Source of the DNA: Candidatus Bathyarchaeota archaeon
GTDB lineage: Archaea > Thermoproteota > Bathyarchaeia > Bathyarchaeales > Bathycorpusculaceae
Direction: 5' to 3'
Length of the DNA stretch: 64,000 bases
Assembly (NCBI GenBank): GCA_025058315.1
Contig: JANXET010000004.1
Location: forward strand, 1 to 64,000
A program made the position numbers and the translations under genes. Below are positions 1 to 64,000 of this stretch, one piece after another. The first letter of the stretch is position 1, and every line of letters begins with the position of its first letter. The notes under the pieces were generated by a model. It was not told where the DNA came from. It worked only from the letters and a program-made list of their open reading frames with translations, and did not search any database.

Positions 1-510
1 AAAACCTTCGTCGTCAATGTTGCCCGAGATATGGGCTACAGGGTTGTGGTTATGGGTGATGAGGTTAGGGCTGAGGCTGAGAGAAGAAATATTGAGCCCA
101 CTCCTGAAAATATAGGGCGCCTCATGCTTGAGCTTAGGCAGATTGAAGGCGAGACGGCTATAGCTAAAAGATGCGTCAGGAAGATTTGTGATGAAACCAG
201 CTTCAAAGTTATTATTGATGGCATTAGAAGCCTCGCAGAGGTTGAAGAGTTTAAGAGTAAGTTTAAGCGTTTTGTTCTCTTGGCGGTGCATGCATCTCCT
301 GAAACACGTTTTCAGAGGCTTTATCATCGCTGCAGAAGTGACGACCCGAAGAGCTGGAGGGAGTTTCATGAAAGGGATATGAGGGAGCTCAGAGTTGGGC
401 TCGGCGGGGCAATAGCCATGGCCAAGTACATGTTCGTTAATGAAGGGCCTAAGGAGGAAGCTGAAAGGGAATTCAGGCTTTTGCTGGCGAGGATTGAAAA
501 GAATGAATAG
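1..510 (+). CDS. UPF0200 nucleotide-kinase-like P-loop protein, 5' truncated by window edge
   Basis: The frame is open from base 1, so the gene begins before the window; about 169 residues are visible and the family is usually near 185. The visible part has the UPF0200 signature: VVVMGDEVRAEA near the start, then a PT-ENIG segment, an LR-x-GE-x-AIAKR segment and a VIIDGIRSLAEV strand. The family resembles dephospho-CoA and adenylate kinases; its substrate is not established. The Walker A loop must lie upstream of the window and cannot be checked. The stop overlaps the next gene by 8 bases, which suggests translational coupling with the UPF0201 gene. Confidence 0.85.
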   Translation, partial: KTFVVNVARDMGYRVVVMGDEVRAEAERRNIEPTPENIGRLMLELRQIEGETAIAKRCVRKICDETSFKVIIDGIRSLAEVEEFKSKFKRFVLLAVHASPETRFQRLYHRCRSDDPKSWREFHERDMRELRVGLGGAIAMAKYMFVNEGPKEEAEREFRLLLARIEKNE

Positions 511-904
511 TGTGGAAGTCCGCGTAGAGGTTGAAGTTAACCCAACCGAATCCGTTGAGAAGGTCAAGAGGGCTGTGGAGAACATCTTCGGAAGCATACA
601 GATGGAGTTAAAGCCTCTTCCAAGAGGCGGTTTACTGGTGGCTGAGCTTAGGGGAATTGAATCTCTAACCAAGCTTTATAATCTTTTCAGGAGAGAACGG
701 ATCCGCGACGCCGCACGCGCTGTCCTATTTGAGAGCCTAAGCGATAACACCATATGCTTCTACCTGAATAAGCAAGTGGCCTTCGCAGGGCACGTTTCAT
801 TCTCGAAGGCTGTGGCGGAATCCCCGCTGGGGCCCATAAAGGTTCAGATAAAGTGTGAGGACCCCAGGAAGCTGATTGATTGGCTTGCGCCTAAAACCAC
901 ATGA
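503..904 (+). CDS. UPF0201 family RNA-binding protein (COG1325)
   Basis: This 133-residue protein starts at ATG 503, inside the last codons of the UPF0200 gene (ATGAATAG overlap). It opens with MNSVEVRVEVEVNPTESVEKV and ends with an IDWLAP segment, both typical of UPF0201, a small archaeal family sometimes annotated as an exosome-associated RNA-binding protein. Frequent UPF0200-UPF0201 adjacency supports the assignment. A longer frame reaching back to 440 would overlap the upstream gene extensively and adds nothing that looks like the family. The role in RNA metabolism is known only by family annotation. Confidence 0.85.
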   Translation: MNSVEVRVEVEVNPTESVEKVKRAVENIFGSIQMELKPLPRGGLLVAELRGIESLTKLYNLFRRERIRDAARAVLFESLSDNTICFYLNKQVAFAGHVSFSKAVAESPLGPIKVQIKCEDPRKLIDWLAPKTT

Positions 905-934
905 TAAGGGGGCTTATGGAGTTAATCTGAATGA

Positions 935-1405
935 AAGAGCCTTAAGCATGGGCCTGTTCTTCATGGTTATGCAGATACTTCGCAAGCCGGAGTTGATGCG
1001 CCCGTTCATGATGCCTTAGAAGGTTTTCCACATCTCAAAGGCTGCGAGAGGCATGGAATGCGCCTTGGGGGGATAATGCTTCCAGATGAGGCGGAAGATG
1101 CCCTTAAGAGCGGCGAGTATGTTGGCTGCCATCATATAGGTTCAAGAAGCAAGGTTGAGCGAAAGGGCGCGTGCATATAGGTTAGCGGTTGGGAGTTTAA
1201 TTCGCCTTGCAGAGTGATGGCTGAAAGCAAGTGTATTGTAGCGTTAAGTGATCATTCAGATTTTGATGGACTTATGGAGTACGTTAGGCTGTCAAGGCCT
1301 AAGCTTGTGATAACGGATAACTTTCGAGCAGGATATGCTGAAGCATTAGCGAAGGAGATTAGGCAGTGCTTTAACATTTCAGCCTTGGCGCTTCCTATAA
1401 GATGA
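935..1405 (+). pseudogene. Remnant of a COG1236-type beta-lactamase-fold exonuclease (C-terminal part)
   Basis: One frame runs from a TGA at 932-934 to a TGA at 1403-1405 and is interrupted by a single TAG at 1178-1180. After the TAG it reads VSGWEFNSP, then VALSDHSDFDGLMEYV and PKLVITDN, the C-terminal SDHSDF motif region of archaeal COG1236 metallo-beta-lactamase nucleases. The metal-binding N-terminal half (HxHxDH) is absent, because the UPF0201 gene abuts. The part before the TAG looks protein-like but I cannot align it. N-terminal loss plus an internal stop indicate a decaying gene. Its 3' end overlaps the tail of the convergent toprim gene (1379-1405). Confidence 0.6.
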
Positions 1406-1831
1406 GGCTTGATGCGGTGGCTTAGCTATCTTGCACCGGAGGGTTTCCATGTATGAAGCTAACCCTTCAATGTCCTTTACATCCCTATGTGCAAGCTCTA
1501 GAAGCCCGTTCCAGAAGTGCAGGTTCGGCCTTATCCCCGCCCTTTCAAGCTGCTCTTCCAAGCGTCTTGTAAGCTCTCTGCCCCTTCTGTCAAAGTCCAG
1601 AAGCAGAATAACCTCGGAGAACCCGTAGGCCTCAAGCGTAGAAACCACCTCGATAAGGGGTTTCCCATAGGCTTTAGCGGATATTATTTGGCCATTAACC
1701 CCCATGGCCTTTAGGGCTTCTATGTCCCGCCTTCCCTCAACAACTATGGGTACTCCTTTAGCGGATTCCTCAGCTAAGCACTCCATGAACATTCTGATTT
1801 TCTCCTCCTTCTCCTCTAAACTGTTGGACAT
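1379..1831 (-). CDS. UPF0292 toprim-domain protein
   Basis: This 150-residue protein carries a toprim fold: IVVEGRRDIEALKAMG near residues 29-44 supplies the conserved Glu, and LLLDFDRRGREL near 75-86 supplies the DxD-like acidic motif. Small stand-alone archaeal toprim proteins (UPF0292, related to DnaG primase and RNase M5) have this size. The acidic residues would bind Mg2+ for phosphodiester chemistry on nucleic acid; the substrate is unknown. The gene lies 7 bases downstream of tyrS on the same strand and is probably co-transcribed with it. Confidence 0.8.
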   Translation of the reverse strand: MSNSLEEKEEKIRMFMECLAEESAKGVPIVVEGRRDIEALKAMGVNGQIISAKAYGKPLIEVVSTLEAYGFSEVILLLDFDRRGRELTRRLEEQLERAGIRPNLHFWNGLLELAHRDVKDIEGLASYMETLRCKIAKPPHQASSYRKRQG

Positions 1832-1838
1832 GGCGCTT

Positions 1839-2921
1839 TCACCTTGTAACTTCAGCCTCTCTCACGGTTCTCAAGCATTCAGCAGCCTCTTTATCCTTTT
1901 CGAAGTAATCCCTTATAGGCTGGAGGATTTTATCAAGCTCCATTGCCACAGCATCCTTAAGGTCAAGCGGGTGAATTTGTCCGCTTCTGTAGGCTTTCTC
2001 AAGCTCCATGTAGCTTTCGAAGGTTACAGGCCCACCGTACTTTGATGGACGCTCCACCGTGAAGCAGCTGCACTCGTGGAATATGATGTGTTGAGCTATC
2101 TCAAGCACAGGGTTCATCTCTGTTTGCTTTTCTGGACACCAGGCTCTCCTAAGCTTGGCTCTTATCTGCTCCCCAGTGTCGTGGATGAATATTGCTGTCC
2201 AAGGCTTGGATTTGCTCATTTTGCTGGCTATAACCTGCTCCAGCTTATCCTTAGTCTCAAGCTTCGCCGGCTCCGCTAGACCCATCAGCAGGTGATGGTG
2301 AAGGGCAACAGGCTTTTTCCATCCCATTTTTGGGAAAATTTCCCTTGCAAGCACGTGGGCTTTTCGCTGATCCATGCCGCCGTGAGGTATATCTGCGCCT
2401 ATGAACTTCACATCTACAGCCTGCATAGGAGGATAGAAGTACTGGGATAGATCCAGCTTTTCACTTTGGTTTCTTCCCATTATTGTTAGGCAGCGTAGTG
2501 TTCGACTAAGGGTCATATGCTTGGAGAACCTCAGCAGATCGCGCCAATACTCATCATTATGATGGTACAGCTCTGAGCCCACAACGATTTTCGCTCCTGG
2601 ACAGAAGAAGCGAAAAGCCTTCTCATAGTACTTTGCGGCTGCAAGTATCTTGTCCCAGTGGCCGCCGAACTTATTGTTTATGAAGCTGTGCCAATCCGCC
2701 AGGTAGACTTGGCATCTGACTCCAGCTTTAAGCAGGTCATTTATCTTGAAGCCTGAAATTAGAAGGTTTCCCAGATGCAGCAGCCCCGATATCTCGAAGC
2801 CTATATAGTGGCCGGGGCGATCGTTGGTTTCCAGAAGCTCCCGTAACTCGCTTTCTACAAGAATCTCCTCGGTAGGCGGCTTCTTAATTAGTTCAAGCTT
2901 CGTTTCTATATCCAAATCCAT
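1839..2921 (-). CDS. tyrS: Tyrosine--tRNA ligase
   Basis: The 360-residue protein has the class I synthetase motifs: a HIGH-type GLLHLGN at 46-52 and KMSKS at 234-238. The ADIPHGGMDQRK segment near 176-187 is the tyrosine/ATP site of archaeal-eukaryotic TyrRS. The length matches archaeal TyrRS and there is no bacterial S4 domain. It charges tRNA-Tyr with tyrosine in the cytoplasm. The ATG at 2921 is preceded by a clear minus-strand TATA element near 2970-2981. It is the most downstream synthetase of a run that also contains pheT, pheS and trpS. Confidence 0.96.
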   Translation of the reverse strand: MDLDIETKLELIKKPPTEEILVESELRELLETNDRPGHYIGFEISGLLHLGNLLISGFKINDLLKAGVRCQVYLADWHSFINNKFGGHWDKILAAAKYYEKAFRFFCPGAKIVVGSELYHHNDEYWRDLLRFSKHMTLSRTLRCLTIMGRNQSEKLDLSQYFYPPMQAVDVKFIGADIPHGGMDQRKAHVLAREIFPKMGWKKPVALHHHLLMGLAEPAKLETKDKLEQVIASKMSKSKPWTAIFIHDTGEQIRAKLRRAWCPEKQTEMNPVLEIAQHIIFHECSCFTVERPSKYGGPVTFESYMELEKAYRSGQIHPLDLKDAVAMELDKILQPIRDYFEKDKEAAECLRTVREAEVTR

Positions 2922-2969
2922 CAGCCAGCATGTACTGCGCCCTTTGGCTTCTGGAATATGAGTAAGGTG

Positions 2970-2981
2970 AACTTAAAAGTT
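2970..2981 (-). promoter_or_regulatory. TATA box for tyrS
   Basis: On the minus strand the element reads AACTTTTAAGTT and lies about 50 bases before the tyrS ATG. That predicts transcription start near 2948 and a short leader. The element is nearly palindromic and could also fire on the plus strand toward the structured RNA region. Direction is inferred from the downstream gene. Confidence 0.5.
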
Positions 2982-2986
2982 GTTTC

Positions 2987-3240
2987 GCGGGCGCCATTGT
3001 CTCCCACGTAACCTATCACTTAACTTCATCGCGGAGCCATGCGCTCCCCTAGGTTAAGCTCTCTCCGGCGTGGGACATTAGCGCCCGCGCCCGCCGTGTC
3101 CCATGCTTGGGTAAACCCTTCCTCACCGCGGCAAGCCTGCGCTTACCACTCTGTTGGGTCCGTCAGCATGGATTTGCCGGCGGGATTAGATGGCTCAGAA
3201 GCGGGTCATTGCCGGATAGTCTATCTAGATGCGGCAAATT
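2987..3240 (-). ncRNA. Candidate structured noncoding RNA between pheT and tyrS
   Basis: This GC-rich gap has no credible protein. Two long imperfect hairpins stand side by side: arms 2987-3008 with 3069-3088 (8 bp base, internal loop, 6-7 bp), and arms 3090-3107 with 3165-3184 (7 bp base, internal loop, 7-8 bp). A smaller hairpin, 3130-3135 with 3142-3147, sits inside the second. In each of the three, a mismatch that would be C-A on the plus strand becomes a G-U wobble on the minus strand, so the RNA probably runs on the minus strand. An ACA lies 3 bases past the base of the last hairpin and a UGA/GA pair near its tip could form a K-turn, so an H/ACA-type guide is possible. I do not see SRP helix 8 or RNase P signatures. 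The 5' end near 3240 is a guess. Confidence 0.5.
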
Positions 3241-3253
3241 AAACATTGCTGTT

Positions 3254-4924
3254 CTATTGGGATTTTATCCTTATCAGCGGCTCCAGATCTATTTCGAAAG
3301 CTGCTGCAGGGTTCTCTATTTGGAAATTATTTAGAACCTGCGGGTTTATCTCGCCGATTATGCCTATTGGCCTATTTCTGTAGGCTATGGTGGAGGTTCT
3401 GCCGCTTAAGAAGCTTGGATGCTTCGCCTCCCTAACATGCCAGCCCTCAACGCTTAGATTAGCCAGGAGGGCTTCACAGTAAGCTTTTACCTCCGTATAG
3501 TTTGCTGTGGAGTGGCAGGTAACTGCCGCCACATGCAGCCGCCTTTCCACCATGGTTTCTAATCGCCTATTTATTCTGGCTACGTCTGAAACCTCGAATA
3601 TGCGTTGCGGGTAGCTTTCATGTTTGTTCTCAGCCAGGTTCCTCATCAAACATGGAAGCAGCGTCTGCCTAACTATTGTGTACTCCAGCGATACTGGGTT
3701 GGCGATCCTCACAGGGTTTTTAGGTTTAACCAGCATGTAATCATAGTGGATGCGTTCGTTTGTGAGGGTGAAGTTCATCACTTCCATAAAGCCAAGACCA
3801 ATCATTAGTTGGCGCACCTTATCCGCGAACGCGTACACCGGATGCTTTTCGCCGACTGTTACAGCCTTAGGCATTGTGGGTTCAAGCCTATAGTAGCCAT
3901 AGCCTATGGCCACTTCCTCTACAAGGTCTATCTCATGGAGTATGTCGATGCGGTACGGCGGGATTGAAGCTTCCAGCAGGCCATTGCCTATTTTCTCTGC
4001 GCCCAGCCTGCATTTCATCAAGCATCTAGCGGCCTCATCATCATTAAGCCTTAAACCTAGAAGCCTATTGGCGTACTTAACCCGGAGCCTCATTCTCTCA
4101 GGTTCAAGGCTTGGGGAGGTCACCGTTCGATCAGGGTACTTTACAATGACCTTTTCCAGGGTTCCACCCATATCCGCCAGTGCGGTGGCCAAAACCTTAA
4201 GGCTTTTCTCGACAGCATCATAGCTTGGACCTGTGATGTCCAGAAACAGGTTTCTAGTGTCAGCTGTGACTCTGGTGAGTTCCCCGTTTATTATCGGCGG
4301 CATTGAAAGCACTTGGCCGTCCCTGTCTACAAGTAACGGGTATCTGGGCGCCCAGTCCACAAGATGCCTGTAGGCTACGCCTTTCTCGTGCTTCTCAAGG
4401 ATTTCCTTAGGCGTCATTTCCTCAGTCTTGCCGAGCGGCACGAACTTCACGCTTTCCGGCTTGACTGCCGTGTAGGTGAAGGGCGGGTTTATAACGTCCA
4501 GGTTGTGAATGCCTATGGAAGCCTTTTTCCGGTCTCTACCTATGCCCCAGTGAAGGTCCTCCTGCATCTCCATAAGCTCCGCGACAGCCTCATCGTCAAG
4601 CCTTATGTCTCGCACAATAGCTGCAAGCATGAATGGCCTAACATCAGCCACGGCCTTATCAATCGTCAACGTGGCTTTAGGCTCCTTAGCCTCATATTTT
4701 GGAAGCCCAACTTCCCATTCTGTGAAGCCCTTGTAGGCTCGGGCTACTCCAGCGTAGCTGCACAGGTCTATTCGGTTGGGGTTAAACTCCACCTTGAGGT
4801 AGTCTTCGCCGCGTTCCTCAATGTCGAATCCTATCCATGGCAGGGTCTTAGCCATATCCTCAACGGTTACGTCTCTGCCTAGAAACTTTGAGAAGCGCTC
4901 TCTATACAGTGTTATCACTGGCAT
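3254..4924 (-). CDS. pheT: Phenylalanine--tRNA ligase beta subunit
   Basis: The 556-residue protein matches the shorter archaeal/eukaryotic PheRS beta chain. The start [16 protein letters not shown], the segment [18 protein letters not shown] near 45-62 (B1-type domain) and the late [17 protein letters not shown] and [11 protein letters not shown] regions (B5 and catalytic-like core) are family hallmarks. With PheS it forms the alpha2-beta2 enzyme that charges tRNA-Phe; the beta chain contributes tRNA recognition and editing. The start overlaps the end of pheS by 10 bases, so the two are translated as a coupled pair. Confidence 0.96.
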
Positions 4925-6426
4925 AGCGGGGTCCTCCTAAGCCAGCCTAGGTTGTTGGCGTAAAGCAGCCTGATATCATTTAACCCCAGCTCGATCATGG
5001 CGAGACGCTCAAGTCCACCGCCCCATGCAAGCACTGGACACTTTATGCCCATCGGAGCCAGAACCTCCGGCCTAAACATGCCCATACCGCACAGCTCAAT
5101 CCATCGGTTAAGCTTAGGATGGAACACCATTGCCTGAGCTGAAGGTTCAGTGTAGGGGAAGTAGGAGGGCCAGAACTCTATCTTCTCAAGTCCAAACTTT
5201 TTGTAGAAGGTTTTCAGCGTGCCCATTAAATCCCGCAGGGTTACCTTCTTGTCAACAACTATGCCCTCTATCTGATGGAATTCGGCGATGTTTTTGTATG
5301 TAACCTGCTCGTTCCTGTAGACGCGATCCACTGAGAACACCTTTATCGGTGGGCGCTTATGCGTAGCCAGGTACTTTATTGTCTCAGCGGTTGTGTGGGT
5401 TCTAAGCACAAGCTTCATAGCTTCTTCGCTGCTCCACCTGTATCCCCAGCCCTTAGATCCTGTTATCCACCCGTTCTCATGAACCATTGCTACGCCATCA
5501 ACTATCTTCCTTCCAGGAAGCCTTCCAATTCTTGGATTAGCCATATAAAAGGTGTCAGCCATCTCACGGGCAGGATGATCCTGAGGCTGGAACAGCGCGT
5601 CGAAGTTCCAGAATGCCGTTTCCACTATGGGGCCGCGTATTTCGGTGAAGCCCATTTCAAGGAATATCTCCCTGGCGCGCTTTATTATCTGCTGAAGCGG
5701 ATGCTCCTTGCCCGGATAAACCACGGGGGCAGAGGCCTTTACATCAAACCTTGTAAGTTTGACGCTTCGCCACTTTCCAGAAATAATCAGCTCCGGCGTC
5801 AGCTGGGTGACTTCCTCAACGATTTTAATGCCCTTATTAACCAGGTTCCATCCTTTGGCGGTGAGCTCCAGCTCGCGGTGAACCGTTTCCTCAACCTCAA
5901 CAAGCTTACGCTTCTTAATAACTTCAAGCGCTCTTTTCAGTTCAGGGCTTAACTCATCAACAACAACTTTGCCCTTCTCGTTGATTAGCTCTAGAAGCTC
6001 CTCATCTACGCCCTTCGGCGGTTCACAATTTAATGTTAATATGCACCTTTTACCCTTTATCTCAGCCCATCCCTTACTCTTAAGCCAGCCGAGGGCTATG
6101 GGTACAATTTCAGGATCCATTTTAGCCTCTTCAGCTAATCGTCCAATATCGGCCTCGCCGCCGAGCTTAAGCAGACACCGTACTATGCGGCGCTCCGGAA
6201 GTCCCATTTCAGCATAACCTTTACCCTCGCTGTTAAGGGATGCTGCAAGATGCTTCCTCTCATGGATCATAACGATTTCTTCAGAGGAAAGCACCAGCGC
6301 AGAACGCATCACCGCCGAATGGGCTAAGCCGCTTTTCCGTGCAATATCCTCAACTGAAGCCCTGCCGCCCAGCTCCTTAAGGGCTACCAGCGTTTTTCGA
6401 TCATTTATTCGCAGTTCACCCAACAT
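4915..6426 (-). CDS. pheS: Phenylalanine--tRNA ligase alpha subunit
   Basis: This 503-residue class II synthetase subunit starts with winged-helix tRNA-binding repeats (roughly residues 1-200), as in archaeal and eukaryotic PheRS. The catalytic core follows: HPLQQIIKRAREIFLEMGF (motif 1 region, about 243-261), an HTTAETIKYLA segment, FSVDRVYRNE with FHQIEG (motif 2), and GGGLERLAM at 469-477 (motif 3). It makes Phe-tRNA together with PheT, whose gene overlaps its 3' end. It is the first gene of the pheS-pheT pair; trpS lies about 170 bases upstream on the same strand. Confidence 0.97.
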   Translation of the reverse strand: MLGELRINDRKTLVALKELGGRASVEDIARKSGLAHSAVMRSALVLSSEEIVMIHERKHLAASLNSEGKGYAEMGLPERRIVRCLLKLGGEADIGRLAEEAKMDPEIVPIALGWLKSKGWAEIKGKRCILTLNCEPPKGVDEELLELINEKGKVVVDELSPELKRALEVIKKRKLVEVEETVHRELELTAKGWNLVNKGIKIVEEVTQLTPELIISGKWRSVKLTRFDVKASAPVVYPGKEHPLQQIIKRAREIFLEMGFTEIRGPIVETAFWNFDALFQPQDHPAREMADTFYMANPRIGRLPGRKIVDGVAMVHENGWITGSKGWGYRWSSEEAMKLVLRTHTTAETIKYLATHKRPPIKVFSVDRVYRNEQVTYKNIAEFHQIEGIVVDKKVTLRDLMGTLKTFYKKFGLEKIEFWPSYFPYTEPSAQAMVFHPKLNRWIELCGMGMFRPEVLAPMGIKCPVLAWGGGLERLAMIELGLNDIRLLYANNLGWLRRTPLCQ

Positions 6427-6596
6427 CTGCAGCCTCCAACATCCTCCGCCATAAAGGACACGCGCATGTTAAATGACTACATAAAACCCTTGAAGTTTTT
6501 AAAGCATATCCTCTGGGCAGGAGAAAACGGCGGTTAATCATGTAAATTGGCTGGTCATTCCCTCACCGCACTGAAAGAATCCGCGGCGGGAGATAT

Positions 6597-7745
6597 TTAT
6601 GGCTTATTGAGTATTATCTCCCTTGCCTTGTCGAGTAATTTATTTTTTCTACGCTTATGCTCCTCCACAAACTTTAGAACCAGGTCTATGGTCTGCTTCT
6701 TATGCTCCCCGCAGAGAAGCTTGCCAGTTTTACATTCGCAGTAAATGCGTTTTATATCCTCATCGTCCTCGACAAAGTGGAACAGGCAGATCTCGTAGAC
6801 AGGGCATATCTCTGGAACGCCGCCTAGCTCCCTCTGCTCTTTTATAGTGGGTCTGCCTCCTGTGAAGGCGTTGGAGATTCTCTGAGTTATGGTTTCAGGG
6901 CTGTCATCCAGCGTGAAGTAGTTCATGAGGCGTTTGCTCATTTTCGGCGAGCCATCCAAACCCTTCATGAGCTTATGGTACGTGGATGATGGCGGGATAA
7001 ATCCGAATTTGTTATGGAATACCTGGGCAAGATCTCTCGTTAAGCGGATGTGAGGATCCTGGTCAATGCCTACGGGGATAACTGTGGGTTTCGGCCCTCC
7101 GAAATCCTCAAGCTGAGGTAGAAGGATGTCCCCTGCCTGTATTAGGGCTGCAAGATAAAGCCCTATGCTGCGCTCTCCGTAAATCGCCTTCATGGTGGCG
7201 AGGGTTACAGCCCGCCCGAAGATTATGGCCAAGTCCTTCACCCGGTTCTCCTTTGACTGGCGGTATATATATCCCCTGTCCGGGTCGAAGCCTAACGCAA
7301 GCAGATCTGCCACATTATTTATGGCTATTTTCTCGCTTTTCTCGAAGGGGATCTTGTTATCCTCATAGGCTTCTATGTCGGCTATGCAGTAGAAGGCCTG
7401 AGCGCCCTGCTTTTGGAAGTATATGATCTCTTTGGCGGTCATCAACGTGCCAAGGTGAAATTCGCCTGTAGGCTTTATGCCGCTGAGAACGGCGAACTTC
7501 TCATTCCGGGTCATAGCCTCCAAGATCACTTTAAAATCCCTGTGCCCGAAGACTATTCCACGCCGCATGTACAGCGAAGGGTTCGGGAGACTTGGAAGCA
7601 GAGGCTGGAAGGGTTCGATTCCGAACTCCCTATATAGCCGCTCATAATCAGCTACATAACTTGTTCCGAATGGGTCAATAACTGTTTTCTCGTGTCCATC
7701 AGGATGCAACTTCACATTTGCCCTCCGCTGAATTTGATGCAACAT
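6597..7745 (-). CDS. trpS: Tryptophan--tRNA ligase
   Basis: The 382-residue class I synthetase has a HIGH-type motif in GEFHLGT at 94-100 and KMSKR at 268-272. The long N-terminal extension with IDPFGTSYVADYERLYREFG is characteristic of archaeal-eukaryotic TrpRS. It charges tRNA-Trp, whose intron-containing gene lies at 21790 in this window. The first ATG is used here; a GTG ten codons in also fits, because the family-like region begins only around residue 20. Its position beside the Phe and Tyr synthetases completes a cluster for all three aromatic amino acids. Confidence 0.95.
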   Translation of the reverse strand: MLHQIQRRANVKLHPDGHEKTVIDPFGTSYVADYERLYREFGIEPFQPLLPSLPNPSLYMRRGIVFGHRDFKVILEAMTRNEKFAVLSGIKPTGEFHLGTLMTAKEIIYFQKQGAQAFYCIADIEAYEDNKIPFEKSEKIAINNVADLLALGFDPDRGYIYRQSKENRVKDLAIIFGRAVTLATMKAIYGERSIGLYLAALIQAGDILLPQLEDFGGPKPTVIPVGIDQDPHIRLTRDLAQVFHNKFGFIPPSSTYHKLMKGLDGSPKMSKRLMNYFTLDDSPETITQRISNAFTGGRPTIKEQRELGGVPEICPVYEICLFHFVEDDEDIKRIYCECKTGKLLCGEHKKQTIDLVLKFVEEHKRRKNKLLDKAREIILNKP

Positions 7746-7870
7746 ATACGTGATAAGAAACCTTTTAAGTCCATCGGCTTGAAAGCTGAATTATACTTGG
7801 AGCCTAATGCCAGTCCAGCTTTCAACCCCAGCATAATTTTGAACATGTCGTGCTTAAGCCTTTTGGGGGA

Positions 7871-7880
7871 AGTATTTAAT
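7871..7880 (+). promoter_or_regulatory. TATA box for the flavin reductase-like gene
   Basis: AGTATTTAAT lies about 40 bases before ATG 7915 and predicts transcription start near 7901. That position argues against a coding start much upstream of 7900 and would make a TTG at 7900 leaderless. Confidence 0.4.
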
Positions 7881-7914
7881 AGGAGCCCCGCCTAATAACT
7901 TGAGAACCATCCGG

Positions 7915-8484
7915 ATGGAGGAGAAGGAGTTGAGTGAAAAGGAAACTGTGAGCTTATCAGTAGCTTATAGGCTACTGCACCCCATGCATGTAGCGTTAAT
8001 TTCATGTGTTGGAAAAGATGGGAAACCCAACATAATAACCCTCGCCTGGGTTATGCCTACATCTATTAGGCCGCCCATGGTCGCCATAAGCGTTGGACCA
8101 GCCAGACACTCTCATGCGCTCATCGAGGAAACAGGCGAGTTTACAGTTAACATTCCAACATTTGATATACTTAAGGAGACGTTTTACTGTGGAAGCATCA
8201 GCGGGAGAAACAGAAACAAATTTGAGGAAGCCTGTCTGACGCCGCTTCCGTCGAGGAAAGTTAAGCCTCCGGCGATAAAGGAGTGCATAGCACATTTAGA
8301 ATGTAAACTCCACAGTAAGCTTCCCACAGGCGACCACACCATATTCGTCGGGGAGGTTGTTGAGGCATACGCGGATAAGGGAATCTTCGACGGCGAAGTA
8401 TACAACATTGAAAAGGCTAAAATGATATATCATGTTGGCGGGGCCTATTTTGCAACGCTTCACCCGAAGGTTGTAACGCCGTAG
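7915..8484 (+). CDS. Flavin reductase-like FMN-binding protein
   Basis: The roughly 190-residue protein has the split-barrel flavin reductase pattern: an ALISCVGKDGKPNIITLAWV strand pair (about 30-50 from the start), then PPMVAISVGPARHSHALI, and an FTVNIP strand. Family members bind FMN and carry out NAD(P)H-dependent flavin reduction or act as redox flavoproteins; the partner is unknown. Three starts are possible: TTG 7900, ATG 7915 and TTG 7930. The last follows the purine-rich GGAGGAGAAGGAG at a good distance, so the true protein may be five residues shorter. It stands alone, convergent with the UPF0173 gene. Confidence 0.85.
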   Translation: MEEKELSEKETVSLSVAYRLLHPMHVALISCVGKDGKPNIITLAWVMPTSIRPPMVAISVGPARHSHALIEETGEFTVNIPTFDILKETFYCGSISGRNRNKFEEACLTPLPSRKVKPPAIKECIAHLECKLHSKLPTGDHTIFVGEVVEAYADKGIFDGEVYNIEKAKMIYHVGGAYFATLHPKVVTP

Positions 8485-8485
8485 C

Positions 8486-9166
8486 CTATAGGAGACAGCT
8501 TTCTCCAGGCTTCAAAACTATAATCTTAACTTCAGGCGTCTTTTTCCTCACAGCGTCCACAAACATGTCAGCCGACCTTGCCAGCACTGGGAATGTTCCA
8601 TAATGCATTGGTACAGCAGCCTTAGGCCTTATCAGCCTAACAGCTTCAGCCGCCTCAGCGGCGCCCATGGTGTAGTATCCGCCGATGGGGATTAAAGCCA
8701 GATCAGGCTTGTATAATTCGCCTATGAGCTGCATATCGCCGAAGAGCCCTGTGTCCCCAGCGTGATAAACCCTTTTCCCTTCCCCTTCAACCACAACTCC
8801 TGTGGGTGCACCCCTGGATGAGGTGTGGAAGGCTTGAACTACATGGATTTTGATGCCGGCTATTTCCACGCTTCCCCCGATGTTTAGTCCCTCGACATTT
8901 TTTACGCCGAGTTCAGCGGCATAGCTTCCAAGCTCGTAAGTTGCCGCGAAAACAGCGCCTGTCCGCTTGCATAATTCAACAGCCTGCCCCATGTGGTCGC
9001 CGTGGTCATGAGTCACGTAAACGATATCAGCTGACTTAATTTCTGAAGCCTTCACGGATGATGCAGGGTTGCCGTCGAGCCATGGATCAATCAGAACCAC
9101 CCTGCCGTCCATCTCAATCCTGAATGAGGCATGTCCAAGCCAGGTAACCTTAGCCAACACATTCAC
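8486..9166 (-). CDS. UPF0173 metal-dependent hydrolase (beta-lactamase fold)
   Basis: At 226 residues this is a complete UPF0173 protein. It begins with the typical VTWLGHASFRIEMDG segment and has the metal-binding THDHGDH motif at 52-58. A YHAGDTGLFGDM segment near 134-145 and MHYGTFP near 192-198 provide further metal ligands. The fold binds two metal ions, usually zinc, for hydrolysis; the physiological substrate of the family is not known. It ends one base after the convergent flavin reductase-like gene, so the two 3' ends nearly touch. Confidence 0.92.
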   Translation of the reverse strand: MNVLAKVTWLGHASFRIEMDGRVVLIDPWLDGNPASSVKASEIKSADIVYVTHDHGDHMGQAVELCKRTGAVFAATYELGSYAAELGVKNVEGLNIGGSVEIAGIKIHVVQAFHTSSRGAPTGVVVEGEGKRVYHAGDTGLFGDMQLIGELYKPDLALIPIGGYYTMGAAEAAEAVRLIRPKAAVPMHYGTFPVLARSADMFVDAVRKKTPEVKIIVLKPGESCLL

Positions 9167-9218
9167 CCATCAAACATATTAATTAGCAGCTGGAAATTGA
9201 TAAAATTAAGGGTTTAAA

Positions 9219-10133
9219 GTGGCTAAAACAGATGAAGTTGATGAGGAGGCGTATAGGAAGTTTATTCTCGCAGGCAGAATTCTCAGAGAGGTCAGGGAGG
9301 AAATTAAAAGTTATGTTAGAGAGAACATGCCTATAATCGAGCTATGCGAGAAGGCTGAAAACCTCATAAGGGGGAAGGGCGCAGAACCCGCGTTTCCATG
9401 TAACGTATCTATAAACGAAATTGCAGCCCATTACACATCGCCTCCTCGGGACACACGCGTAATACCTGAGGGTTCGCTTGTTAAGGTGGACATAGGCGCC
9501 CATGTGGATGGATATGTTACTGATACGGCGATAACCATATGCTTCAATTCAGAGTATCTAGAGCTTGTTAAGACTGCTGAGCAAGCTCTCGAGACAGCTA
9601 TAGAATCAATCACGCCTAACATGCCGACTTCGAAGCTTGGAGCCCTTATTGAGAAAACTATAAAGTCCAGAGGCTTTAAGCCCATATCGAACTTGACTGG
9701 ACATCAGGTTGGCAGATACCTTATACATGCTGGGACATCTCTGCCGAACATCGCGCATATTTCTCTGGAGAAACTCAGGGTCGGCGGGGCCTACGCTGTT
9801 GAACCCTTCGTAACGCTGCCTGATGCTGCAGGGAGGGTTGAGGACAGCGCTGAGGCCACAATATTCCGTTTTCTAAAACCTAAATCCCTTAAAAGCCTCC
9901 ACGCTAAGAAACTTGCGAAGTACATTGAGGAAAACTTTAGAACGCTGCCATTCACGGAGCGCTGGCTTATGGGCGTAGTTCCGGATGAAAACTATAAAGA
10001 GGCTTTCCATGAGCTACTATCTTCGAAGGTCATTATGGGCTACCCTGTTTTCGTTGAGGTAAGTCGAAAACCGGTAGCGCAGGCTGAACACACGGTGCTC
10101 ATAGCTGAGGATGAATGCATAGTTTTAACTTAG
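9219..10133 (+). CDS. map: Methionine aminopeptidase, type II
   Basis: This 304-residue enzyme removes initiator methionine from nascent proteins. All metal ligands of the pita-bread fold are visible: D91 (VKVDIGAH), D102 (TDTA), H162 (TGHQVG), E195 (VEPF) and E290 (AEHTVLI), with H71 as the substrate-contacting histidine. The type II insertion between the last two ligands is present. The start is a GTG at 9219; there is no ATG nearby and the N-terminal helices are in register. Its 3' end overlaps the convergent zinc-ribbon membrane gene by 4 bases. Confidence 0.95.
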   Translation: MAKTDEVDEEAYRKFILAGRILREVREEIKSYVRENMPIIELCEKAENLIRGKGAEPAFPCNVSINEIAAHYTSPPRDTRVIPEGSLVKVDIGAHVDGYVTDTAITICFNSEYLELVKTAEQALETAIESITPNMPTSKLGALIEKTIKSRGFKPISNLTGHQVGRYLIHAGTSLPNIAHISLEKLRVGGAYAVEPFVTLPDAAGRVEDSAEATIFRFLKPKSLKSLHAKKLAKYIEENFRTLPFTERWLMGVVPDENYKEAFHELLSSKVIMGYPVFVEVSRKPVAQAEHTVLIAEDECIVLT

Positions 10134-10543
10134 AAGGGGAAGATTTCAGGCTTTTTCTCGCGGACTTCCCTGTATATGGCGGTTATAAGCATTTTCTCGT
10201 TACATTTCTGGCAGGGTTCAACCTCTTTGAACACGTAGTCGCCGCGCTGGAACTCCCTTACAATCTTGAAACCGCATTTCAGACATTCAATTGTTGTTGT
10301 TACTGGCGGGATCTCAATCCTCAACTTCATCATAGTTCTCCGCGTTTGCAGAAGCACATATGCAGACATCGCCAGGGCGAGAATCCCCAGAAGCGCCAGA
10401 TAGGTTGCTGCAAAATCGTTACCGTAGACGTGTGCTTGAAAAGCAAGAATCAAAGCGGCTGCAGCCGCCGCCATGACCACGAATATAACCAGCAGAACAA
10501 GCATTGAAACCTTGCTTGCCGGCGTAGGCTCCTTTCCCATCAC
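10130..10543 (-). CDS. Small membrane protein with C-terminal zinc ribbon
   Basis: I do not recognise a named family. The 137-residue protein has two hydrophobic helices (about residues 12-35 and 45-64) and a soluble tail with ECLKCGF near 86-92 and EPCQKCNEKM near 111-120, a four-cysteine zinc ribbon probably on the cytoplasmic face. It lies 11 bases downstream of the DUF1512 gene on the same strand, so the two probably form an operon and may act together at the membrane. Confidence 0.7.
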   Translation of the reverse strand: MMGKEPTPASKVSMLVLLVIFVVMAAAAAALILAFQAHVYGNDFAATYLALLGILALAMSAYVLLQTRRTMMKLRIEIPPVTTTIECLKCGFKIVREFQRGDYVFKEVEPCQKCNEKMLITAIYREVREKKPEIFPF

Positions 10544-10554
10544 CTATTCCTCCG

Positions 10555-11685
10555 TCACTGTCCTATGCCTATCGTGTTGCCTACTCCCACTATAATCACC
10601 CTGTCGCCTTCCTTTGTTCTCTCAAGTATAACCTGCTTAATGCGTTCAATGGCTCTGTCAACGGATTCAAATATTTCCCTGCGCATGGGTGAAACCGCGT
10701 CGCCGATGTCCTCCCTGATCACAATCGCATTTAATGGAATCTTATACTTAACCGCGGTTTCCTCTATTTTGAATTGGTCAACGCCTGGCCCGCCTATCGC
10801 TGCTCCCACTCCCTCAGCTACTTCGCCGACTTCTTCGCCCTCAAGCTTGAGGGCAGCGTCTATCATGATTATGCTTGATATTTTGCCCTCATTCTCCTCT
10901 ATAATCGTCTTCACAGCGTCTCCCGGCTTACCTACATTTCCACCTGGACCATATGCTTTTATGACATAAGCCAGGCGGCCCTCTATGGGTACGGCGGCAA
11001 CAACACAGTCCTTCGGAACCTTTCTCAGCTCGTATCCATGCATAAGCTTCGCCGCTACAAGGGCGCCAACGCCGTCTCCGATGGGCTGCCCATAAGCGAA
11101 GGCCTTCAAAGCGCTTGCGTAGGCCTCAGCCTCCCTCATTACAAGGGGCAGAATCATCTGTATCTGCATTATCACATAGAGGCTTAGTGTCTTCTTACCA
11201 AGCAAGTAATAGTGCCGAATAACTTTGTAGATGTAGTTCAACGCCATAGCTGCTTCAAGCGTGTTCTCAAGGTTGTTTGCTTGAGTCTCATCAGCCTCAG
11301 GCGCGAGCATCCGCACTTCATCCTTAAAGCGTTCATCTCTAACATCCAAGATGTGTTCAAGCTTCCAAACTATGCCGGCAGGGTCCAGGCTGATGGGGGA
11401 TATGGTGAAATACTCCAGAAACCTGTCAACCCGTGGCGCAGGATCCACTTGAGGCTTGCCTAACTCTTTTATCGTTTCAATCGCTACCTTGCGGCCTTCA
11501 TCCCGAATATACTTAAGCTTGAGAAGTGAACCCTCAATCTCCCTTAACGTGGAGTATATCTGAATCTTCTGTCCATAAAACATGACTGCAAAGAAGAATA
11601 TGACCCAAATTAGCATGTTCAGTATCCAAGAGTACTCGCCTAAGGGCTCCGCCTGCAAAAGCGGCAAAGACACGTTTAGGTTCAC
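10555..11685 (-). CDS. DUF1512 family membrane-anchored protein
   Basis: The 376-residue protein starts with one membrane segment (about 18-39, LNMLIWVIFFFAVMFYGQKI) and continues as a soluble, mixed alpha/beta domain. Segments such as YGQPIGDGVGALVAAKLM and the GPGGNVGKPGDAVKTIIEEN region, and an end reading VIIVGVGNTIGIGQ, fit DUF1512, a conserved archaeal family of unknown function. The glycine-rich strands suggest a nucleotide- or phosphate-binding fold, but no catalytic motif is clear. It is the first gene of a pair with the zinc-ribbon membrane protein. Confidence 0.75.
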   Translation of the reverse strand: MNLNVSLPLLQAEPLGEYSWILNMLIWVIFFFAVMFYGQKIQIYSTLREIEGSLLKLKYIRDEGRKVAIETIKELGKPQVDPAPRVDRFLEYFTISPISLDPAGIVWKLEHILDVRDERFKDEVRMLAPEADETQANNLENTLEAAMALNYIYKVIRHYYLLGKKTLSLYVIMQIQMILPLVMREAEAYASALKAFAYGQPIGDGVGALVAAKLMHGYELRKVPKDCVVAAVPIEGRLAYVIKAYGPGGNVGKPGDAVKTIIEENEGKISSIIMIDAALKLEGEEVGEVAEGVGAAIGGPGVDQFKIEETAVKYKIPLNAIVIREDIGDAVSPMRREIFESVDRAIERIKQVILERTKEGDRVIIVGVGNTIGIGQ

Positions 11686-11835
11686 AAACTCACCTTTCGA
11701 GAAAAACTATAGATACTTAGTTATAAGTTTTAGGTTATTCCACGAAGCTGATGGGGCTTTATTTAGAATTCTGAGCGCCTAGTTTAAATGGAACCAATTA
11801 TTTAAAAAAAAGCGTCTAGTGATAAGCGGACGCCT

Positions 11836-12255
11836 ATGCCGATAAAGTATTATGAAGCCTTAGACGTGAAGAAGCGTGTTGACGAGATACTTGCAAACCT
11901 AGACCTGTTCCACGTGATGCCTCAGCATGTTTTCTGCGTTAGAAGCAGAGGCTCAAAATCAAGACGCATAATCGCGCGCATCCATGGTTTAGGGAAAATC
12001 TGGCAGGAAACCCTTAACCTTCCACCAGCATACATAATAGAGGTCATTTCTGAACGTTATGACAAACTGCCAGAAGAGGAAAAATATAAAACCCTAATCC
12101 ATGAACTCCTACATATCCCCAAGGGATTCTCAGGCGGATTCAGACCGCACAGGGGTTACGTAACCCGCAAAAAAGTGGAGCAGCTATACGCGGAGCTGAA
12201 GCAAAATCGGAAACAGCGCAGTGAAATTTTTAAGCAACAAAAAGAATGGATCTGA
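11836..12255 (+). CDS. Putative zinc metallopeptidase (COG4900-like)
   Basis: The 139-residue protein has a zincin motif HELLH at 89-93, followed by H105 in a GFRPH segment, as in the small archaeal and phage-type putative metallopeptidases. The N-terminal half contains a strand pair (HVFCVRSRGSK, then IARIHGLGKIWQ) typical of these proteins. Its substrate is unknown. The TGA at 12253-12255 is followed, in the same frame and without another stop, by the start of topoisomerase IB. Confidence 0.75.
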   Translation: MPIKYYEALDVKKRVDEILANLDLFHVMPQHVFCVRSRGSKSRRIIARIHGLGKIWQETLNLPPAYIIEVISERYDKLPEEEKYKTLIHELLHIPKGFSGGFRPHRGYVTRKKVEQLYAELKQNRKQRSEIFKQQKEWI

Positions 12256-12294
12256 AAAATTCAGATCAGGGGATGCTGCACGGCAAAACATGAA

Positions 12295-13914
12295 CTGAAA
12301 AGTTTATGGCATAACGGCGTATACGTCCCTCAATACGATTATAAGGGATTATCAATAAAAATCAGGGGAAAAACCATAAAGCTTAGCCAGAAAACTGAGC
12401 AGATGGCTGTAGCGTTCATCAAAAAAGTGCAATCGTCATCCCCGCCTGACAAGGTTTTCTACAAAAACTTCATGCAGGATTTTTTACAGCAACTACGAAA
12501 CGAAAATCCGCAGCTGGATTTTTTAGGTCAATTCCAAGCTGAATATTTGGAGAATATTGACAATTTTGAACCTGAAGCCATTGTTAATTCTGAAATTGAC
12601 TTCTCAGAAGTTTCAGCCTACCTGGAGAAGGATAAAATGCAGAAGCAGAGCTTGACGAAAGCTGAGAAGAAAAAGCTTGCAAAAGAGAGGAAAATTCAGA
12701 GAGAAGCGTTAAAGAAAAAGTTCGGCTACGCCATAGTTAACGGGAGAAGGATAGAGATAGCAAACTGGACAGCGGAGCCTTCATGCCTTTTTCTTGGAAG
12801 AGGAAACCATCCGAAGAGGGGCAGATGGAAGGAGGGGCCGAAGGAGGAGGATATAATTCTAAACCTGTCGCCCGATGCGCCTAAACCGCCGGGTAACTGG
12901 AAGGCTATTGTTTGGGAACCGGATAAAATGTACATTGCAAAGTGGCGGGACAAACTTACGGGAAAAATGAAGTACGTCTGGTTTTCCGACTCAGCATTCC
13001 TAAAGCAGAGGCGGGAATATGAAAAATTTAAGAAGGCTGAAAAGCTTGGCAAGCTGATCCCTAAAATTGAAGAACACATCTTCAAGAATCTTGAAGCTGA
13101 CGATGATGAGAGAAGGAAAATAGCCACAGTATGCTGGCTTATTTTAGCTTTAAATATGAGGGTGGGCGACGAAAAGGATCCTGGAGAAGCGGACACAGTT
13201 GGCGCCATAACGCTTAGGCCTGAGCATATAAGGATAGATGGCGAAACGCTTCATTTCGACTTCCTTGGGAAAGACTCTGTAAGATGGATGAAATCCGTCA
13301 AAGCACCCCAAACAGTGATAAAGAACATTGAGCACTACGCGAAAACATGTAGAGAATACTTGTTTGAGGGGATAAACTCTAAAAAAGTTTCCAGGTTCCT
13401 GTCTGAGAAAATGAAGGGCTTAACCGCTAAAGTTTTCAGGACATGGAGAACCACAGGCGCGGTGAAGGAGTATTTAGAAAAATGCGGGGTTAAAAGAGAG
13501 GATGCTGAATACTTGAAACAGTTCCATGCTAAAATGGCGAACCTTGAAGGAGCTAAAATAGCCAATCACAAGAGGAAGGTTCCGGATAATTTTGAAGAAA
13601 GGCTGGCGAAGAAAGAATTAAGATTGAAGGAGCTTATGCGTCGGCTGGAGGAAAACCGCGCAAAGGGGAAGAAAATAGATTCTCTTCTTGCCAGAATTGA
13701 AAAAGCAAAACTTGACATAGCTTTAACATTAGAAACAAAGGAATGGAACCTTGCAACTTCGCTTAAATCTTACATTGACCCCAGAGTCTATGTTGAGTGG
13801 GCTGCAAAGGTTGAATTCAACCTTGAAAAGCTTTACCCTAAAAATTTGAGGAAAAAGTTCAGATGGGCACTAAAAAAGTTGATGAACAATTATGGCATTA
13901 AAGCGGCAAAATAG
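12295..13914 (+). CDS. DNA topoisomerase IB (eukaryotic type), non-ATG start
   Basis: The protein relaxes supercoiled DNA through a 3'-phosphotyrosine intermediate. Numbering from the in-frame ATG at 12403, the catalytic set is complete: R253 (LNMRVGDEKD), K290 (FLGKDSVRW), R346 (FRTWRTTGA), H389 (ANHKRK) and Y457 (SLKSYIDPR). A coiled linker spans about 400-440. The conserved N-terminus (SLWHNGVYVPQYDYKG, then IRGKTIKLS) lies upstream of that ATG in the same frame. The frame between the previous stop and 12403 holds no ATG, GTG or TTG; CTG 12295 is the best-placed candidate and gives about 539 residues, the usual archaeal length. A single-base sequence error after ATG 12290 would also explain it. 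Confidence 0.93.
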   Translation: MKSLWHNGVYVPQYDYKGLSIKIRGKTIKLSQKTEQMAVAFIKKVQSSSPPDKVFYKNFMQDFLQQLRNENPQLDFLGQFQAEYLENIDNFEPEAIVNSEIDFSEVSAYLEKDKMQKQSLTKAEKKKLAKERKIQREALKKKFGYAIVNGRRIEIANWTAEPSCLFLGRGNHPKRGRWKEGPKEEDIILNLSPDAPKPPGNWKAIVWEPDKMYIAKWRDKLTGKMKYVWFSDSAFLKQRREYEKFKKAEKLGKLIPKIEEHIFKNLEADDDERRKIATVCWLILALNMRVGDEKDPGEADTVGAITLRPEHIRIDGETLHFDFLGKDSVRWMKSVKAPQTVIKNIEHYAKTCREYLFEGINSKKVSRFLSEKMKGLTAKVFRTWRTTGAVKEYLEKCGVKREDAEYLKQFHAKMANLEGAKIANHKRKVPDNFEERLAKKELRLKELMRRLEENRAKGKKIDSLLARIEKAKLDIALTLETKEWNLATSLKSYIDPRVYVEWAAKVEFNLEKLYPKNLRKKFRWALKKLMNNYGIKAAK

Positions 13915-13983
13915 CCCTTTAAGACTGAAATGGCAACATTTACTATTTAAGCTACATTCTGCATAATACTTTTAGGGGAATCC

Positions 13984-15498
13984 GTGAGACATAGAAATGA
14001 AGCCTTAATTGCTTACAATGTTTTAGAAGAGAAGATTGTGAAGGCTGGTTTCTGCACACTCTGCGGAGCATGCGAGGCTGCATGTCCCACAAACGCTCTT
14101 AAGGTTGATGGTGAAACCATTAAGCGGCTTCATAACTGCTCAGATTTCCTGGATTTATGCCCCATATGCTACGAGATTTGTCCCCATTCTGAGGCGCTTC
14201 TTCTAAGAAGCCTAAGCTTTGTTGCAGATGCGCCTGGAAGAAGTGAAGCATTAGGGTATTATAGGAAAATAATTCTTGCACAGGCTGTTGACTCGAAATT
14301 GAGAGAGCTATGCCGCGGGGGCGCTGTAGTAACATCCCTCCTTACGTATGGCGTTAAAAATGGGGTTTTCGACGCCGCAATAGTGTCTAAGGCTGAGGCT
14401 GAAATCCCTGCAAAACCGAAACCTTCAGTCGCCATCGTCCAAGATGATATACTATCCGCTGTAGGAAGCAAATTCTTTCCATCAGCCGTCGCCAAAGCAT
14501 ACGGAAGCGCGGTTCACGAGTATGGACGGAGGAAAGTGGCCTTCGCAGGAGTCCCATGTCATGTGCTTGCACTTCGAAAAATGGAGGCATGGCAGCATAA
14601 AATAATCCAGAGCCTCAGCATAGTTATTGGATTATTCTGTTTCGGCACATTTTCATTAAGCTCTGTGCTAAATCGCATAAAGGAAGCTTACGGCGTTAAT
14701 CCATCGGAAATTAAGCATATGAGCTTGTCTAAGGAATTCACTGTTCAAACAGAAAAAGAGAAGATACGTATTCCAATGCATGATATAGTTAAGCATCTTC
14801 TTCCCAGCTGTAAAACATGCGTGGACTTTACAGCTGAGCTTGCAGACATATCTGTCGGAAGCGCCTATCCCCTCCATGACTGGTCTGTGGTTATAATTCG
14901 AACTAAAGCTGGCGAAGAATTCTTTTACAGGGCAGTGGAGGACGGAGTGCTTAACACTGGAGTGATAGAATATGAGCCGCTGGTTCTTGAACGTGTAATG
15001 ATTGCGGCTCTTAACAAGAGATTTAACGCCTTGAAGGAGGCTGAAAGAATCCAGCAAGCCTACGGGTATCTTCCAGTTCTAATGCTTAGGGAAACCGAAG
15101 AGCTTGCAATTGTTAAGGTTGAGGACATAATGACTAGATATGTGAAGAGTGTCCCAGCAGAAATGAGCGTTAAACAGCTGCTGAGTCTGATGGCTAAGGA
15201 AAGGCATGTGGCTTATCCTGTGATCAACAGCAGCGGGAAACCAATAGGAATAGTTACAATTGAGGAGGCGTCGAATGTGCCGAAGGAGAAGCGCAGTAAT
15301 ACTGCTGTGGGCACCATAGCTAGAAAAACGCTTGTAACTGCAAAAGTTGGAGAAACCGCTCTTGATGTTTTCAGGAAAATGAGCGCTCATGAAACGGGAC
15401 GTGTATTGATTGTTTCTCCAGAAGACCCGGACAAGGTTGTTGGCTTAGTGACTAAAACAGATTTGATGCATGCATTGATAATTGCTTCACAGAAATGA
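13984..15498 (+). CDS. FrhB-family iron-sulfur flavoprotein fused to C-terminal CBS domain pair
   Basis: This 504-residue fusion has two ferredoxin-like cysteine clusters (C24, C27, C30, C34, and C52, C59, C62, C66). Then comes the FrhB/FdhB region (about 90-370), with CRGGAVVTSLLTYGV and the AGVPCHVLALRK motif. This core is that of the F420-hydrogenase/dehydrogenase beta subunit, which binds FAD and 4Fe-4S clusters and passes electrons to F420 or another carrier. Residues from about 383 form two CBS repeats (VEDIMTRYVKSVP and TIARKTLVTAKVGETALDVF), which usually sense adenine nucleotides. The gene starts with GTG and has no hydrogenase neighbours. Redox partner and ligand are unknown. Confidence 0.85.
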   Translation: MRHRNEALIAYNVLEEKIVKAGFCTLCGACEAACPTNALKVDGETIKRLHNCSDFLDLCPICYEICPHSEALLLRSLSFVADAPGRSEALGYYRKIILAQAVDSKLRELCRGGAVVTSLLTYGVKNGVFDAAIVSKAEAEIPAKPKPSVAIVQDDILSAVGSKFFPSAVAKAYGSAVHEYGRRKVAFAGVPCHVLALRKMEAWQHKIIQSLSIVIGLFCFGTFSLSSVLNRIKEAYGVNPSEIKHMSLSKEFTVQTEKEKIRIPMHDIVKHLLPSCKTCVDFTAELADISVGSAYPLHDWSVVIIRTKAGEEFFYRAVEDGVLNTGVIEYEPLVLERVMIAALNKRFNALKEAERIQQAYGYLPVLMLRETEELAIVKVEDIMTRYVKSVPAEMSVKQLLSLMAKERHVAYPVINSSGKPIGIVTIEEASNVPKEKRSNTAVGTIARKTLVTAKVGETALDVFRKMSAHETGRVLIVSPEDPDKVVGLVTKTDLMHALIIASQK

Positions 15499-15570
15499 AG
15501 ATGAGGTAGCGCCCTAAATTTCAAGACCAAGTTTGGATCGTCGGCTGGCTCTTCAGAATTGAAGCGGGGC

Positions 15571-15685
15571 TGCCGGCTTTCCCGGGTTCACGTGGCCGAA
15601 GACCACACTACTGCCGGGAACGGAGCGCGGTTTAACTTCCGAGTTCGGAATGGGATCGGGTGGGTCCCGCGCCCTATGGCCGGCA
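15571..15685 (-). rRNA. rrf: 5S ribosomal RNA
   Basis: On the minus strand the region reads as an archaeal 5S rRNA. The terminal helix is formed by TGCCGGC at both ends (15679-15685 with 15571-15577). The conserved loop CCGAACUCGGAAGUUAA follows the helix III loop, read from about 15650 down to 15631. The length of about 115 bases is right. It is not next to 16S or 23S genes, which is common in TACK archaea. Ends may be off by a few bases. Confidence 0.93.
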
Positions 15686-15787
15686 AACCCCATGATACAC
15701 GTTAAAGAATCCCTCATTAACTTTTCGCTTCAGGCCTGCATAAGTCTCCCTGCATCATCCTTTCAGACTTTTCAGCATTATCCCTCA

Positions 15788-16732
15788 TTAGGCGGAGGAT
15801 GCTTTATTTTCACTGTTAAGCATTGCTTCCCAAATTCCGAACCCGCCTACAGTATCAGGACGCTCCACCGGATTGTACCACTTCTTCTTCGTTCCCACCT
15901 TCGCCCTCATCTTCCATCCTAGGGTTTTAGGCTCTTTTTCCACCCTTTCAAGCAGCACGTCGATTTTCTCTATTATTTCTTCCCTTTCCTCTCCGTTGAT
16001 GTCGGCGGGATTTATTTCTGCTTCCTTGCCAAGCCTGTCCAGTTCGGATACGAATTTTCGGAGTTTTTTAAGATTTGTCGTTGCCGTGTACCAGAATCCC
16101 CAGTCCTGTGCAAGAAGCCTGGCTATGTATGCAGTGTCAATCTGCTCTCTTCCGTGTCCCTCGCTTACGCCATGAGCTTTGAGTAGGAGTAAACAGTCTT
16201 TAAGGTCCTTTATGCTGAAGGCTTCCCACATCTGTATCTTCTCAAGCAGCATATCCGTAACTGTTATTGTGGGGTAATCCAGCTCGAGCCTTCCCCTGAA
16301 GTCTATGGGATGGTTTGCAACCAGCAGCTTGTCAAAGAATATGTCCACGTAAAACCAGCCTTTCGGATGATAGTATATTTGCCTTTCAGATGCAGCTGTG
16401 GAGAGGGTTGCCCTCCTCTTGACGTAGCCCAGCTTATCAAAAAACTCCTTTACACGGTTTCTCTGGCCACTGTAGCCTATAAAGTCAAGGTCGCTGTATT
16501 CTTGACCCTTAATCATGCCTGTACCTGTCCTGCCAAGCTTTCGAGCGAATTCCCTGTGTTCAGGGCTGTGGATGGCTATTGCCAGTCCTCCGAGGATTCT
16601 AAGGGTTACTCCTTCGTTTTTGGCATTTTCAACTATGCCTTGGGCTTCTTGAAAGAAGATCTCGGTGGGAACTATTCCGCCCCATTCAGCGGGTAATTCG
16701 CGCTTTATCTCTTTTTCAAGAAGCCAAGCCAT
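15788..16732 (-). CDS. Nucleotidyltransferase-fold protein A
   Basis: The 314-residue protein has the layout of a minimal nucleotidyltransferase: LRILGGLAIAIHS at 44-56 and EYSDLDFIGY at 78-87 give the GG and DxD motifs, followed by a YVDIFFD strand with a further acidic pair. An LKDLKDCLLLL-type helix and an AHGVSEG segment resemble AbiEii/antitoxin-type nucleotidyltransferases, but no toxin partner is adjacent. It is the second gene of a pair with the metallophosphoesterase (17-base gap), and a distant relative sits at 20506-21630. The substrate is unknown. Confidence 0.7.
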   Translation of the reverse strand: MAWLLEKEIKRELPAEWGGIVPTEIFFQEAQGIVENAKNEGVTLRILGGLAIAIHSPEHREFARKLGRTGTGMIKGQEYSDLDFIGYSGQRNRVKEFFDKLGYVKRRATLSTAASERQIYYHPKGWFYVDIFFDKLLVANHPIDFRGRLELDYPTITVTDMLLEKIQMWEAFSIKDLKDCLLLLKAHGVSEGHGREQIDTAYIARLLAQDWGFWYTATTNLKKLRKFVSELDRLGKEAEINPADINGEEREEIIEKIDVLLERVEKEPKTLGWKMRAKVGTKKKWYNPVERPDTVGGFGIWEAMLNSENKASSA

Positions 16733-16749
16733 GCATTAGCCTCCAGCGG

Positions 16750-17739
16750 TCACCCTTCTATCCGCTGTAGTTTTGTGATTTCGTTTCCTTTAAACTCTAT
16801 TAGGAATGCTCTAAGTATCCCCTCTGCGTACTCGCTTCCAGGGTTCACGCAGTATGTTTTTCCTATTTTCATGCAGCCCGGCGACTCATGTATGTGTCCA
16901 TGAAGCCCAAGGAACGGCTGATATTTTTCAATCATCTTCTTAACGGCCTTTGAGCCCACGGGAACCATCACGACTCTTCCATGCTGGATAACAGGGTTTA
17001 AATCTTTATCCAGCAGCGGCGCCTCATCGATCATTGACTGGTATGGCGGCGCGTGAAAGTTGAATATTGCTGTTTCAGGATTCTTCAGTTGAGATATGTA
17101 CTTTTCAAGTCTCTCCTCAAGCTTTTCATCTTCCTCTTCCCTGGCGGTTTTCCACGGTGTAGGGTTAACCCAGCCGCAGCTGATCATTTCATGCTTGTCG
17201 TCGACCTCTATCACTCGGCCTTCCCCATTTATCACGTGCCTGTGGCTGTTCACCAACTCATCTATTTCAAACCTGTCATCGTTTCCAGGGCATACAACAA
17301 CCTTCGTTTCGCCTGGCAGCTTCTGCGGGATGAGGTCAAACCATTCCTTAAGTGTTGAAATCATAACTTTATGGAAAGCCTCGTCGACTTTTTTCGGGTT
17401 GCTGCACATTTCCTTATACTCGCTTTCGCTTGTCACGTAGGGGTAGTATCCTATCCCCTTAATCTCCCTAATTGCCCTTTCAAGCTCATCTGCGCCTATG
17501 GTGTGGGTTTTTTTAAGGTGATAGTACGTGTATGCACCGCTCTTATTCTCCACTATTGGCACCACCATTTTACCTGTCAGGTCCCCGCCGCATACGGCTA
17601 CATTAACCTTAAGCATGGCCGCAGCGTTCAGGAACTTCCGCCATGTGCCTTCTGACCCATGCATGTCTGTGGCGAACAGTATCCTAGTTGTCTGCTTGTC
17701 CTTCTCTCGCCTGAATATAAAACTCACTTCCGACTTCAC
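16750..17739 (-). CDS. Calcineurin-like metallophosphoesterase
   Basis: The 329-residue protein has the complete dinuclear metal motif set: ATDMHG (D25, H27), CGGDLTG (D53), CPGNDDRFE, a lone NFHAPP histidine and LHGHIHES. These define a cytoplasmic phosphodiesterase or phosphatase; nothing indicates export. An insertion of about 60 residues between the GGD and GND motifs distinguishes it from small YfcE-like members. It is first in an operon with nucleotidyltransferase-fold protein A and diverges from the amino-acid permease. Removal of a nucleotide group added by the neighbour is conceivable but unproven. Confidence 0.85.
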   Translation of the reverse strand: MKSEVSFIFRREKDKQTTRILFATDMHGSEGTWRKFLNAAAMLKVNVAVCGGDLTGKMVVPIVENKSGAYTYYHLKKTHTIGADELERAIREIKGIGYYPYVTSESEYKEMCSNPKKVDEAFHKVMISTLKEWFDLIPQKLPGETKVVVCPGNDDRFEIDELVNSHRHVINGEGRVIEVDDKHEMISCGWVNPTPWKTAREEEDEKLEERLEKYISQLKNPETAIFNFHAPPYQSMIDEAPLLDKDLNPVIQHGRVVMVPVGSKAVKKMIEKYQPFLGLHGHIHESPGCMKIGKTYCVNPGSEYAEGILRAFLIEFKGNEITKLQRIEG

Positions 17740-17770
17740 CTTTCAATTTACATGAACAAATACAGCGGGG

Positions 17771-17808
17771 TTATTTAAAATTATGCTAAAAGGAAAAGCT
17801 TAAATTCA
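17771..17808. promoter_or_regulatory. Divergent promoter pair between phosphoesterase and permease
   Basis: On the minus strand TTTTAAATAA at 17771-17780 lies about 32-41 bases before the phosphoesterase ATG (17739). On the plus strand GCTTAAATTC at 17799-17808 lies about 41-50 bases before the permease ATG (17849). The two TATA-like elements are close enough for one regulator to control both directions, but no operator repeat is evident. Confidence 0.4.
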
Positions 17809-17848
17809 CTTAGCATGTAAAACGTTGAGAATTGGGTGCTGTAATAGA

Positions 17849-19549
17849 ATGAGTTCTGGAAAACCTGAACTTTTTGCTAGAGAAGCAACAGGGCTTGTGA
17901 GGGAGATCAGCTTCACCGTCGGCATCATTATAATAATGAGCCACGTCATAGGGCTAGGGTGGCAGAAACGAGTCTTCCAGTTCACAGGGCCAAAGCCCAT
18001 GCCTACGGACATTATGCCCCTTGGGCTTCCGGCGATGTTCTGGGCATTCCTAACAGTGGGAATTATAGTGCTGATAACAGGATATGCTGCAGGTTATGTA
18101 ACCGCTGCAATGCCGCGGTCAGGAGGCGGCTACGTAACCATATCCAGAATCATCCATCCATTCGTTGGGTATATTGCTGGATGGCTAATGTTCCTTGCAG
18201 AGGCGTTCTCCTATGGACTCATTGGAGTAGCCGTTTTTGAAGCTATGATGATATTCTTTAACATTGCACTGGCACCTACAACATTAGCCTTCGGCGCTCT
18301 TGAGCTGTTCATAGGCGGGTTGGCGATAGTTTGGATTTTCGCGTTGGTTGGCTTGCTCGGAACAAAGCTTTATGGCCGCCTTATGGAAGTGCTCTTCTAT
18401 ATACCAGCAGCCATAACCGTCATATTCTTTGCAATGTGGATTGCCGGGATAATGAACCCGGGAGCGCTGGCGGCGGGAATTGAGGAAGTTATGGGTGCAC
18501 CAGCCTCAAAGATCATGCAGTTAGCTGTCCAGACAGGAATGACTGACCCGGCTAACGTGACAGGATTCTTTGACGCATTCTCCTTCGCCCTTGCAGGAGC
18601 ATTCTGGGCGTACATGGGATGGTACGCAACTACATTCGTAGCCGGCGAAGTTAAGGAAGCCAACAGGAACCTTCCGAAGATCGTTGCAACAGCAGGTTTC
18701 GCTATAATGATAGTTTATCTGCTGGCTTCATCGCTTTCAGCGCTTGCGGCAATGGCTGTTGAGAAATACACTGACCCTGCTGGGCATCAATGGAGTCTTT
18801 TCCAGGCATACGCCTGGTTAAGCTATGGCCCCAAAGCAGCGAAAGCAGCTGCAGCCACTATTCCGAACTTCCAAAGTGCATGGAGCACAGGAATCGCCTC
18901 CATGATTGCGAGGGGGCTTAACATGGGGTGGCTGTCATGGCTTATCGCCTTAGGCGGCGTTCTATGGGTGGCTAACGACATACCGCCGTTCCTGCTTGTG
19001 TGCTCCAGGACGTTCTTCGCCATGTCCTTTGACAGGATGATGCCTGAGAAGTTCTCATATGTCAGCGAGAAGTGGCATTCTCCGGTTTGGGCAATAATCG
19101 CGACTGCAGTGTTCACCATTCCAGCATGCATGGCTGAAGCTAACTTCCCGGAGGGGGCGGCGAGTTACTTAGCATTCGCTGGGGTAGTGGGCACAGACAT
19201 ATTCGACGCGTTCTTCCTAACAATGTTCTGTGTATCATGCATGTTGCTTCCGCTGGAAAGAAGAGACATATTCGAAAGGGCAGCTGTTAAACACTCAATA
19301 GGCACGGTTGTAGCGCTAGGCTTCTTCGCAACGCTCGGAGGAGCTCTCTGCCTGTACTTCTTCGTTAAAGAGTCACCTTGGATATGGTCGCTGTTCACAA
19401 CCGGCGCGGCAATAGAGGACATGGTTAGTGCATGCGGCTTCTTCGGCTGCATCATTGTGGGAATACTGCTATATGTCTATTACATGTACAGAAACGTGAC
19501 CCGCGGCGTCGACATGCGAACGCTCTACCTCAGCATACCGCCTGAGTAG
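17849..19549 (+). CDS. APC-superfamily amino-acid permease
   Basis: This integral membrane transporter of 566 residues has about 12 hydrophobic helices. The first is the helix-breaking GIIIIMSHVIGLGWQ region, followed by AMPRSGGGYVTISRIIHP, the conserved PRSGG motif of amino acid/polyamine/organocation carriers. It probably imports an amino acid or amine by ion coupling. ATG 17849 is preferred over the TTG at 17825, which would fall at the predicted transcription start. A rather long extracytoplasmic stretch (about 310-355, rich in Ala, Tyr and Pro) separates middle helices. It diverges from the phosphoesterase gene. Confidence 0.88.
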   Translation: MSSGKPELFAREATGLVREISFTVGIIIIMSHVIGLGWQKRVFQFTGPKPMPTDIMPLGLPAMFWAFLTVGIIVLITGYAAGYVTAAMPRSGGGYVTISRIIHPFVGYIAGWLMFLAEAFSYGLIGVAVFEAMMIFFNIALAPTTLAFGALELFIGGLAIVWIFALVGLLGTKLYGRLMEVLFYIPAAITVIFFAMWIAGIMNPGALAAGIEEVMGAPASKIMQLAVQTGMTDPANVTGFFDAFSFALAGAFWAYMGWYATTFVAGEVKEANRNLPKIVATAGFAIMIVYLLASSLSALAAMAVEKYTDPAGHQWSLFQAYAWLSYGPKAAKAAAATIPNFQSAWSTGIASMIARGLNMGWLSWLIALGGVLWVANDIPPFLLVCSRTFFAMSFDRMMPEKFSYVSEKWHSPVWAIIATAVFTIPACMAEANFPEGAASYLAFAGVVGTDIFDAFFLTMFCVSCMLLPLERRDIFERAAVKHSIGTVVALGFFATLGGALCLYFFVKESPWIWSLFTTGAAIEDMVSACGFFGCIIVGILLYVYYMYRNVTRGVDMRTLYLSIPPE

Positions 19550-19606
19550 CCTTAAATAATATCCCTCCCCATTTTTTGTTAGGACTTTGAAGATTAGGGT
19601 GATTCT

Positions 19607-20509
19607 ATGCATGAATTGGATTTCGTAGCTGATTCTGTTGAAGAGCAGATTGTTCGGGGAAATCTTAGATGGCTCGCCAACTTTAATGAAATCCGCAGAA
19701 ACCACGTTATAGGCGACCTGGTTTTTCCTGTTTATGCCTCAGGAGGCCTTCAGGAGAAAGGCTTCTTCCTTTCAAGGATATTCTCCGCCCTTGTAACTCC
19801 AAAGTACAGGATTCACCTGCTGCTTTATACTTCACAGAAGGTTGACGCTAAACTTCTGAGGAAGCTGATATTAACATTGAAGAATAATTTCGACAAGGAG
19901 GAATGGATCCTTCTAAGCATAGTTCAAAGCCAACCTTTAGCGAATGACGTGAGAAACGCCATTGCGGAATTGGATGAAAGAAACATAGGCGTGGTTGCCT
20001 TCAGCCTATCAGCTAAAGAGGAGGTTTCCTCGCAGAACGTGCTTGGAAAAGGACTTTTAAGGCAGCTTAAACTTACAGAGGCAAAGTTTGAAGCTTTCGA
20101 CCTGCCTAACTATCTTAAAAGCTTCACCATAGCACTATTTCTAGGCGTACTCTTCCTAAGTTTCCTAGCAATAATTGGGTTTCCGCAGGCAGTTAACCCA
20201 ATAACGCTTCTTCTGATCGTTGCTTTCTCTCTCGTTGCAGGCCATAAAATCTACAAGACAAGGTATCATGTGACGCTGACGCTGAGCAGCAGCGGATTCC
20301 AGCTTAGAGAAGGACAGAGGCTTGTTGAGGGGAAATGGTCCAACTATGATGATGCAATAATTTACATAACGCCGAAACGTGAAACGTGCATAAGGCTTTA
20401 CTCCCACAAAGAAAGCGTTGATTTACCTATTTCCAGAACTGGACTGTCCAGAAAGGAAATGTACCAAGCTATAACGCGGCTGATGAAGGGCGGAAACGCT
20501 GAGCATTAG
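19607..20509 (+). CDS. Unrecognised protein with soluble N-terminal domain, two membrane helices and C-terminal beta domain
   Basis: I do not recognise a family. The 300-residue protein has an alpha/beta N-terminal part (about 1-160) with a KYRIHLLLYTS strand, a KKLI-type helix and an EWILLSIVQSQP strand, which resembles a Rossmann- or nuclease-like sheet without obvious catalytic residues. Two helices follow (about 167-185 and 190-206), then a beta-rich tail with TRYHVTLTLSSSGFQLREG that looks PH-like. It starts 57 bases after the permease and nearly abuts the convergent nucleotidyltransferase-like gene, so it may belong to that cluster. Confidence 0.6.
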   Translation: MHELDFVADSVEEQIVRGNLRWLANFNEIRRNHVIGDLVFPVYASGGLQEKGFFLSRIFSALVTPKYRIHLLLYTSQKVDAKLLRKLILTLKNNFDKEEWILLSIVQSQPLANDVRNAIAELDERNIGVVAFSLSAKEEVSSQNVLGKGLLRQLKLTEAKFEAFDLPNYLKSFTIALFLGVLFLSFLAIIGFPQAVNPITLLLIVAFSLVAGHKIYKTRYHVTLTLSSSGFQLREGQRLVEGKWSNYDDAIIYITPKRETCIRLYSHKESVDLPISRTGLSRKEMYQAITRLMKGGNAEH

Positions 20510-21630
20510 AATATCTGCGGAGTCTCCACTCCAGTATTCCACCATGGCCTGTCCCATTTCTTATCAACATTGGGAAACGCGCTTAACAACCGCTCAATTC
20601 TGTCGGCGATCTTCGCCACATCACCCTTTGGAAGCCAGCGTCCAAGCATTTCAGCCCTGTCCACCAGGTTTTTAAGGTTCAGGGTTACAGTTAAGGTTAG
20701 CCTTTTATCCCTCTCAAGGATCCTCCTCATCTTTTCAGGGTTAATCGCCTCAGGACCTTCTCCAATGTCATGGTCTAGGAATATGGCGCATATGTCCTTA
20801 ATGTCCTTCTCCTCCATCCCGAGGATCACCATGTCCTTGTTATAGTAGGGATATGTCAGTATTCTATAGTCCTGATCATGCTGCTTCAGCTCTTCCGCAA
20901 CTTCCTTAGGCGCGTCGAAGATGAACTGAGCTTTCGAAAGGATTAGGTATTCTAGGCCTATTGTGTAAGTGTTCTCTTTATACCGCTTAAACTCCTCTGT
21001 AACTTCAACCTTATGCCGCAGTTCTATCCGATCGCAGAAGATATCCAGAACTGTTATTGTAGGTATCCCATCGCCTGTAATGCCACTAATCGTGGTCACC
21101 CTATATCTTTCGCCATGCCTCCAAGCGTTGAAGCGCCTATCGTTAGCCGTGGCGAAGGACTTGTACTGGGTGCCTAAAGCCTTATCCATCTCCAGCAGAA
21201 GCCGGTAAAACTCGAATCCCAACTTTTTCGGAATAATATAGTCAGTGTCCTTTATCACCCTATCTAACGGGCCGCCGGAGTTAGCGCTTCTGCAGTGAAA
21301 TTTAACGGCGGCGCCGCCGAAAAGCAACACTGGAATTGGCTTCTTGCTGATTTGCTTCTCAAACGCCTGCGGGTAAAGCTCATGAAGCCTATCAGCGTTT
21401 ATGGCTGCCCAGAGCGTGACAACCGCGCTTCGCAGAGGGTAATACTTCAGATCCACGTAGCAGGGTATCCCAAGCTCCTCCCTAAGCCTATACGGATCCA
21501 CATTTGAGCTCAGCGGCAGCTCCACTTCGTAAGATTTCCCGTCGAGATCCCGGTATAACACAAATCGCCCCTGCACGTTCACTGAACCGTTACTCCCACC
21601 CTCATCAGCAGGATTAAACCTTAAACCCAA
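20506..21630 (-). CDS. Nucleotidyltransferase-fold protein B
   Basis: The 374-residue protein carries a degenerate nucleotidyltransferase motif: IPVLLFGGAAVKFHC (GG at 105-106) followed by VIKDTDYIIPKK (D128, D130), then a VLDIFCDRIEL strand. A later KDIKDICAIFLDHDIGEGPE segment parallels KDLKDCLLLLKAHGVSEG of protein A at 15788, so the two are probably distant paralogues. The N-terminal 90 residues, rich in beta strands, have no counterpart in protein A. It is convergent with the 19607 gene and overlaps it by 4 bases. Function unknown. Confidence 0.65.
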   Translation of the reverse strand: MGLRFNPADEGGSNGSVNVQGRFVLYRDLDGKSYEVELPLSSNVDPYRLREELGIPCYVDLKYYPLRSAVVTLWAAINADRLHELYPQAFEKQISKKPIPVLLFGGAAVKFHCRSANSGGPLDRVIKDTDYIIPKKLGFEFYRLLLEMDKALGTQYKSFATANDRRFNAWRHGERYRVTTISGITGDGIPTITVLDIFCDRIELRHKVEVTEEFKRYKENTYTIGLEYLILSKAQFIFDAPKEVAEELKQHDQDYRILTYPYYNKDMVILGMEEKDIKDICAIFLDHDIGEGPEAINPEKMRRILERDKRLTLTVTLNLKNLVDRAEMLGRWLPKGDVAKIADRIERLLSAFPNVDKKWDRPWWNTGVETPQIF

Positions 21631-21789
21631 GATTCTCCAGCCAATTTACCAGACCCAACAATACCCCATACCCTAAAAATAAACATTGCGCCCGCCGACA
21701 CTCAGACACGGCTAAAACGTAAGCAAACACTGGAGAGATTAGAATAACGTATATATTTGCTGCCATCAGAAAATTCTAATGCCGAGAAA

Positions 21790-21964
21790 GGGGCCGTAGT
21801 CTAGCACGGTATGACGACGGGCTCCAGAACGCAAACACACGGGTTTGCGGACCGCGAAGGCCGGGATGAAGAAGTTCTGGAGCGGTCCTAGAGAAACCCG
21901 TAGGAGCAGCAAACACGCTGGCTCCGGGGAAAGGTCGTCGGTTCAAATCCGGCCGGCCCCACCA
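21790..21964 (+). tRNA. tRNA-Trp (CCA) with two introns
   Basis: Acceptor arms GGGGCCG (21790-21796) and CGGCCCC (21954-21960), a D arm closed by GUC/GAC, and a T arm GUCGG-UUCAAAU-CCGGC (21937-21953) frame an anticodon stem ACGGG/CCCGU. That stem's 3' strand is displaced to 21897-21901. The anticodon CCA is at 21824-21826. An intron of about 65 bases follows the anticodon (about 21829 to 21893-21895, the canonical 37/38 site). A second of about 30 bases, with a GGAGC/GCUCC hairpin (21903-21907 with 21921-21925), interrupts the variable arm. Removing both leaves about 76 bases. CCA 21962-21964 is encoded. Exact splice points are estimates. Confidence 0.88.
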
Positions 21965-22114
21965 GCCCCTATTACAGTTTTCTGTTTGTCCCTTATCTTG
22001 ATATCCTGTGAAAAAGCGGGTAATATGCAATATAAATAATTGAGCCGCGCAAAGCCCATCATCAGTAGGGATCTCTGAACCCAGCTCCATGTTTTGTCAT
22101 TTTTTAATTTGTTA

Positions 22115-23437
22115 TCACCAGAGTGTTGGCGGTAGGTGGTTGATTAGTCTGCGGATCAGCATGGCTGAGAAGACTAGGAATAGTGATGCAATTATGAATG
22201 TTGTGTGAAATCCAAGGTAGAATGATGTGAACCCTGAAATGAATGAGCCTGCAACCATGGCGAAGCCCACAAGTGCGCTGTATACTCCTAACGAGGAGCC
22301 TTGATGTCTGTCGTCAAGCACATGGAACACGGTGATGTTTGATGCCGTATAGTATATTGCATATGCTAGTCCACCTGCAAGAGGATAGAGGATTAATGTA
22401 AGCATTAAGAGGGGTAGTCCTGAGGTTAGATAAATGATAACCCCCATCAGCCCGTAGCAGGCGGATCTTAGAATTAAACTGGCGATAGCGGCTTTTAACG
22501 GATGTTTCTTTCCCACGTAATGTCCAGCGTATTTGAAGGAAAGTATCTGGGCAATCATTACGACTGCTGTGACAAAGAATATTATTAGGTTTGAATAGTT
22601 CTTCGACTGCAAAGCTGGAACAATGGACGTGTTAAAAAGTCCTGAGGATATGTAGAAAAGGAAAATTGATAGGTACAGAATGGTTGCATAGCCGGTTAAT
22701 TCATACTTTAATGTTCTGAACATCCTTTTGAAGTCGGTTAACCTTGGAGTTTTCAGGAAAATGTATGGAGCCGCCTTAAGCCGTTCAGTGAAGCTGTGCA
22801 GGTCCATCACAATTGCATGTCGCTCAAAAGTTATAGGAGGCTCCTTTACCGCAACAAACGTTAGACAGGTAGATGCAAACGAGAAAAATGAAAGGGGAAT
22901 CACGATGTATGTTAAAGGTAGGTGAAATGACAAGGCAACGCCTAAGAATAGCCCTATAGTCTGCCCGGCGCTTGCACTCATTGAAAATCTTGCAAATGCT
23001 GAGGCCCACCTTTTTCGCTTTTCAGTTTCCATTATGAGCAGGTTAAGAGGCGTCGTGGAAGCTGAGGTGGTTAATGAGAGTAATGCGTAAAGAAGCGAAA
23101 CAGAAGTGATTGTTCTTGCAGCAAGGAATAAAGTTAGAAGTATAGAAGTTGAAAGGAAACTTGCTATGATCATTGGGCGCCTCTTATAAATTCTATCAGT
23201 AACGAAGCCCCAAAGCATTAAAGATGGAATACTTACGAGATTATACAAGGTAACCGCTAAGCTAACGTCAACAACAGAGCCGCCCAGCTCAAGGATGTAA
23301 AGCTGGACAAATGTTCCAACAGGACCTAATGCTATGTAGAAGGGGAAAACTGCGCTTATCCATGATAAACGAGTGGGGATCCTCGACGGATTTGATTCGC
23401 ATGGTTCAGCATATGTATTTTCATCAGTACAGGGCAT
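22115..23437 (-). CDS. MFS transporter
   Basis: This is a 440-residue, 12-helix major facilitator. After helix 1 (SAVFPFYIALGPVGTFVQLYI) and helix 2 comes the loop MLWGFVTDRIYKRRPMI, the conserved GxxxDRxxRR-type motif between helices 2 and 3. A larger cytoplasmic loop with ERHAIVMDLHSFTERL divides the two six-helix halves. The substrate cannot be inferred. ATG 23437 is chosen because the 16 residues before it look non-coding; a start at 23485 is possible. It stands alone downstream of tRNA-Trp and convergent with it. Confidence 0.85.
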   Translation of the reverse strand: MPCTDENTYAEPCESNPSRIPTRLSWISAVFPFYIALGPVGTFVQLYILELGGSVVDVSLAVTLYNLVSIPSLMLWGFVTDRIYKRRPMIIASFLSTSILLTLFLAARTITSVSLLYALLSLTTSASTTPLNLLIMETEKRKRWASAFARFSMSASAGQTIGLFLGVALSFHLPLTYIVIPLSFFSFASTCLTFVAVKEPPITFERHAIVMDLHSFTERLKAAPYIFLKTPRLTDFKRMFRTLKYELTGYATILYLSIFLFYISSGLFNTSIVPALQSKNYSNLIIFFVTAVVMIAQILSFKYAGHYVGKKHPLKAAIASLILRSACYGLMGVIIYLTSGLPLLMLTLILYPLAGGLAYAIYYTASNITVFHVLDDRHQGSSLGVYSALVGFAMVAGSFISGFTSFYLGFHTTFIIASLFLVFSAMLIRRLINHLPPTLW

Positions 23438-23564
23438 TAGATGCCTGCTCCAATAAAATCCTCTACTACGGCACTGAAAATGCATGTATTCCTCTTTCTG
23501 ATAAAAATATTATTACCTAAAAATCAATGGTGGAGAATGAATAAGGGGGAAATTATCATAGGAG

Positions 23565-23843
23565 CTACTCCTCAAAGGCTCCCTCGGATGCACCTTCCAC
23601 AACTTCTGCTTCGGCGAATCTTCTGCTTATACGGGTTATCCTTATCTTCACATGGTCTCCTGGTTTGGTGTTGGGTATGAATGTTACAAGTCCCTGGATT
23701 CGGGCTATGCCTTCGCCTCTTCGGCTTGTCTCTTTAACGTCAACTTCATATTCTTTCCCCAGCTCCACTGGTTTCGGCGAGAACCGCCTTTCCCTTCTTG
23801 GACCCCTTCTTTCGCCATAACCTCTTCTTTCCATACGTTTCAC
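23565..23843 (-). CDS. TRAM-domain RNA-binding protein (second copy)
   Basis: The 92-residue protein has an arginine-rich basic N-terminus (about 1-22) and a single TRAM domain. The core reads ELGKEYEVDVKETSRRGEGIARIQGLVTFIP, shown here as the TSRRGEGIARIQGLVTFIP stretch, with PGDHVKIRITRISRRFAEAE after it. Stand-alone archaeal TRAM proteins bind RNA and act like cold-shock chaperones. The acidic tail (EGASEGAFEE) is distinctive. It is the last gene of a three-gene minus-strand set with an OB-fold protein and another TRAM protein. Confidence 0.88.
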   Translation of the reverse strand: MKRMERRGYGERRGPRRERRFSPKPVELGKEYEVDVKETSRRGEGIARIQGLVTFIPNTKPGDHVKIRITRISRRFAEAEVVEGASEGAFEE

Positions 23844-23855
23844 CTCTCAATCGTT

Positions 23856-24164
23856 TTACAAGTGTCCCGCGGGCTTTTCAACTGTGAGTTTCCCATACTT
23901 TCCGACGTTCAACTGTATCTCGCCCCTGAAGCTGGACACGTAGCCCTTTTCCACCTTTACCAGATCGTTGACTTCAACTTGGCTTATCTGATCATTCCAA
24001 AGCGTCAACTTCACCTTGCCGGTCTCGTCAGCGATAACCACGGTGGCCACCCTGTGCACTGTATCACTGAATCTTGCAAGAACCTCGCGGGTTTCAGACT
24101 TCTCTATAACTTTACCCTCAACGTAAACCTGCTTCATCCCATTTCGCAGATCTCTAATCTTCAT
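23856..24164 (-). CDS. Single OB-fold nucleic-acid-binding protein (RPA/SOSS-B like)
   Basis: The 102-residue protein is one OB fold. VYVEGKVIEKSETREV is strand 1, VATVVIADETGKVKLTLW is the strand 2-3 turn found in RPA-type DNA-binding folds, and VEVNDLVKVEKGYVSSFRGE follows. This arrangement matches archaeal single-OB SSB-like proteins related to SOSS-B/RPA2, which bind single-stranded DNA or RNA. There is no zinc finger or acidic tail. It lies between two TRAM genes with 12-13-base gaps, so all three are likely co-transcribed. Confidence 0.82.
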   Translation of the reverse strand: MKIRDLRNGMKQVYVEGKVIEKSETREVLARFSDTVHRVATVVIADETGKVKLTLWNDQISQVEVNDLVKVEKGYVSSFRGEIQLNVGKYGKLTVEKPAGHL

Positions 24165-24177
24165 TTAACCATCTTCT

Positions 24178-24459
24178 TTAAGCCAGTCTCTCCGCGACAG
24201 CGAATTTCCCGCCAACTGAAAGTATACGCACCTTTATGCGCTCGCCGATCCGGCAGTTTGGAACAAAAATCAGGTACCCTTGAATCCTCGCTATACCGTC
24301 TCCTCTGCTTCCAATGTCGTCTATAACGACCTCCAGCTCCTGATTCTCCTTCACGGGAACTGTTTGGAAAAGCGCCTTGTCAGGGCTGAAGTATCTACTT
24401 CCAAACCTTCTAGGTTTCCTTTCAACTTTCCTTGTTTTTTCCGGGAGCCTTCGCGGCAT
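24178..24459 (-). CDS. TRAM-domain RNA-binding protein (first copy)
   Basis: The 93-residue protein resembles the copy at 23565: a basic N-terminus rich in Arg and Lys (1-25), then the TRAM domain with DIGSRGDGIARIQGYLIFVP and GERIKVRILSVGGKFAVAE. The two copies share the GEGIARIQG/GDGIARIQG core but diverge elsewhere, suggesting an old tandem duplication around the OB-fold gene. A minus-strand TATA-like GATTTATATC near 24561-24570 would start the transcript about 80 bases before this gene. It probably serves as an RNA chaperone. Confidence 0.85.
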   Translation of the reverse strand: MPRRLPEKTRKVERKPRRFGSRYFSPDKALFQTVPVKENQELEVVIDDIGSRGDGIARIQGYLIFVPNCRIGERIKVRILSVGGKFAVAERLA

Positions 24460-24699
24460 ACTGCTTTTTCGTCCTCAACGCGGAACACGCCTTAACCAGA
24501 AACTCAAGCGTCTCCTGGACACTGAGCTTTGGTAAGGCTTGAAGAACACAACATCATACTCAGATATAAATCTTGCTAAGCGGCAGTATACAATTAGCCG
24601 CGAATTCCTGAACATGAAAGCAATGAGAAAACAGTATATATTACCCGTCTTATCTGCATAGAATAAGGCTTAAACTATTAAAAGAAAAATGAGGTTTGA

Positions 24700-25419
24700 A
24701 ACACGGAGCCCATAATCAAACTTGTCGATGTCTACAAGGAGTATTCATCGGCAAACGTTTCAACACAGGCCCTGAAAGGTGTTAGCCTGCAGATTCAGAA
24801 AGGCGAACTTATAGCGATAATGGGGCCGTCTGGATCTGGGAAAACCACATTGCTGAACATGCTTGGGCTCCTGGATAGACCTACAAAAGGCCAAATATAC
24901 TTCGAGGGACTTGACATCGCTAAACTTGACGATAAGGAGCTTGCTAACCTTAGAAATAATAAACTTGGGTTCGTATTCCAAACCTTCAACCTCATTAACC
25001 GCCTAACCGTGCTGGAGAACATAGAGCTGCCGCTAATACCTAAGGGGATCCCTAGAAAAATCAGAGTTGACATGGCTAGGGAGGCGCTTATGAAGGCTGG
25101 AGGCGGCGAAAGCTGGCTTTACAAGAAGCCGAACCAGCTTTCAGGTGGACAGCAGCAGCGAGTCGCCATCGCAAGGGCCATTGTGGGAAGCCCTGCCGTG
25201 CTTCTTGCAGACGAGCCCACCGGAAATCTTGACAGGGCATCAGCTAAAACGGTCGTTGAAACCTTCTTAAGCCTAAACAAGGCGGGACACACGGTGATCG
25301 TCGTAACACATGATCCTGAAGTGGCCAACTGCATGGAAAAGATATATGTGATCAGGGATGGGGAGATTATAGGAGAATTTAAACCTGACAAGGCGGAAGC
25401 TTTGATCAATAAAGAGTGA
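24700..25419 (+). CDS. ABC transporter ATPase of the MacB/LolD class, start codon unclear
   Basis: The open frame contains a complete MacB-type ATPase. It has [12 protein letters not shown] at its start, Walker [29 protein letters not shown] (Q loop), signature [14 protein letters not shown], Walker [13 protein letters not shown] and the switch histidine in VVTHD. The first in-frame ATG (24820) sits right before Walker A, too late for a working protein. Between the TGA at 24697-24699 and 24820 there is no ATG, GTG or TTG. A TATA-like CTTAAACTA near 24669-24677 predicts transcription start around 24697, so a leaderless non-AUG start is possible; a frameshift after ATG 24689 is the other reading. 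It heads an operon with a surface protein and an FtsX-like permease. Confidence 0.85.
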
Positions 25420-25449
25420 TCTTAAGAGCATAATGAAGGGAAGAAAGGT

Positions 25450-28239
25450 ATGAAAAAGCTTGAGACAACACTTATAATGGCCATGATCACAGTTTTAACG
25501 GTACATCAATTCGCCGCTTTAATCCCGCAGAGTCTTCAAGCTGGCCCAAATCTGTCATTTGAGGTTTGGGAGGCATACTTCAGCCCAGTTTCATATCCAG
25601 GCGCAGCCAACACAAACCTCTACATAGTTCTGAACAATACAGGTAACCGCATTACATACGCAGTCTTCAGCATAAGATTACCTGATAATTTTACAATAAG
25701 GAACCCGAAGACCCGCGCGCAAAATATAGCGGCACGCGAGAGATTCACTCTGACATTTTCAGGAATATGTATTCCATCAAATGCAATGGGCAATTACCCC
25801 GTAATCATTTATGTTAATGCAACTGACGGAAGCGGCCAATGGAGCCAAACGACTTTTTATACTCAAGTAAGCGTGGGAGCTCAACCGCTGGAAGAATCAA
25901 TTATGCTTGCAACCGTTAACACGCTTTACGAAGGAAATCCGGCTCCTCTTCTTCAATACGCAAAAAATGTGGTTTTGAGAGTTTATCTAATTAACAAGTT
26001 TGCAGAGAGCATAAACGCCATGTCCATAGATGTTACGTTGCCAAGCGGGATATATGCGAAGGCAATCGCCGGAACATATGTTGGCGGTATGACCCCTGGA
26101 GGCACATGCTATATTGACATAACAGTTGACAGCGGTTACCCCTCATTAGGTAGACATAGAGGCATTTTACATATCACATATGTTAAAACTATCTCAAGCG
26201 CGTCCTTCATGATGAGGCAGAACATTTCTTTCCAAATAAGTGTTGAGAGCGCACACAGCTATATTCCGGATATCTCATTTATAGAAGCCTACTGGGGCAC
26301 CCCAGAGAACCCCACTCCAGCCTACCACGCCTCAAAATATACCCCATTAACGATCAGGCTTACCAATGATGGAAGGTACAGTGTCCGCGAAGTTGTTGTT
26401 AACGCCTACTCGGAGCATCTCAAGCCGATTAAGGATTCAGAAGCATGCGCAACAGTACTAGCTCCAGGGGACTCATGCACAGCAGTCCTCTACTTTGACA
26501 TAAACACGAACGCATTGGAAATTCCAGTTACAATAAACGTGCATTACAAATTTACAGAGTTCGGAACACACTTAGAGGCCCGCAGAACATTCAATGTTAC
26601 ACTTCCCATTGAGAAATATCCCGCTGAGGAAAGCATTCTTATGCTTGTGAGCGCTGGGTGGCAGAACAACGTGAAAGTATTCCCAAGAACGCAAAACGCA
26701 ACCTATCAGGTTACATTAGCCAACAGGGCATCCTGCCCCATTTCAGGCATAAGCCTGGAACTTAGGCTTCCAGAAGGATTGAAATCAAAGGGTTCAGACA
26801 AAGCTACAGCATACGTTGAAGGGCCGATTAGAAGCTTGGGAACGTTCACAGCCACATTCACCATAAGTATAGGGGATGTGCCGCCCGGCAGCTATGCGGC
26901 GAATTTAACTGTAGATTGTATAGCGGCTTCAGGTGGTCCGGGAGTTAGACTCGCTGAAAAATTTAATTTAACAATCAGCATAAGTGATGATAGTGTGGCG
27001 CTTGAGGTTGTGGATTCACGTTGGTATGAAGGGGCTGTTGGCCCGGATACTTATGGAGCCCACCTGGTTGTGCTCATAAGGAACGTTTATGTTGATGGGC
27101 TTAGGGGCGCAGTGCTGGAGCTTGACTTGCCCCGCGGCATCTGCAATTCCGCTGACAACTCAAACCGTGCCAAGGCTGCTCCAACCTCTGTTCAGCTTCC
27201 GCAGACCATTCAACCCCAGAACATTATGGAGGCGCTGTCCACCATCTTAAGCGCTCCGCAGGTAAGCCCGGCTCAAGTATTTAATAGGGGCGATACACTA
27301 GCCTTCACCTTCACCCTTAACATTTTCGATGCAAGCCTGGGACAGCATGAAGCCAAGGGAAAACTATCCTATATTGATGCATGGGGAGGCAAAAGGGAAA
27401 CTCTGATAACTGTACCCATAACCATTCTTGGAAGGGCTGGCTACGTTGAGGCAACAATTGACGGAAGCATAAAAGTTAGAAGCCGCATGGTAAATGCTTC
27501 CTTGACGATAAAGAATCATGGAACCTCACCTATTTACGACGCTTACGTGGCGGTTTTACCCTATCAAGGTACGCCTATCCTGATAGCATCCCCCGCCGTT
27601 AACTATGTTGAGAAGGTGGATCCAAAAGGCACAGTTAAAGTTCCAATAACCTTGGCCTATAATCCTCTAGGCTTTTACGGGCAAATTGGCGGAGCCACCA
27701 CAATAACCTATGGCCCAGTTCCGCTGATGATATCTCTAGTATATAGGGATGCAGCGGGATATCTCCGCACATTCAACAATTCTGTAACAGTGGTCGTTGA
27801 GCCATTCATAGAACTTACAATAAGAAACCTTAGGGCGGCGGGTTCCAACACGTCTACAACCGTAACGGGCATAATTCTAAATTACGGCTCCTCAACAGCT
27901 TACCGCGCCGAAGCTGAGGTTATCATGGGTGAAACAGTTCAAACCTCATTCATCGGAGACATAGATCCTGGCTCAGAAGTTGCGTTCAGAGTTGACGTAG
28001 ACAGATATAATGCAACAGCCACCTTGAAGATAAAGTACTATAACGTTTTCAATGAGCTTGAAGTAATGCAGGTGCCGATCAAAGTGTACCTTAAAGAGGA
28101 AGCTGCACCCGTGATTAAGCCGGAACAACCCCAGGTTGAGAGGTGGATCATCATCGCCGGCGTGCTTGTTTTCCTGTTCTGCGCAGCACTCATAATTTAC
28201 AGGATGATGAAGAAATCGAGAAATGCTGCCAGAACCTAG
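25450..28239 (+). CDS. Large surface protein with repeated beta-sandwich domains and C-terminal membrane anchor
   Basis: This 929-residue protein has an N-terminal hydrophobic signal (about 5-28) and a C-terminal helix (about 895-918, WIIIAGVLVFLFCAALIIYRM) followed by a short basic tail. The body is a series of Ig/CARDB-like beta-sandwich units of about 130 residues, each opening with a strand plus NxGxxxxYxV-type text (for example LNNTGNRITYAVFSIRLP and LTNDGRYSVREVVVNAYS). This is the COG1361 S-layer-related type. Many Asn-x-Ser/Thr sites suggest N-glycosylation. Its place between ABC ATPase and FtsX-like permease suggests an extracellular subunit of that transporter. Confidence 0.8.
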   Translation: MKKLETTLIMAMITVLTVHQFAALIPQSLQAGPNLSFEVWEAYFSPVSYPGAANTNLYIVLNNTGNRITYAVFSIRLPDNFTIRNPKTRAQNIAARERFTLTFSGICIPSNAMGNYPVIIYVNATDGSGQWSQTTFYTQVSVGAQPLEESIMLATVNTLYEGNPAPLLQYAKNVVLRVYLINKFAESINAMSIDVTLPSGIYAKAIAGTYVGGMTPGGTCYIDITVDSGYPSLGRHRGILHITYVKTISSASFMMRQNISFQISVESAHSYIPDISFIEAYWGTPENPTPAYHASKYTPLTIRLTNDGRYSVREVVVNAYSEHLKPIKDSEACATVLAPGDSCTAVLYFDINTNALEIPVTINVHYKFTEFGTHLEARRTFNVTLPIEKYPAEESILMLVSAGWQNNVKVFPRTQNATYQVTLANRASCPISGISLELRLPEGLKSKGSDKATAYVEGPIRSLGTFTATFTISIGDVPPGSYAANLTVDCIAASGGPGVRLAEKFNLTISISDDSVALEVVDSRWYEGAVGPDTYGAHLVVLIRNVYVDGLRGAVLELDLPRGICNSADNSNRAKAAPTSVQLPQTIQPQNIMEALSTILSAPQVSPAQVFNRGDTLAFTFTLNIFDASLGQHEAKGKLSYIDAWGGKRETLITVPITILGRAGYVEATIDGSIKVRSRMVNASLTIKNHGTSPIYDAYVAVLPYQGTPILIASPAVNYVEKVDPKGTVKVPITLAYNPLGFYGQIGGATTITYGPVPLMISLVYRDAAGYLRTFNNSVTVVVEPFIELTIRNLRAAGSNTSTTVTGIILNYGSSTAYRAEAEVIMGETVQTSFIGDIDPGSEVAFRVDVDRYNATATLKIKYYNVFNELEVMQVPIKVYLKEEAAPVIKPEQPQVERWIIIAGVLVFLFCAALIIYRMMKKSRNAART

Positions 28240-28252
28240 GGGCGCCTTAACG

Positions 28253-29464
28253 ATGCTGTTAGACTTTATGAGGCTTGCTTTAAAGGCTTTAAGTGAAAGG
28301 AGAATTAGGGCATCGTTAACCATTGCAGGCATAGCTATAGGCCCGCTTGTACTGGTGATGATGAGCTCCGTAGTGGGAAGCTATTCCACCTACATCGTTG
28401 ATAGAATAACATCTCTCGGACAGAACGCTATCGTGGTTTTCCCATCTGAGAACTACCAGCTTAATGAGGAAGACTTGAACTTTATAAGGTCGATACAAAC
28501 AATTAAAAGAGCTGAGCCGTTCTACACCACACAGGGACTGCTGAAGAGGGGGGCTGAAGAGCTTAAGATATCCATATTCGCCGTGGACTATAATCTCCTT
28601 TTTGAGGCAATAGGAAGCTTAAAGATAGATGAAGGAAGCGTACCCTCAGAGGCCAGCGTAATTTACACTATAATCGGGAGGAAAATAGCCTATAAGGATG
28701 ATGAGAAATTCTTCAGTTTAGAGGATGTCTTAACGGTTACTGTTCCGAAGATTGAGGGCGGGAGGATAGCTGGTAAGAAAAACGTCAATGTAGTTGTAGG
28801 CGCCATACTTGAGGAGTACGGCGGCGCCCTGATAGTTGACCCGGATTCAACGGTTTTCATGTGTTTTGACGCAGGCAAAAGGATGCTGGGGTTAGATAAT
28901 TGGTCCGGAATATTCATCCTAGTTAACGATCCGGCATATGTCAAATCTACAGTTTCAACGCTTCGACAGCATTATGAGGATAAAGTTCAGGTTATAGCCT
29001 TCAGCTCGATAGCCGAGGCTATTTCAAGCGTTACAGGAGCGATAGACTTCATAAACTTCTCAACAAGCCTCTCAGCATTCGCCGTTGCGATAATGGGTGT
29101 GGCGGCGACGATGATAACATCGGTTATGGAGCGCACAAGAGAGATAGGCGTTATGAAGGCCATTGGGTACACGAACTCGCAGGTGCTGATGCTGGTGCTT
29201 CTTGAATCAATAATGATGAGCCTTGTAGGCGCCTCTATAGGCATATCAATCGGCGTGGTCGGCGCTTATATTCTCGCATCAAGAGGGTTCACAATAGGAG
29301 GAATAGGTGAAGGCGGGCTGGTTCTTCAATTAAGCCCAATGATCACCCCGCAGTTAATAGCTCAAACGCTAGGCTTCACCATGCTTATAGGTTTAGTCGG
29401 CGGGTTGCTGCCAGCATATAGGGCGTCGAAGATCCCGCCTGTTGTTGCCCTAAGATACGAGTAA
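28253..29464 (+). CDS. FtsX/MacB-like ABC permease
   Basis: The 403-residue protein has one N-terminal helix (RASLTIAGIAIGPLVLVMMSS), a soluble extracytoplasmic domain of about 200 residues, and three C-terminal helices. The SVMERTREIGVMKAIGYTNSQVLMLVLLES region is the FtsX/MacB hallmark (shown here as ERTREIGVMKAIG) that couples to the ATPase. The final PAYRASKIPPVVALRYE tail is equally typical. It pairs with the ATPase at 24700 and the surface protein at 25450. Such systems act as mechanotransmitters or exporters rather than importers; the substrate is unknown. ATG 28253 avoids overlap with the upstream gene; 28223 is also in frame. Confidence 0.9.
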   Translation: MLLDFMRLALKALSERRIRASLTIAGIAIGPLVLVMMSSVVGSYSTYIVDRITSLGQNAIVVFPSENYQLNEEDLNFIRSIQTIKRAEPFYTTQGLLKRGAEELKISIFAVDYNLLFEAIGSLKIDEGSVPSEASVIYTIIGRKIAYKDDEKFFSLEDVLTVTVPKIEGGRIAGKKNVNVVVGAILEEYGGALIVDPDSTVFMCFDAGKRMLGLDNWSGIFILVNDPAYVKSTVSTLRQHYEDKVQVIAFSSIAEAISSVTGAIDFINFSTSLSAFAVAIMGVAATMITSVMERTREIGVMKAIGYTNSQVLMLVLLESIMMSLVGASIGISIGVVGAYILASRGFTIGGIGEGGLVLQLSPMITPQLIAQTLGFTMLIGLVGGLLPAYRASKIPPVVALRYE

Positions 29465-29469
29465 ACGCA

Positions 29470-30624
29470 TTATATGCCTATCAAAAAGCCCTCAACGGTT
29501 ACCGCAGCGAAATAGGCCACAACAGCGATGAGGAAGCACATGGACCATGAGAAACCTGCTGTTTGACGCACAATTAAGGCACATAGGACAACAGTCCATA
29601 TGATTATGGCCATCTGGGTGTAACGGTAAACTTGATTAATAAACCAGACGCCGGATATCTGCAGGTATGCAGCTTCACTTTCGCCTTTCACGCCGCCGAT
29701 ATACTCGAATGGATACTTAAGCGTTGAAACAGCTGAGAATGCTGCGGCGTTTATTATGGCCTGTATGAACAGGGTTATCAGGGCGAAGCCTACTAGGATA
29801 AGTGTGATTCTGAAAACCGCGTTCGCTTTGAAAGCCCTGGTCATAACGTAAATTATTCCGGAAAGCAGAATCCATCTGAAGACGAACTGCATGAAGTAGA
29901 GCATCGCATAGTTCACCAAGTACATGCTAACTTCAGCGGGAGGCTTGAAAACTCCGCCGAAGAAAACTCCGTCGATGAGAACAGTTGCACGTGAGGGTTC
30001 AGCCCAACGCAGTTCAAGTTTTAAGCCGGTGATCTCAGTCCATCTGGCGCCGCCGGAAATCCATCCATCATCCTCAAGCGTCAAGGTTATGTTATTCCAG
30101 ACGCCCGCCGTGGCAAGTTCCGGAGATAAATCATGCATAAAGTAATTTGATGTTGAGCCTGAGTAAAGGTATATGATGGCGCTTATGGGCTTGACCTCAG
30201 GGCTTGTCCACTTAACTCTGAAATATAGCCTATTATACCCGTCTGGATGTGAGCAGTCTAATTGGCCTATGCCGTCCAGCTGCACCGCAATTTCCGCGCT
30301 GTCTTCAGCTGAAAATTCTATGCTTCTGTTACCGTAAATAGCCCCAGCTACATAATCCATGCTGTTTTCTTTGATTGAAACGCCGCTTTCAGAGCTCCAG
30401 AAGGATGCGCTTTCAGTCCATAAATCGCGTGTGCCTGGTTTGGCTACGTCAGGCATCAGAGACTCAACGTATGTTTTAGATAGGAGAATATAGGCTGCGC
30501 TTGTGCTGGCTGCGACGAATAGAATCATCACCAGCAGCGGCCCTATAACCTTCGGGTTCTGCATTGCCTCCTGGAAAGCCCTGTGCGGGGCGTAAATAAC
30601 TCTTAGCAGATTTTTTATTGGCAA
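29470..30624 (-). CDS. Yip1-like membrane protein with extracytoplasmic insert
   Basis: The 384-residue protein begins with a short PHRAFQEAMQNPKVIGPLLV region typical of Yip1-domain proteins. A first helix (about 28-48) is followed by a beta-rich insert (about 60-225) with LYFRVKWTSPEV and WNNITLTLEDDGWISGGARW, which looks like a carbohydrate-binding-type sandwich. Four or five helices complete it. I infer a Yip1-family integral membrane protein with an extracellular domain. It is convergent with the FtsX-like permease (5-base gap); function is unknown. Confidence 0.65.
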   Translation of the reverse strand: MPIKNLLRVIYAPHRAFQEAMQNPKVIGPLLVMILFVAASTSAAYILLSKTYVESLMPDVAKPGTRDLWTESASFWSSESGVSIKENSMDYVAGAIYGNRSIEFSAEDSAEIAVQLDGIGQLDCSHPDGYNRLYFRVKWTSPEVKPISAIIYLYSGSTSNYFMHDLSPELATAGVWNNITLTLEDDGWISGGARWTEITGLKLELRWAEPSRATVLIDGVFFGGVFKPPAEVSMYLVNYAMLYFMQFVFRWILLSGIIYVMTRAFKANAVFRITLILVGFALITLFIQAIINAAAFSAVSTLKYPFEYIGGVKGESEAAYLQISGVWFINQVYRYTQMAIIIWTVVLCALIVRQTAGFSWSMCFLIAVVAYFAAVTVEGFLIGI

Positions 30625-30669
30625 TTTAGGCTCCGCCTTATGGTTATCGCTGGCGGCTATTAAGCATTG

Positions 30670-32178
30670 TTAGAGTCCCGCCTTAAGCCGCCTGTAAGTC
30701 TGATAGTCCACATATTCCAAGAACGGATTTTCAGCCAGGTATTTCACGGAAATTTTCTGACATCCCCTTTTTTCAATAATCTGACTTGTCGTTATGAAGG
30801 AGTAAGCATCGCTTCCTGCTCCAGATCCATAGCTAACCATGAGTATGCGCTCATCCGGCTTTGCAATGTCAAGAACCGCAGCTAGCCCGATCGGTGAGGA
30901 GCCGGAATATGTGTTGCCGAACTTTGCAACTTGAAGTGAAGGCAAATACTGCTCCTCGCTGAAGCCTAATTCTTTAGCGATTCTCACTGGGAAGTAGGCG
31001 TTCGGCTGATGTGCAACAAAATAGTTTATGTCGCCTGGCTTCAAATTCAGTTGTTCCATAAGTTTTCTTGCAGCCTTACGTACGTGCTTAAAGTAGGCAG
31101 GGTCACCCGTGTACCTGCCTCCATGCATTGGATAGGGTTCTCCATCCCTCCGCCAGAAGTCAGGTGTATCTGAGGTGCAGGAGCACCATCCCTCAATTTC
31201 GGCGACGACATCATTTTTTCCAAAAATAAATGCGCAGCCGCCGAAGCCTACGAACAAGTCCAGCTCGCCGCCTGGGCAGTCTCTAGGGGCAGCTTGAGAA
31301 TTGTCTGCGCCTATAACCATGGCGTAGGGTATGCTGAACTTTGGATGGCTGACAAGCGCGGCAGCATCCTTAAACATGCTTGTCGCAGCCTTACACGCGA
31401 ACTCCGTGTCAACAGCGTCTACACACTGCACATCTTCGTCCTCTTCGCCTAACCTTAAAACCTGCGCAACCTTTGAGGCTATGGGCTTTACAGCGTATGG
31501 ATTGGACTCTGAGCCCACGTAGATCTTGCCTATCAGCATGCTGTCTACACCTGAATGTATCAGGGCAAGCTTACCAGCCTCAACCGCTGCGGTTATGGCA
31601 TCCTCATCTATGAATGGAACCGCGCGCTCCATATTATTCTCCCTTATTCTGAACCTTGAAGTGTATACGCCGTAGCCCACTATCCCAGGTTTATCGTACT
31701 CCTTCTTTGGAGCGACAACCCTGTACTCCTGATGGGGATAATATTCGTCGGCAAATGTGAACGCCAGAGAAATTGTAGGTATTATTTCGCTACGTCCAAC
31801 TGAGTAGCGCCTCCTGAATCTTGGAACAACCTCGCGTCCCTCCAATGCCGAAAAATCAACAGCCTCCTTGTCCCCGATTATCCTATCAGTTAATCTTCCC
31901 GGAACCTTTATCTTCCCATTATGGAACGAAACCACGCCATATATGTAGTTTCCAAACTTGACAAACTTATTTGTCGGTTCATTAACGAGGGTGCATAGTT
32001 CAAGCCTGCCCTTCTCATAGAAAAAGTCTATGTTCTCCATTTTGCCGAAGCTTTTTCTACCGCAGTTTCCACAGTAATCCCGGATTTCGAAGTATTCCTT
32101 CCCACATATCTGGCATCTTCTACCTCTGAGCCTGTCACCCATGTATGATACTCTTCGCTCCACTGGTTCGCTGCTCAT
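30670..32178 (-). CDS. HMG-CoA synthase fused to N-terminal DUF35 (zinc ribbon and OB fold)
   Basis: Residues 1-45 form a zinc ribbon (C22, C25, C36, C39), and about 46-140 an OB fold, together a DUF35 protein. From about 163 the chain is an archaeal 3-hydroxy-3-methylglutaryl-CoA synthase with the catalytic E224 (VGSESNPYAVKP), nucleophile C262 (DTEFACKAA) and H390 (AHQPNAYFP), plus the late SYGSGAGSDAYSF motif. The enzyme condenses acetyl-CoA with acetoacetyl-CoA for the mevalonate pathway of archaeal lipids. DUF35 is normally a separate subunit bridging thiolase and synthase; here it is covalently attached. The start overlaps the thiolase-like gene by 4 bases. Confidence 0.9.
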   Translation of the reverse strand: MSSEPVERRVSYMGDRLRGRRCQICGKEYFEIRDYCGNCGRKSFGKMENIDFFYEKGRLELCTLVNEPTNKFVKFGNYIYGVVSFHNGKIKVPGRLTDRIIGDKEAVDFSALEGREVVPRFRRRYSVGRSEIIPTISLAFTFADEYYPHQEYRVVAPKKEYDKPGIVGYGVYTSRFRIRENNMERAVPFIDEDAITAAVEAGKLALIHSGVDSMLIGKIYVGSESNPYAVKPIASKVAQVLRLGEEDEDVQCVDAVDTEFACKAATSMFKDAAALVSHPKFSIPYAMVIGADNSQAAPRDCPGGELDLFVGFGGCAFIFGKNDVVAEIEGWCSCTSDTPDFWRRDGEPYPMHGGRYTGDPAYFKHVRKAARKLMEQLNLKPGDINYFVAHQPNAYFPVRIAKELGFSEEQYLPSLQVAKFGNTYSGSSPIGLAAVLDIAKPDERILMVSYGSGAGSDAYSFITTSQIIEKRGCQKISVKYLAENPFLEYVDYQTYRRLKAGL

Positions 32179-33374
32179 CTGAACCCTCCAAGAATGTGAA
32201 CGTGGCTTTTAGTGCCGAATCCCTCAAGCTCAACCACACCGCCGAATCTGATTTCTCCGTCGCCCTTAACCTGCCTATCTCCCGCTTCGCCTCTGAGCTG
32301 CTTATAGACCTCATATATTTGGGCGCCGCCCGTTGCGCCGAGAGGGTTGCCGTCAGCTTTTAACCCGCCGTTCATGTTCACGAAAAGCTTTCGTCCATTT
32401 ATCTCATAATAGCCCTTATAGTCCCGGCAGCTCATGAATATGGCTTTCCAGGCCTCTCCACGTTTACAGAACCCGAGGTCCTCCAGGGAGATCATTTCCA
32501 TAAGCGTGGACTGGTCATAAACCTCTAGTAGTTGAATGTCCCAGAGGCGGATTCCCGCGGTTTCCAGAGCCCTCTGCATGGCTAAGCGCGTCGCAACAAA
32601 CCCAGTCAGATCCTCCCTAGCGTGGTATGAAAGATAATCTGTCGCCGAGGCTGAAGCAAGCACGTAAACAGGTTTGTCAGTAAGTTTCCGGCCTACCTCT
32701 TCACTTGCAATGATCACAGCGGCTGCTCCATCGGATATCGGGGCGAAGTCGTATAGCCCTAACGGCCTTCTTGCGCTTCTTCTAGCCTCAAGAACCTGCT
32801 CCACGGTTATTTTTCTCTGGAACTGGGCGTACTCGTTTTTCAGGGCGTGCAGGTGATTTTTAACTGAGATCTGGGCTAGGGCTACATTCAACTTTTCCAG
32901 GTTGTCTCCGGTTATTCCATGCTGCTTGATGTAGGCTCTCAGCATAAGCTCATGGCTGGATTCAGGGGTTCCTCCAGCGTAGTAGCTCCACGGATCCCCC
33001 AGGAGCATGAGATCGTCGCGTATCTTGTCCCATCTGTCAGTCATTTTTTCTATTCCGCCAACCAGAATCACGTCATATTTTCCAGCCTGTATAGCATTAC
33101 AGGCGTCGGCGAATGCTGAGCTGAAGGAGCGTGTGAAGCTCATCGGGACATGCAGCTCCGTCAACTCTGAGAGGAAACCCTCCTCCAATCCGAGCTTGTT
33201 TGTTAAAAGTAGGAAATAGTCTGATAAGTAGCATGCTTCAAGGTCTTTACGCTCTAAACCAGCATCTTCAGAGGCTCTAAGCCACGCTTCCTCAATCAGC
33301 CTTTCAGGCTGTTTCTCGTAATGTTCACCGAACTTTGTTCTTCCGGCGCCAACTATTACGGGACGGGGGGGCAT
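32175..33374 (-). CDS. Thiolase-superfamily protein with altered catalytic residues
   Basis: The 399-residue protein has the thiolase fold of archaeal acetyl-CoA acetyltransferases (VIVGAGRTKFGEH start, VILVGGIEKMTDRW near 102-115, NMNGGLKADGNPLGATGG near 333-350). Aligned by eye with active relatives, the nucleophilic Cys of ACASG is T81 (SFTRSFSS), the EVHD histidine is Tyr (EVYDQST, 284-290), and the GHP histidine is N343 (DGNPLGATG). It is therefore unlikely to catalyse standard Claisen condensation. Translational coupling to the DUF35-HMG-CoA synthase suggests a structural or substrate-channelling role in that complex. Confidence 0.85.
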   Translation of the reverse strand: MPPRPVIVGAGRTKFGEHYEKQPERLIEEAWLRASEDAGLERKDLEACYLSDYFLLLTNKLGLEEGFLSELTELHVPMSFTRSFSSAFADACNAIQAGKYDVILVGGIEKMTDRWDKIRDDLMLLGDPWSYYAGGTPESSHELMLRAYIKQHGITGDNLEKLNVALAQISVKNHLHALKNEYAQFQRKITVEQVLEARRSARRPLGLYDFAPISDGAAAVIIASEEVGRKLTDKPVYVLASASATDYLSYHAREDLTGFVATRLAMQRALETAGIRLWDIQLLEVYDQSTLMEMISLEDLGFCKRGEAWKAIFMSCRDYKGYYEINGRKLFVNMNGGLKADGNPLGATGGAQIYEVYKQLRGEAGDRQVKGDGEIRFGGVVELEGFGTKSHVHILGGFR

Positions 33375-33454
33375 CAGATTAGCCTCTCATCAATTGCAAT
33401 TATCCATATGCTTTTAAACATTTGCCAAAAACGATAAACACAAAAAGGCGGAAA

Positions 33455-33676
33455 CTATTTCAGTAACAACTTGGCTTTTTCTGCAAGTTTGTATCTGCCT
33501 TCCACTTCCTCTAGTAGTCCAGCCGTCTTTAGTTCGCGGAGCCCGCTTCTGACGAGATAAAGCGGACGCCCTGTTTTCTGAGACACTTCCTCCGGTGATA
33601 ATGCACCTTCTCCAACAGCCTTAAGAAGCGCCATTCCGCTTGATGTAGGCTTCCCGTCGGGTGAAATGCAGGGCAT
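33455..33676 (-). CDS. Small winged-helix protein
   Basis: The 73-residue protein is almost entirely one winged-helix fold: SSGMALLKAVGEGALSPEEV (helices 1-2), TGRPLYLVRSGLRELKTAGL (recognition helix) and a wing GLLEEVEGRYKLAE. Such proteins usually bind DNA as dimers. It lies 4 bases downstream of the peroxiredoxin gene, so it may regulate or be co-regulated with it. The N-terminal MPCISPDGKP adds one cysteine, which might be redox-sensitive, but that is speculation. Confidence 0.7.
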   Translation of the reverse strand: MPCISPDGKPTSSGMALLKAVGEGALSPEEVSQKTGRPLYLVRSGLRELKTAGLLEEVEGRYKLAEKAKLLLK

Positions 33677-33680
33677 ATGC

Positions 33681-34355
33681 TCAGCTCTCCGGAAGCCTCT
33701 TCATGCATAGGTACCAGTCTTTGCATTCGTAGCCTTGCTTAAGCCTTTCTTCAGCATCCTCCACTGTCTGAGGTGGTGGAATAACCACCGGGTCACCTGG
33801 CTTCCAATTAGCTGGAGTTGCCACTTTATATTTATCAGAAGTTTGTAGAGCATCTATCAGCCTTAAGATTTCATGCATGTTTCTTCCGGTGGTCAGCGGA
33901 TAATACAGTATCGCCCGGATTTTACCCTCAGGATCTATTATGAAGACGCATCGAACAGTCTCCGTTTTACTCTGTCCAGGATGTATCATCCCATACTTCA
34001 TCGCTACTTCCTTGTTCAGGTCTGCGATTATTGGAAAAGGAATCTTGACACCCATCTTTTCCTCAATGTTTCTCACCCATGCGATATGGGAGGAAACACT
34101 ATCAACGCTTAGACCGAGAAGCTCCACGTTTCTTTTCTTAAACTCGTCATACAGCTGTGCGAAGGCGATGAACTCTGTGGTGCAAACAGGTGTGAAGTCT
34201 GCTGGATGGGAGAATAGGACAAGCCACATCCCCTTAAAATCTGAAAGCCTTAAGACGCCATGGGTTGTCAAAGCCTCGAAATCCGGCGCCTGCTCTCCTA
34301 AAACGGGCATTCTGGCAGCCTCCTCTTTCTTCACCTCATCAACCATTCTTTTCAC
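33681..34355 (-). CDS. Peroxiredoxin (Prx6-type, archaeal)
   Basis: The 224-residue enzyme reduces peroxides with a peroxidatic C58 in [12 protein letters not shown]. It has the long Prx6-type C-terminal arm ([18 protein letters not shown] near 180-197) and ends with two further cysteines, C211 and C217 ([11 protein letters not shown]), the resolving pair of archaeal 2-Cys members. It acts in the cytoplasm and needs a thioredoxin-like reductant. It heads a pair with the small winged-helix protein. The start [10 protein letters not shown] is followed by the usual [10 protein letters not shown]. Confidence 0.95.
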
Positions 34356-34445
34356 CCCCTTCTAGAAATTACTGTGTACACCGATAAATAAGGGTTCATT
34401 ACCGTTAGTCCCCGGCGGCTTCAATTTCGATCCGAAACTTTTACC

Positions 34446-34577
34446 CTAAAAAGCAGCCCCATACATTTCATCATATAGTCCTCCGGTAACTTTAGCCCAT
34501 ATTTCTCCAGATTTGACGCTTTCCTCAACCTCTCTGATTGATTCTTCAAGCACCTCAAAATGTTTCCAAAAGCTCAT
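34446..34577 (-). CDS. Possible 43-residue protein
   Basis: In the 284-base gap between the peroxiredoxin and isocitrate dehydrogenase genes, one minus-strand frame runs from an ATG at 34577 to a TAG at 34446. It reads MSFWKHFEVLEESIREVEES and onward to a KVTGGLYDEMYG end, a charged amphipathic helix that looks protein-like. No strong ribosome-binding site precedes it, and I recognise no family. It could also be the tail of a lost gene. Confidence 0.3.
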   Translation of the reverse strand: MSFWKHFEVLEESIREVEESVKSGEIWAKVTGGLYDEMYGAAF

Positions 34578-34639
34578 CAGTTAGATTGCTGAAGCTTGAA
34601 AGGGATAGTTCGTTGGAAAACAGGGCTGGCAACAAACAT

Positions 34640-35863
34640 CTACGGGTCTATAAGCCTGTTAAGGTTGCGCTTCACCGCTTCTATGAAGTCTTCTGTACAT
34701 ACAACCGCATGCACCGGAGGCTCGGAAACATTAGCCACGTCGGCAGTCATCACCCTATCTCGCTCTATGGTGAGCCTAACCGCGTTTTCAAGTTTGCAGG
34801 CGAATTCAACTAGAGCGCTATTACCGTCAAGTTCACCTCGCCTTCTAAGCGCGGCAGTCCATGCGAAGATTATTGCTGTAGGATTGGTTGAGGTTTTTTC
34901 ACCTTTTAAGTGCTTATAGTAGTGCTTCTGCACAGTGCCATGGGCAGCTTCAGATAGAAAGTGTCCCTCAGGCGAGAAAAGCGCAGAGGTCATTAAGGCT
35001 AGGCTTCCCACGTATGCTGCGGCCACAAAATCCGAAAGAACATCGCCGTCGAAGTTTTTACATGCCCATACAAATCCACCTTCAGAACGTACAGCCCTCG
35101 CAACAGCGTCATCAATGAGGTAATAGTGGTAGTTTAAGCCGGCTTCTGTGAATTTCTCATTAAACTCCTCCCTGTAAATTCTGCTGAAGATCTCCTTAAA
35201 TCGGCCATCGTAAACCTTTGAAATGGTATCCTTGGCTGCAAACCAAAGGTCTAAACGGTTCTCCAGCGCGTACATGAAAGATGCCCTGGCGAAACTTTCA
35301 ATGGAAGAATCCAGGTTGTAGATTCCTTGAAGTACACCGGAGCACTTGAAGCTTGGGAATTTGGCTTTAACCTCTCTGCCATCATGCTGTCTAATCATCA
35401 CTTCACATTCAGCCGGGCCTTCAAATCTTAGGCCCACGCCGTCATATATATCTCCGAAAGCATGCCTCGCCACTACAATGGGTTTCTTCCAGAATCTGAC
35501 GGCAGGCTGGACGTTGCTTAGGATGATGGGCGCCCTGAATATTGTGCCGTCAAGAGCACTTCTTATGGTGGCGTTGGGGCTTTTCCACTCTTTTTTAAGA
35601 TTGTACTCCTTCACACGCTCCGCGTTAGGTGTTATTGTTGCACATTTAACCCCGACCTTCCAGCGTTTTATGGATTCAGCGGCCTGAATCGTCACATGAT
35701 CATGGGTTTCATCTCGCCTTTTAATATGAAGGTCATAATATTCAGTCTTCAGATCTACGTAGGGAAGGATAAGCCGCTCCTTAACCCATGCCCACATAAC
35801 TCGAGCCATTTCGTCGCCGTCTATTTCTACAATTGGGTTGTCCATGGCTATTTTGCCGGTCAA
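34640..35863 (-). CDS. icd: NADP-dependent isocitrate dehydrogenase, eukaryote-like subfamily
   Basis: The 407-residue protein oxidatively decarboxylates isocitrate to 2-oxoglutarate. It has the eukaryote/bacterial type II IDH pattern, not that of archaeal Icd: the start IAMDNPIVEIDGDEMARVMW, the substrate loop WKSPNATIRSALDGTIFRAP, GDIYDGVGLRFEGP, the catalytic KNFDGDVLSDFVA region and EAAHGTVQKHYY with STNPTA for NADP. Active-site residues appear intact. The gene is alone and was probably acquired horizontally at some stage; codon use is not visibly foreign. Confidence 0.93.
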   Translation of the reverse strand: MTGKIAMDNPIVEIDGDEMARVMWAWVKERLILPYVDLKTEYYDLHIKRRDETHDHVTIQAAESIKRWKVGVKCATITPNAERVKEYNLKKEWKSPNATIRSALDGTIFRAPIILSNVQPAVRFWKKPIVVARHAFGDIYDGVGLRFEGPAECEVMIRQHDGREVKAKFPSFKCSGVLQGIYNLDSSIESFARASFMYALENRLDLWFAAKDTISKVYDGRFKEIFSRIYREEFNEKFTEAGLNYHYYLIDDAVARAVRSEGGFVWACKNFDGDVLSDFVAAAYVGSLALMTSALFSPEGHFLSEAAHGTVQKHYYKHLKGEKTSTNPTAIIFAWTAALRRRGELDGNSALVEFACKLENAVRLTIERDRVMTADVANVSEPPVHAVVCTEDFIEAVKRNLNRLIDP

Positions 35864-35934
35864 ACCTACAGCGCCTCCGAGGGCTTATGATTCCAACAAT
35901 TATAAATAGGCTTCCATCCTTTAAAATAGGATAG

Positions 35935-36246
35935 ATGGATTCTGAGGAGAGATATCGCCTTATAATAACTGTTGAGGACATTAGGGGTCGATGTCCAGTT
36001 TTCAAGGCAGGTGACAGAATTACAATAGAACCGCCTAGGATCATTCTGGATCAGACTGACAATATTTGTATTCATGCTCTCGGCTGCATACTATCCATGA
36101 TTGTGCCCCTTAGCCGCGGGGTAAACTTTAAGGATCTTGGCTTGGCGAAGGAAGGTGAAAATGGATTTTTCCAGTGTCTAGATCCTGGAGAGCCTTACAC
36201 TCATGGAGGGACGGTGCTTTTCAGGATAAGAAGAAGAAAAATCTAA
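35935..36246 (+). CDS. TIGR04076 family protein
   Basis: The 103-residue protein matches TIGR04076. It has a RLIITVEDIRGRCPVFKAGD opening, a central CIHALGCILSMIVPLSRGV segment with two cysteines in the order C-x5-C, and a FQCLDPGEPYTHGGTVLFRI ending. The family is common in anaerobic archaea and bacteria and its biochemistry is unknown; the conserved cysteines suggest metal binding or redox function. It diverges from the isocitrate dehydrogenase gene and is followed by a small membrane protein 31 bases later. Confidence 0.85.
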   Translation: MDSEERYRLIITVEDIRGRCPVFKAGDRITIEPPRIILDQTDNICIHALGCILSMIVPLSRGVNFKDLGLAKEGENGFFQCLDPGEPYTHGGTVLFRIRRRKI

Positions 36247-36277
36247 ATCCAAAAGTTGGAGATATCTATGCGGTTAG

Positions 36278-36727
36278 GTGATTGCCGGTTTGATGTATGC
36301 CTCCCTAATTCAGACTCTAGGTAGACTGAGACAAGAGTTTTGGATTAGAATTGCAGGCAACGTTATGTTTGGAGTTTTATGGTTTATTATTGAACTTCTA
36401 ATCCTAACGCTTGTTCTTTATATTGCCGGCAGAGCCGTGGTAGGCGAGAAACGCGCAAAAATTTCTGATGCCTTTATAGTGGCTTTGTTGGGAACTGTGC
36501 TGTCAAGCTTGTTCACCATATTTATCCCCTATGGCTTAATTGCAGTATTACTCAGCATCCTAGTATGGCTTTTACTGATTAAGAGGTTGTATGAAACCAG
36601 CTGGCTTGGCGCTTTGGCTGTAGGCATACTGGCCATAATGATCTTCATAGCCATCTTATTCCTGATGGCCTTGTTTCTGGGAGTGCTTTATGGTGCGCTT
36701 GAATGGTTCACTCTGTCATTAGCTTAG
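36278..36727 (+). CDS. Small four-helix membrane protein
   Basis: The 149-residue protein starts with GTG and has about four hydrophobic segments (roughly 24-50, 64-80, 82-98, 108-138) with a short basic loop GRAVVGEKRAKIS. I recognise no family. It follows the TIGR04076 gene on the same strand and may be co-transcribed. It overlaps the convergent nicotinate phosphoribosyltransferase gene by 4 bases. Confidence 0.6.
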   Translation: MIAGLMYASLIQTLGRLRQEFWIRIAGNVMFGVLWFIIELLILTLVLYIAGRAVVGEKRAKISDAFIVALLGTVLSSLFTIFIPYGLIAVLLSILVWLLLIKRLYETSWLGALAVGILAIMIFIAILFLMALFLGVLYGALEWFTLSLA

Positions 36728-38097
36728 ACCCCTTTCAGCCTCCTTTCCAGATCGTTCATCAGCTTTTTAAGTTTCAGGCTTATCTGAACAGGGTATTCGG
36801 CAGGTCTAACCAGTTTCTTATACTTGTCAGGCAGCCTTGAAAGGTTCTCTAAGGCCCTTTTCCTTATATCCTCAATGGATGGATAATCATATATGATGTT
36901 TCCTTTTTCAATCACCTTAACAAGCAGCGGTTCCCCATCTACCTCTTCATCCTCCAGGGCGATGACATCCCTCATGAATTTGCCATGTTCATCCTTAAAT
37001 CTGAAGACCTGCTTTCTGCCTGGAAGTGTCGCCTTGCCCTCGCTAAGTTTCATTATTGGCTGAAACTCGCCCTTATCATTCATTTTTTCGCTTAGCTTGT
37101 AAATTATGTCCACGTATGGCCTGTCAGCGGATGTTCCAAGCTTGGTGCCCACTCCGAAGGAATCTATTTCGGCGCCGCTGTTAAGCAGTTCATCAATCCG
37201 GTACTCGTCAAGGTCTCCACTTGCAAGAATCTTAACGTAGTTAAGTCCATTTTCATTAAGCATTCGTCTGACCTTTTTGCTGAGCCCCGCAAGGTCGCCG
37301 CTGTCAAGTCTAACCCCCTGAAGTTTAAAGCCATTCTTCTCAAGTTCCTTAGCAGCTTTTATGGCGTTTTCTGCACCCTTTAAAGTGTCGAATGTGTCTA
37401 TGAGGAATATTGACTTGTCAGGGAATGTTCTTGCAAAGGCCTTGAAAGAGGCGACTTCGTCGCCGAAGAACATTATAAATGAGTGGGCCATTGTTCCGAA
37501 TATGGGTATGCCGTACTTCATGCCGGCGAGCACGTTGGAGGTTCCTATGCATCCAGCTATATAGCTGGCTCTTGCCACCTTCATTCCAGCGTCAATTCCA
37601 TGCTCGCGCCTCAGGCCGAACTCAATTACGGGTCGACCCTTCGCTGCGTACACTATTCTCGAAGCCTTTGTAGCTATTGTCGTCTGGAGATTTATGGTGT
37701 TAAGGATGAAGGTTTCAAGAAGCTGCGCTTCTATTATGGGAGCTGTCACCCTGATTAGAGGCTCGTTGGGGAAGACCACTGTTCCCTCAGGGATCGCCCA
37801 GACGTCACCTGTGAATTTGAAGTTTCTCAGGTAGTTTAGGAAATCCTCTCTGAAGCCTTGTCTTCTTAAATATTCAAGATGCTCATCTCTGAACCTGAAC
37901 TTTTCAATGAAACGTAAAACATGCTCCAGCCCTGCGAGGAGCAGGTAGGAGCGGTTTGGAGGGAGCTTCCTCACGAAGAGGTCGAAGGTTGCCGGTTCAA
38001 ACCTTTTATTTTCAAAGTAGCTGGCGCACATGGTGAGCTCGTACAGATCCATCAGCAGGCAGAGATCTTCTTCCCTGAAACCCAAATCGCCGTTCAT
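36724..38097 (-). CDS. pncB: Nicotinate phosphoribosyltransferase
   Basis: This 457-residue enzyme joins nicotinate to PRPP, the entry step of NAD salvage. Diagnostic parts are LMDLYELTMCASYFE at the start, a FDLFVRKLPPNRSYLLLAGLE stretch (cited here as LPPNRSYLLLAGLE), EFGLRREHGIDAGM with the catalytic His, and the GVRLDSGDLAGLS and FGVGTKLGTSADRPYVD phosphate-binding segments. A C-terminal zinc-ribbon-like extension seen in some family members is absent. It is 31 bases from the ribonucleotide reductase gene on the same strand. Confidence 0.95.
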   Translation of the reverse strand: MNGDLGFREEDLCLLMDLYELTMCASYFENKRFEPATFDLFVRKLPPNRSYLLLAGLEHVLRFIEKFRFRDEHLEYLRRQGFREDFLNYLRNFKFTGDVWAIPEGTVVFPNEPLIRVTAPIIEAQLLETFILNTINLQTTIATKASRIVYAAKGRPVIEFGLRREHGIDAGMKVARASYIAGCIGTSNVLAGMKYGIPIFGTMAHSFIMFFGDEVASFKAFARTFPDKSIFLIDTFDTLKGAENAIKAAKELEKNGFKLQGVRLDSGDLAGLSKKVRRMLNENGLNYVKILASGDLDEYRIDELLNSGAEIDSFGVGTKLGTSADRPYVDIIYKLSEKMNDKGEFQPIMKLSEGKATLPGRKQVFRFKDEHGKFMRDVIALEDEEVDGEPLLVKVIEKGNIIYDYPSIEDIRKRALENLSRLPDKYKKLVRPAEYPVQISLKLKKLMNDLERRLKGV

Positions 38098-38128
38098 GAC
38101 GTTACACCTCGCTTACATCTTTTCTAAG

Positions 38129-40219
38129 CTAAGGAAACGGGCAAGTTTTCGCGGGGCAACCTCCCGCATACTCTGATTCAGCAGCAACGAATTTCTTTTC
38201 CTCCTTTCGCACCTCACCTATGTACAATACCTGTTCAGGTTTACATCCATATCTGAATACTGTTACACCTTTACATTTAAGGCGGTATGCTAGTTCAAAG
38301 ACTTCCTTAACATCCTCAACCGTAACCTCGTAGGGCATGTTCACAGTTTTGGAAACAGCGTTATCCGTGTACTTCTGGAAAGCCGCCTGCATTCTCACGT
38401 GCCATTCAGGCGAGATGTCTAATGCTGTGACGAAGATTCTTCTAACATCTTCAGGCACCAGGTCAATCTTCTGCACTGACCCTGTTCTGGCAACCTCCTC
38501 CAGAAGTTTAGCATCATAAAACCCCCTATCCTTCGCTATCAACTCGAACAGCGGATTTACTTCAAAAAGCCTGGTTCCATCAAGCACATTCCTTACAAAT
38601 GAAACTGCAAAGAGAGGCTCTATCCCTGAGGAGCAGCCGGCTATTATGCTTATGCTTCCTGTTGGGGCTATTGTGGTAACTGTGGCGTTACGCATAGCCC
38701 TATACCTGTCCTTCCAGATGCTCTTGTCAAGGTTCGGAAAGGAACCTCGCCTTTCAGCCAGCTCCTCAGATGCCCTATGGGCCTCCTCATCAATGAAGCG
38801 CATCACCTTCTCAGCTATGCTTAAGCCCGTTTCAGAGTTGTATGGAACCCTGAGTTTTATGAGCATGTCTGCGAATCCCATGACGCCTAATCCGATCTTC
38901 CGGTTAGCCTTAGTCACGCGTTCGATTTCCCTAAGCGGATACTTATTCGCGTCTATAACATTATCCAGAAAATGTACAGCGCTCCAAACAGTTTCTCTCA
39001 GCTTCTCCCAGTCAATTTTGCCATCAACAATCATTCTTGAAAGATTAATTGAACCCAAATTGCATGATTCATAGGGAAGCAGCGGCTGTTCCGCACAGGG
39101 GTTTGTGGCCTCTATCTTTCCAAGCTCAGGCGTGGGATTATGCCTATTTATCTCATCTATGAATATTACTCCAGGGTCACCGCTTGCCCAGGCACATTTC
39201 GCTATTAGATCCCAAACTTCTCCAGCTCTCAGCTTTACGGTTTTTTCCATGTTTCTCGGATTTATTAGCCAATATTCCTCGTTTCTCTCAGCGGCTTTCA
39301 TGAACTCGTCTGTTATGGCTACTGAAATGTTAAAGTTGGACAGGAAGCCGGGCGTCTGCTTTGAAGTTATGAACTCTATTATGTCAGGATGGTTAACGTT
39401 TAGAATACCCATCATGGCGCCGCGCCTTCTACCGCCGGCCTTTATTACCTCGGTGGTCACGTCGAAAACCCGCATGAAGCTCACCGGGCCGGAGGCTACG
39501 CCCATGGTTGACATGACAAGGTCTCCCTTCGGCCTAAGCTTCGAGAAGTTAAATCCCACTCCGCCGCCGCTCTTTTCAATCAACGCCATATACTTAACTG
39601 CTGTGAAAATGCTTTCTAATGAGTCTTCAACAGGCAGGACGAAGCAGGCTGAAAGTTGCCCAAGCCGTGTTCCAGCATTGAAAAGTGTAGGCGAGTTGGG
39701 AAGAAACTCAAGTCTAGCCATCATTTTGTAGAATATTTCTTCGCTTTCTACAGGATCTTCGCCATATTGGCGGTCAACCTGGGCTATAGCCCGCGCCACC
39801 CGCCTGAACATTTTCGCTGGATCCTCAATTACGCGTCCGCTGCTATCCCTAAGAAGGTAACGTTTCCTCAAAACTTCAAGCGCGTTAACGGTGAGTTTGG
39901 GCTCCTCTATTCCAAGCCTCTCTCTAAGTCTTCTTATCTCAGCTTTCTTTTCCCGGTAAGCTTTATACTCTACGGCTACTTTCTCATAGCCCTTATTAAT
40001 CAGAACCTCTATAATGGCATCCTGTGCATCCTCAACTGATGGAATAATATTTCTGAAGCGTTCCTCTAAAAGCTTAACCACCCCACGCGTTATTTCCTCA
40101 GCTTTTTCTCCATCGCCCAGCTCCACAGCTAAAAAAGCTCTGTGAACAGCGTTTTTAATCATTGCAGGGTTGAAGTTGACTATTTTTCCATCTCTTTTCC
40201 TTATTTTTGCGATAACCAT
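38129..40219 (-). CDS. nrdJ: Adenosylcobalamin-dependent (class II) ribonucleotide reductase
   Basis: The 696-residue protein begins with an ATP-cone (about 1-90, IRKRDGKIVNFNPAMIKNAV), the allosteric domain. It then has the ten-stranded barrel with SPTLFNAGT, the IEKSGGGVGFNFSKLRPKGD loop and the radical-site motif NPCAEQPLLPYESCNLGSIN around 373-392. The C-terminal CPAKTCPFP provides the redox cysteine pair that reactivates the enzyme. It makes deoxynucleotides using B12 rather than oxygen, fitting an anaerobe. There is no intein. A possible B12-type binding protein gene occurs at 47647. Confidence 0.95.
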   Translation of the reverse strand: MVIAKIRKRDGKIVNFNPAMIKNAVHRAFLAVELGDGEKAEEITRGVVKLLEERFRNIIPSVEDAQDAIIEVLINKGYEKVAVEYKAYREKKAEIRRLRERLGIEEPKLTVNALEVLRKRYLLRDSSGRVIEDPAKMFRRVARAIAQVDRQYGEDPVESEEIFYKMMARLEFLPNSPTLFNAGTRLGQLSACFVLPVEDSLESIFTAVKYMALIEKSGGGVGFNFSKLRPKGDLVMSTMGVASGPVSFMRVFDVTTEVIKAGGRRRGAMMGILNVNHPDIIEFITSKQTPGFLSNFNISVAITDEFMKAAERNEEYWLINPRNMEKTVKLRAGEVWDLIAKCAWASGDPGVIFIDEINRHNPTPELGKIEATNPCAEQPLLPYESCNLGSINLSRMIVDGKIDWEKLRETVWSAVHFLDNVIDANKYPLREIERVTKANRKIGLGVMGFADMLIKLRVPYNSETGLSIAEKVMRFIDEEAHRASEELAERRGSFPNLDKSIWKDRYRAMRNATVTTIAPTGSISIIAGCSSGIEPLFAVSFVRNVLDGTRLFEVNPLFELIAKDRGFYDAKLLEEVARTGSVQKIDLVPEDVRRIFVTALDISPEWHVRMQAAFQKYTDNAVSKTVNMPYEVTVEDVKEVFELAYRLKCKGVTVFRYGCKPEQVLYIGEVRKEEKKFVAAESEYAGGCPAKTCPFP

Positions 40220-40334
40220 TTACTTTCATTTAAAAATGAGCGAATTATAGATATAAGCTTTGAAAGAGCAGAAAAATTAACTTTTAATGGTTTTCAGAAG
40301 AAAGCTGAATTTCTCGACGGGAAAGATTTGAAAG

Positions 40335-40343
40335 TTTTATATA
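40335..40343 (+). promoter_or_regulatory. TATA box for aIF1
   Basis: TTTTATATA is centred about 35 bases before ATG 40374, placing transcription start near 40365. A TTG at 40365 is in frame but would fall at the transcript's first base, so ATG 40374 is preferred. Confidence 0.55.
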
Positions 40344-40373
40344 CCTCGTTTATCACTGTAAAGATTGAGTGTC

Positions 40374-40682
40374 ATGGCGAATATCTGTTCAGTATGCGGG
40401 CTTCCTAAAGATTTGTGTATATGCGGCGAGATAGAGAAGGAGCAACAAAGGATCCGTATAAGGTTTGAAACAAGGAAGTTCGGCAGGCCAACAACGATAG
40501 TGGAGGGCTTAGACGACAAGACAACGGATCTCCCATCTCTAGCTCAGAAACTTAAAAGCTTCTGTGCATGTGGAGGAACAGCTAAAAACGGGCAGATAAT
40601 CCTCCAAGGAGATCATCGTGAAAAAGTTCATCGCTTCCTAATAAAGCTTGGATATCCAGCGGAAAACATAGAAGTGCAGTAG
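40374..40682 (+). CDS. Translation initiation factor aIF1 (SUI1 family)
   Basis: This 102-residue protein is archaeal eIF1/SUI1, which controls start-codon selection on the 30S subunit. The N-terminus MANICSVCGLPKDLCICGEI has the archaeal zinc-binding cysteines. The SUI1 core follows: KFGRPTTIVEGLDDKTTDL, LAQKLKSFCACGGTAKNG and IILQGDHREKVHRFLIKLGY. A TATA box and short leader precede it. The 40705 zinc-ribbon gene follows by 22 bases and may be in the same transcript. Confidence 0.95.
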   Translation: MANICSVCGLPKDLCICGEIEKEQQRIRIRFETRKFGRPTTIVEGLDDKTTDLPSLAQKLKSFCACGGTAKNGQIILQGDHREKVHRFLIKLGYPAENIEVQ

Positions 40683-40704
40683 CGCCGCTGGAAGGCGGAG
40701 ACCC

Positions 40705-40914
40705 ATGGGGATACTGCGGAACATGCGCGAGTTATTCGGGAGACTAAAGCATAGTAAACCCGAAAAAATTTACTGTCCAAGATGTGGAAATCCGGAGCTT
40801 CAGCTATCCAGCAGCTTGGACTCTTGGTTAACGCCGGGGAAGTATGTTTGTGAAAAATGCGGGTATGTTGGACCGATAATTATGGAACTTGAAGAAGATA
40901 AGGAAAATGTCTAG
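40705..40914 (+). CDS. Small zinc-ribbon protein
   Basis: The 69-residue protein has a zinc ribbon of the form C-x2-C (YCPRCGNPEL, C24 and C27) and C-x2-C (VCEKCGYVGP, C49 and C52), preceded by a basic amphipathic helix and followed by an acidic tail. Such archaeal proteins are usually of unknown function, possibly acting with translation or transcription factors. Its position between aIF1 and TFB, overlapping TFB's convergent 3' end by 4 bases, fits such a role. Confidence 0.75.
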   Translation: MGILRNMRELFGRLKHSKPEKIYCPRCGNPELQLSSSLDSWLTPGKYVCEKCGYVGPIIMELEEDKENV

Positions 40915-41849
40915 TCAGGAAGCTCCAGGTTTAGTTGTCTCTTCAAAGTTTTGTAGCGATTTCTAACAGTAACCTCAGTTACTCCTGCAGCTTCAGCGAT
41001 GTCCTTCTGGGTTTTCTTCTCATTGTTGATTAGACAGGCAATATAAAGTGCAGCCGCAGCTAAGCCCATTGGGTCTTTACCTGCCACAGCCCGCTTAGTT
41101 TTGGCATCCCTCAGGATTTGGATAGCAAGCCCTTGAGTCTTACCGGAAATTCCTATCCTCTCAGCTATCTTGGACACGTACCCTAATGGATCAGCTATCG
41201 GCATCTGAACCTCAAGTTCCCTTAACAAAAGCCTGTAGCATCTTGCAACATCCTTTTTATCAACCAGGCTGGCCTCAGCGATTTCCCTTAAAGTTCTCGG
41301 TGTGCCGCTTCCACGGCAAGCTGCATAAAGCGCCGCTGCAGCTATAGCCGCGATTGATCTGCCTCTAACCAGCCCCTTTTCCAAAGCTTTGCGGTATATG
41401 ACGGCTGCTTTTTCCTTTATAGATGGGGGAATATACACCTTATCAGATAGCCTGTCAAGCTCTGCCATGGCTTGCGCAAGATTCCTATCTATTGACGAGT
41501 GCACTCTGGAGCGGATCTGCCATTTCCTTAGACGCCACATTTGAAGCCGCGTGGATAGTGGAAGTTTCCTGCCGAAGGCATCGCGGTCCACCTGGCTTAT
41601 GGCTGTTGACAAGCCCTTGTCATGGACTGAATAGGATGTGGGAACGCCGACACGGCTTCTCGATGCCTTCTCCTCCTGGGTGAAGGCACGCCATTCCGGC
41701 CCCTTATCCATCATTTGCTCATGAACTACAAGGCCGCATTGCCCGCATACGGTTTCGCCTGTGTCATAGTCATGAATAAGGTTTACGCTACCGCATTCAG
41801 GGCATCGATCAGCTAGGCGTTGTCGAACGCCGCTTTCCTTAACACTCAT
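40911..41849 (-). CDS. tfb: Transcription initiation factor IIB
   Basis: The 312-residue protein recruits RNA polymerase to the TBP-TATA complex. It has a zinc ribbon (C16, C19, C35, C38), a B-reader/linker containing GPEWRAFTQEEKASRSRVGVPT (about 50-71; cited as FTQEEKASRSRVG) and two cyclin repeats (about 125-210 and 220-305), ending in a helix-turn-helix with ITEVTVRNRYKTLK-type sequence. An inverted second piece of a tfb gene lies about 1 kb upstream at 42846-42966. Confidence 0.96.
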   Translation of the reverse strand: MSVKESGVRQRLADRCPECGSVNLIHDYDTGETVCGQCGLVVHEQMMDKGPEWRAFTQEEKASRSRVGVPTSYSVHDKGLSTAISQVDRDAFGRKLPLSTRLQMWRLRKWQIRSRVHSSIDRNLAQAMAELDRLSDKVYIPPSIKEKAAVIYRKALEKGLVRGRSIAAIAAAALYAACRGSGTPRTLREIAEASLVDKKDVARCYRLLLRELEVQMPIADPLGYVSKIAERIGISGKTQGLAIQILRDAKTKRAVAGKDPMGLAAAALYIACLINNEKKTQKDIAEAAGVTEVTVRNRYKTLKRQLNLELPD

Positions 41850-42155
41850 TCCTACTATACCCTCCTCTATATTCGCGGAGAACCGTCACCTTTTCATTTT
41901 CCTCATTTCGGAATAGAAGACGCCATCCGGCCCGCGTGCTTTAACCAGATGCAGCCTACTAATATTTAAGCTTTACGGTCCAGTTTTAAGTAAAACAAAT
42001 CTTAATATCACCATCCAGATTTTGAAAAATAAACCGAAACAATTAATTTATCAATTAAACACGCGTGTAAATAGCTGAAAAATCTTTGATTAAGGAAATA
42101 GCTGCTGGGTAGATTTACGGCATAAGGCTTGTTTGAAGGTCAAAGGAGCCGAAAA

Positions 42156-42278
42156 GTGAAGCCCAGGATACTCATGGATCCGCTGAAGAACATTATAGAA
42201 TTATTAGCCACCTTGGAAAGTAGAAAGCTGCTGAAACCGTTAAAAAGGTTAGAAAACTTCTATGGAGATAATGACTGA
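42156..42278 (+). CDS. Possible 40-residue protein
   Basis: A short frame starts at GTG 42156 (or ATG 42174) and ends at TGA 42276-42278. It is preceded by AAAGGAGCC at a ribosome-binding distance. The product reads as one long amphipathic helix, NIIELLATLESRKLLKPLKR then LENFYGDND. It could be a small antitoxin-like or regulatory protein, or the remains of one; I recognise no family. Confidence 0.3.
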   Translation: MKPRILMDPLKNIIELLATLESRKLLKPLKRLENFYGDND

Positions 42279-42300
42279 GGGGAAAATTTAATCAAAAACC

Positions 42301-42309
42301 ACATATATC
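42301..42309 (+). promoter_or_regulatory. TATA box for tRNA-Gln
   Basis: ACATATATC lies 29-37 bases before the mature 5' end of tRNA-Gln, the usual distance for an archaeal tRNA promoter with a short 5' leader. Confidence 0.5.
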
Positions 42310-42337
42310 TAAGAGCTGAGGCAATCCTCTACGGTGA

Positions 42338-42413
42338 AGCCCGGTGGTGTAGCGGACAAGCATAGCGGGCTTTGGACCCGCTGACGGGAGTTCGAATCTC
42401 CCCCGGGCTACCA
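42338..42413 (+). tRNA. tRNA-Gln (TTG)
   Basis: The cloverleaf is complete without an intron: acceptor AGCCCGG (42338-42344) with CCGGGCT (42403-42409), an anticodon stem GCGGG/CCCGC closing the loop CUUUGGA with anticodon UUG, and a T loop UUCGAAU. The CCA end is encoded at 42411-42413. A TATA box lies upstream. Confidence 0.93.
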
Positions 42414-42643
42414 TATAATCAGAACCTACGGTTCCGATACCTCCCTCGTTTTCAATTTCTATTTTTTAAGCCTTAATTCTTGCATAATTGCTTTTTCACA
42501 GACTTTTGAAATATTTAAGCGCCATATTTGAAGTCCTCGCCAAAGAAAGCCCTCAACCACTTAAGCAAATCTACAAAAAAGTAAGCAAATAAAGAGGCCT
42601 AGAGGAGACGCCAACCTCAAATCCATAGCCAAATACAACCTGA

Positions 42644-42826
42644 CTCCTCGACGACTTCGTAGGCGAACTCCAAGCCGAAGACCTCGCACAGATGAAGGGC
42701 ATCAAGGCACCTTCGAGGCATCTACGCAGCTTCCAGCTAAGCATTAAACCCAAAACGCGAGTAAGCAGGATCGACGCACTTAAAGAAATAATTCGCGCTT
42801 GTGGATTAAACCCAGAAGAAACCTAA
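42644..42826 (+). pseudogene. Coding-like fragment, family not recognised
   Basis: The frame is open for 60 codons from a TGA at 42641 to a TAA at 42824. It contains LDDFVGELQAEDLAQMKGIK and ends SRIDALKEIIRACGLNPEET, which looks like the end of a real protein. An ATG lies at 42692. No start signal is visible and the flanks are decayed. It might be the tail of a mobile-element protein; this is a guess. Confidence 0.3.
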
Positions 42827-42845
42827 CCAAAGAAGCCTTAACACG

Positions 42846-42966
42846 CTGGTTCCGATCTATGGATGAGTGCACCCTTGAGCGAACCTACCATTTCCTGAGG
42901 CGCCACATCTGGAGGTGCTTTGTCATCGGAAGCTTAAGTCCGAAGGCACCCTGGTGGCATAGCTTG
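42846..42966 (-). pseudogene. Fragment of a second TFB gene with internal TAG
   Basis: On the minus strand the translation reads GAFGLKLP, then HLQMWRLRKW, a TAG at 42885-42887, and VRSRVHSSIDRN. The intact TFB has DAFGRKLP, RLQMWRLRKWQIRSRVHSSIDRN at the matching place, here trimmed to the segment around the first cyclin repeat boundary. The TAG falls where the intact gene has a glutamine codon. Nothing of the zinc ribbon or second cyclin repeat is left. It is a decayed duplicate. Confidence 0.7.
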
Positions 42967-43087
42967 AGAGTTTTTAACATTCAATTAGCTTAACAATCAT
43001 GTTACAAGACACGGCTCTGAAGGATAGTTTACGAATAACTACATTAAAGAAAAATGAAATTTACCGGCATCTAGTCATTATTGGTGA

Positions 43088-43360
43088 ATGGTTATGCCGT
43101 ACATTAAAAAGGATGAGAGGGCTGAGTTGGATAAAATCGCAGATCAGATTTCGGCTTTGATGGAGAAGCTTCCAGACAAGGACAGGGACGGGTGCCTAAA
43201 CTACTTGTTTACTAAGACTTTGAAAGCCATCTACAGGCCTTCGTACCTTAACTACGAGCGGGTTATGGGCTTGCTGGAATGTATACAGCATGAATTTTAT
43301 AGGAGATGGATAGCCCCATACGAGGAATCGAAGATGAGGGAACATGGGGATGTAGAATAA
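43088..43360 (+). CDS. Conserved small hypothetical protein (DUF6899-like)
   Basis: The 90-residue protein reads MVMPYIKKDERAELDKIADQ, then LPDKDRDGCLNYLFTKTLK, RPSYLNYERVMGLLECIQHE and FYRRWIAPYEESKM. This pattern recurs in small proteins from viruses, plasmids and archaea annotated as DUF6899; the function is unknown. Both ATGs (43088, 43094) are plausible starts. It is isolated downstream of the decayed region and convergent with the HtrA-like gene. Confidence 0.75.
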   Translation: MVMPYIKKDERAELDKIADQISALMEKLPDKDRDGCLNYLFTKTLKAIYRPSYLNYERVMGLLECIQHEFYRRWIAPYEESKMREHGDVE

Positions 43361-43377
43361 TCCATCAGAATCATTTC

Positions 43378-44310
43378 CTAAGGACTCTTCGCCAACAGCA
43401 CCGTCAACGTGTACCGTACGCCTCTCCGGTAAATTGTTATTTGAACCTTTTCACCAGCCTTTCTTCTGTATATTTCGCTTAGAAGCTTCTCAATTTTGGC
43501 CACTGGAACATCATCTATTGCCACAATCACATCGCCCGGCTCTATTCCCGCCTCCTGAGCTGGGCTTCCATCCACGACCCTTGTTACTAGGACACCCTCA
43601 TCAACGGGAATACCATAATAGTTCGAGATTCCCCGTGAAAGGTTCAATCCCATTATGCCAAGCCAAGGTCTCGTGTGGAAACCTATGGCCATTATTTCGT
43701 TTGCGCAGGTCCTTGCAAGGTTTATGGGTATCGCGAACCCAATGCCATGCGCATAGGGTATTATGGCAGTGTTTATAGCTACAACATAGCCACTGGTGTC
43801 CACAAGTGGGCCGCCGCTGTTGCCAGGGTTTATGGCAGCGTCCGTCTGAATAAGGTTCTCTAGGAGTATATTTTGAGACTCAATCGTCCTGTTCAGAGCG
43901 CTTACTACACCAGAGGTCACTGTGGGGCCGCCTGCTAGGCCGAATGGATTACCTATTGCGTAAACCCGTTGTCCAATCCTAAGCTTATCGGAATCTCCGA
44001 GCTCAGCGTATGGTAAACCCTTCCGGTCAACCTTCACCACCGCCATGTCGTGGACTGAGCAGGCGCCTACGATGCGGCCATCCAGCACCTCACCATTCCA
44101 GAGGGTTACAGTTATTTGTTCAGCACCTTCAATCACATGATTGTTTGTTAGAATGTAACCTTCACCGTCAATTATTGTCCCTGAACCCATACCCTTAACT
44201 GGGAGAATTTGATAAAAGAGGCCGTGGACAAGCCTCACAGTGCTAACGTTCACAACGCATTTGCTTACTCTTTCAATGACATTCAAAACTTCTTCATCTT
44301 TATAGCTCAA
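43378..44310 (-). CDS. HtrA/DegP-like serine protease with one PDZ domain
   Basis: The 310-residue protein has the trypsin-fold triad H58 (LTNNHVIEGA), D88 (VHDMAVVKV) and S165 (NPGNSGGPLV). A single PDZ domain spans about 215-308 (VVDGSPAQEAGIEPGDVIVA). It degrades or refolds damaged proteins. There is no signal peptide or membrane helix at the N-terminus (MSYKDEEVLNVIERVSKCVV), so it is probably cytoplasmic, unlike bacterial DegP. It is 26 bases downstream of the MFS transporter gene on the same strand. Confidence 0.92.
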   Translation of the reverse strand: MSYKDEEVLNVIERVSKCVVNVSTVRLVHGLFYQILPVKGMGSGTIIDGEGYILTNNHVIEGAEQITVTLWNGEVLDGRIVGACSVHDMAVVKVDRKGLPYAELGDSDKLRIGQRVYAIGNPFGLAGGPTVTSGVVSALNRTIESQNILLENLIQTDAAINPGNSGGPLVDTSGYVVAINTAIIPYAHGIGFAIPINLARTCANEIMAIGFHTRPWLGIMGLNLSRGISNYYGIPVDEGVLVTRVVDGSPAQEAGIEPGDVIVAIDDVPVAKIEKLLSEIYRRKAGEKVQITIYRRGVRYTLTVLLAKSP

Positions 44311-44336
44311 ACGGTTACACCTCTACATCATAATTG

Positions 44337-45545
44337 CTAAACACTAATGTCTTCTGCTTTTTGCCTTTTAAAGTGAGCGTTAAGAAGCAAGGCAACTGCA
44401 ACCATCTGCGTGGTAAGAACATACATGACCACCGCGTAATAGGGCACATCAAGCGTCGCCATAAGCCCATAAACCACTCCGCTTGCCAACAGCCCCACTC
44501 CATAAGCCGTGTTGAATATGCCATAAGCTGTCCCCCTTGTAGAGGAGTAAGTAAACTCTGAGACCGCAGCACGATAAACTGACTCCTGCATCCCAACGAC
44601 TATGCCGAGAAATACTGCAGCAGCTGTAAGCATGGCAAGGCTTGCGTCTGCCATTGCAAGCAAAGGCGCAATAACCGACAGGGCAAAAGGTAAAATCAGA
44701 ATCTTTATTCTAAGCCTATCATAGGCGTAACCTGAGAGCAGCGCTGCTGGAGCATCAACAAGCATCATTACAGTGTAGATTAGAGGCGGAATCCAACGGC
44801 TCTCAAGCGGGACTATAGCGTTAACCTTGTACAGAATTAGCCCGTATGGAATTAAACCTATGGTGTTTAGAACAACAGCCAACGTGTATATGTAAAAGGG
44901 CTTTTCAAACCTTACATTCTTAATTTTGCCAATACGCGTTTCCCCAGGCTCTGAAGACTTTCCAATTCTAGCGTAGGCAAGTCCTAAAACTATTAGGAGA
45001 ACAATGAAGGGAAAGAATAAAACATGAAAGGTCAGGCGGTAATCCCCTCCACTATAGAACATTACGCTGGTGACGAGAAGAGGCCCTAAGACCGCGCCTA
45101 TCTGGTCTAAGAATTCATGTATTCCAAAGGCTTTACCGGCGCCGCCTAAATCCATGCCTATAACGGAGATTATGGCATCTCTAGATGGGGCCCTTAAGGC
45201 TTTTCCCATCCTCTCAAGCAGGATCAGTATTATTGCGGATTCCCAAGCATATGAAAAACCCAGCAAAGGGATGGATATTATTAAACCATACCCGAGAAGC
45301 ATAAAGAACCAGTATGCCCGCGTGGCGTCTGATAATACTCCACTTATAAGTCGGAGGGCATAGCCTAAAAATTCTCCGAGCTGACCTGCAAACACCACCA
45401 CAAAGGCTGATGCCCCTAGAAAGGCAAGATACCCGGGCACGAGACCTTTAGAGCCCTCATATACCACATCACCCATTAAGCTTACAATGCCCAGAAGGAT
45501 TATAGCAATATAGGCCTTTCCAGCTTTAGGTGTATAGCTTTTCAT
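44337..45545 (-). CDS. MFS transporter
   Basis: The 402-residue protein has 12 predicted helices. The segment LRLISGVLSDATRAYW after helix 2 and LERMGKALRAPSRDAIIS after helix 4 are the typical conserved loops; the latter (GKALRAPSRD) is characteristic of a subgroup of efflux-type facilitators in archaea and bacteria. The second half contains YAYDRLRIKI, the repeated loop. Substrate unknown. It precedes the HtrA-like gene on the minus strand. Confidence 0.87.
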   Translation of the reverse strand: MKSYTPKAGKAYIAIILLGIVSLMGDVVYEGSKGLVPGYLAFLGASAFVVVFAGQLGEFLGYALRLISGVLSDATRAYWFFMLLGYGLIISIPLLGFSYAWESAIILILLERMGKALRAPSRDAIISVIGMDLGGAGKAFGIHEFLDQIGAVLGPLLVTSVMFYSGGDYRLTFHVLFFPFIVLLIVLGLAYARIGKSSEPGETRIGKIKNVRFEKPFYIYTLAVVLNTIGLIPYGLILYKVNAIVPLESRWIPPLIYTVMMLVDAPAALLSGYAYDRLRIKILILPFALSVIAPLLAMADASLAMLTAAAVFLGIVVGMQESVYRAAVSEFTYSSTRGTAYGIFNTAYGVGLLASGVVYGLMATLDVPYYAVVMYVLTTQMVAVALLLNAHFKRQKAEDISV

Positions 45546-45711
45546 AACAGGGCTCCAGTAAACACCTAACCACTGAGAACCGCTATATAAGCTTGAAGTT
45601 AACCTTAACCAAGCTAGCTGAATGATGAAGAATAAAGCGAGGCTTTAATGGATAAAGCTTTTATTTATGGCGTTAAGTTTACTTTGGCAACAATTCGAAA
45701 GAGGATTTAAA

Positions 45712-46413
45712 TTGGCCTTGCAGAAGGGCGATTTCATACTCATAGACTACGTTGCAAAGGTTAAAGAGACTGAGGAGGTTTTCGACACTACATTAGAAGA
45801 TGTAGCCAAAAAAGAGCGTCTATACAAGGAAGGCGAAATATTTGAGCCAAAACTGGTTATAGTGGGAGAAGGATGGGTTCTAAAGGCTCTAGACGAAGCT
45901 CTAACAACAATGGATGTGGGAAAACCGACCACCGTTGAGATACCGCCTGAAAAAGCCTTTGGACCCAGAGACCCGGAAAAAGTCAAGAGAGTTCCATTGA
46001 AGCAGCTAACATCGAGGGGGATAACCCCAGCTATTGGAATGCGTCTGGAGTATGATGGAAAAATAGCAATAGTTAGATCCATAGGAGCTGGGCGCGTCCT
46101 ACTCGACTTTAACCCACCATTAGCTGGAAAGACGCTGCTATATGAAGTCACAGTCAAGAAAAAGCTTGAGACGCAAGAAGATAAAATAGCTGCGCTCATA
46201 CACCGCAGAATCCCAAGCATTGAAGCTGAGAAATTCAAATTCAAAGTGGAGAACAACACCCTTACAATTGAAGTGCCTGAGGAAGCCTTTTACCTAGAAG
46301 GAATCCAGGTTGCGAAAAGAGGCATAGCCATTGACATCCAAAAGTTCTTCCCGGAAATCACTGCAGTCAAATTCATGGAAACCTTCAAAGCCCCTGAACC
46401 TAAAACCAAGTGA
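45712..46413 (+). CDS. FKBP-type peptidyl-prolyl isomerase (SlyD-like, long archaeal form)
   Basis: The protein of about 233 residues opens with QKGDFILIDYVAKVKETEEV, then has the FKBP fold with the insert-in-flap domain typical of archaeal SlyD-like enzymes (IPPEKAFGPRDPEKVKRVPL, GMRLEYDGKIAIVRSIGAGR, LAGKTLLYEVTVKK). A C-terminal extension of about 80 residues is seen in long archaeal FKBPs. It assists protein folding in the cytoplasm. TTG 45712 is preferred, since the family begins there and GAGG precedes it; ATG 45667 would add 15 unrelated residues. Confidence 0.93.
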   Translation: MALQKGDFILIDYVAKVKETEEVFDTTLEDVAKKERLYKEGEIFEPKLVIVGEGWVLKALDEALTTMDVGKPTTVEIPPEKAFGPRDPEKVKRVPLKQLTSRGITPAIGMRLEYDGKIAIVRSIGAGRVLLDFNPPLAGKTLLYEVTVKKKLETQEDKIAALIHRRIPSIEAEKFKFKVENNTLTIEVPEEAFYLEGIQVAKRGIAIDIQKFFPEITAVKFMETFKAPEPKTK

Positions 46414-46419
46414 GAACCG

Positions 46420-47481
46420 CTAAATAACCCCTGTAGTCTCTGCAACTCTTTTGCAGTCCTCAAGGCTTAGGTTTAACTTATTGAGAATCGTGTACCGTTC
46501 CGGCCTTATGGAAGACGCCGTGAACAGGGCCTTAACAACCTCTTCCCCCGTCAACCCGAGCTCCTGAGCTGTGGTAGGCACCCTGAGAGTTTCCAACACT
46601 GCTCTTATGTGTTTCCATTTTGCCCCATGTAAATAAGCCATCATTATCGTTCCTATGCCAACACTTTCACCGTGAAGGGCGCAATTCGGCTTCATCATGT
46701 CTAAGGCGTGGCCGAAGAGGTGCTCAGACCCGCTGCATGGGCGGCTACTGCCAGCAATACTCATGGCTACTCCACAGCTTATTAACGCCTCTAAAAGCAC
46801 ACGCAGCCCCTCCTCGCTTCCAGAACCTATCAGTTTTGCGTTCTGCATTACGAGCTTTGCGCTCATTAAGGCGAGGCTGGCTGCATACTCTCCATAATAC
46901 TCGTTATTGTCTATATGGGATAATCTCCAATCCCTGACGGCGGTGAACTTTGCGATGACGTCTCCGCATCCGCTTGCTATCAAACGGCGTGGTGCACGCC
47001 TTATGATTTCCGTATCGGCGATTATGGCTATTGGAGCTTGAGCCTTAACTGAAAAGGGCTCTTTTAAACCCTTAACAGACGACAGTGGGCTTGAGATTCC
47101 ATCATGAGACGCTGTTGTTGGAATGCTGATGAATGGTATACCCAACCTTGCAGAGCTCAACTTGGCAACATCAATCTTGGTTCCGCCGCCTACGCCGAAA
47201 ACAATCTGAGGCTTGAGAAGCTTAATTTTCTCCTCAACCATTTCAACGTCCTTCATGGTTGCAGATTCAACGATAAAGGTTTCAGCAGAAATACCCCCAT
47301 CCTCAAGATAATCCTTAACAACCTTCCCTGCAACATCAAATGTTCTGGAGCCAGTTATTATTAGGGCGGAATCCGTGAATCCAAGCCTATAAGAGACCTT
47401 TGTAACCTGCTCTATAACGCCTTCACCCACGATAACCTCGCGGGGAAGCTGCATCCAATGATGCTTTAAAGGCAAACACAA
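46420..47481 (-). CDS. egsA: sn-Glycerol-1-phosphate dehydrogenase
   Basis: This 353-residue enzyme makes glycerol-1-phosphate from dihydroxyacetone phosphate, setting the stereochemistry of archaeal lipids. It has the NAD(P) loop FGVGGGTKIDVAK near 96-108, SIPTTASHDGISSPLSS, DVIAKFTAVRDW with an Asp zinc ligand, and the zinc histidines in GSEHLFGHALD and HGESVGIG. Together these distinguish it from glycerol dehydrogenases. The start may be the internal ATG ten codons in (MQLPREVIVGEGV). It converges on the FKBP gene. Confidence 0.95.
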   Translation of the reverse strand: MCLPLKHHWMQLPREVIVGEGVIEQVTKVSYRLGFTDSALIITGSRTFDVAGKVVKDYLEDGGISAETFIVESATMKDVEMVEEKIKLLKPQIVFGVGGGTKIDVAKLSSARLGIPFISIPTTASHDGISSPLSSVKGLKEPFSVKAQAPIAIIADTEIIRRAPRRLIASGCGDVIAKFTAVRDWRLSHIDNNEYYGEYAASLALMSAKLVMQNAKLIGSGSEEGLRVLLEALISCGVAMSIAGSSRPCSGSEHLFGHALDMMKPNCALHGESVGIGTIMMAYLHGAKWKHIRAVLETLRVPTTAQELGLTGEEVVKALFTASSIRPERYTILNKLNLSLEDCKRVAETTGVI

Positions 47482-47646
47482 CCCACTATCGCTTGCTTAT
47501 TACATTCTACTAGTATAGACCCCTTAAAATTTCTTTTTCAGACATGACCTGCACATTCTACGAGGCGAAGATATTAAACTTTGATTAAACTTAGATTGCA
47601 AAAAATTTATTAATTTAATGGATGGTTAATCCATCCTGTGAGCTTC

Positions 47647-48846
47647 ATGGATAAAACAACGGTAGCAGCAATCACAATACTTCTAATTCTAGTTGCAGTC
47701 GCCGCCTCCCTAGCCGTCCATTACTTCTACATACAACCAGAAGAGGAAACGGGAGAATTAGGAGTGGAACATGAAAGCCCACCAGTAAGCAGCCATGCAA
47801 ACGAAAGCACAGGAGAAAAACCTCCAAACCAACCATTAATCAACATTTCAAGTCCACAGTCAATCAACATGCCGATTCTTCAAGAAATGGGAGAGCTCAG
47901 AACTATCACCCTTTTAGATAATGCTGGAAGAAACATAACGGTGACCGTTCCAGTCCAACGCATCGTCGTTCTGAATAATGGTTTAACTGAAATGCTATGC
48001 GCCCTTGGAGCCCAGAACAAAATTATAGGCAGAGACGCTACATCGACAATGCCGCCGTCCATACGGAGTGTGCCTGTAGTGGCTGAGAATTCCTATCAAC
48101 CAAATGTTGAGGTAATCCTGGAATTGAAACCTGACATAATATTCGCTGATTCTATGCTTGTGTACAACAAAGTAGCCATGCAGCAACTTGAAAGTGCAGG
48201 CGTACCCATATTCATATCAGACCCGACAGACCCGACACCCACCCCAAGATCCAACATTACTGTCGTAGACTTTACATGCAGTTTGTTAATGAAAATGGCT
48301 GTGATTGTGGGCGGTGAGGAAAAAGCAGAAGAGTATACCCAATTCGCCCAGCACTACAACAACCTCGTTAAGCAACGCTTAGCCAACTTACCTGACTGCA
48401 AAAGGCCGAAAGTTATGTGGGAATGGTACAGGCCCTACTATACATTCATTTCACCGGCGATATATCATGCTGGCGGGGTAAACATCGCTGAAAACATGAC
48501 GGTTTACGCGCCTATTATGAGCCCTGAGTTCGTGGTGGAGCAGAACCCTCAAGTAATTATTCGAATGATTAGCAGTCCATCGCATGATTTAAAGGAATTC
48601 AAGGAGCTTTGGAATGAAATAATGAACCGCCCTGAGCTTCAAAACGTAGATGCCATCAAAAAAGGGAGGGTGTATATCTGCGACTGGAAACTTAGAAATG
48701 GCATTTGCAGCGTGGTGGGTTACTTGTACTTCGCAAAATGGGTTCAGCCTGAACTCTTTGAGGATGTGGATCCTGCGAAAGTTATGGCTGAAATATATCA
48801 AAGGTTTTTCGGAGTACACGTTGAAGGAACATTTGTGTATCCATAA
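47647..48846 (+). CDS. ABC transporter substrate-binding protein (cobalamin/siderophore class)
   Basis: The protein of about 399 residues begins with one hydrophobic anchor (about 5-27) and a Glu/Pro/Ser-rich linker. A BtuF/FhuD-like binding domain follows: ITVTVPVQRIVVLNNGLTEM, LGAQNKIIGRD, LKPDIIFADSMLVYNKVAMQ and WEWYRPYYTFISPAIYHAGG. It would capture corrinoid, heme or ferric chelates outside the membrane. No permease or ATPase gene is adjacent, so it must work with a transporter encoded elsewhere. The GTG at 47638 is an alternative start. Confidence 0.88.
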   Translation: MDKTTVAAITILLILVAVAASLAVHYFYIQPEEETGELGVEHESPPVSSHANESTGEKPPNQPLINISSPQSINMPILQEMGELRTITLLDNAGRNITVTVPVQRIVVLNNGLTEMLCALGAQNKIIGRDATSTMPPSIRSVPVVAENSYQPNVEVILELKPDIIFADSMLVYNKVAMQQLESAGVPIFISDPTDPTPTPRSNITVVDFTCSLLMKMAVIVGGEEKAEEYTQFAQHYNNLVKQRLANLPDCKRPKVMWEWYRPYYTFISPAIYHAGGVNIAENMTVYAPIMSPEFVVEQNPQVIIRMISSPSHDLKEFKELWNEIMNRPELQNVDAIKKGRVYICDWKLRNGICSVVGYLYFAKWVQPELFEDVDPAKVMAEIYQRFFGVHVEGTFVYP

Positions 48847-48997
48847 CTGTCACGGTAGCACCTCACTTTTCTATTCAGCATCACCAACCACCATTAATTA
48901 ACACCATAAACTTAATAAGAGCCATGGCTAAGATTACATGGTGCTGCTTTACTCTTGCATAATTAATGGAACGTTTAGGTTTTGGGAGAAATGCGAC

Positions 48998-49636
48998 ATG
49001 GCGACAAAGGACATGATTAACCAATATGCCTTAAAGGGAACAACTACCGTAGGCGTCGTCTGTAAGGACGGGGTAATCCTGGCTTCGGACACGCGGGTAA
49101 CCATGGGCTATTTCGTCGCTCATAAGCATGGGAAAAAGATATACAAGATCGACGACCACATAGCCATGACTATTGCTGGAACAGTTGCCGATGCCCAGAG
49201 AACCGTAGACATATTGACGGCGAATGCGCAACTCTATAGAATAAGCAAGGGGAGACCTATGCCGATCAACTCAGCGGCGAGGCTTGTTGCAAATCTTCTG
49301 TTTTCAACAAGGTATGTGCCGCTTCTAACTCAGGTTCTAGTCGGAGGAGTTGATGACACTGGTCCTCATGTGTTCTCTATAGATCCCTTCGGAAGCCTAA
49401 CTGAGGAGAAATGCGTCGCCACTGGATCTGGTTCTCCAATAGCCTACGGTGTTCTTGAGGACAAATTTAAGGAAGGCATGACTGTTGATGAGGCTTTGCC
49501 AATCATTGTTAGGGCGGTGAATTCAGCTATGAAACGGGACACGGCAAGCGGTGACAACTTTAACGTAGCAGTAATCGACGGTAAAGGGTACAGGGAGTTG
49601 ACGGAAGAGGAGAAAAGGCGTCTTCTAGAAGATTAG
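48998..49636 (+). CDS. psmB: Proteasome beta subunit
   Basis: The mature enzyme begins at T15 after a short propeptide ending in KG (ALKGTTTVGV). The catalytic set shows T15, D31 (SDTRVT) and K47-type lysine (KHGKKIYKI), followed by the GTVADAQ motif. This subunit forms the inner rings of the 20S proteasome. ATG 48998 is chosen because it gives the family's usual propeptide; the frame upstream to 48938 adds an unrelated hydrophobic stretch. The KH/beta-CASP nuclease gene follows by 12 bases, a conserved archaeal gene pair. Confidence 0.95.
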   Translation: MATKDMINQYALKGTTTVGVVCKDGVILASDTRVTMGYFVAHKHGKKIYKIDDHIAMTIAGTVADAQRTVDILTANAQLYRISKGRPMPINSAARLVANLLFSTRYVPLLTQVLVGGVDDTGPHVFSIDPFGSLTEEKCVATGSGSPIAYGVLEDKFKEGMTVDEALPIIVRAVNSAMKRDTASGDNFNVAVIDGKGYRELTEEEKRRLLED

Positions 49637-49648
49637 GGAGTTTAGGAG

Positions 49649-51568
49649 TTGCCTGTAAATTCTGAAAGAGACAAGATAGAAATAAGCCAATACATACTTG
49701 AGAACGTGCCCAAAGAGGCAGAGGTAACCAGAGTAGAATATGAAGGGCCAATGCTCGCGATATACGCAAAAAGACCTGAGGTCATGATTGAACAGAGCAG
49801 TTTAATCGCCGATATAGTTAACGTGATAAGAAAGAGGATCGTTGTACGTTCAGACCCATCCGTAAGGCTGCTTGAAAAGGAAGCTGAAAAAATAGCGCGA
49901 GAACTTATACCGCAGGAAGCTGAAGTGACGGATATAAACTTTGACCCTAGCCTTGGCGAAATCATAATTGAAGCTAAGAAGCCGGGGCTTGTTATAGGTA
50001 AAAACGGCGCAATCCTCCAAGAGATTATAAAGAGAACTAAATGGCGGCCGAATGTGCTTAGAAGTCCACCTCTACGCTCCAAGATCATAGCGCATATGCG
50101 TCATTTTCTACATGCCGAAAGCAAAGAAAGGGAGAGAATCCTCCGTACATTCGGCGAAAGAATCTTCAGGCCAAGAGTGTTTGAAATCGGCGACATAAGA
50201 ATAACGACGTTGGGCGGAGTCCAGGAAGTCGGTAGATCTGCATTCCTGGTTCAAACAAGAGAAAGCAGTGTACTCTTGGATTGCGGCATAAACCCAGGAT
50301 CATCTAAGCCCTTCGAAGCTTTTCCAAGACTGGATCATCCAGCGTTTGAAATCGACTCATTAGATGCTGTGGTAATAAGCCATGCACATTTAGACCACTG
50401 CGGGCTTGTTCCATTCCTGTTCAAATATGGCTATGATGGACCTGTATATTGTTCCGCCCCAACCTCAAGCCTCATGACCCTGCTTCAACTTGACTATTTG
50501 GATGTGGCAAGCAAACAGGGAATAATACCGCCTTACGATCAGAAGGATGTACGTGAATGCGTCTTACACACAATACCATTAAGATATGGTGTTGTTACGG
50601 ATATAGCTCCGGACATTCGCTTAACGCTGCATAACGCTGGACACATACTTGGGTCAGCATTAGTTCACCTACACGTAGGTGAGGGACTGCATAACATTGT
50701 CTACTCCGGCGATTATAAAAGCGTGCGGACAATGCTTCTTGAACCAGCAGTTTTAACCTTCCCAAGGGTTGAAACCTTCATCACTGAGAGCACTTATGGA
50801 GGCGCAGAGGATATTATGCCCACTAGAAACGAAGCGGAGGAGCGGCTGGCAAGGATAATAAACGAAACTTTGGAGAAGCGTGGGAAGATTTTGATACCTG
50901 TACCGGCTGTAGGCAGAGCGCAGGAGATAATGCTCATTTTAAACGATTACATGAAGCAGGGATTGATTAAAGAGGCGCCGGTATTTATAGAAGGAATGAT
51001 TTCAGAAGCCACTGCCATACATACGGCCTACCCGGAATATTTAGGCAAGGAAGTGCGTAACAGCATCCTACATGATGGAGTCAACCCATTCGAATCAGAA
51101 TACTTCACAATAGTTGAGCATCCAAGCGAGAGGCAGAACATTATCGGAGGCGAGCCCTGCATTGTTTTAGCCACATCAGGCATGCTTGAAGGCGGCCCAG
51201 TCATGGAATACTTTAAGAATTTCGCGGAGGACGAAAGGAACACGATAATATTCGTGAGCTACCAGATTGAGGGCACCCTTGGAAGAAGAGTGCAGAAGGG
51301 TATAAACGAGGTTACACTAATTGAAAGTGATGGTAAGCTTGCCGTCGTGAAGGTTAAAATGCGCGTGGAATCCATAGAAGGGTTCTCAGGGCACTCTGAC
51401 AGGAGACAGATAATCAATTACCTTAGCAATCTTAAACCGAGACCGGAACGGATAATAGTTTGCCATGGTGAAAAGGCGAAAATTGCAAGCATGGCAAGCT
51501 TCATCGAGAAGAAGCTTAGAATACCGACGCTTTTCCCGTCAGTTATGGAGACCATTAGGCTGTTGTAG
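49649..51568 (+). CDS. KH-domain beta-CASP ribonuclease, transcription termination factor (aCPSF1/FttA)
   Basis: This 639-residue protein is the archaeal homologue of CPSF73. The N-terminus has two KH-type RNA-binding domains (about 1-150; GLVIGKNGAILQEII). The metallo-beta-lactamase part has SHAHLDHCG near 248-256 and later HNAGHILGSA and YSGDYK. The beta-CASP part includes ITESTYGG, LATSGMLEGGP and FSGHSDRRQI. It cleaves nascent RNA at U-rich ends and releases RNA polymerase. The start is a TTG with GGAG just before it, 12 bases after the proteasome gene. Confidence 0.96.
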   Translation: MPVNSERDKIEISQYILENVPKEAEVTRVEYEGPMLAIYAKRPEVMIEQSSLIADIVNVIRKRIVVRSDPSVRLLEKEAEKIARELIPQEAEVTDINFDPSLGEIIIEAKKPGLVIGKNGAILQEIIKRTKWRPNVLRSPPLRSKIIAHMRHFLHAESKERERILRTFGERIFRPRVFEIGDIRITTLGGVQEVGRSAFLVQTRESSVLLDCGINPGSSKPFEAFPRLDHPAFEIDSLDAVVISHAHLDHCGLVPFLFKYGYDGPVYCSAPTSSLMTLLQLDYLDVASKQGIIPPYDQKDVRECVLHTIPLRYGVVTDIAPDIRLTLHNAGHILGSALVHLHVGEGLHNIVYSGDYKSVRTMLLEPAVLTFPRVETFITESTYGGAEDIMPTRNEAEERLARIINETLEKRGKILIPVPAVGRAQEIMLILNDYMKQGLIKEAPVFIEGMISEATAIHTAYPEYLGKEVRNSILHDGVNPFESEYFTIVEHPSERQNIIGGEPCIVLATSGMLEGGPVMEYFKNFAEDERNTIIFVSYQIEGTLGRRVQKGINEVTLIESDGKLAVVKVKMRVESIEGFSGHSDRRQIINYLSNLKPRPERIIVCHGEKAKIASMASFIEKKLRIPTLFPSVMETIRLL

Positions 51569-51923
51569 GTATAGGCTCACTTACAGAGGAAACCTTTTCC
51601 CTCCAAATTCTAACGTTTGATGGACAGACTACTACCCGCTCCTCTCCGAGGCGCGCAATATCTCCGCCGATGGCCTCAACAAACTCGCAAAGCTCATTAA
51701 CAGCCCGCTTAACATCATCAATGTTTTTGTTGGCTAGCGGGGTAATCTTTAGGATCACTATTTTGCCGGAGCGCACTTCATTCTTGACAACTTCAACATC
51801 GGCAAGATCCCGTAGAGGCATAGCCCTTAAGAAAATCTTTAATTCAGCCGCCTTAACATCATCCCTAACTGGCTTTACATCCTCCCTTTTACCCCTTCGG
51901 AAGGGGTTTATCAGATTGGGCAA
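51555..51923 (-). CDS. sepF: Archaeal SepF (cell division protein)
   Basis: The 122-residue protein matches archaeal SepF: a short N-terminal membrane-targeting helix (MPNLINPFRRGKRED), then a compact alpha/beta domain with LKIFLRAMPLRDLADVEVVK, IVILKITPLANKNIDDVKRA and GGDIARLGEERVVVCPSNV. SepF anchors FtsZ to the membrane in archaea with FtsZ-based division. No ftsZ gene is in the window. Its 3' end overlaps the nuclease gene's end by 14 bases (convergent). Confidence 0.9.
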   Translation of the reverse strand: MPNLINPFRRGKREDVKPVRDDVKAAELKIFLRAMPLRDLADVEVVKNEVRSGKIVILKITPLANKNIDDVKRAVNELCEFVEAIGGDIARLGEERVVVCPSNVRIWREKVSSVSEPIPTTA

Positions 51924-52106
51924 AGCAGCTCCTCTCTTGATATATTCTTTATTTTAACCTCCAAAGAGTTAAGCCTTTCTTTTCAGACGCTTTTCTTGAA
52001 TCAGACACTTAACCAGCCATCGTTAAGAATTTATGAATCTAAAATTTTTATTCAGCATATTTTGCAATTTTTGTTTATTTTTCACCAGCCGTGTAGACTT
52101 AATCCA

Positions 52107-52616
52107 TTAAACTCTCAGAGTTTTCAAAGCGTTCCACAACTTATCTCCCACGAAGTGAACGTTCTTAACTATAACTCCACGCTTTATTCTAGATGCTTCA
52201 TCGCTGCTGTAAGCAGTCTCGCCGACGGCGATGGGTTTACCGTGTCTTTCATCAACCACAACTGTCAGGTCGCCCCTGTCAAAGGTTCCTTCAAAGCGGA
52301 CAATTCCAGGAGCCATAACATCGGCGCCGTTGCATATGCGGGGGACAGCCCCCATATCCACAACAACTTTCGGTGCAGATGCAACAAACTCCCCGAAAAA
52401 TAGTGTTGGAAAAACCCTTCCTTCACTTCTGAAGAGTGCAGGAACACCGTTTACCAGGAATATTTCTCCAAAATCCACATCTACATGTTCAACCTTCACA
52501 TCAGCGCCGAAAACCTTGCAAAGATCCATCTTTAGTTTATCAGACGCTTCTTTGAGAAGAACCGTCGCCTCTTTGGATTTTAATGGGTAACGTCTATATC
52601 TTTTGAACATGGACAT
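52107..52616 (-). CDS. PUA-domain RNA-binding protein (MCT-1/Tma20-like)
   Basis: The 169-residue protein has an N-terminal pre-PUA domain (about 1-85, with VKVEHVDVDFGEIFLVNGVP) and a C-terminal PUA domain with PRICNGADVMAPGIVRFEGT and GKPIAVGETAYSS. Eukaryotic relatives MCT-1/Tma20 act with density-regulated protein in translation restart and ribosome recycling; the archaeal role is inferred. A divergent TATA region lies just upstream, shared with LSm, and puts the transcript start at or next to the ATG, so the mRNA may be leaderless. Confidence 0.9.
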   Translation of the reverse strand: MSMFKRYRRYPLKSKEATVLLKEASDKLKMDLCKVFGADVKVEHVDVDFGEIFLVNGVPALFRSEGRVFPTLFFGEFVASAPKVVVDMGAVPRICNGADVMAPGIVRFEGTFDRGDLTVVVDERHGKPIAVGETAYSSDEASRIKRGVIVKNVHFVGDKLWNALKTLRV

Positions 52617-52632
52617 ATTTTCTCTTAGATAG

Positions 52633-52648
52633 GTTTAAATTATAAAAG
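52633..52648. promoter_or_regulatory. Shared TATA region between PUA gene and LSm gene
   Basis: GTTTAAATTATAAAAG is AT-rich on both strands. On the minus strand it lies about 25 bases before ATG 52616, suggesting a leaderless PUA transcript; on the plus strand it is about 55 bases before the LSm ATG at 52698. Confidence 0.45.
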
Positions 52649-52697
52649 CTTAAGTATAGAAACGGTGAAACGACAGGGGAATGGATGAGGGTTATAG

Positions 52698-52928
52698 ATG
52701 AGCGAGATGACAACTGAAATCCTTGAGCAAAACCTCGGTAAGATTGTGCTCGTAAAGTTGAAGGGTGGAAAAAGCCTGAGAGGTAAACTTAAAGGTTTTG
52801 ATCAGCATCTGAACCTTGTTTTAGAGGAAACTGAAGACACTACGGAAGCTGAGAATACCCGAAAGCTCGGTTTGATAATTGTCCGTGGAGACAATGTGGT
52901 GCTCATATCGCCGCCTCCTTCAAGGTGA
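52698..52928 (+). CDS. LSm/Sm-like archaeal protein
   Basis: The 76-residue protein has the two Sm motifs: Sm1 in KIVLVKLKGGKSLRGKLKGF with DQHLNLVLEETEDT, and Sm2 in LGLIIVRGDNVVLISPP. Archaeal Sm proteins form heptameric rings that bind U-rich RNA. The gene is followed by eL37 after 6 bases, the conserved archaeal lsm-rpl37e pair. The start ATGAGCGAGATG follows a GAGG-like site. Confidence 0.95.
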   Translation: MSEMTTEILEQNLGKIVLVKLKGGKSLRGKLKGFDQHLNLVLEETEDTTEAENTRKLGLIIVRGDNVVLISPPPSR

Positions 52929-52934
52929 TGAGAA

Positions 52935-53123
52935 ATGGGGAAGGGTACACCCTCTTTCGGTAAACATGCTGGCAAAACCGTACATATAAGATGCAGAAGG
53001 TGTGGAAGAAGAGCTTATCATGTTAGGAAGAAGAGATGTGCAGCTTGCGGCTATGGAAGGACTAAAAGAATCAGGCGATATTGTTGGCAGACTAAAACCC
53101 TTAACAGGGAAAGGCTGAGCTAA
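52935..53123 (+). CDS. rpl37e: 50S ribosomal protein eL37
   Basis: This 62-residue protein has the eL37 zinc finger: C20, C23 ([13 protein letters not shown]) and C35, C38 ([18 protein letters not shown]). The start [20 protein letters not shown] is nearly diagnostic. It is a structural component of the large subunit and follows the LSm gene in the same transcript. The last 4 bases overlap the convergent gene at 53120. Confidence 0.96.
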
Positions 53124-53731
53124 AACTCTTCTCCATAATAACCCTTATCGATTTTGACGAAGATAAGTGGCCCCTTACTTCTAGACAGTTCCTTCGCTTT
53201 GCGTACCGCCCTGCAAGCAACATTCAGCAGCCTTTCCTTCTCATCGGCAAGCTCACTTCCGCCTTCACCGAGCTCCATCTTCAGAAGGTTCTCCGAGAGA
53301 ATTGATGTACCGCAGATTTCTCCATTCCTCACAAGGGCAGATATAACCAGCTCCTGCATCTCCTTTCTGTTTGGCAGGTTTCTCCAAATAGGCTCTGCAT
53401 TATTCAATATCTTTGCGAGTCTACTCCACTTTTTATGATCCTCGCTTCCTATGAGAAGTTTAACCCTTTCACCCCATTTTTTAAGCCATATTCCAGCCCA
53501 CAAGTCTATGAACTCTTCCAGCTCTTTCTTTTCGTTCCGATAAAGTTCCTCCAGCCTGTATGTAATTTCATAATCGTTTGCTTCTTTACCTATAAGTCCC
53601 CAGTGGACTTTGACATAGTTAATTATGTCTTGACAGGCTATCTGCAAAACCTTTCGGTCAACGCCCCAAATGTCCAGCATCGGATTTCTATTCTTTAACT
53701 TTTCAGATAACAACGTCTCAAGGAAGTTCAT
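53120..53731 (-). CDS. Unrecognised helical protein
   Basis: The 203-residue protein is predicted to be mostly helical with charged stretches ([20 protein letters not shown] near 69-88, [20 protein letters not shown] near 120-140). I recognise no family or catalytic motif; the overall feel recalls small DNA-replication accessory proteins such as GINS, but I cannot support that. It faces eL37 and lies about 95 bases from the HAD phosphatase gene on the same strand. Confidence 0.5.
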
Positions 53732-53826
53732 TATTTCCCCGTTTTCGAGCCTTCTCCAATCTATACTAGAAGAGCTGCTTTAATAAGCTTTATTTATACT
53801 AAGTTCTATGCGTCATATGCCGGCAC

Positions 53827-54477
53827 TTACAGGATAAAGTCGGGCAGAGCGTTTATGTTTTCGATTACCAGGTCAGGTTTCTCCCTCTCTAATTCGTTTC
53901 TTGTGAAAATTCCTGATAGGAGTGCGATAGTTCTTGCGCCGGCAGCCTTCCCAGCCCTCACATCTGATATTGAATCCCCAACGACGGCGCAGTCATTTAT
54001 ATTAACTCCTAAAAGCTGCGCACATGCCAAAATTGGTTCAGGAGAAGGTTTCGGGGAAGATGTGTCTAAAGCAGTTACTATGCATCTAAAGTACTTAGCC
54101 AACCTGAATTTTTCAAGCTCCCTCTTCACGTTATTTCTAGATGTATGACGCATGGTAAGCAACGCAAGCTTAACTTTTCCGCGAAGCTTCTTAAGAGTTT
54201 CATCCACACCTGACATGGGTTTCGATAATTCCTCTGTAAGCGCATAATACGTGTCTAAATATAAGCTGAGAAACTTTTCCACATCCCTGAATGGCAATAA
54301 ATCATTAATTGACATGCCTTGCTCAAGCCTTCTCGGAATCTCAAAAACCAATTTAGCGTCAAAATCTGAAAAGCCAAAAGCAGCGAAAGCCCTTCTTAAT
54401 GCCTCTCTGTAGGCTTGCCTGGAATCTACAAGTGTCCCATCCAAATCCATGATTACTCCTGTGACCTTAAGCTTCAT
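53827..54477 (-). CDS. HAD-superfamily phosphatase (phosphoglycolate phosphatase-like)
   Basis: The 216-residue enzyme has the four HAD motifs: DLDGTLVDS with nucleophile D11 and D13, a Thr motif in LALLTMRHTSRNN, Lys in SSPKPSPEPI and the acidic motif AVVGDSISDVRAGKAAG. The helical cap after motif 1 (about 20-85) is the C1 type of phosphoglycolate and pyrophosphate phosphatases. The substrate is not clear. It stands alone, diverging from uS10. Confidence 0.88.
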   Translation of the reverse strand: MKLKVTGVIMDLDGTLVDSRQAYREALRRAFAAFGFSDFDAKLVFEIPRRLEQGMSINDLLPFRDVEKFLSLYLDTYYALTEELSKPMSGVDETLKKLRGKVKLALLTMRHTSRNNVKRELEKFRLAKYFRCIVTALDTSSPKPSPEPILACAQLLGVNINDCAVVGDSISDVRAGKAAGARTIALLSGIFTRNELEREKPDLVIENINALPDFIL

Positions 54478-54605
54478 TACACTCCCGTTTCGGCTTCATG
54501 TATGCGTATATCTCGCATTAGCTTTTCGATAAGTTTTTATTTTTGCTTAATCGTCTAAAGGTAAGCCAACGGAAGGATAATTGAGTTGAGCGAGAGTAAT
54601 AAACT

Positions 54606-54911
54606 ATGAGAAAGGCAAGAATACGACTAACAAGCACGGACTACAAGAAGCTTGAGGAAGTCTGTGCGGAACTTAAGAGTATCGCTGAAAAGACAGGTGT
54701 CAAAATAGTTGGGCCGGTGCCTCTTCCCACAAAAAGACTACGCGTTCCAGTATTGAAGTCACCCTGCGGCGAAGGCACATCAACATGGGATAAATGGGAA
54801 CTCCGCATTCATAAGCGTCTTATAGACATCGACGCCGATGAACGGGCTATGAGGCGAATAATGCGGATAAGAGTGCCTGAGGAAGTTCACGTTACTATAG
54901 AACTTGTTTAA
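54606..54911 (+). CDS. rps10: 30S ribosomal protein uS10
   Basis: This 101-residue protein is archaeal uS10: the start [18 protein letters not shown], then [20 protein letters not shown] and the motif [15 protein letters not shown]. It is part of the small subunit head. In many archaea the gene follows elongation factor 1A, but no such gene precedes it here; the 128 bases upstream are non-coding. Confidence 0.96.
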
Positions 54912-54947
54912 ACCGGTCAAACGATTTTGAAAAAGGGGAAAATCCTG

Positions 54948-55730
54948 TTAGAAATAGAAGAATGTTGATATTGTGAGAATCAGGCTTAGCGAGAAAGCCG
55001 TTGCCCACGCCCTTTTGCTCCATAAGAACACCTTGAAGCCGTCAAGCACTCCAAATGGGATAAGGTTGAAAAGCGCTATCCAAGCGTTAATGGCTGCTAG
55101 ATACATGAGTAAGGGAAGAGGCATTAAAAGCCATAAAGCGATAAGCACAAAAGTTAATGCCAAGTTTGCAGATGGGCCGACAATGGATATTTTCCCAACA
55201 TTTGCCCTGCTTGTGAAGCCTGATATCATAACTGCTCCCGGAGACACAATTTTGAAAAATGGAGATATCAGGGATATAGCTGTCAGAATAAATCCCATAA
55301 GCACTATCCTGAATTCAGCCCATAAGCCTGCTCTTTGAGCGGCAAACTTATGAGCCAACTCATGGAGGAGAAAGGAAAACATCACAAAAGTTGCGAAGAG
55401 CAGCAGCATTGAAAAGCTGCTTACCCGATGAAGTCCCCAAGAAAGCCCTATCCCGAAAACAAGCAATGCAGACAAGCCCAGATGACTTATCTCTTTTCGG
55501 CTAAAATGAAAATTTCTAACAGTTCCTGCAGGCATATATGTAACTGAGTAGCCATATGCCCCGTATGGTTCTCTGGTTAAAGCTGTTTCTTCCCTTCTAG
55601 GCGCCCGAGCAAGCTTCAGCTGTGAGCAATCATGATTTTCTGGAAGACGATGCTCTGAGCAGAAGTATTCTTCACAGTAGGGACACTTAAAGGGTAAAAC
55701 AACTTCATTTCCGCATTTTCGACACTGCAT
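54948..55730 (-). CDS. Site-2 protease (M50) with N-terminal AN1 zinc finger
   Basis: Residues 1-40 are an AN1-type zinc finger with all eight ligands: C3, C6, C16, C19, C24, H27, H33 and C35. A linker of about 40 residues leads to a membrane domain with about six helices. The zinc motif HELAH is at 123-127, and an N-x-IPFGVLDG segment near 222-233 gives the third ligand region of intramembrane metalloproteases. It would cut transmembrane substrates; the AN1 finger may recruit them. The gene is convergent with uS10. Confidence 0.88.
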   Translation of the reverse strand: MQCRKCGNEVVLPFKCPYCEEYFCSEHRLPENHDCSQLKLARAPRREETALTREPYGAYGYSVTYMPAGTVRNFHFSRKEISHLGLSALLVFGIGLSWGLHRVSSFSMLLLFATFVMFSFLLHELAHKFAAQRAGLWAEFRIVLMGFILTAISLISPFFKIVSPGAVMISGFTSRANVGKISIVGPSANLALTFVLIALWLLMPLPLLMYLAAINAWIALFNLIPFGVLDGFKVFLWSKRAWATAFSLSLILTISTFFYF

Positions 55731-55800
55731 GTTCTACTCCTTTCCGGTTTAAAGGTGCTGCTTGGAGCCTTATATGTTCTATGGAGCTTGTTAAATAGGT

Positions 55801-55810
55801 TAAATATATA
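55801..55810 (+). promoter_or_regulatory. TATA box for mre11-rad50
   Basis: TAAATATATA lies about 40 bases before the TTG start of mre11. It predicts a leader of about 18 bases that includes GGAGG at 55836-55840, which supports the TTG start at 55849. Confidence 0.5.
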
Positions 55811-55848
55811 GCAGATTCGAGTTTGATTAAGTTCTGGAGGAGCGTCGA

Positions 55849-57054
55849 TTGAAAGCCTTCAGCTTCGTCCACGCGGCTGATCTGCATTTAGGCTACTCCC
55901 AGTATGGGCTTGAAGCTCGTCGAGAAGACTTTGACAGGGTATTTCAGGAGCTTGTTGACAGAACATTAGAGCTAAAGCCTGACTTCATAATTATCGCAGG
56001 AGATCTCTTTCATACACCGCGCCCATCAAACGTGACACTGGAGCATGCCGTCAAAAAATTCAGCCAACTTAGAGATGCAGGGATACCTGTTCTAGTTGTT
56101 GATGGCTCACATGATTCGGCTCCGAACTCCGTGACTGGAACAATTCTTAACCCTCTTGACAGCGCTGGACTCATTTATTACCTTCCAAGGCATGATGGGG
56201 CATTCTGGCGTAAGCGGGATTGCTGCTACGTTTACGGAGTGCCAAACTTCAGGACGCGCCGTAAAACCGAGGAGAACCTTACAGGATTCATGCAGCAGAA
56301 TAAGCCAAATCCAGAGCCCAGCCTATTCAACATATTTGTATTTCACATGGCTCTAGATCTCCCGGAACTAACTCCACCCTTTGTTGAGGCTGAAGCTTCA
56401 CCAGAGCTTCTCCCCATGGGCTTCGATTATTATGCTGCGGGGCATGTGCATAAACGCTATGAGGGCAAGCTTGGAGGCAGCCTGCTGGTTTATCCTGGAA
56501 GCACCGAGACAGTGAACTATGATGAGGCACATGACGAAAAAGGCTTTTATTACGTTGAGGTGAATGAGAAAAAGGAAGCCTCACCGCATTTTATAAAGTT
56601 GAATTCAACCCGTGAATTTATTGTTTTTGAGCATGATTTTACAGGTTTTACAGCTTCGAAAATCACGGAACTTGCAGTTCAGCTTGTAAAAGGCGCAGAT
56701 AAAGAAGGCGCCATAATAGTTCCGGTGCTGAGGGGGGTTCTGCCATCGGAGGCCAGCCGCGGCGATGTTGACATTGCCCAAATTAGGGGCGCAGCTGAAA
56801 AGGCATTACTTGTACATCCAGTTATTCTGCTCCGAGAAAGCGGAATCCCTGAAGCAGTTGTTCGCTCAATATTTGAGAGCGAAATCAAAGATTTGAAAAC
56901 GAAGAGTTTCGAATACTTCCTACAGATATTTTCCGAGCGCTACAGCCGCGAAGAGGCTGAAAAGATAGCTCATGCAGCTGTAAACATCATTGAACCGCTA
57001 GTAAAGAAGCAGGATCAGAAGGTTAGGCAGATACTGGAGGAACTTATTAAATGA
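55849..57054 (+). CDS. mre11: DNA double-strand break repair nuclease Mre11
   Basis: This 401-residue protein has the phosphoesterase motifs of Mre11: HAADLHLGY (8-16), IIAGDLFH, VVDGSHDS (in place of the more common GNHD), a VFHMAL histidine and AAGHVHKR. The C-terminal part (about 260-401) is the Rad50-binding region. With Rad50 it resects and processes DNA ends. The TTG start is supported by TGGAGGAGC before it. Its last codon overlaps the rad50 ATG (57051-57054, ATGA). Confidence 0.95.
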   Translation: MKAFSFVHAADLHLGYSQYGLEARREDFDRVFQELVDRTLELKPDFIIIAGDLFHTPRPSNVTLEHAVKKFSQLRDAGIPVLVVDGSHDSAPNSVTGTILNPLDSAGLIYYLPRHDGAFWRKRDCCYVYGVPNFRTRRKTEENLTGFMQQNKPNPEPSLFNIFVFHMALDLPELTPPFVEAEASPELLPMGFDYYAAGHVHKRYEGKLGGSLLVYPGSTETVNYDEAHDEKGFYYVEVNEKKEASPHFIKLNSTREFIVFEHDFTGFTASKITELAVQLVKGADKEGAIIVPVLRGVLPSEASRGDVDIAQIRGAAEKALLVHPVILLRESGIPEAVVRSIFESEIKDLKTKSFEYFLQIFSERYSREEAEKIAHAAVNIIEPLVKKQDQKVRQILEELIK

Positions 57055-59138
57055 AAATTGAGATTGTCCAGCTGGAGAACATACGTTCCCACGTGAAGAC
57101 AACAGTGCCCTTCGTAAGAGGTTTCAACTGTCTCGTAGGCGGCCTTGGATGCGGAAAATCCAGCATACTTTATGCCATAGACTTCGCTCTTTTCGGCGAC
57201 CCGCTGGGAAGAAGCTTCGATTACCTTTTAAGGGACGGTGCTGAAAGCGGGAGGGTTATTCTCCAATTCACCCAAGATGGTAAGACGTACACCATAAGCC
57301 GGGGATTAAAGAGGCGAGGCAAAGGTATTGGCCAGGACTTCGACGAGTTAAAGCTTCTAGAAGGAGAAAAACTAATTGCAAGCGTGAAAAGCGAAGCTGT
57401 TGAGGAGCAGCTGAAATCCATAACTGGACTTGAAAAGGACATTTTCCGTGAGATAGTATGGGTTAGACAGGAGCATCTAAAAGAGCTTTTAGACATAGCT
57501 CCAAGAGAGAGACAAAGGCGTCTAGATGAGCTATTCGGGCTCTCAGATTATGAAATCGCATGGAGCAACATTGCAGCATATCAGAAGGAGTATGAGGCTG
57601 AAAAGAAAGTTTACGAAAAAGACCCGGATGTCGCTGCATTAGATAAACTGAGCAGGGAATATAACAGGACGGTGGAAGAGTTTTCCTTATTGGAGCTTGA
57701 AATACAGAATCTCACTAAGAAGCTGAGTGAAACCAAAAGAACATTTGAGGATGCTGAACGTAGACTAAAAGCCTTGGAGGAGCTGAAGACAACCGTCGAC
57801 GAACTAAAAAGGAGGGAGTCTGAGCTTAAGGCTAAACTGGTAAATCTGGAGGATACTTTGGCTTCTATAGCTGAAAAAATAAACGCGAAGAAGCTGTCCT
57901 TTGAGGGTTTAACACAGCGTCTCAACACGGTTGAGGCGCAGATTAAAGCCTATAAAGAAAAGCTTAACGAGATCGGGATTCCAGCTGACAAGCCGATTGA
58001 GGAATTAAGGCGTTATTTACTAACATTCGACGAGCAGATGTCAAGCCTAAAAGCTGAACAGGAGGCGCTGCTTCGTAATCTACAGGCGGATGAGAGGAGA
58101 ATCATCTCACTTTCGCTTGAAAGCCGCTGTCCCCTATGTCTCCAAACCCTAAACAATGATTACAAGAACAGGCTAAAGCAGACGATACAAAGAGAAAATA
58201 TGGAGAGGCAGAAGACAATAAGCCATCTTCAGATCGAGGTTGAAGAGCTTCAGAAATTGAAGGAGAAAGCCAGCGAAGCCATATCAAACATCCAAGCGCT
58301 TATACCGAGAATGGAGGAACTTAAAGCCCGAATAGATGAAGAATATAAGACTTTAACTGAGTTGCAGAGGGAATTTGAGGAGAAGCAGAGGCTGGAAAAT
58401 TCCTTAAGAACTCAGCTTGAAAACCTGCGGATCCAAATAAGCAAATTTAACCTCTCTGAGCTTGAAAATGCTAGAAAAAACAGGGAGCAAGCCTTCAAAC
58501 AATATTACATGCTTGATTCAGAATTTAAAACCATGGAAAGCCGCAAAAGGGATCTTGCAAATCGCATAGGGGAAATTAAGGAGCGAATCGACAATGCCCA
58601 GAAGAAGCTTGAACAAGTTGAAAAAATAAATAAGGCTATAGAAATTCTTGGAGACATTCGAGATTCCTACAGAAGCATACAACCCAAACTGCGAAGCGAA
58701 ATCGTGAAGGTGCTGAGGAGTTTTGTCCAGCAGACCCTAGACAGCCTCGCAGGCGGAGAGGGGTCTCCAATAAACATAACGATAGATGAAACCTATACGC
58801 CATATGTAATAAGCGAAAGTGGAGTTGAGAGAGAAGTTTCAAACCTCTCAGGCGGCGAACGAACTCTGGTGGCCTTTGCCTATAGACTCGGATTAGGCCA
58901 CTTGATTATGCAGACTAAAATGGGACGCGGATTAAGTCTTCTACTGCTTGACGAGCCCACAGAAAGTCTTGGAAGGGAAGATGGTTCGATAGACCGCTTA
59001 GCTGAGGCTGTATCGCGTCTTAAATCCGTAGAGCAGATAATATCGGTGACGCACAGCGAGGCCTTTGCTGAAAAAGCGGAGCATGTGATAAGGGTTGAGA
59101 AGGAGAACGGGCAGAGCAGGATTTCAATTGAAAAATAA
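57051..59138 (+). CDS. rad50: DNA double-strand break repair ATPase Rad50
   Basis: The 695-residue protein has Walker A GGLGCGKSS (30-38, with Leu replacing the usual Asn), a Q-loop in IVWVRQEHL, and long coiled coils on both sides of a zinc hook CPLC (360-363). Signature LSGGERT (599-605), Walker B SLLLLDEPTESLG and switch histidine in SVTHSEAF follow. At 695 residues it is shorter than many archaeal Rad50 proteins (about 850-900), so the coils are short. It tethers DNA ends with Mre11. The start overlaps mre11 by 4 bases. Confidence 0.95.
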   Translation: MKIEIVQLENIRSHVKTTVPFVRGFNCLVGGLGCGKSSILYAIDFALFGDPLGRSFDYLLRDGAESGRVILQFTQDGKTYTISRGLKRRGKGIGQDFDELKLLEGEKLIASVKSEAVEEQLKSITGLEKDIFREIVWVRQEHLKELLDIAPRERQRRLDELFGLSDYEIAWSNIAAYQKEYEAEKKVYEKDPDVAALDKLSREYNRTVEEFSLLELEIQNLTKKLSETKRTFEDAERRLKALEELKTTVDELKRRESELKAKLVNLEDTLASIAEKINAKKLSFEGLTQRLNTVEAQIKAYKEKLNEIGIPADKPIEELRRYLLTFDEQMSSLKAEQEALLRNLQADERRIISLSLESRCPLCLQTLNNDYKNRLKQTIQRENMERQKTISHLQIEVEELQKLKEKASEAISNIQALIPRMEELKARIDEEYKTLTELQREFEEKQRLENSLRTQLENLRIQISKFNLSELENARKNREQAFKQYYMLDSEFKTMESRKRDLANRIGEIKERIDNAQKKLEQVEKINKAIEILGDIRDSYRSIQPKLRSEIVKVLRSFVQQTLDSLAGGEGSPINITIDETYTPYVISESGVEREVSNLSGGERTLVAFAYRLGLGHLIMQTKMGRGLSLLLLDEPTESLGREDGSIDRLAEAVSRLKSVEQIISVTHSEAFAEKAEHVIRVEKENGQSRISIEK

Positions 59139-59140
59139 TT

Positions 59141-60049
59141 CTAGGCTGCCTCTTCCTCGACGAAGTTCTCTAATACACCTATCCCTTCAATTTCGATCGT
59201 TACAACGTCGCCCTTCTTCAGGAATTTGGGTTCAGGCTTAAGGGCGATTCCAACCCCGGAAGGAGTGCCTGTTGCTATTATGTCGCATGGCTCCAGCGTC
59301 ATCACCCTGCTCAAATGGTGAACAACCTCATAGACGTTGAAAACCATGTTCTTCGTGCTGGAATTCTGCCGCAGTTCCCCATTAACCCATGTGCGAATGC
59401 GAAGATTCATCGGATTTGTAAGCTGGTTTCCCGTTACAATGCATGGACCAATGGGGGCGAACGTGTCAAAGCTTTTGCCTCTTGTCCACTGCCCATCCTT
59501 AAGCTGAACATCCCTTGCTGAAACATCATTAAGTATGGTGTACCCAAATATGTGGGCCCCGGCTTCTTCTACAGGCACATTCCTTGCATATGCACCGATA
59601 ATTATGGCTAGTTCCGCCTCATAATCTAGTTGCTTGACGAAACTTGGCTTAACTATCGGCTCCCCAGGGCCAATGATAGTTGTGCTGGGCTTTAGAAATA
59701 TTACAGGCTCGTCCGGAACGGTTTTTCCTCTCTTTGTTATGTCCTCTTCAATATGGTCAAAGTAGTTCAACCCTAAACAAATGATTTTAGGAGGTCTTAT
59801 AAGCGGGGCCAGCATCTTTACATCTCCGATCGGCATAGAGGCCTGCTTGATGACCTTTTCAGGCAGACTATTAAGCGCCGCTTCAAGCTTCGCCATCTTT
59901 CCCCCACTTTTCTTTATGAAACCCTCAAGGGTTTTAGGAAATGGACGTTTTATGTTATCGGCAATAGCGGTTAAACTGATGATCATGCCTTCATCGGATA
60001 ATACACCATACTCCTCGCGGTTTTCATGCAGATAACGGACAAGCCTCAT
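59141..60049 (-). CDS. Fumarylacetoacetate hydrolase-family enzyme
   Basis: The 302-residue protein has an N-terminal domain (about 1-75) and an FAH core: PPKIICLGLNYFDHIEE, PVIFLKPSTTIIGPGEPI, LDYEAELAIIIGAYARNV, YTILNDVSARDVQLKDGQW and IIATGTPSGVGIALKPEPKF. Acidic residues in the ExE and D positions bind Mg2+ or Ca2+. Members cleave or decarboxylate 2-oxo acids in aromatic degradation or related pathways; the actual substrate is unknown. It ends 2 bases from rad50 (convergent). Confidence 0.92.
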   Translation of the reverse strand: MRLVRYLHENREEYGVLSDEGMIISLTAIADNIKRPFPKTLEGFIKKSGGKMAKLEAALNSLPEKVIKQASMPIGDVKMLAPLIRPPKIICLGLNYFDHIEEDITKRGKTVPDEPVIFLKPSTTIIGPGEPIVKPSFVKQLDYEAELAIIIGAYARNVPVEEAGAHIFGYTILNDVSARDVQLKDGQWTRGKSFDTFAPIGPCIVTGNQLTNPMNLRIRTWVNGELRQNSSTKNMVFNVYEVVHHLSRVMTLEPCDIIATGTPSGVGIALKPEPKFLKKGDVVTIEIEGIGVLENFVEEEAA

Positions 60050-60236
60050 GATAGCCCCTTTTTTAGTCCTCTTTTTAAAGCGTCTGATCTATAAGGATTA
60101 CTCGGTAAATGCGGAGGCATCGCGACGGGTTAAGAAAGATCTGACAGGGGGTAATCTGCAAGGCCTTTCATCATTATTGAAGATTCAGCGAAACGAATAA
60201 AAAACGGGACATTATATTGAGCCCAAGGCTGATTAA

Positions 60237-60617
60237 ATGTCAATTCAGGAAAGAATATCAAGGGCTCTGTCAGCAGCCATGCAGCATCTTGAAAGGGCAT
60301 TATCAGCGGATAAAAGTGATGTAGACGCTCTGGAGAATGATGTTTGGCATGTTGCATCAGAGCTTGAACACGCTCTCTTGTTATTTTCATTAAATTTTGA
60401 GGATAATGATCCAGCGAAATGGAGGTCAAATATTCCGCGGAAGAGGGAGATACGTGAAACGCTTACCTTGGTTTACGAATTGCTAAAGCAGTCTGTTGAT
60501 GCGCTATCCAAGGGGAAGCTTCTAGACGCCTATAAGGAAGCTTACGCTGCAAGATACCAGGTATTCTCGCTTCAAGAAGAATTCTCTAAGAAAAAACGTA
60601 AAAAACAAGAAGGATAG
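60237..60617 (+). CDS. Unrecognised small helical protein
   Basis: The 126-residue protein reads as an antiparallel helical bundle (SIQERISRALSAAMQHLERA, NDVWHVASELEHALLLFSLN, ETLTLVYELLKQSVDALSKG, AYAARYQVFSLQEEF) with a strongly basic tail KKKRKKQEG. I recognise no family. The tail could bind RNA or DNA. It converges on the eL22-like gene with a 5-base gap. Confidence 0.55.
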   Translation: MSIQERISRALSAAMQHLERALSADKSDVDALENDVWHVASELEHALLLFSLNFEDNDPAKWRSNIPRKREIRETLTLVYELLKQSVDALSKGKLLDAYKEAYAARYQVFSLQEEFSKKKRKKQEG

Positions 60618-60622
60618 AGCAG

Positions 60623-60895
60623 CTATTCTTCTTCAACTAAGAGTTTACGCTCTTTAATCTTTAACACATTTTCCTCTTTGCTTATGATTCTGAAGTACTC
60701 TTTCAACCCGCTTTTATGCAAGAACTTGCGCAATAGTACTCGCAGGTACCTCTTTGGGGTTTCATCGCTCTTCACCACTATGTTATCCGCGGATTTCTCA
60801 ACCTCAACGCCTAACCTCTGCTTCAGGAAGTCTTCAAGCTCCTTTATGATGTCTTCACCTTCAGATTTTAGTTCAGATATGTCTATTTCCATCAT
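60623..60895 (-). CDS. Ribosomal protein eL22-like protein
   Basis: The 90-residue protein resembles eukaryotic ribosomal protein eL22 along most of its length. A helix ELEDFLKQRLGVEVEK corresponds to the FEKFLQERIKV helix of eL22. Next, NIVVKSDETPKRYLRVLLRK (38-57) corresponds to the [21 protein letters not shown] block, followed by LKEYFRIISKE (64-74; eL22 LRDWLRVVANS), a beta strand and an acidic tail VEEE. In eukaryotes eL22 binds 28S rRNA on the large subunit. It is not a standard archaeal ribosomal protein. The gene lies directly downstream of an ABC importer ATPase, and I infer a ribosomal role only from similarity. Confidence 0.72.
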   Translation of the reverse strand: MMEIDISELKSEGEDIIKELEDFLKQRLGVEVEKSADNIVVKSDETPKRYLRVLLRKFLHKSGLKEYFRIISKEENVLKIKERKLLVEEE

Positions 60896-60910
60896 TTTAC
60901 ATCTTCCCCT

Positions 60911-62017
60911 TTATTCTACGGATATCTCTGCTCTCAACCCGGCCTCAGGATACGGGAATACATGGGCATTTTCGGGGCGAAAGCTCACTATAACCTTTTC
61001 TCCTGTAGTGAACCATTCGCATGTCAACGATGGTGTGACTACTAAAACGGTGTCCTGATTTTCAAGTTCAACTTCGTATCTTATTGTTGTGCCCTCAAAA
61101 GTGACCCTCTTTATTATTCCATTAAATAGGTTGGCTTCGCCTGATCTTCCATGCCTCTGCATGGTTAACGTTTCGGGTTTTATAGCTAGAACAACCCTAT
61201 CTCCCACGTTCATGCCTCTATTTATCGCTTTAAACCTTAATCCTCCGCGCAGCTCAATCACGGCTGCTTCACCTTTAGCCTCAATAATATAGCCCTCGAG
61301 GAAGTTTGACCCTCCTATGAAGTTGGCAACGAAGAGGTTCTTTGGGTTAGTGTAAAGCTCTTGCGGTGTGCCTACTTGCAGTATTTTACCTTTCCGCATC
61401 ACCGCTATTCTATCGGACATCGCCATAGCCTCCGCCTGGTCATGAGTTACATGTATGGCTGTTAACTCCAGATCTTTCGCCATCCTCCTAATTTCATATC
61501 TTAACTCGTTTCTAACCTTGGCGTCTAACTGTCCAAGGGGCTCGTCGAGAAGCAGAATCTTCGCTCCTGCTGCCAGCGCCCTGGCGACGGCAAGCCTCTG
61601 CATCATGCCTCCGCTTAGCTCGTTAGGATAGGCGTCTAAACGCTCATGCAGCCTAACCATCTCTAGAACCTCATGTCCTATTCTATTCGCCCTTGTCATG
61701 TCGTAACCCTTTATCCTAGGTCCATAAATCACGTTTTCCCAGACATTCATATGTGGAAAAAGCGCGAAAGTTTGGAATACAAATCCAATGTCCCTGTCTT
61801 CCGGGGGAGCGTCATTTACAAGTTTGTCGCCGATGTAGATTTCCCCGCTGTCCGGCTTGATTAGACCCGCAATAAGCCTTAGAAGGGTGGTTTTACCACA
61901 TCCACTTGGCCCAAGCAGGGAGAAGTATTCCCTATCGCGTATGTGGAGGCTGATGTTGTCCACTGCCACAACATTGCCGAACTTCTTAGTGACGTTGACT
62001 AGGCGGACATCAGGCAT
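60911..62017 (-). CDS. ABC importer ATPase (PotA/FbpC class) with TOBE domain
   Basis: The 368-residue protein has Walker A GPSGCGKTT (36-44), FQTFALFPHMNVWENV (Q loop), signature ELSGGMMQRLAVARAL, Walker B ILLLDEPLGQLD and the switch histidine VTHDQAEAMAM. The C-terminal 130 residues form the TOBE-type regulatory domain (VFEG-type strand FEGTTIRYEVELENQD). It energises the permease encoded 50 bases upstream at 62068-63741. Substrate class could be thiamine, iron(III), putrescine or an oxyanion; no binding protein is adjacent to decide. Confidence 0.9.
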   Translation of the reverse strand: MPDVRLVNVTKKFGNVVAVDNISLHIRDREYFSLLGPSGCGKTTLLRLIAGLIKPDSGEIYIGDKLVNDAPPEDRDIGFVFQTFALFPHMNVWENVIYGPRIKGYDMTRANRIGHEVLEMVRLHERLDAYPNELSGGMMQRLAVARALAAGAKILLLDEPLGQLDAKVRNELRYEIRRMAKDLELTAIHVTHDQAEAMAMSDRIAVMRKGKILQVGTPQELYTNPKNLFVANFIGGSNFLEGYIIEAKGEAAVIELRGGLRFKAINRGMNVGDRVVLAIKPETLTMQRHGRSGEANLFNGIIKRVTFEGTTIRYEVELENQDTVLVVTPSLTCEWFTTGEKVIVSFRPENAHVFPYPEAGLRAEISVE

Positions 62018-62067
62018 GAAGCGTGCACACCTCCATTGTTTGGCCCTGCACTTTAAGCTCCATCATG

Positions 62068-63741
62068 CTAATATCTTCCTTTACCTCTAACGATAAGTCT
62101 CAGGGTCAACAGGATTACGAAGGAAATAACTATTAGGAAACCGCAGCCTAATCCTACTTCTGCAGGTGAAACGGGGATTCCCCCCTTAACCCAGTTCACA
62201 AGCACCACTGGGGCAGTTTTAAGGTCTGTAACGGCCAATGTGGCTCCAGTTTCACTCACGCTTCTGGTGAAGACTATTATTGCGCCGGAGAAAAGCGAAT
62301 ACTTTGTTAACGGGAATATTATTGTCCTGAAAACCCCGAAGGGCTTAGCGCCTAAAGTTCGTGAAGCTTCCTCAAGCTCTACGGATATCCTTTCTATGGC
62401 CGCGGCCATGGAACGCACGAAATAGGGATATGTTATTGCCATGTGGGCAAAAATTAGAAGCCAAATCTCCGGCACATAGGCTAAAGTCTCCTTCCAGAAG
62501 AATCTGAGAGAAGCTCCTAAGGCCACTGACGGGATTATTATTGGAATGTCAACGAGAATGTTGAGGATGGATGAGGACTTGCCCAGCCTCTTCCGGGCGA
62601 CAACAACAGCCATGGGCAGACCTATTATAATATCAAGAATCGTCACAATAACTCCCACAGAATAGGATCGGGCAATGCTTTCCCAGTAATCATTCCATGG
62701 CGGCGCCCCAGTTAAAGCCTTTGGAAAACTTTCTGTGAATAATGCTTCCACAGCCGGAAGCGCCACAAACAGGGACGGTATAATTACAATTAGAAAGAAT
62801 ATAGCGAGGGTTATAGCGTTTCTCGTTATGACGGCTTTGGAATAGCTGAGCTTTCTTTCAGTAGTTGGCCACGTTCTTTGAAAAGACAACCTGAACCTAG
62901 TTCCCATGAAACGTATCGCAGCGAATATGATGCATGAAAGGGCTATGAGCAGGATGCTTGCGAATGCTGCCGCGCCCTCATATTCTGCTTGGCTGACAAG
63001 CGGCGGACTGGCGGAGTAGGCGTTTTTCATGTTCTGTATGAAGACGGCGCCGTTCTCGAAGGCTTTCCCCGCAACCATCATGGTTGCCCCAGTTTCCGAA
63101 AGGGATCTTGCGAACGCCAGTGTGAAAGCAGCTATGATGGAGGGTTTGATTATTTCAAGAGTAACCGTCCTAACAGCGGTGATCGGCGGTGCACCTAATG
63201 TTCTGGAAGCAAGTTCATACTCCATCTTATAGTCTAAAAGTGCACCTACAAGCACTCTCACCACCACGGGGAAGGAGAACGCGAAATGGAGAAGAGCCAC
63301 AAGAAGTATGCCTGGAGGAATAACGGATCCATCAAAAAAGGCGGATAGACCCGCAGGTTCACTCCAAAAAAGGAGAAGCGAGTATCCAAGCACTGCCGTA
63401 GGCACGATGAAGGGTAAATCTGCAATGGTGTCAAGCACATTTAACCATTTAGACTTTCCTCTTGCAATAAGCCAAGCCATAGGGAGCCCTGCAACCAAAT
63501 TAAGGACTGAAACAATTAGCGCTATTATTAGGGAGTTGGCTATTGCGGTAAGGGCGCGGGATACAATTTCACTTTTGCCCAGAACCCCATACATGGCTCC
63601 GCTTTTTATCACCACGCCGAGAAGTGGAGGCAGCAATATCAACGTGAAAAAGGCGATCAACGCAGACACGTAGATTCCATGTCTCACAGAAGATCTTGAG
63701 GAAAGCCTGTCAACGGCTATTGTTAATTTTTTCCAACGCAA
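62068..63741 (-). CDS. ABC importer permease with two fused membrane domains (ThiP/FbpB type)
   Basis: The 557-residue protein contains two complete binding-protein-dependent permease domains in tandem, each with about six helices and an EAA loop. The first loop reads YELASRTLGAPPITAVRTVT (about 176-195), the second LEEASRTLGAKPFGVFRTII (about 455-475). Fused permeases of this kind serve iron(III) and thiamine uptake systems. The start is a TTG at 63741; no ATG fits better. The partner ATPase follows; the binding protein is not in the window. Confidence 0.9.
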   Translation of the reverse strand: MRWKKLTIAVDRLSSRSSVRHGIYVSALIAFFTLILLPPLLGVVIKSGAMYGVLGKSEIVSRALTAIANSLIIALIVSVLNLVAGLPMAWLIARGKSKWLNVLDTIADLPFIVPTAVLGYSLLLFWSEPAGLSAFFDGSVIPPGILLVALLHFAFSFPVVVRVLVGALLDYKMEYELASRTLGAPPITAVRTVTLEIIKPSIIAAFTLAFARSLSETGATMMVAGKAFENGAVFIQNMKNAYSASPPLVSQAEYEGAAAFASILLIALSCIIFAAIRFMGTRFRLSFQRTWPTTERKLSYSKAVITRNAITLAIFFLIVIIPSLFVALPAVEALFTESFPKALTGAPPWNDYWESIARSYSVGVIVTILDIIIGLPMAVVVARKRLGKSSSILNILVDIPIIIPSVALGASLRFFWKETLAYVPEIWLLIFAHMAITYPYFVRSMAAAIERISVELEEASRTLGAKPFGVFRTIIFPLTKYSLFSGAIIVFTRSVSETGATLAVTDLKTAPVVLVNWVKGGIPVSPAEVGLGCGFLIVISFVILLTLRLIVRGKGRY

Positions 63742-63865
63742 AGTTTTCAGCCTATTTTTTAGGCCTGTTTTTTCGTTCTTCCATTATCGCTTCAGCTGAT
63801 AAGTTTTCCGCATAACTAGAAGCCTATCGTGTGGAGCTACCGGCGTATTTGACAGGTGACCTGTT

Positions 63866-63932
63866 TGTCAGTTCGCCCGTCGTGAGTCACATCATCGCTG
63901 CAGCGCTCTATTGACTCTCCGATTCATCATCC
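63866..63932 (-). ncRNA. Possible C/D box guide RNA
   Basis: In the 259-base gap before the window edge, the minus strand has ATGATGA (63924-63930, box C-like), CTGC (63899-63902, weak D'), ATGATG (63890-63896, C'-like) and CTGA (63868-63871, box D), in the right order. Spacers of about 17-20 bases are longer than the usual 12, and D' is imperfect, so this is only a candidate. No protein-coding gene is seen in 63742-64000. Confidence 0.25.
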
Positions 63933-64000
63933 AAATCTATGATTCTATAACAGGTTCTTAAGGCTTCCCATGAGTCATGATGCTACATGAAAGGTAAAGC

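Follow-up and report, generated by a model that had tools for sequence, protein, structure and literature searches.

In archaea, eL22 was reported in Lokiarchaeum (PMC4571567), and of 12 ribosomal proteins specific to eukaryotes, eL22 and eL28 are exceptional in that some Asgard members have them (PMC8997704). RPL22e is present in several Asgard phyla, within Heimdallarchaeia in Hodarchaeales only, and a 2023 Nature paper listed it among the informational traits that support Hodarchaeales as the closest relatives of eukaryotes (PMC10307638). The RNA-binding region has been mapped in human L22, where high-affinity binding of RNA depends on residues 80-93, and binding to 28S rRNA requires residues 88-93, with a contribution of residues 80-84 (PMC2668802). 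Extra large-subunit proteins are also known from a TACK lineage, namely aL45, aL46 and aL47 of Sulfolobus, which have been described as novel folds (PMC10516650). A search of freely accessible papers found archaeal eL22 from Asgard only and none from Bathyarchaeia; in databases, such Bathyarchaeial proteins may already carry this label through automatic Pfam annotation. The first-pass annotation of the DNA studied here had proposed an archaeal homologue of eL22 and mentioned an earlier one from Lokiarchaeota, which is correct, but its occurrence extends to several Asgard phyla (PMC10307638, PMC8997704). Judged by the descriptions in these papers, the Asgard eL22 proteins (Lokiarchaeota, Hodarchaeales and others) are likewise archaeal homologues, from another phylum (PMC4571567, PMC8997704, PMC10307638).

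The window, a stretch of 64,000 nucleotides from a Candidatus Bathyarchaeota archaeon, belongs to a draft genome of 54 contigs. The following features are relevant here:

60237..60617, plus strand: gene of a convergent 126 aa protein, recurring beside or near eL22 in a cluster of 19 loci
60623..60895, minus strand: archaeal eL22 gene, 90 aa, stop included, based on PF01776, the AlphaFold2 (AF2) fold and orthologues
60713..60754, minus strand: basic helix matching human eL22 residues 80-93, predicted to bind RNA, codons 48-61, KRYLRVLLRKFLHK
60911..62017, minus strand: ABC transporter ATPase gene (PF00005 and TOBE_2), directly upstream of eL22

The reading frame runs on the minus strand, which had been left unstated before, from an ATG at 60895 to a stop at 60623 (90 codons), and the plus strand across 60623-60895 contains many stops. 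Its 90 aa translation is MMEIDISELKSEGEDIIKELEDFLKQRLGVEVEKSADNIVVKSDETPKRYLRVLLRKFLHKSGLKEYFRIISKEENVLKIKERKLLVEEE, and a purine-rich AAAGGGGA lies approximately 9 bases 5' of the ATG. The stop of the ABC ATPase gene is separated from the eL22 start by 15 nt, with both genes on the minus strand, and the two are probably co-transcribed. The gene order ATPase-(DUF47)-eL22 recurs in many relatives. Most Bathyarchaeia carry a PhoU_div/DUF47 gene between the ATPase gene and eL22, only a few bases from the eL22 frame; the genome of the window has no DUF47 gene between these two. The convergent 126 aa neighbor is predicted to be all-helical (AF2 pLDDT 90.7), and neither a Pfam family nor, at E<=0.001, a PDB fold matched it.

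The window protein matched the Pfam family Ribosomal_L22e (PF01776) over residues 24-80 with a significant score of 37.7 bits (E 2.9e-9), the cut-off (gathering score) being 23.6. Each of 40 aligned archaeal orthologues matched this family individually (40/40 at E<=1; best E 8.2e-13), and none of 14 control genomes contained a match. When the single window sequence was compared with the PDB using phmmer, the best 60 matches were eL22 chains only (best E 3.4e-5), and with profile A2, composed of 40 archaeal sequences, the PDB matches listed were all eL22 (best E 1.2e-9). The latter alignments are near full-length, for example positions 5-85 on Tetrahymena 18-108, and Tetrahymena eL22 was aligned from KIDCSQPVED through the end of the core. 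NCBIfam matches of the window protein scored far under the cut-off and were considered chance. A link to Sulfolobus aL45-aL47 was dismissed, as no such chain was present among the PDB profile matches listed for eL22-like alignments.

The structure was modeled with AlphaFold2 from an alignment of 25 Bathyarchaeial sequences, which resulted in a model with a pLDDT of 86.5 and a pTM of 0.73, and with the element order strand, helix, strand, strand, helix, strand, strand. In a Foldseek comparison with the PDB, the 50 listed matches were all eukaryotic ribosome entries (best E 1.4e-5), with TM-scores by query length of 0.72-0.81 and an rmsd of approximately 2 Å for the best; the matched chains are those named eL22 by the phmmer and profile searches of the PDB where the lists overlap. 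The predicted fold is thus that of eL22. A missing profile match or an unlike fold, which had been named in advance as arguments against the assignment, was not found, and the reading frame at 60623-60895 is confirmed as a true eL22 relative.

Identity to human eL22 is approximately 27% for the window protein and 19-29% across the Bathyarchaeial family. The human protein counts 128 aa, compared to 90 aa for the window protein, and the two are collinear over the whole domain. The window protein lacks the lysine-rich N-terminal extension of eukaryotic eL22, and its loop from the first helix to the strands is shorter. The basic helix KRYL...[RK]K[FY]L is common to the archaeal and eukaryotic proteins, whereas archaeal eL22 has FLHK with an invariant His where eukaryotic eL22 has YLKK. 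The first-pass annotation had aligned the protein with eL22 over the helix, the KRYL block and an acidic tail. The KRYL block is collinear with human residues 80-93, but the acidic tail, VEEE, is short compared with that of eukaryotic eL22 and by itself weak evidence. In 12 of the orthologues, the last eight residues contain only two to five acidic ones.

After the human eL22 sequence had been verified against the PDB, the residues of the RNA-binding region were compared among 40 orthologues. At the sites equivalent to human K80, K84, K89 and K92, 100% of these carry K, R or H, with an invariant His at the K92-equivalent position in the archaeal proteins. The K88-equivalent position is basic or His in 97%, the K93-equivalent in 80%, and the R81-equivalent in 47%. 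Going by these alignments, the basic stretch that human eL22 needs for binding 28S rRNA is kept in archaeal eL22. The helix segment has a net charge of +6 and the whole window protein of -2. Most likely, the basic face of the second long helix (K48, R49, R52, R56, K57, H60 and K61) would dock on a 23S rRNA hairpin, and the protein (strand, helix, two strands, helix, two strands) would have its place on the large-subunit surface, like eukaryotic eL22. An Rfam LSU search detected no 23S rRNA in the genome of the window, where the rRNA is perhaps unassembled, and a 23S motif matched in none of 61 genomes, for which either unassembled rRNA or an ill-chosen motif may be responsible. Furthermore, eL28 was not found in the genome of the window, but as the control also gave no match, this result carries no weight.

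Using the archaeal profile and genomes with at least 80% completeness, eL22 was found in 98 of the 130 genomes of the order, and in 73 of the 77 genomes of the window's own family in the same table. It is mostly single-copy, and the search in related genomes revealed a conserved gene and not an isolated copy. In close pairs, dN/dS was approximately 0.04-0.2, apart from a value of 0.36 in a single pair whose sequences are very close and differ by few changes, and the gene is under purifying selection. The phylum sample contained eL22 in families f4, f5 and f6 of the order, and no match in f2 (11 genomes), f3, f7 and f8, while the order-wide count included one f8 genome with the gene. Because whole families of the same order do without it (f2, 11 genomes), eL22 is dispensable. 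The host had been assigned to a TACK lineage, and in agreement with this all 26 named homologues (26/26) are Candidatus Bathyarchaeota or Bathyarchaeia records, including BA2 (L052). The draft state of the genome, with its 54 contigs, could point to eukaryotic contamination or a misassembled bin, and the likeness to eL22 could in principle be due to chance. However, the synteny of the contig is conserved with many independent Bathyarchaeial bins, the window protein is 43-63% identical to Bathyarchaeial copies, and profile, fold and selection agree. We consider these explanations extremely improbable, and contamination is ruled out by the conserved synteny and the independent assemblies.

It had been suggested that a copy in this genome would extend the distribution of eL22, and this is indeed the case: the gene is present in a TACK class, and further classes of its phylum have divergent relatives. 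The archaeal profile matched 64 of 398 phylum genomes, with single divergent copies beyond the class in families f20, f21, f22, f23, f45 and f60, and a broader profile matched 67. The eukaryote-based PF01776 alone matched 47 phylum genomes (46 above the cut-off), essentially inside the order, and since this model finds little beyond the order, the divergent copies would be missed with it. One weak PF01776 match outside the order (G354) was disregarded because of four in-frame stops. One divergent eL22-like protein (L100), encoded in a single-contig genome of 1.5 Mb (G338), has a long low-complexity tail rich in E, K, P and A.

A DUF47 (PhoU_div) gene lies directly upstream of eL22 in most Bathyarchaeia and in two loci of another class (L092 and L096), in L090 and some of the Bathyarchaeia the upstream gene is purA, and GatD and GatE are convergent to eL22 in L090 and most f21 loci. 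The DUF47-eL22 and purA-eL22 linkages across classes support the view that the divergent copies are orthologous and were inherited vertically. At L089-L095, divergent copies of other classes adjoin GatD/GatE, which function in tRNA-dependent amidation, and purA, which functions in purine synthesis. Depending on the lineage, the neighbors of eL22 are an ABC transporter, DUF47, purA, AlaX or GatD/GatE, and never a ribosomal operon. The description of the window gene as not being among ribosomal genes is right in that it lies outside any ribosomal operon, but the uS10 and eL37 genes are found 6-8 kb away, with eL22 outside their operon.

Several Bathyarchaeial genomes contain a second, paralogous eL22-like family, whose members have 108-139 aa and a basic tail (L102, L104, L105 and L106), ending in HGF or SWGL in several copies, which coexists with standard eL22 in the same genomes. 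A profile of four paralogue sequences detected the window's eL22 at E 1.2e-7, the detection being reciprocal by profile, and profile-profile comparison with eL22 gave a probability of 95.6%. A third variant carries a proline-rich C-terminal tail (L097, L098, L099 and L103), in which several members show the motif PYYFP or PYLFP, and its profile-profile value with eL22 is 97.7%. Within the class, this variant is frequent in family f15, and it occurs in families in which standard eL22 was not found. The eL22 domain has thus diversified in archaea, and since paralogue families exist, archaeal proteins with this fold may serve other functions.

This raises the question whether the window protein might be a true eL22 homologue with a non-ribosomal function, either as a free RNA-binding protein, for instance one that regulates mRNAs or tRNA, or as a ribosome-associated factor tied to the transporter operon. 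Such a role would fit a gene outside a ribosomal operon that follows DUF47 and ABC transporter genes at operon-like distances, an overall acidic charge that is unusual for a ribosomal protein, and the expansion of paralogues in the class. Moreover, eukaryotic eL22 is reported to have RNA targets outside the ribosome (PMC3750023, PMC4838235). However, the neighbors change by lineage (transporter, purA, GatD/GatE) while eL22 stays, so that no functional partner is fixed, and the conserved surface of archaeal eL22 is the predicted rRNA-binding helix. We consider a non-ribosomal function unlikely.

The eL22 tree, based on 94 columns and containing no Asgard sequences, was poorly resolved. Eukaryotic eL22 formed one clade (100/100) on a long branch, which grouped with the Bathyarchaeial family and not with the paralogue or divergent families, at weak support (56/69). 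Since no archaeal sequence is nested within the eukaryotes, a recent transfer from eukaryotes is excluded. More generally, the gene could have been acquired horizontally from eukaryotes or Asgard, in which case it would be silent on ancestral archaeal ribosomes. The patchy occurrence in the phylum (64/398 genomes) would agree with this, and a tree without Asgard sequences is compatible with an Asgard donor or an ancient exchange. Yet the eukaryotic clade holds no archaeal sequences, members diverge down to 36% identity to the window protein, and the divergent copies in several classes share gene neighbors. An origin by transfer, which would have to be an ancient one, appears slightly less probable still than a non-ribosomal function.

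Taken together, we favor, with a probability of roughly three in four, that the gene is an archaeal orthologue of eL22 that binds a 23S rRNA hairpin at the surface of the large subunit, and that it is an old gene that was lost many times. This builds on the homology and the fold, on the conserved RNA-binding stretch and purifying selection, and on the synteny and mostly single-copy conservation of the gene; by analogy with eukaryotic eL22, we infer that the protein would bind rRNA, be incorporated into the 50S subunit and occupy the corresponding position there. The patchy but deep distribution, in the order, scattered classes, Asgard and eukaryotes, is best read as that of an old archaeal gene with many losses. 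With somewhat less confidence, we propose that eL22 was ancestral to the TACK-Asgard lineage, predating eukaryotes, was lost repeatedly, and is part of a larger archaeal family that includes two or more other subfamilies.

What is new is that a known family has a member where none was expected, and the value of this finding lies in what it means for evolution. The protein, long deemed eukaryote-specific, looks like an old archaeal protein and not like one that marks eukaryotes and their nearest relatives, and Bathyarchaeial ribosomes are predicted to carry an extra large-subunit protein. With eL22 and divergent relatives present in TACK archaea, RPL22e of Hodarchaeales is likely a retained old trait, which weakens its use for linking Hodarchaeales with eukaryotes. 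If eL22 was indeed ancestral to the TACK-Asgard lineage, RPL22e would not be a shared derived trait of Hodarchaeales and eukaryotes.
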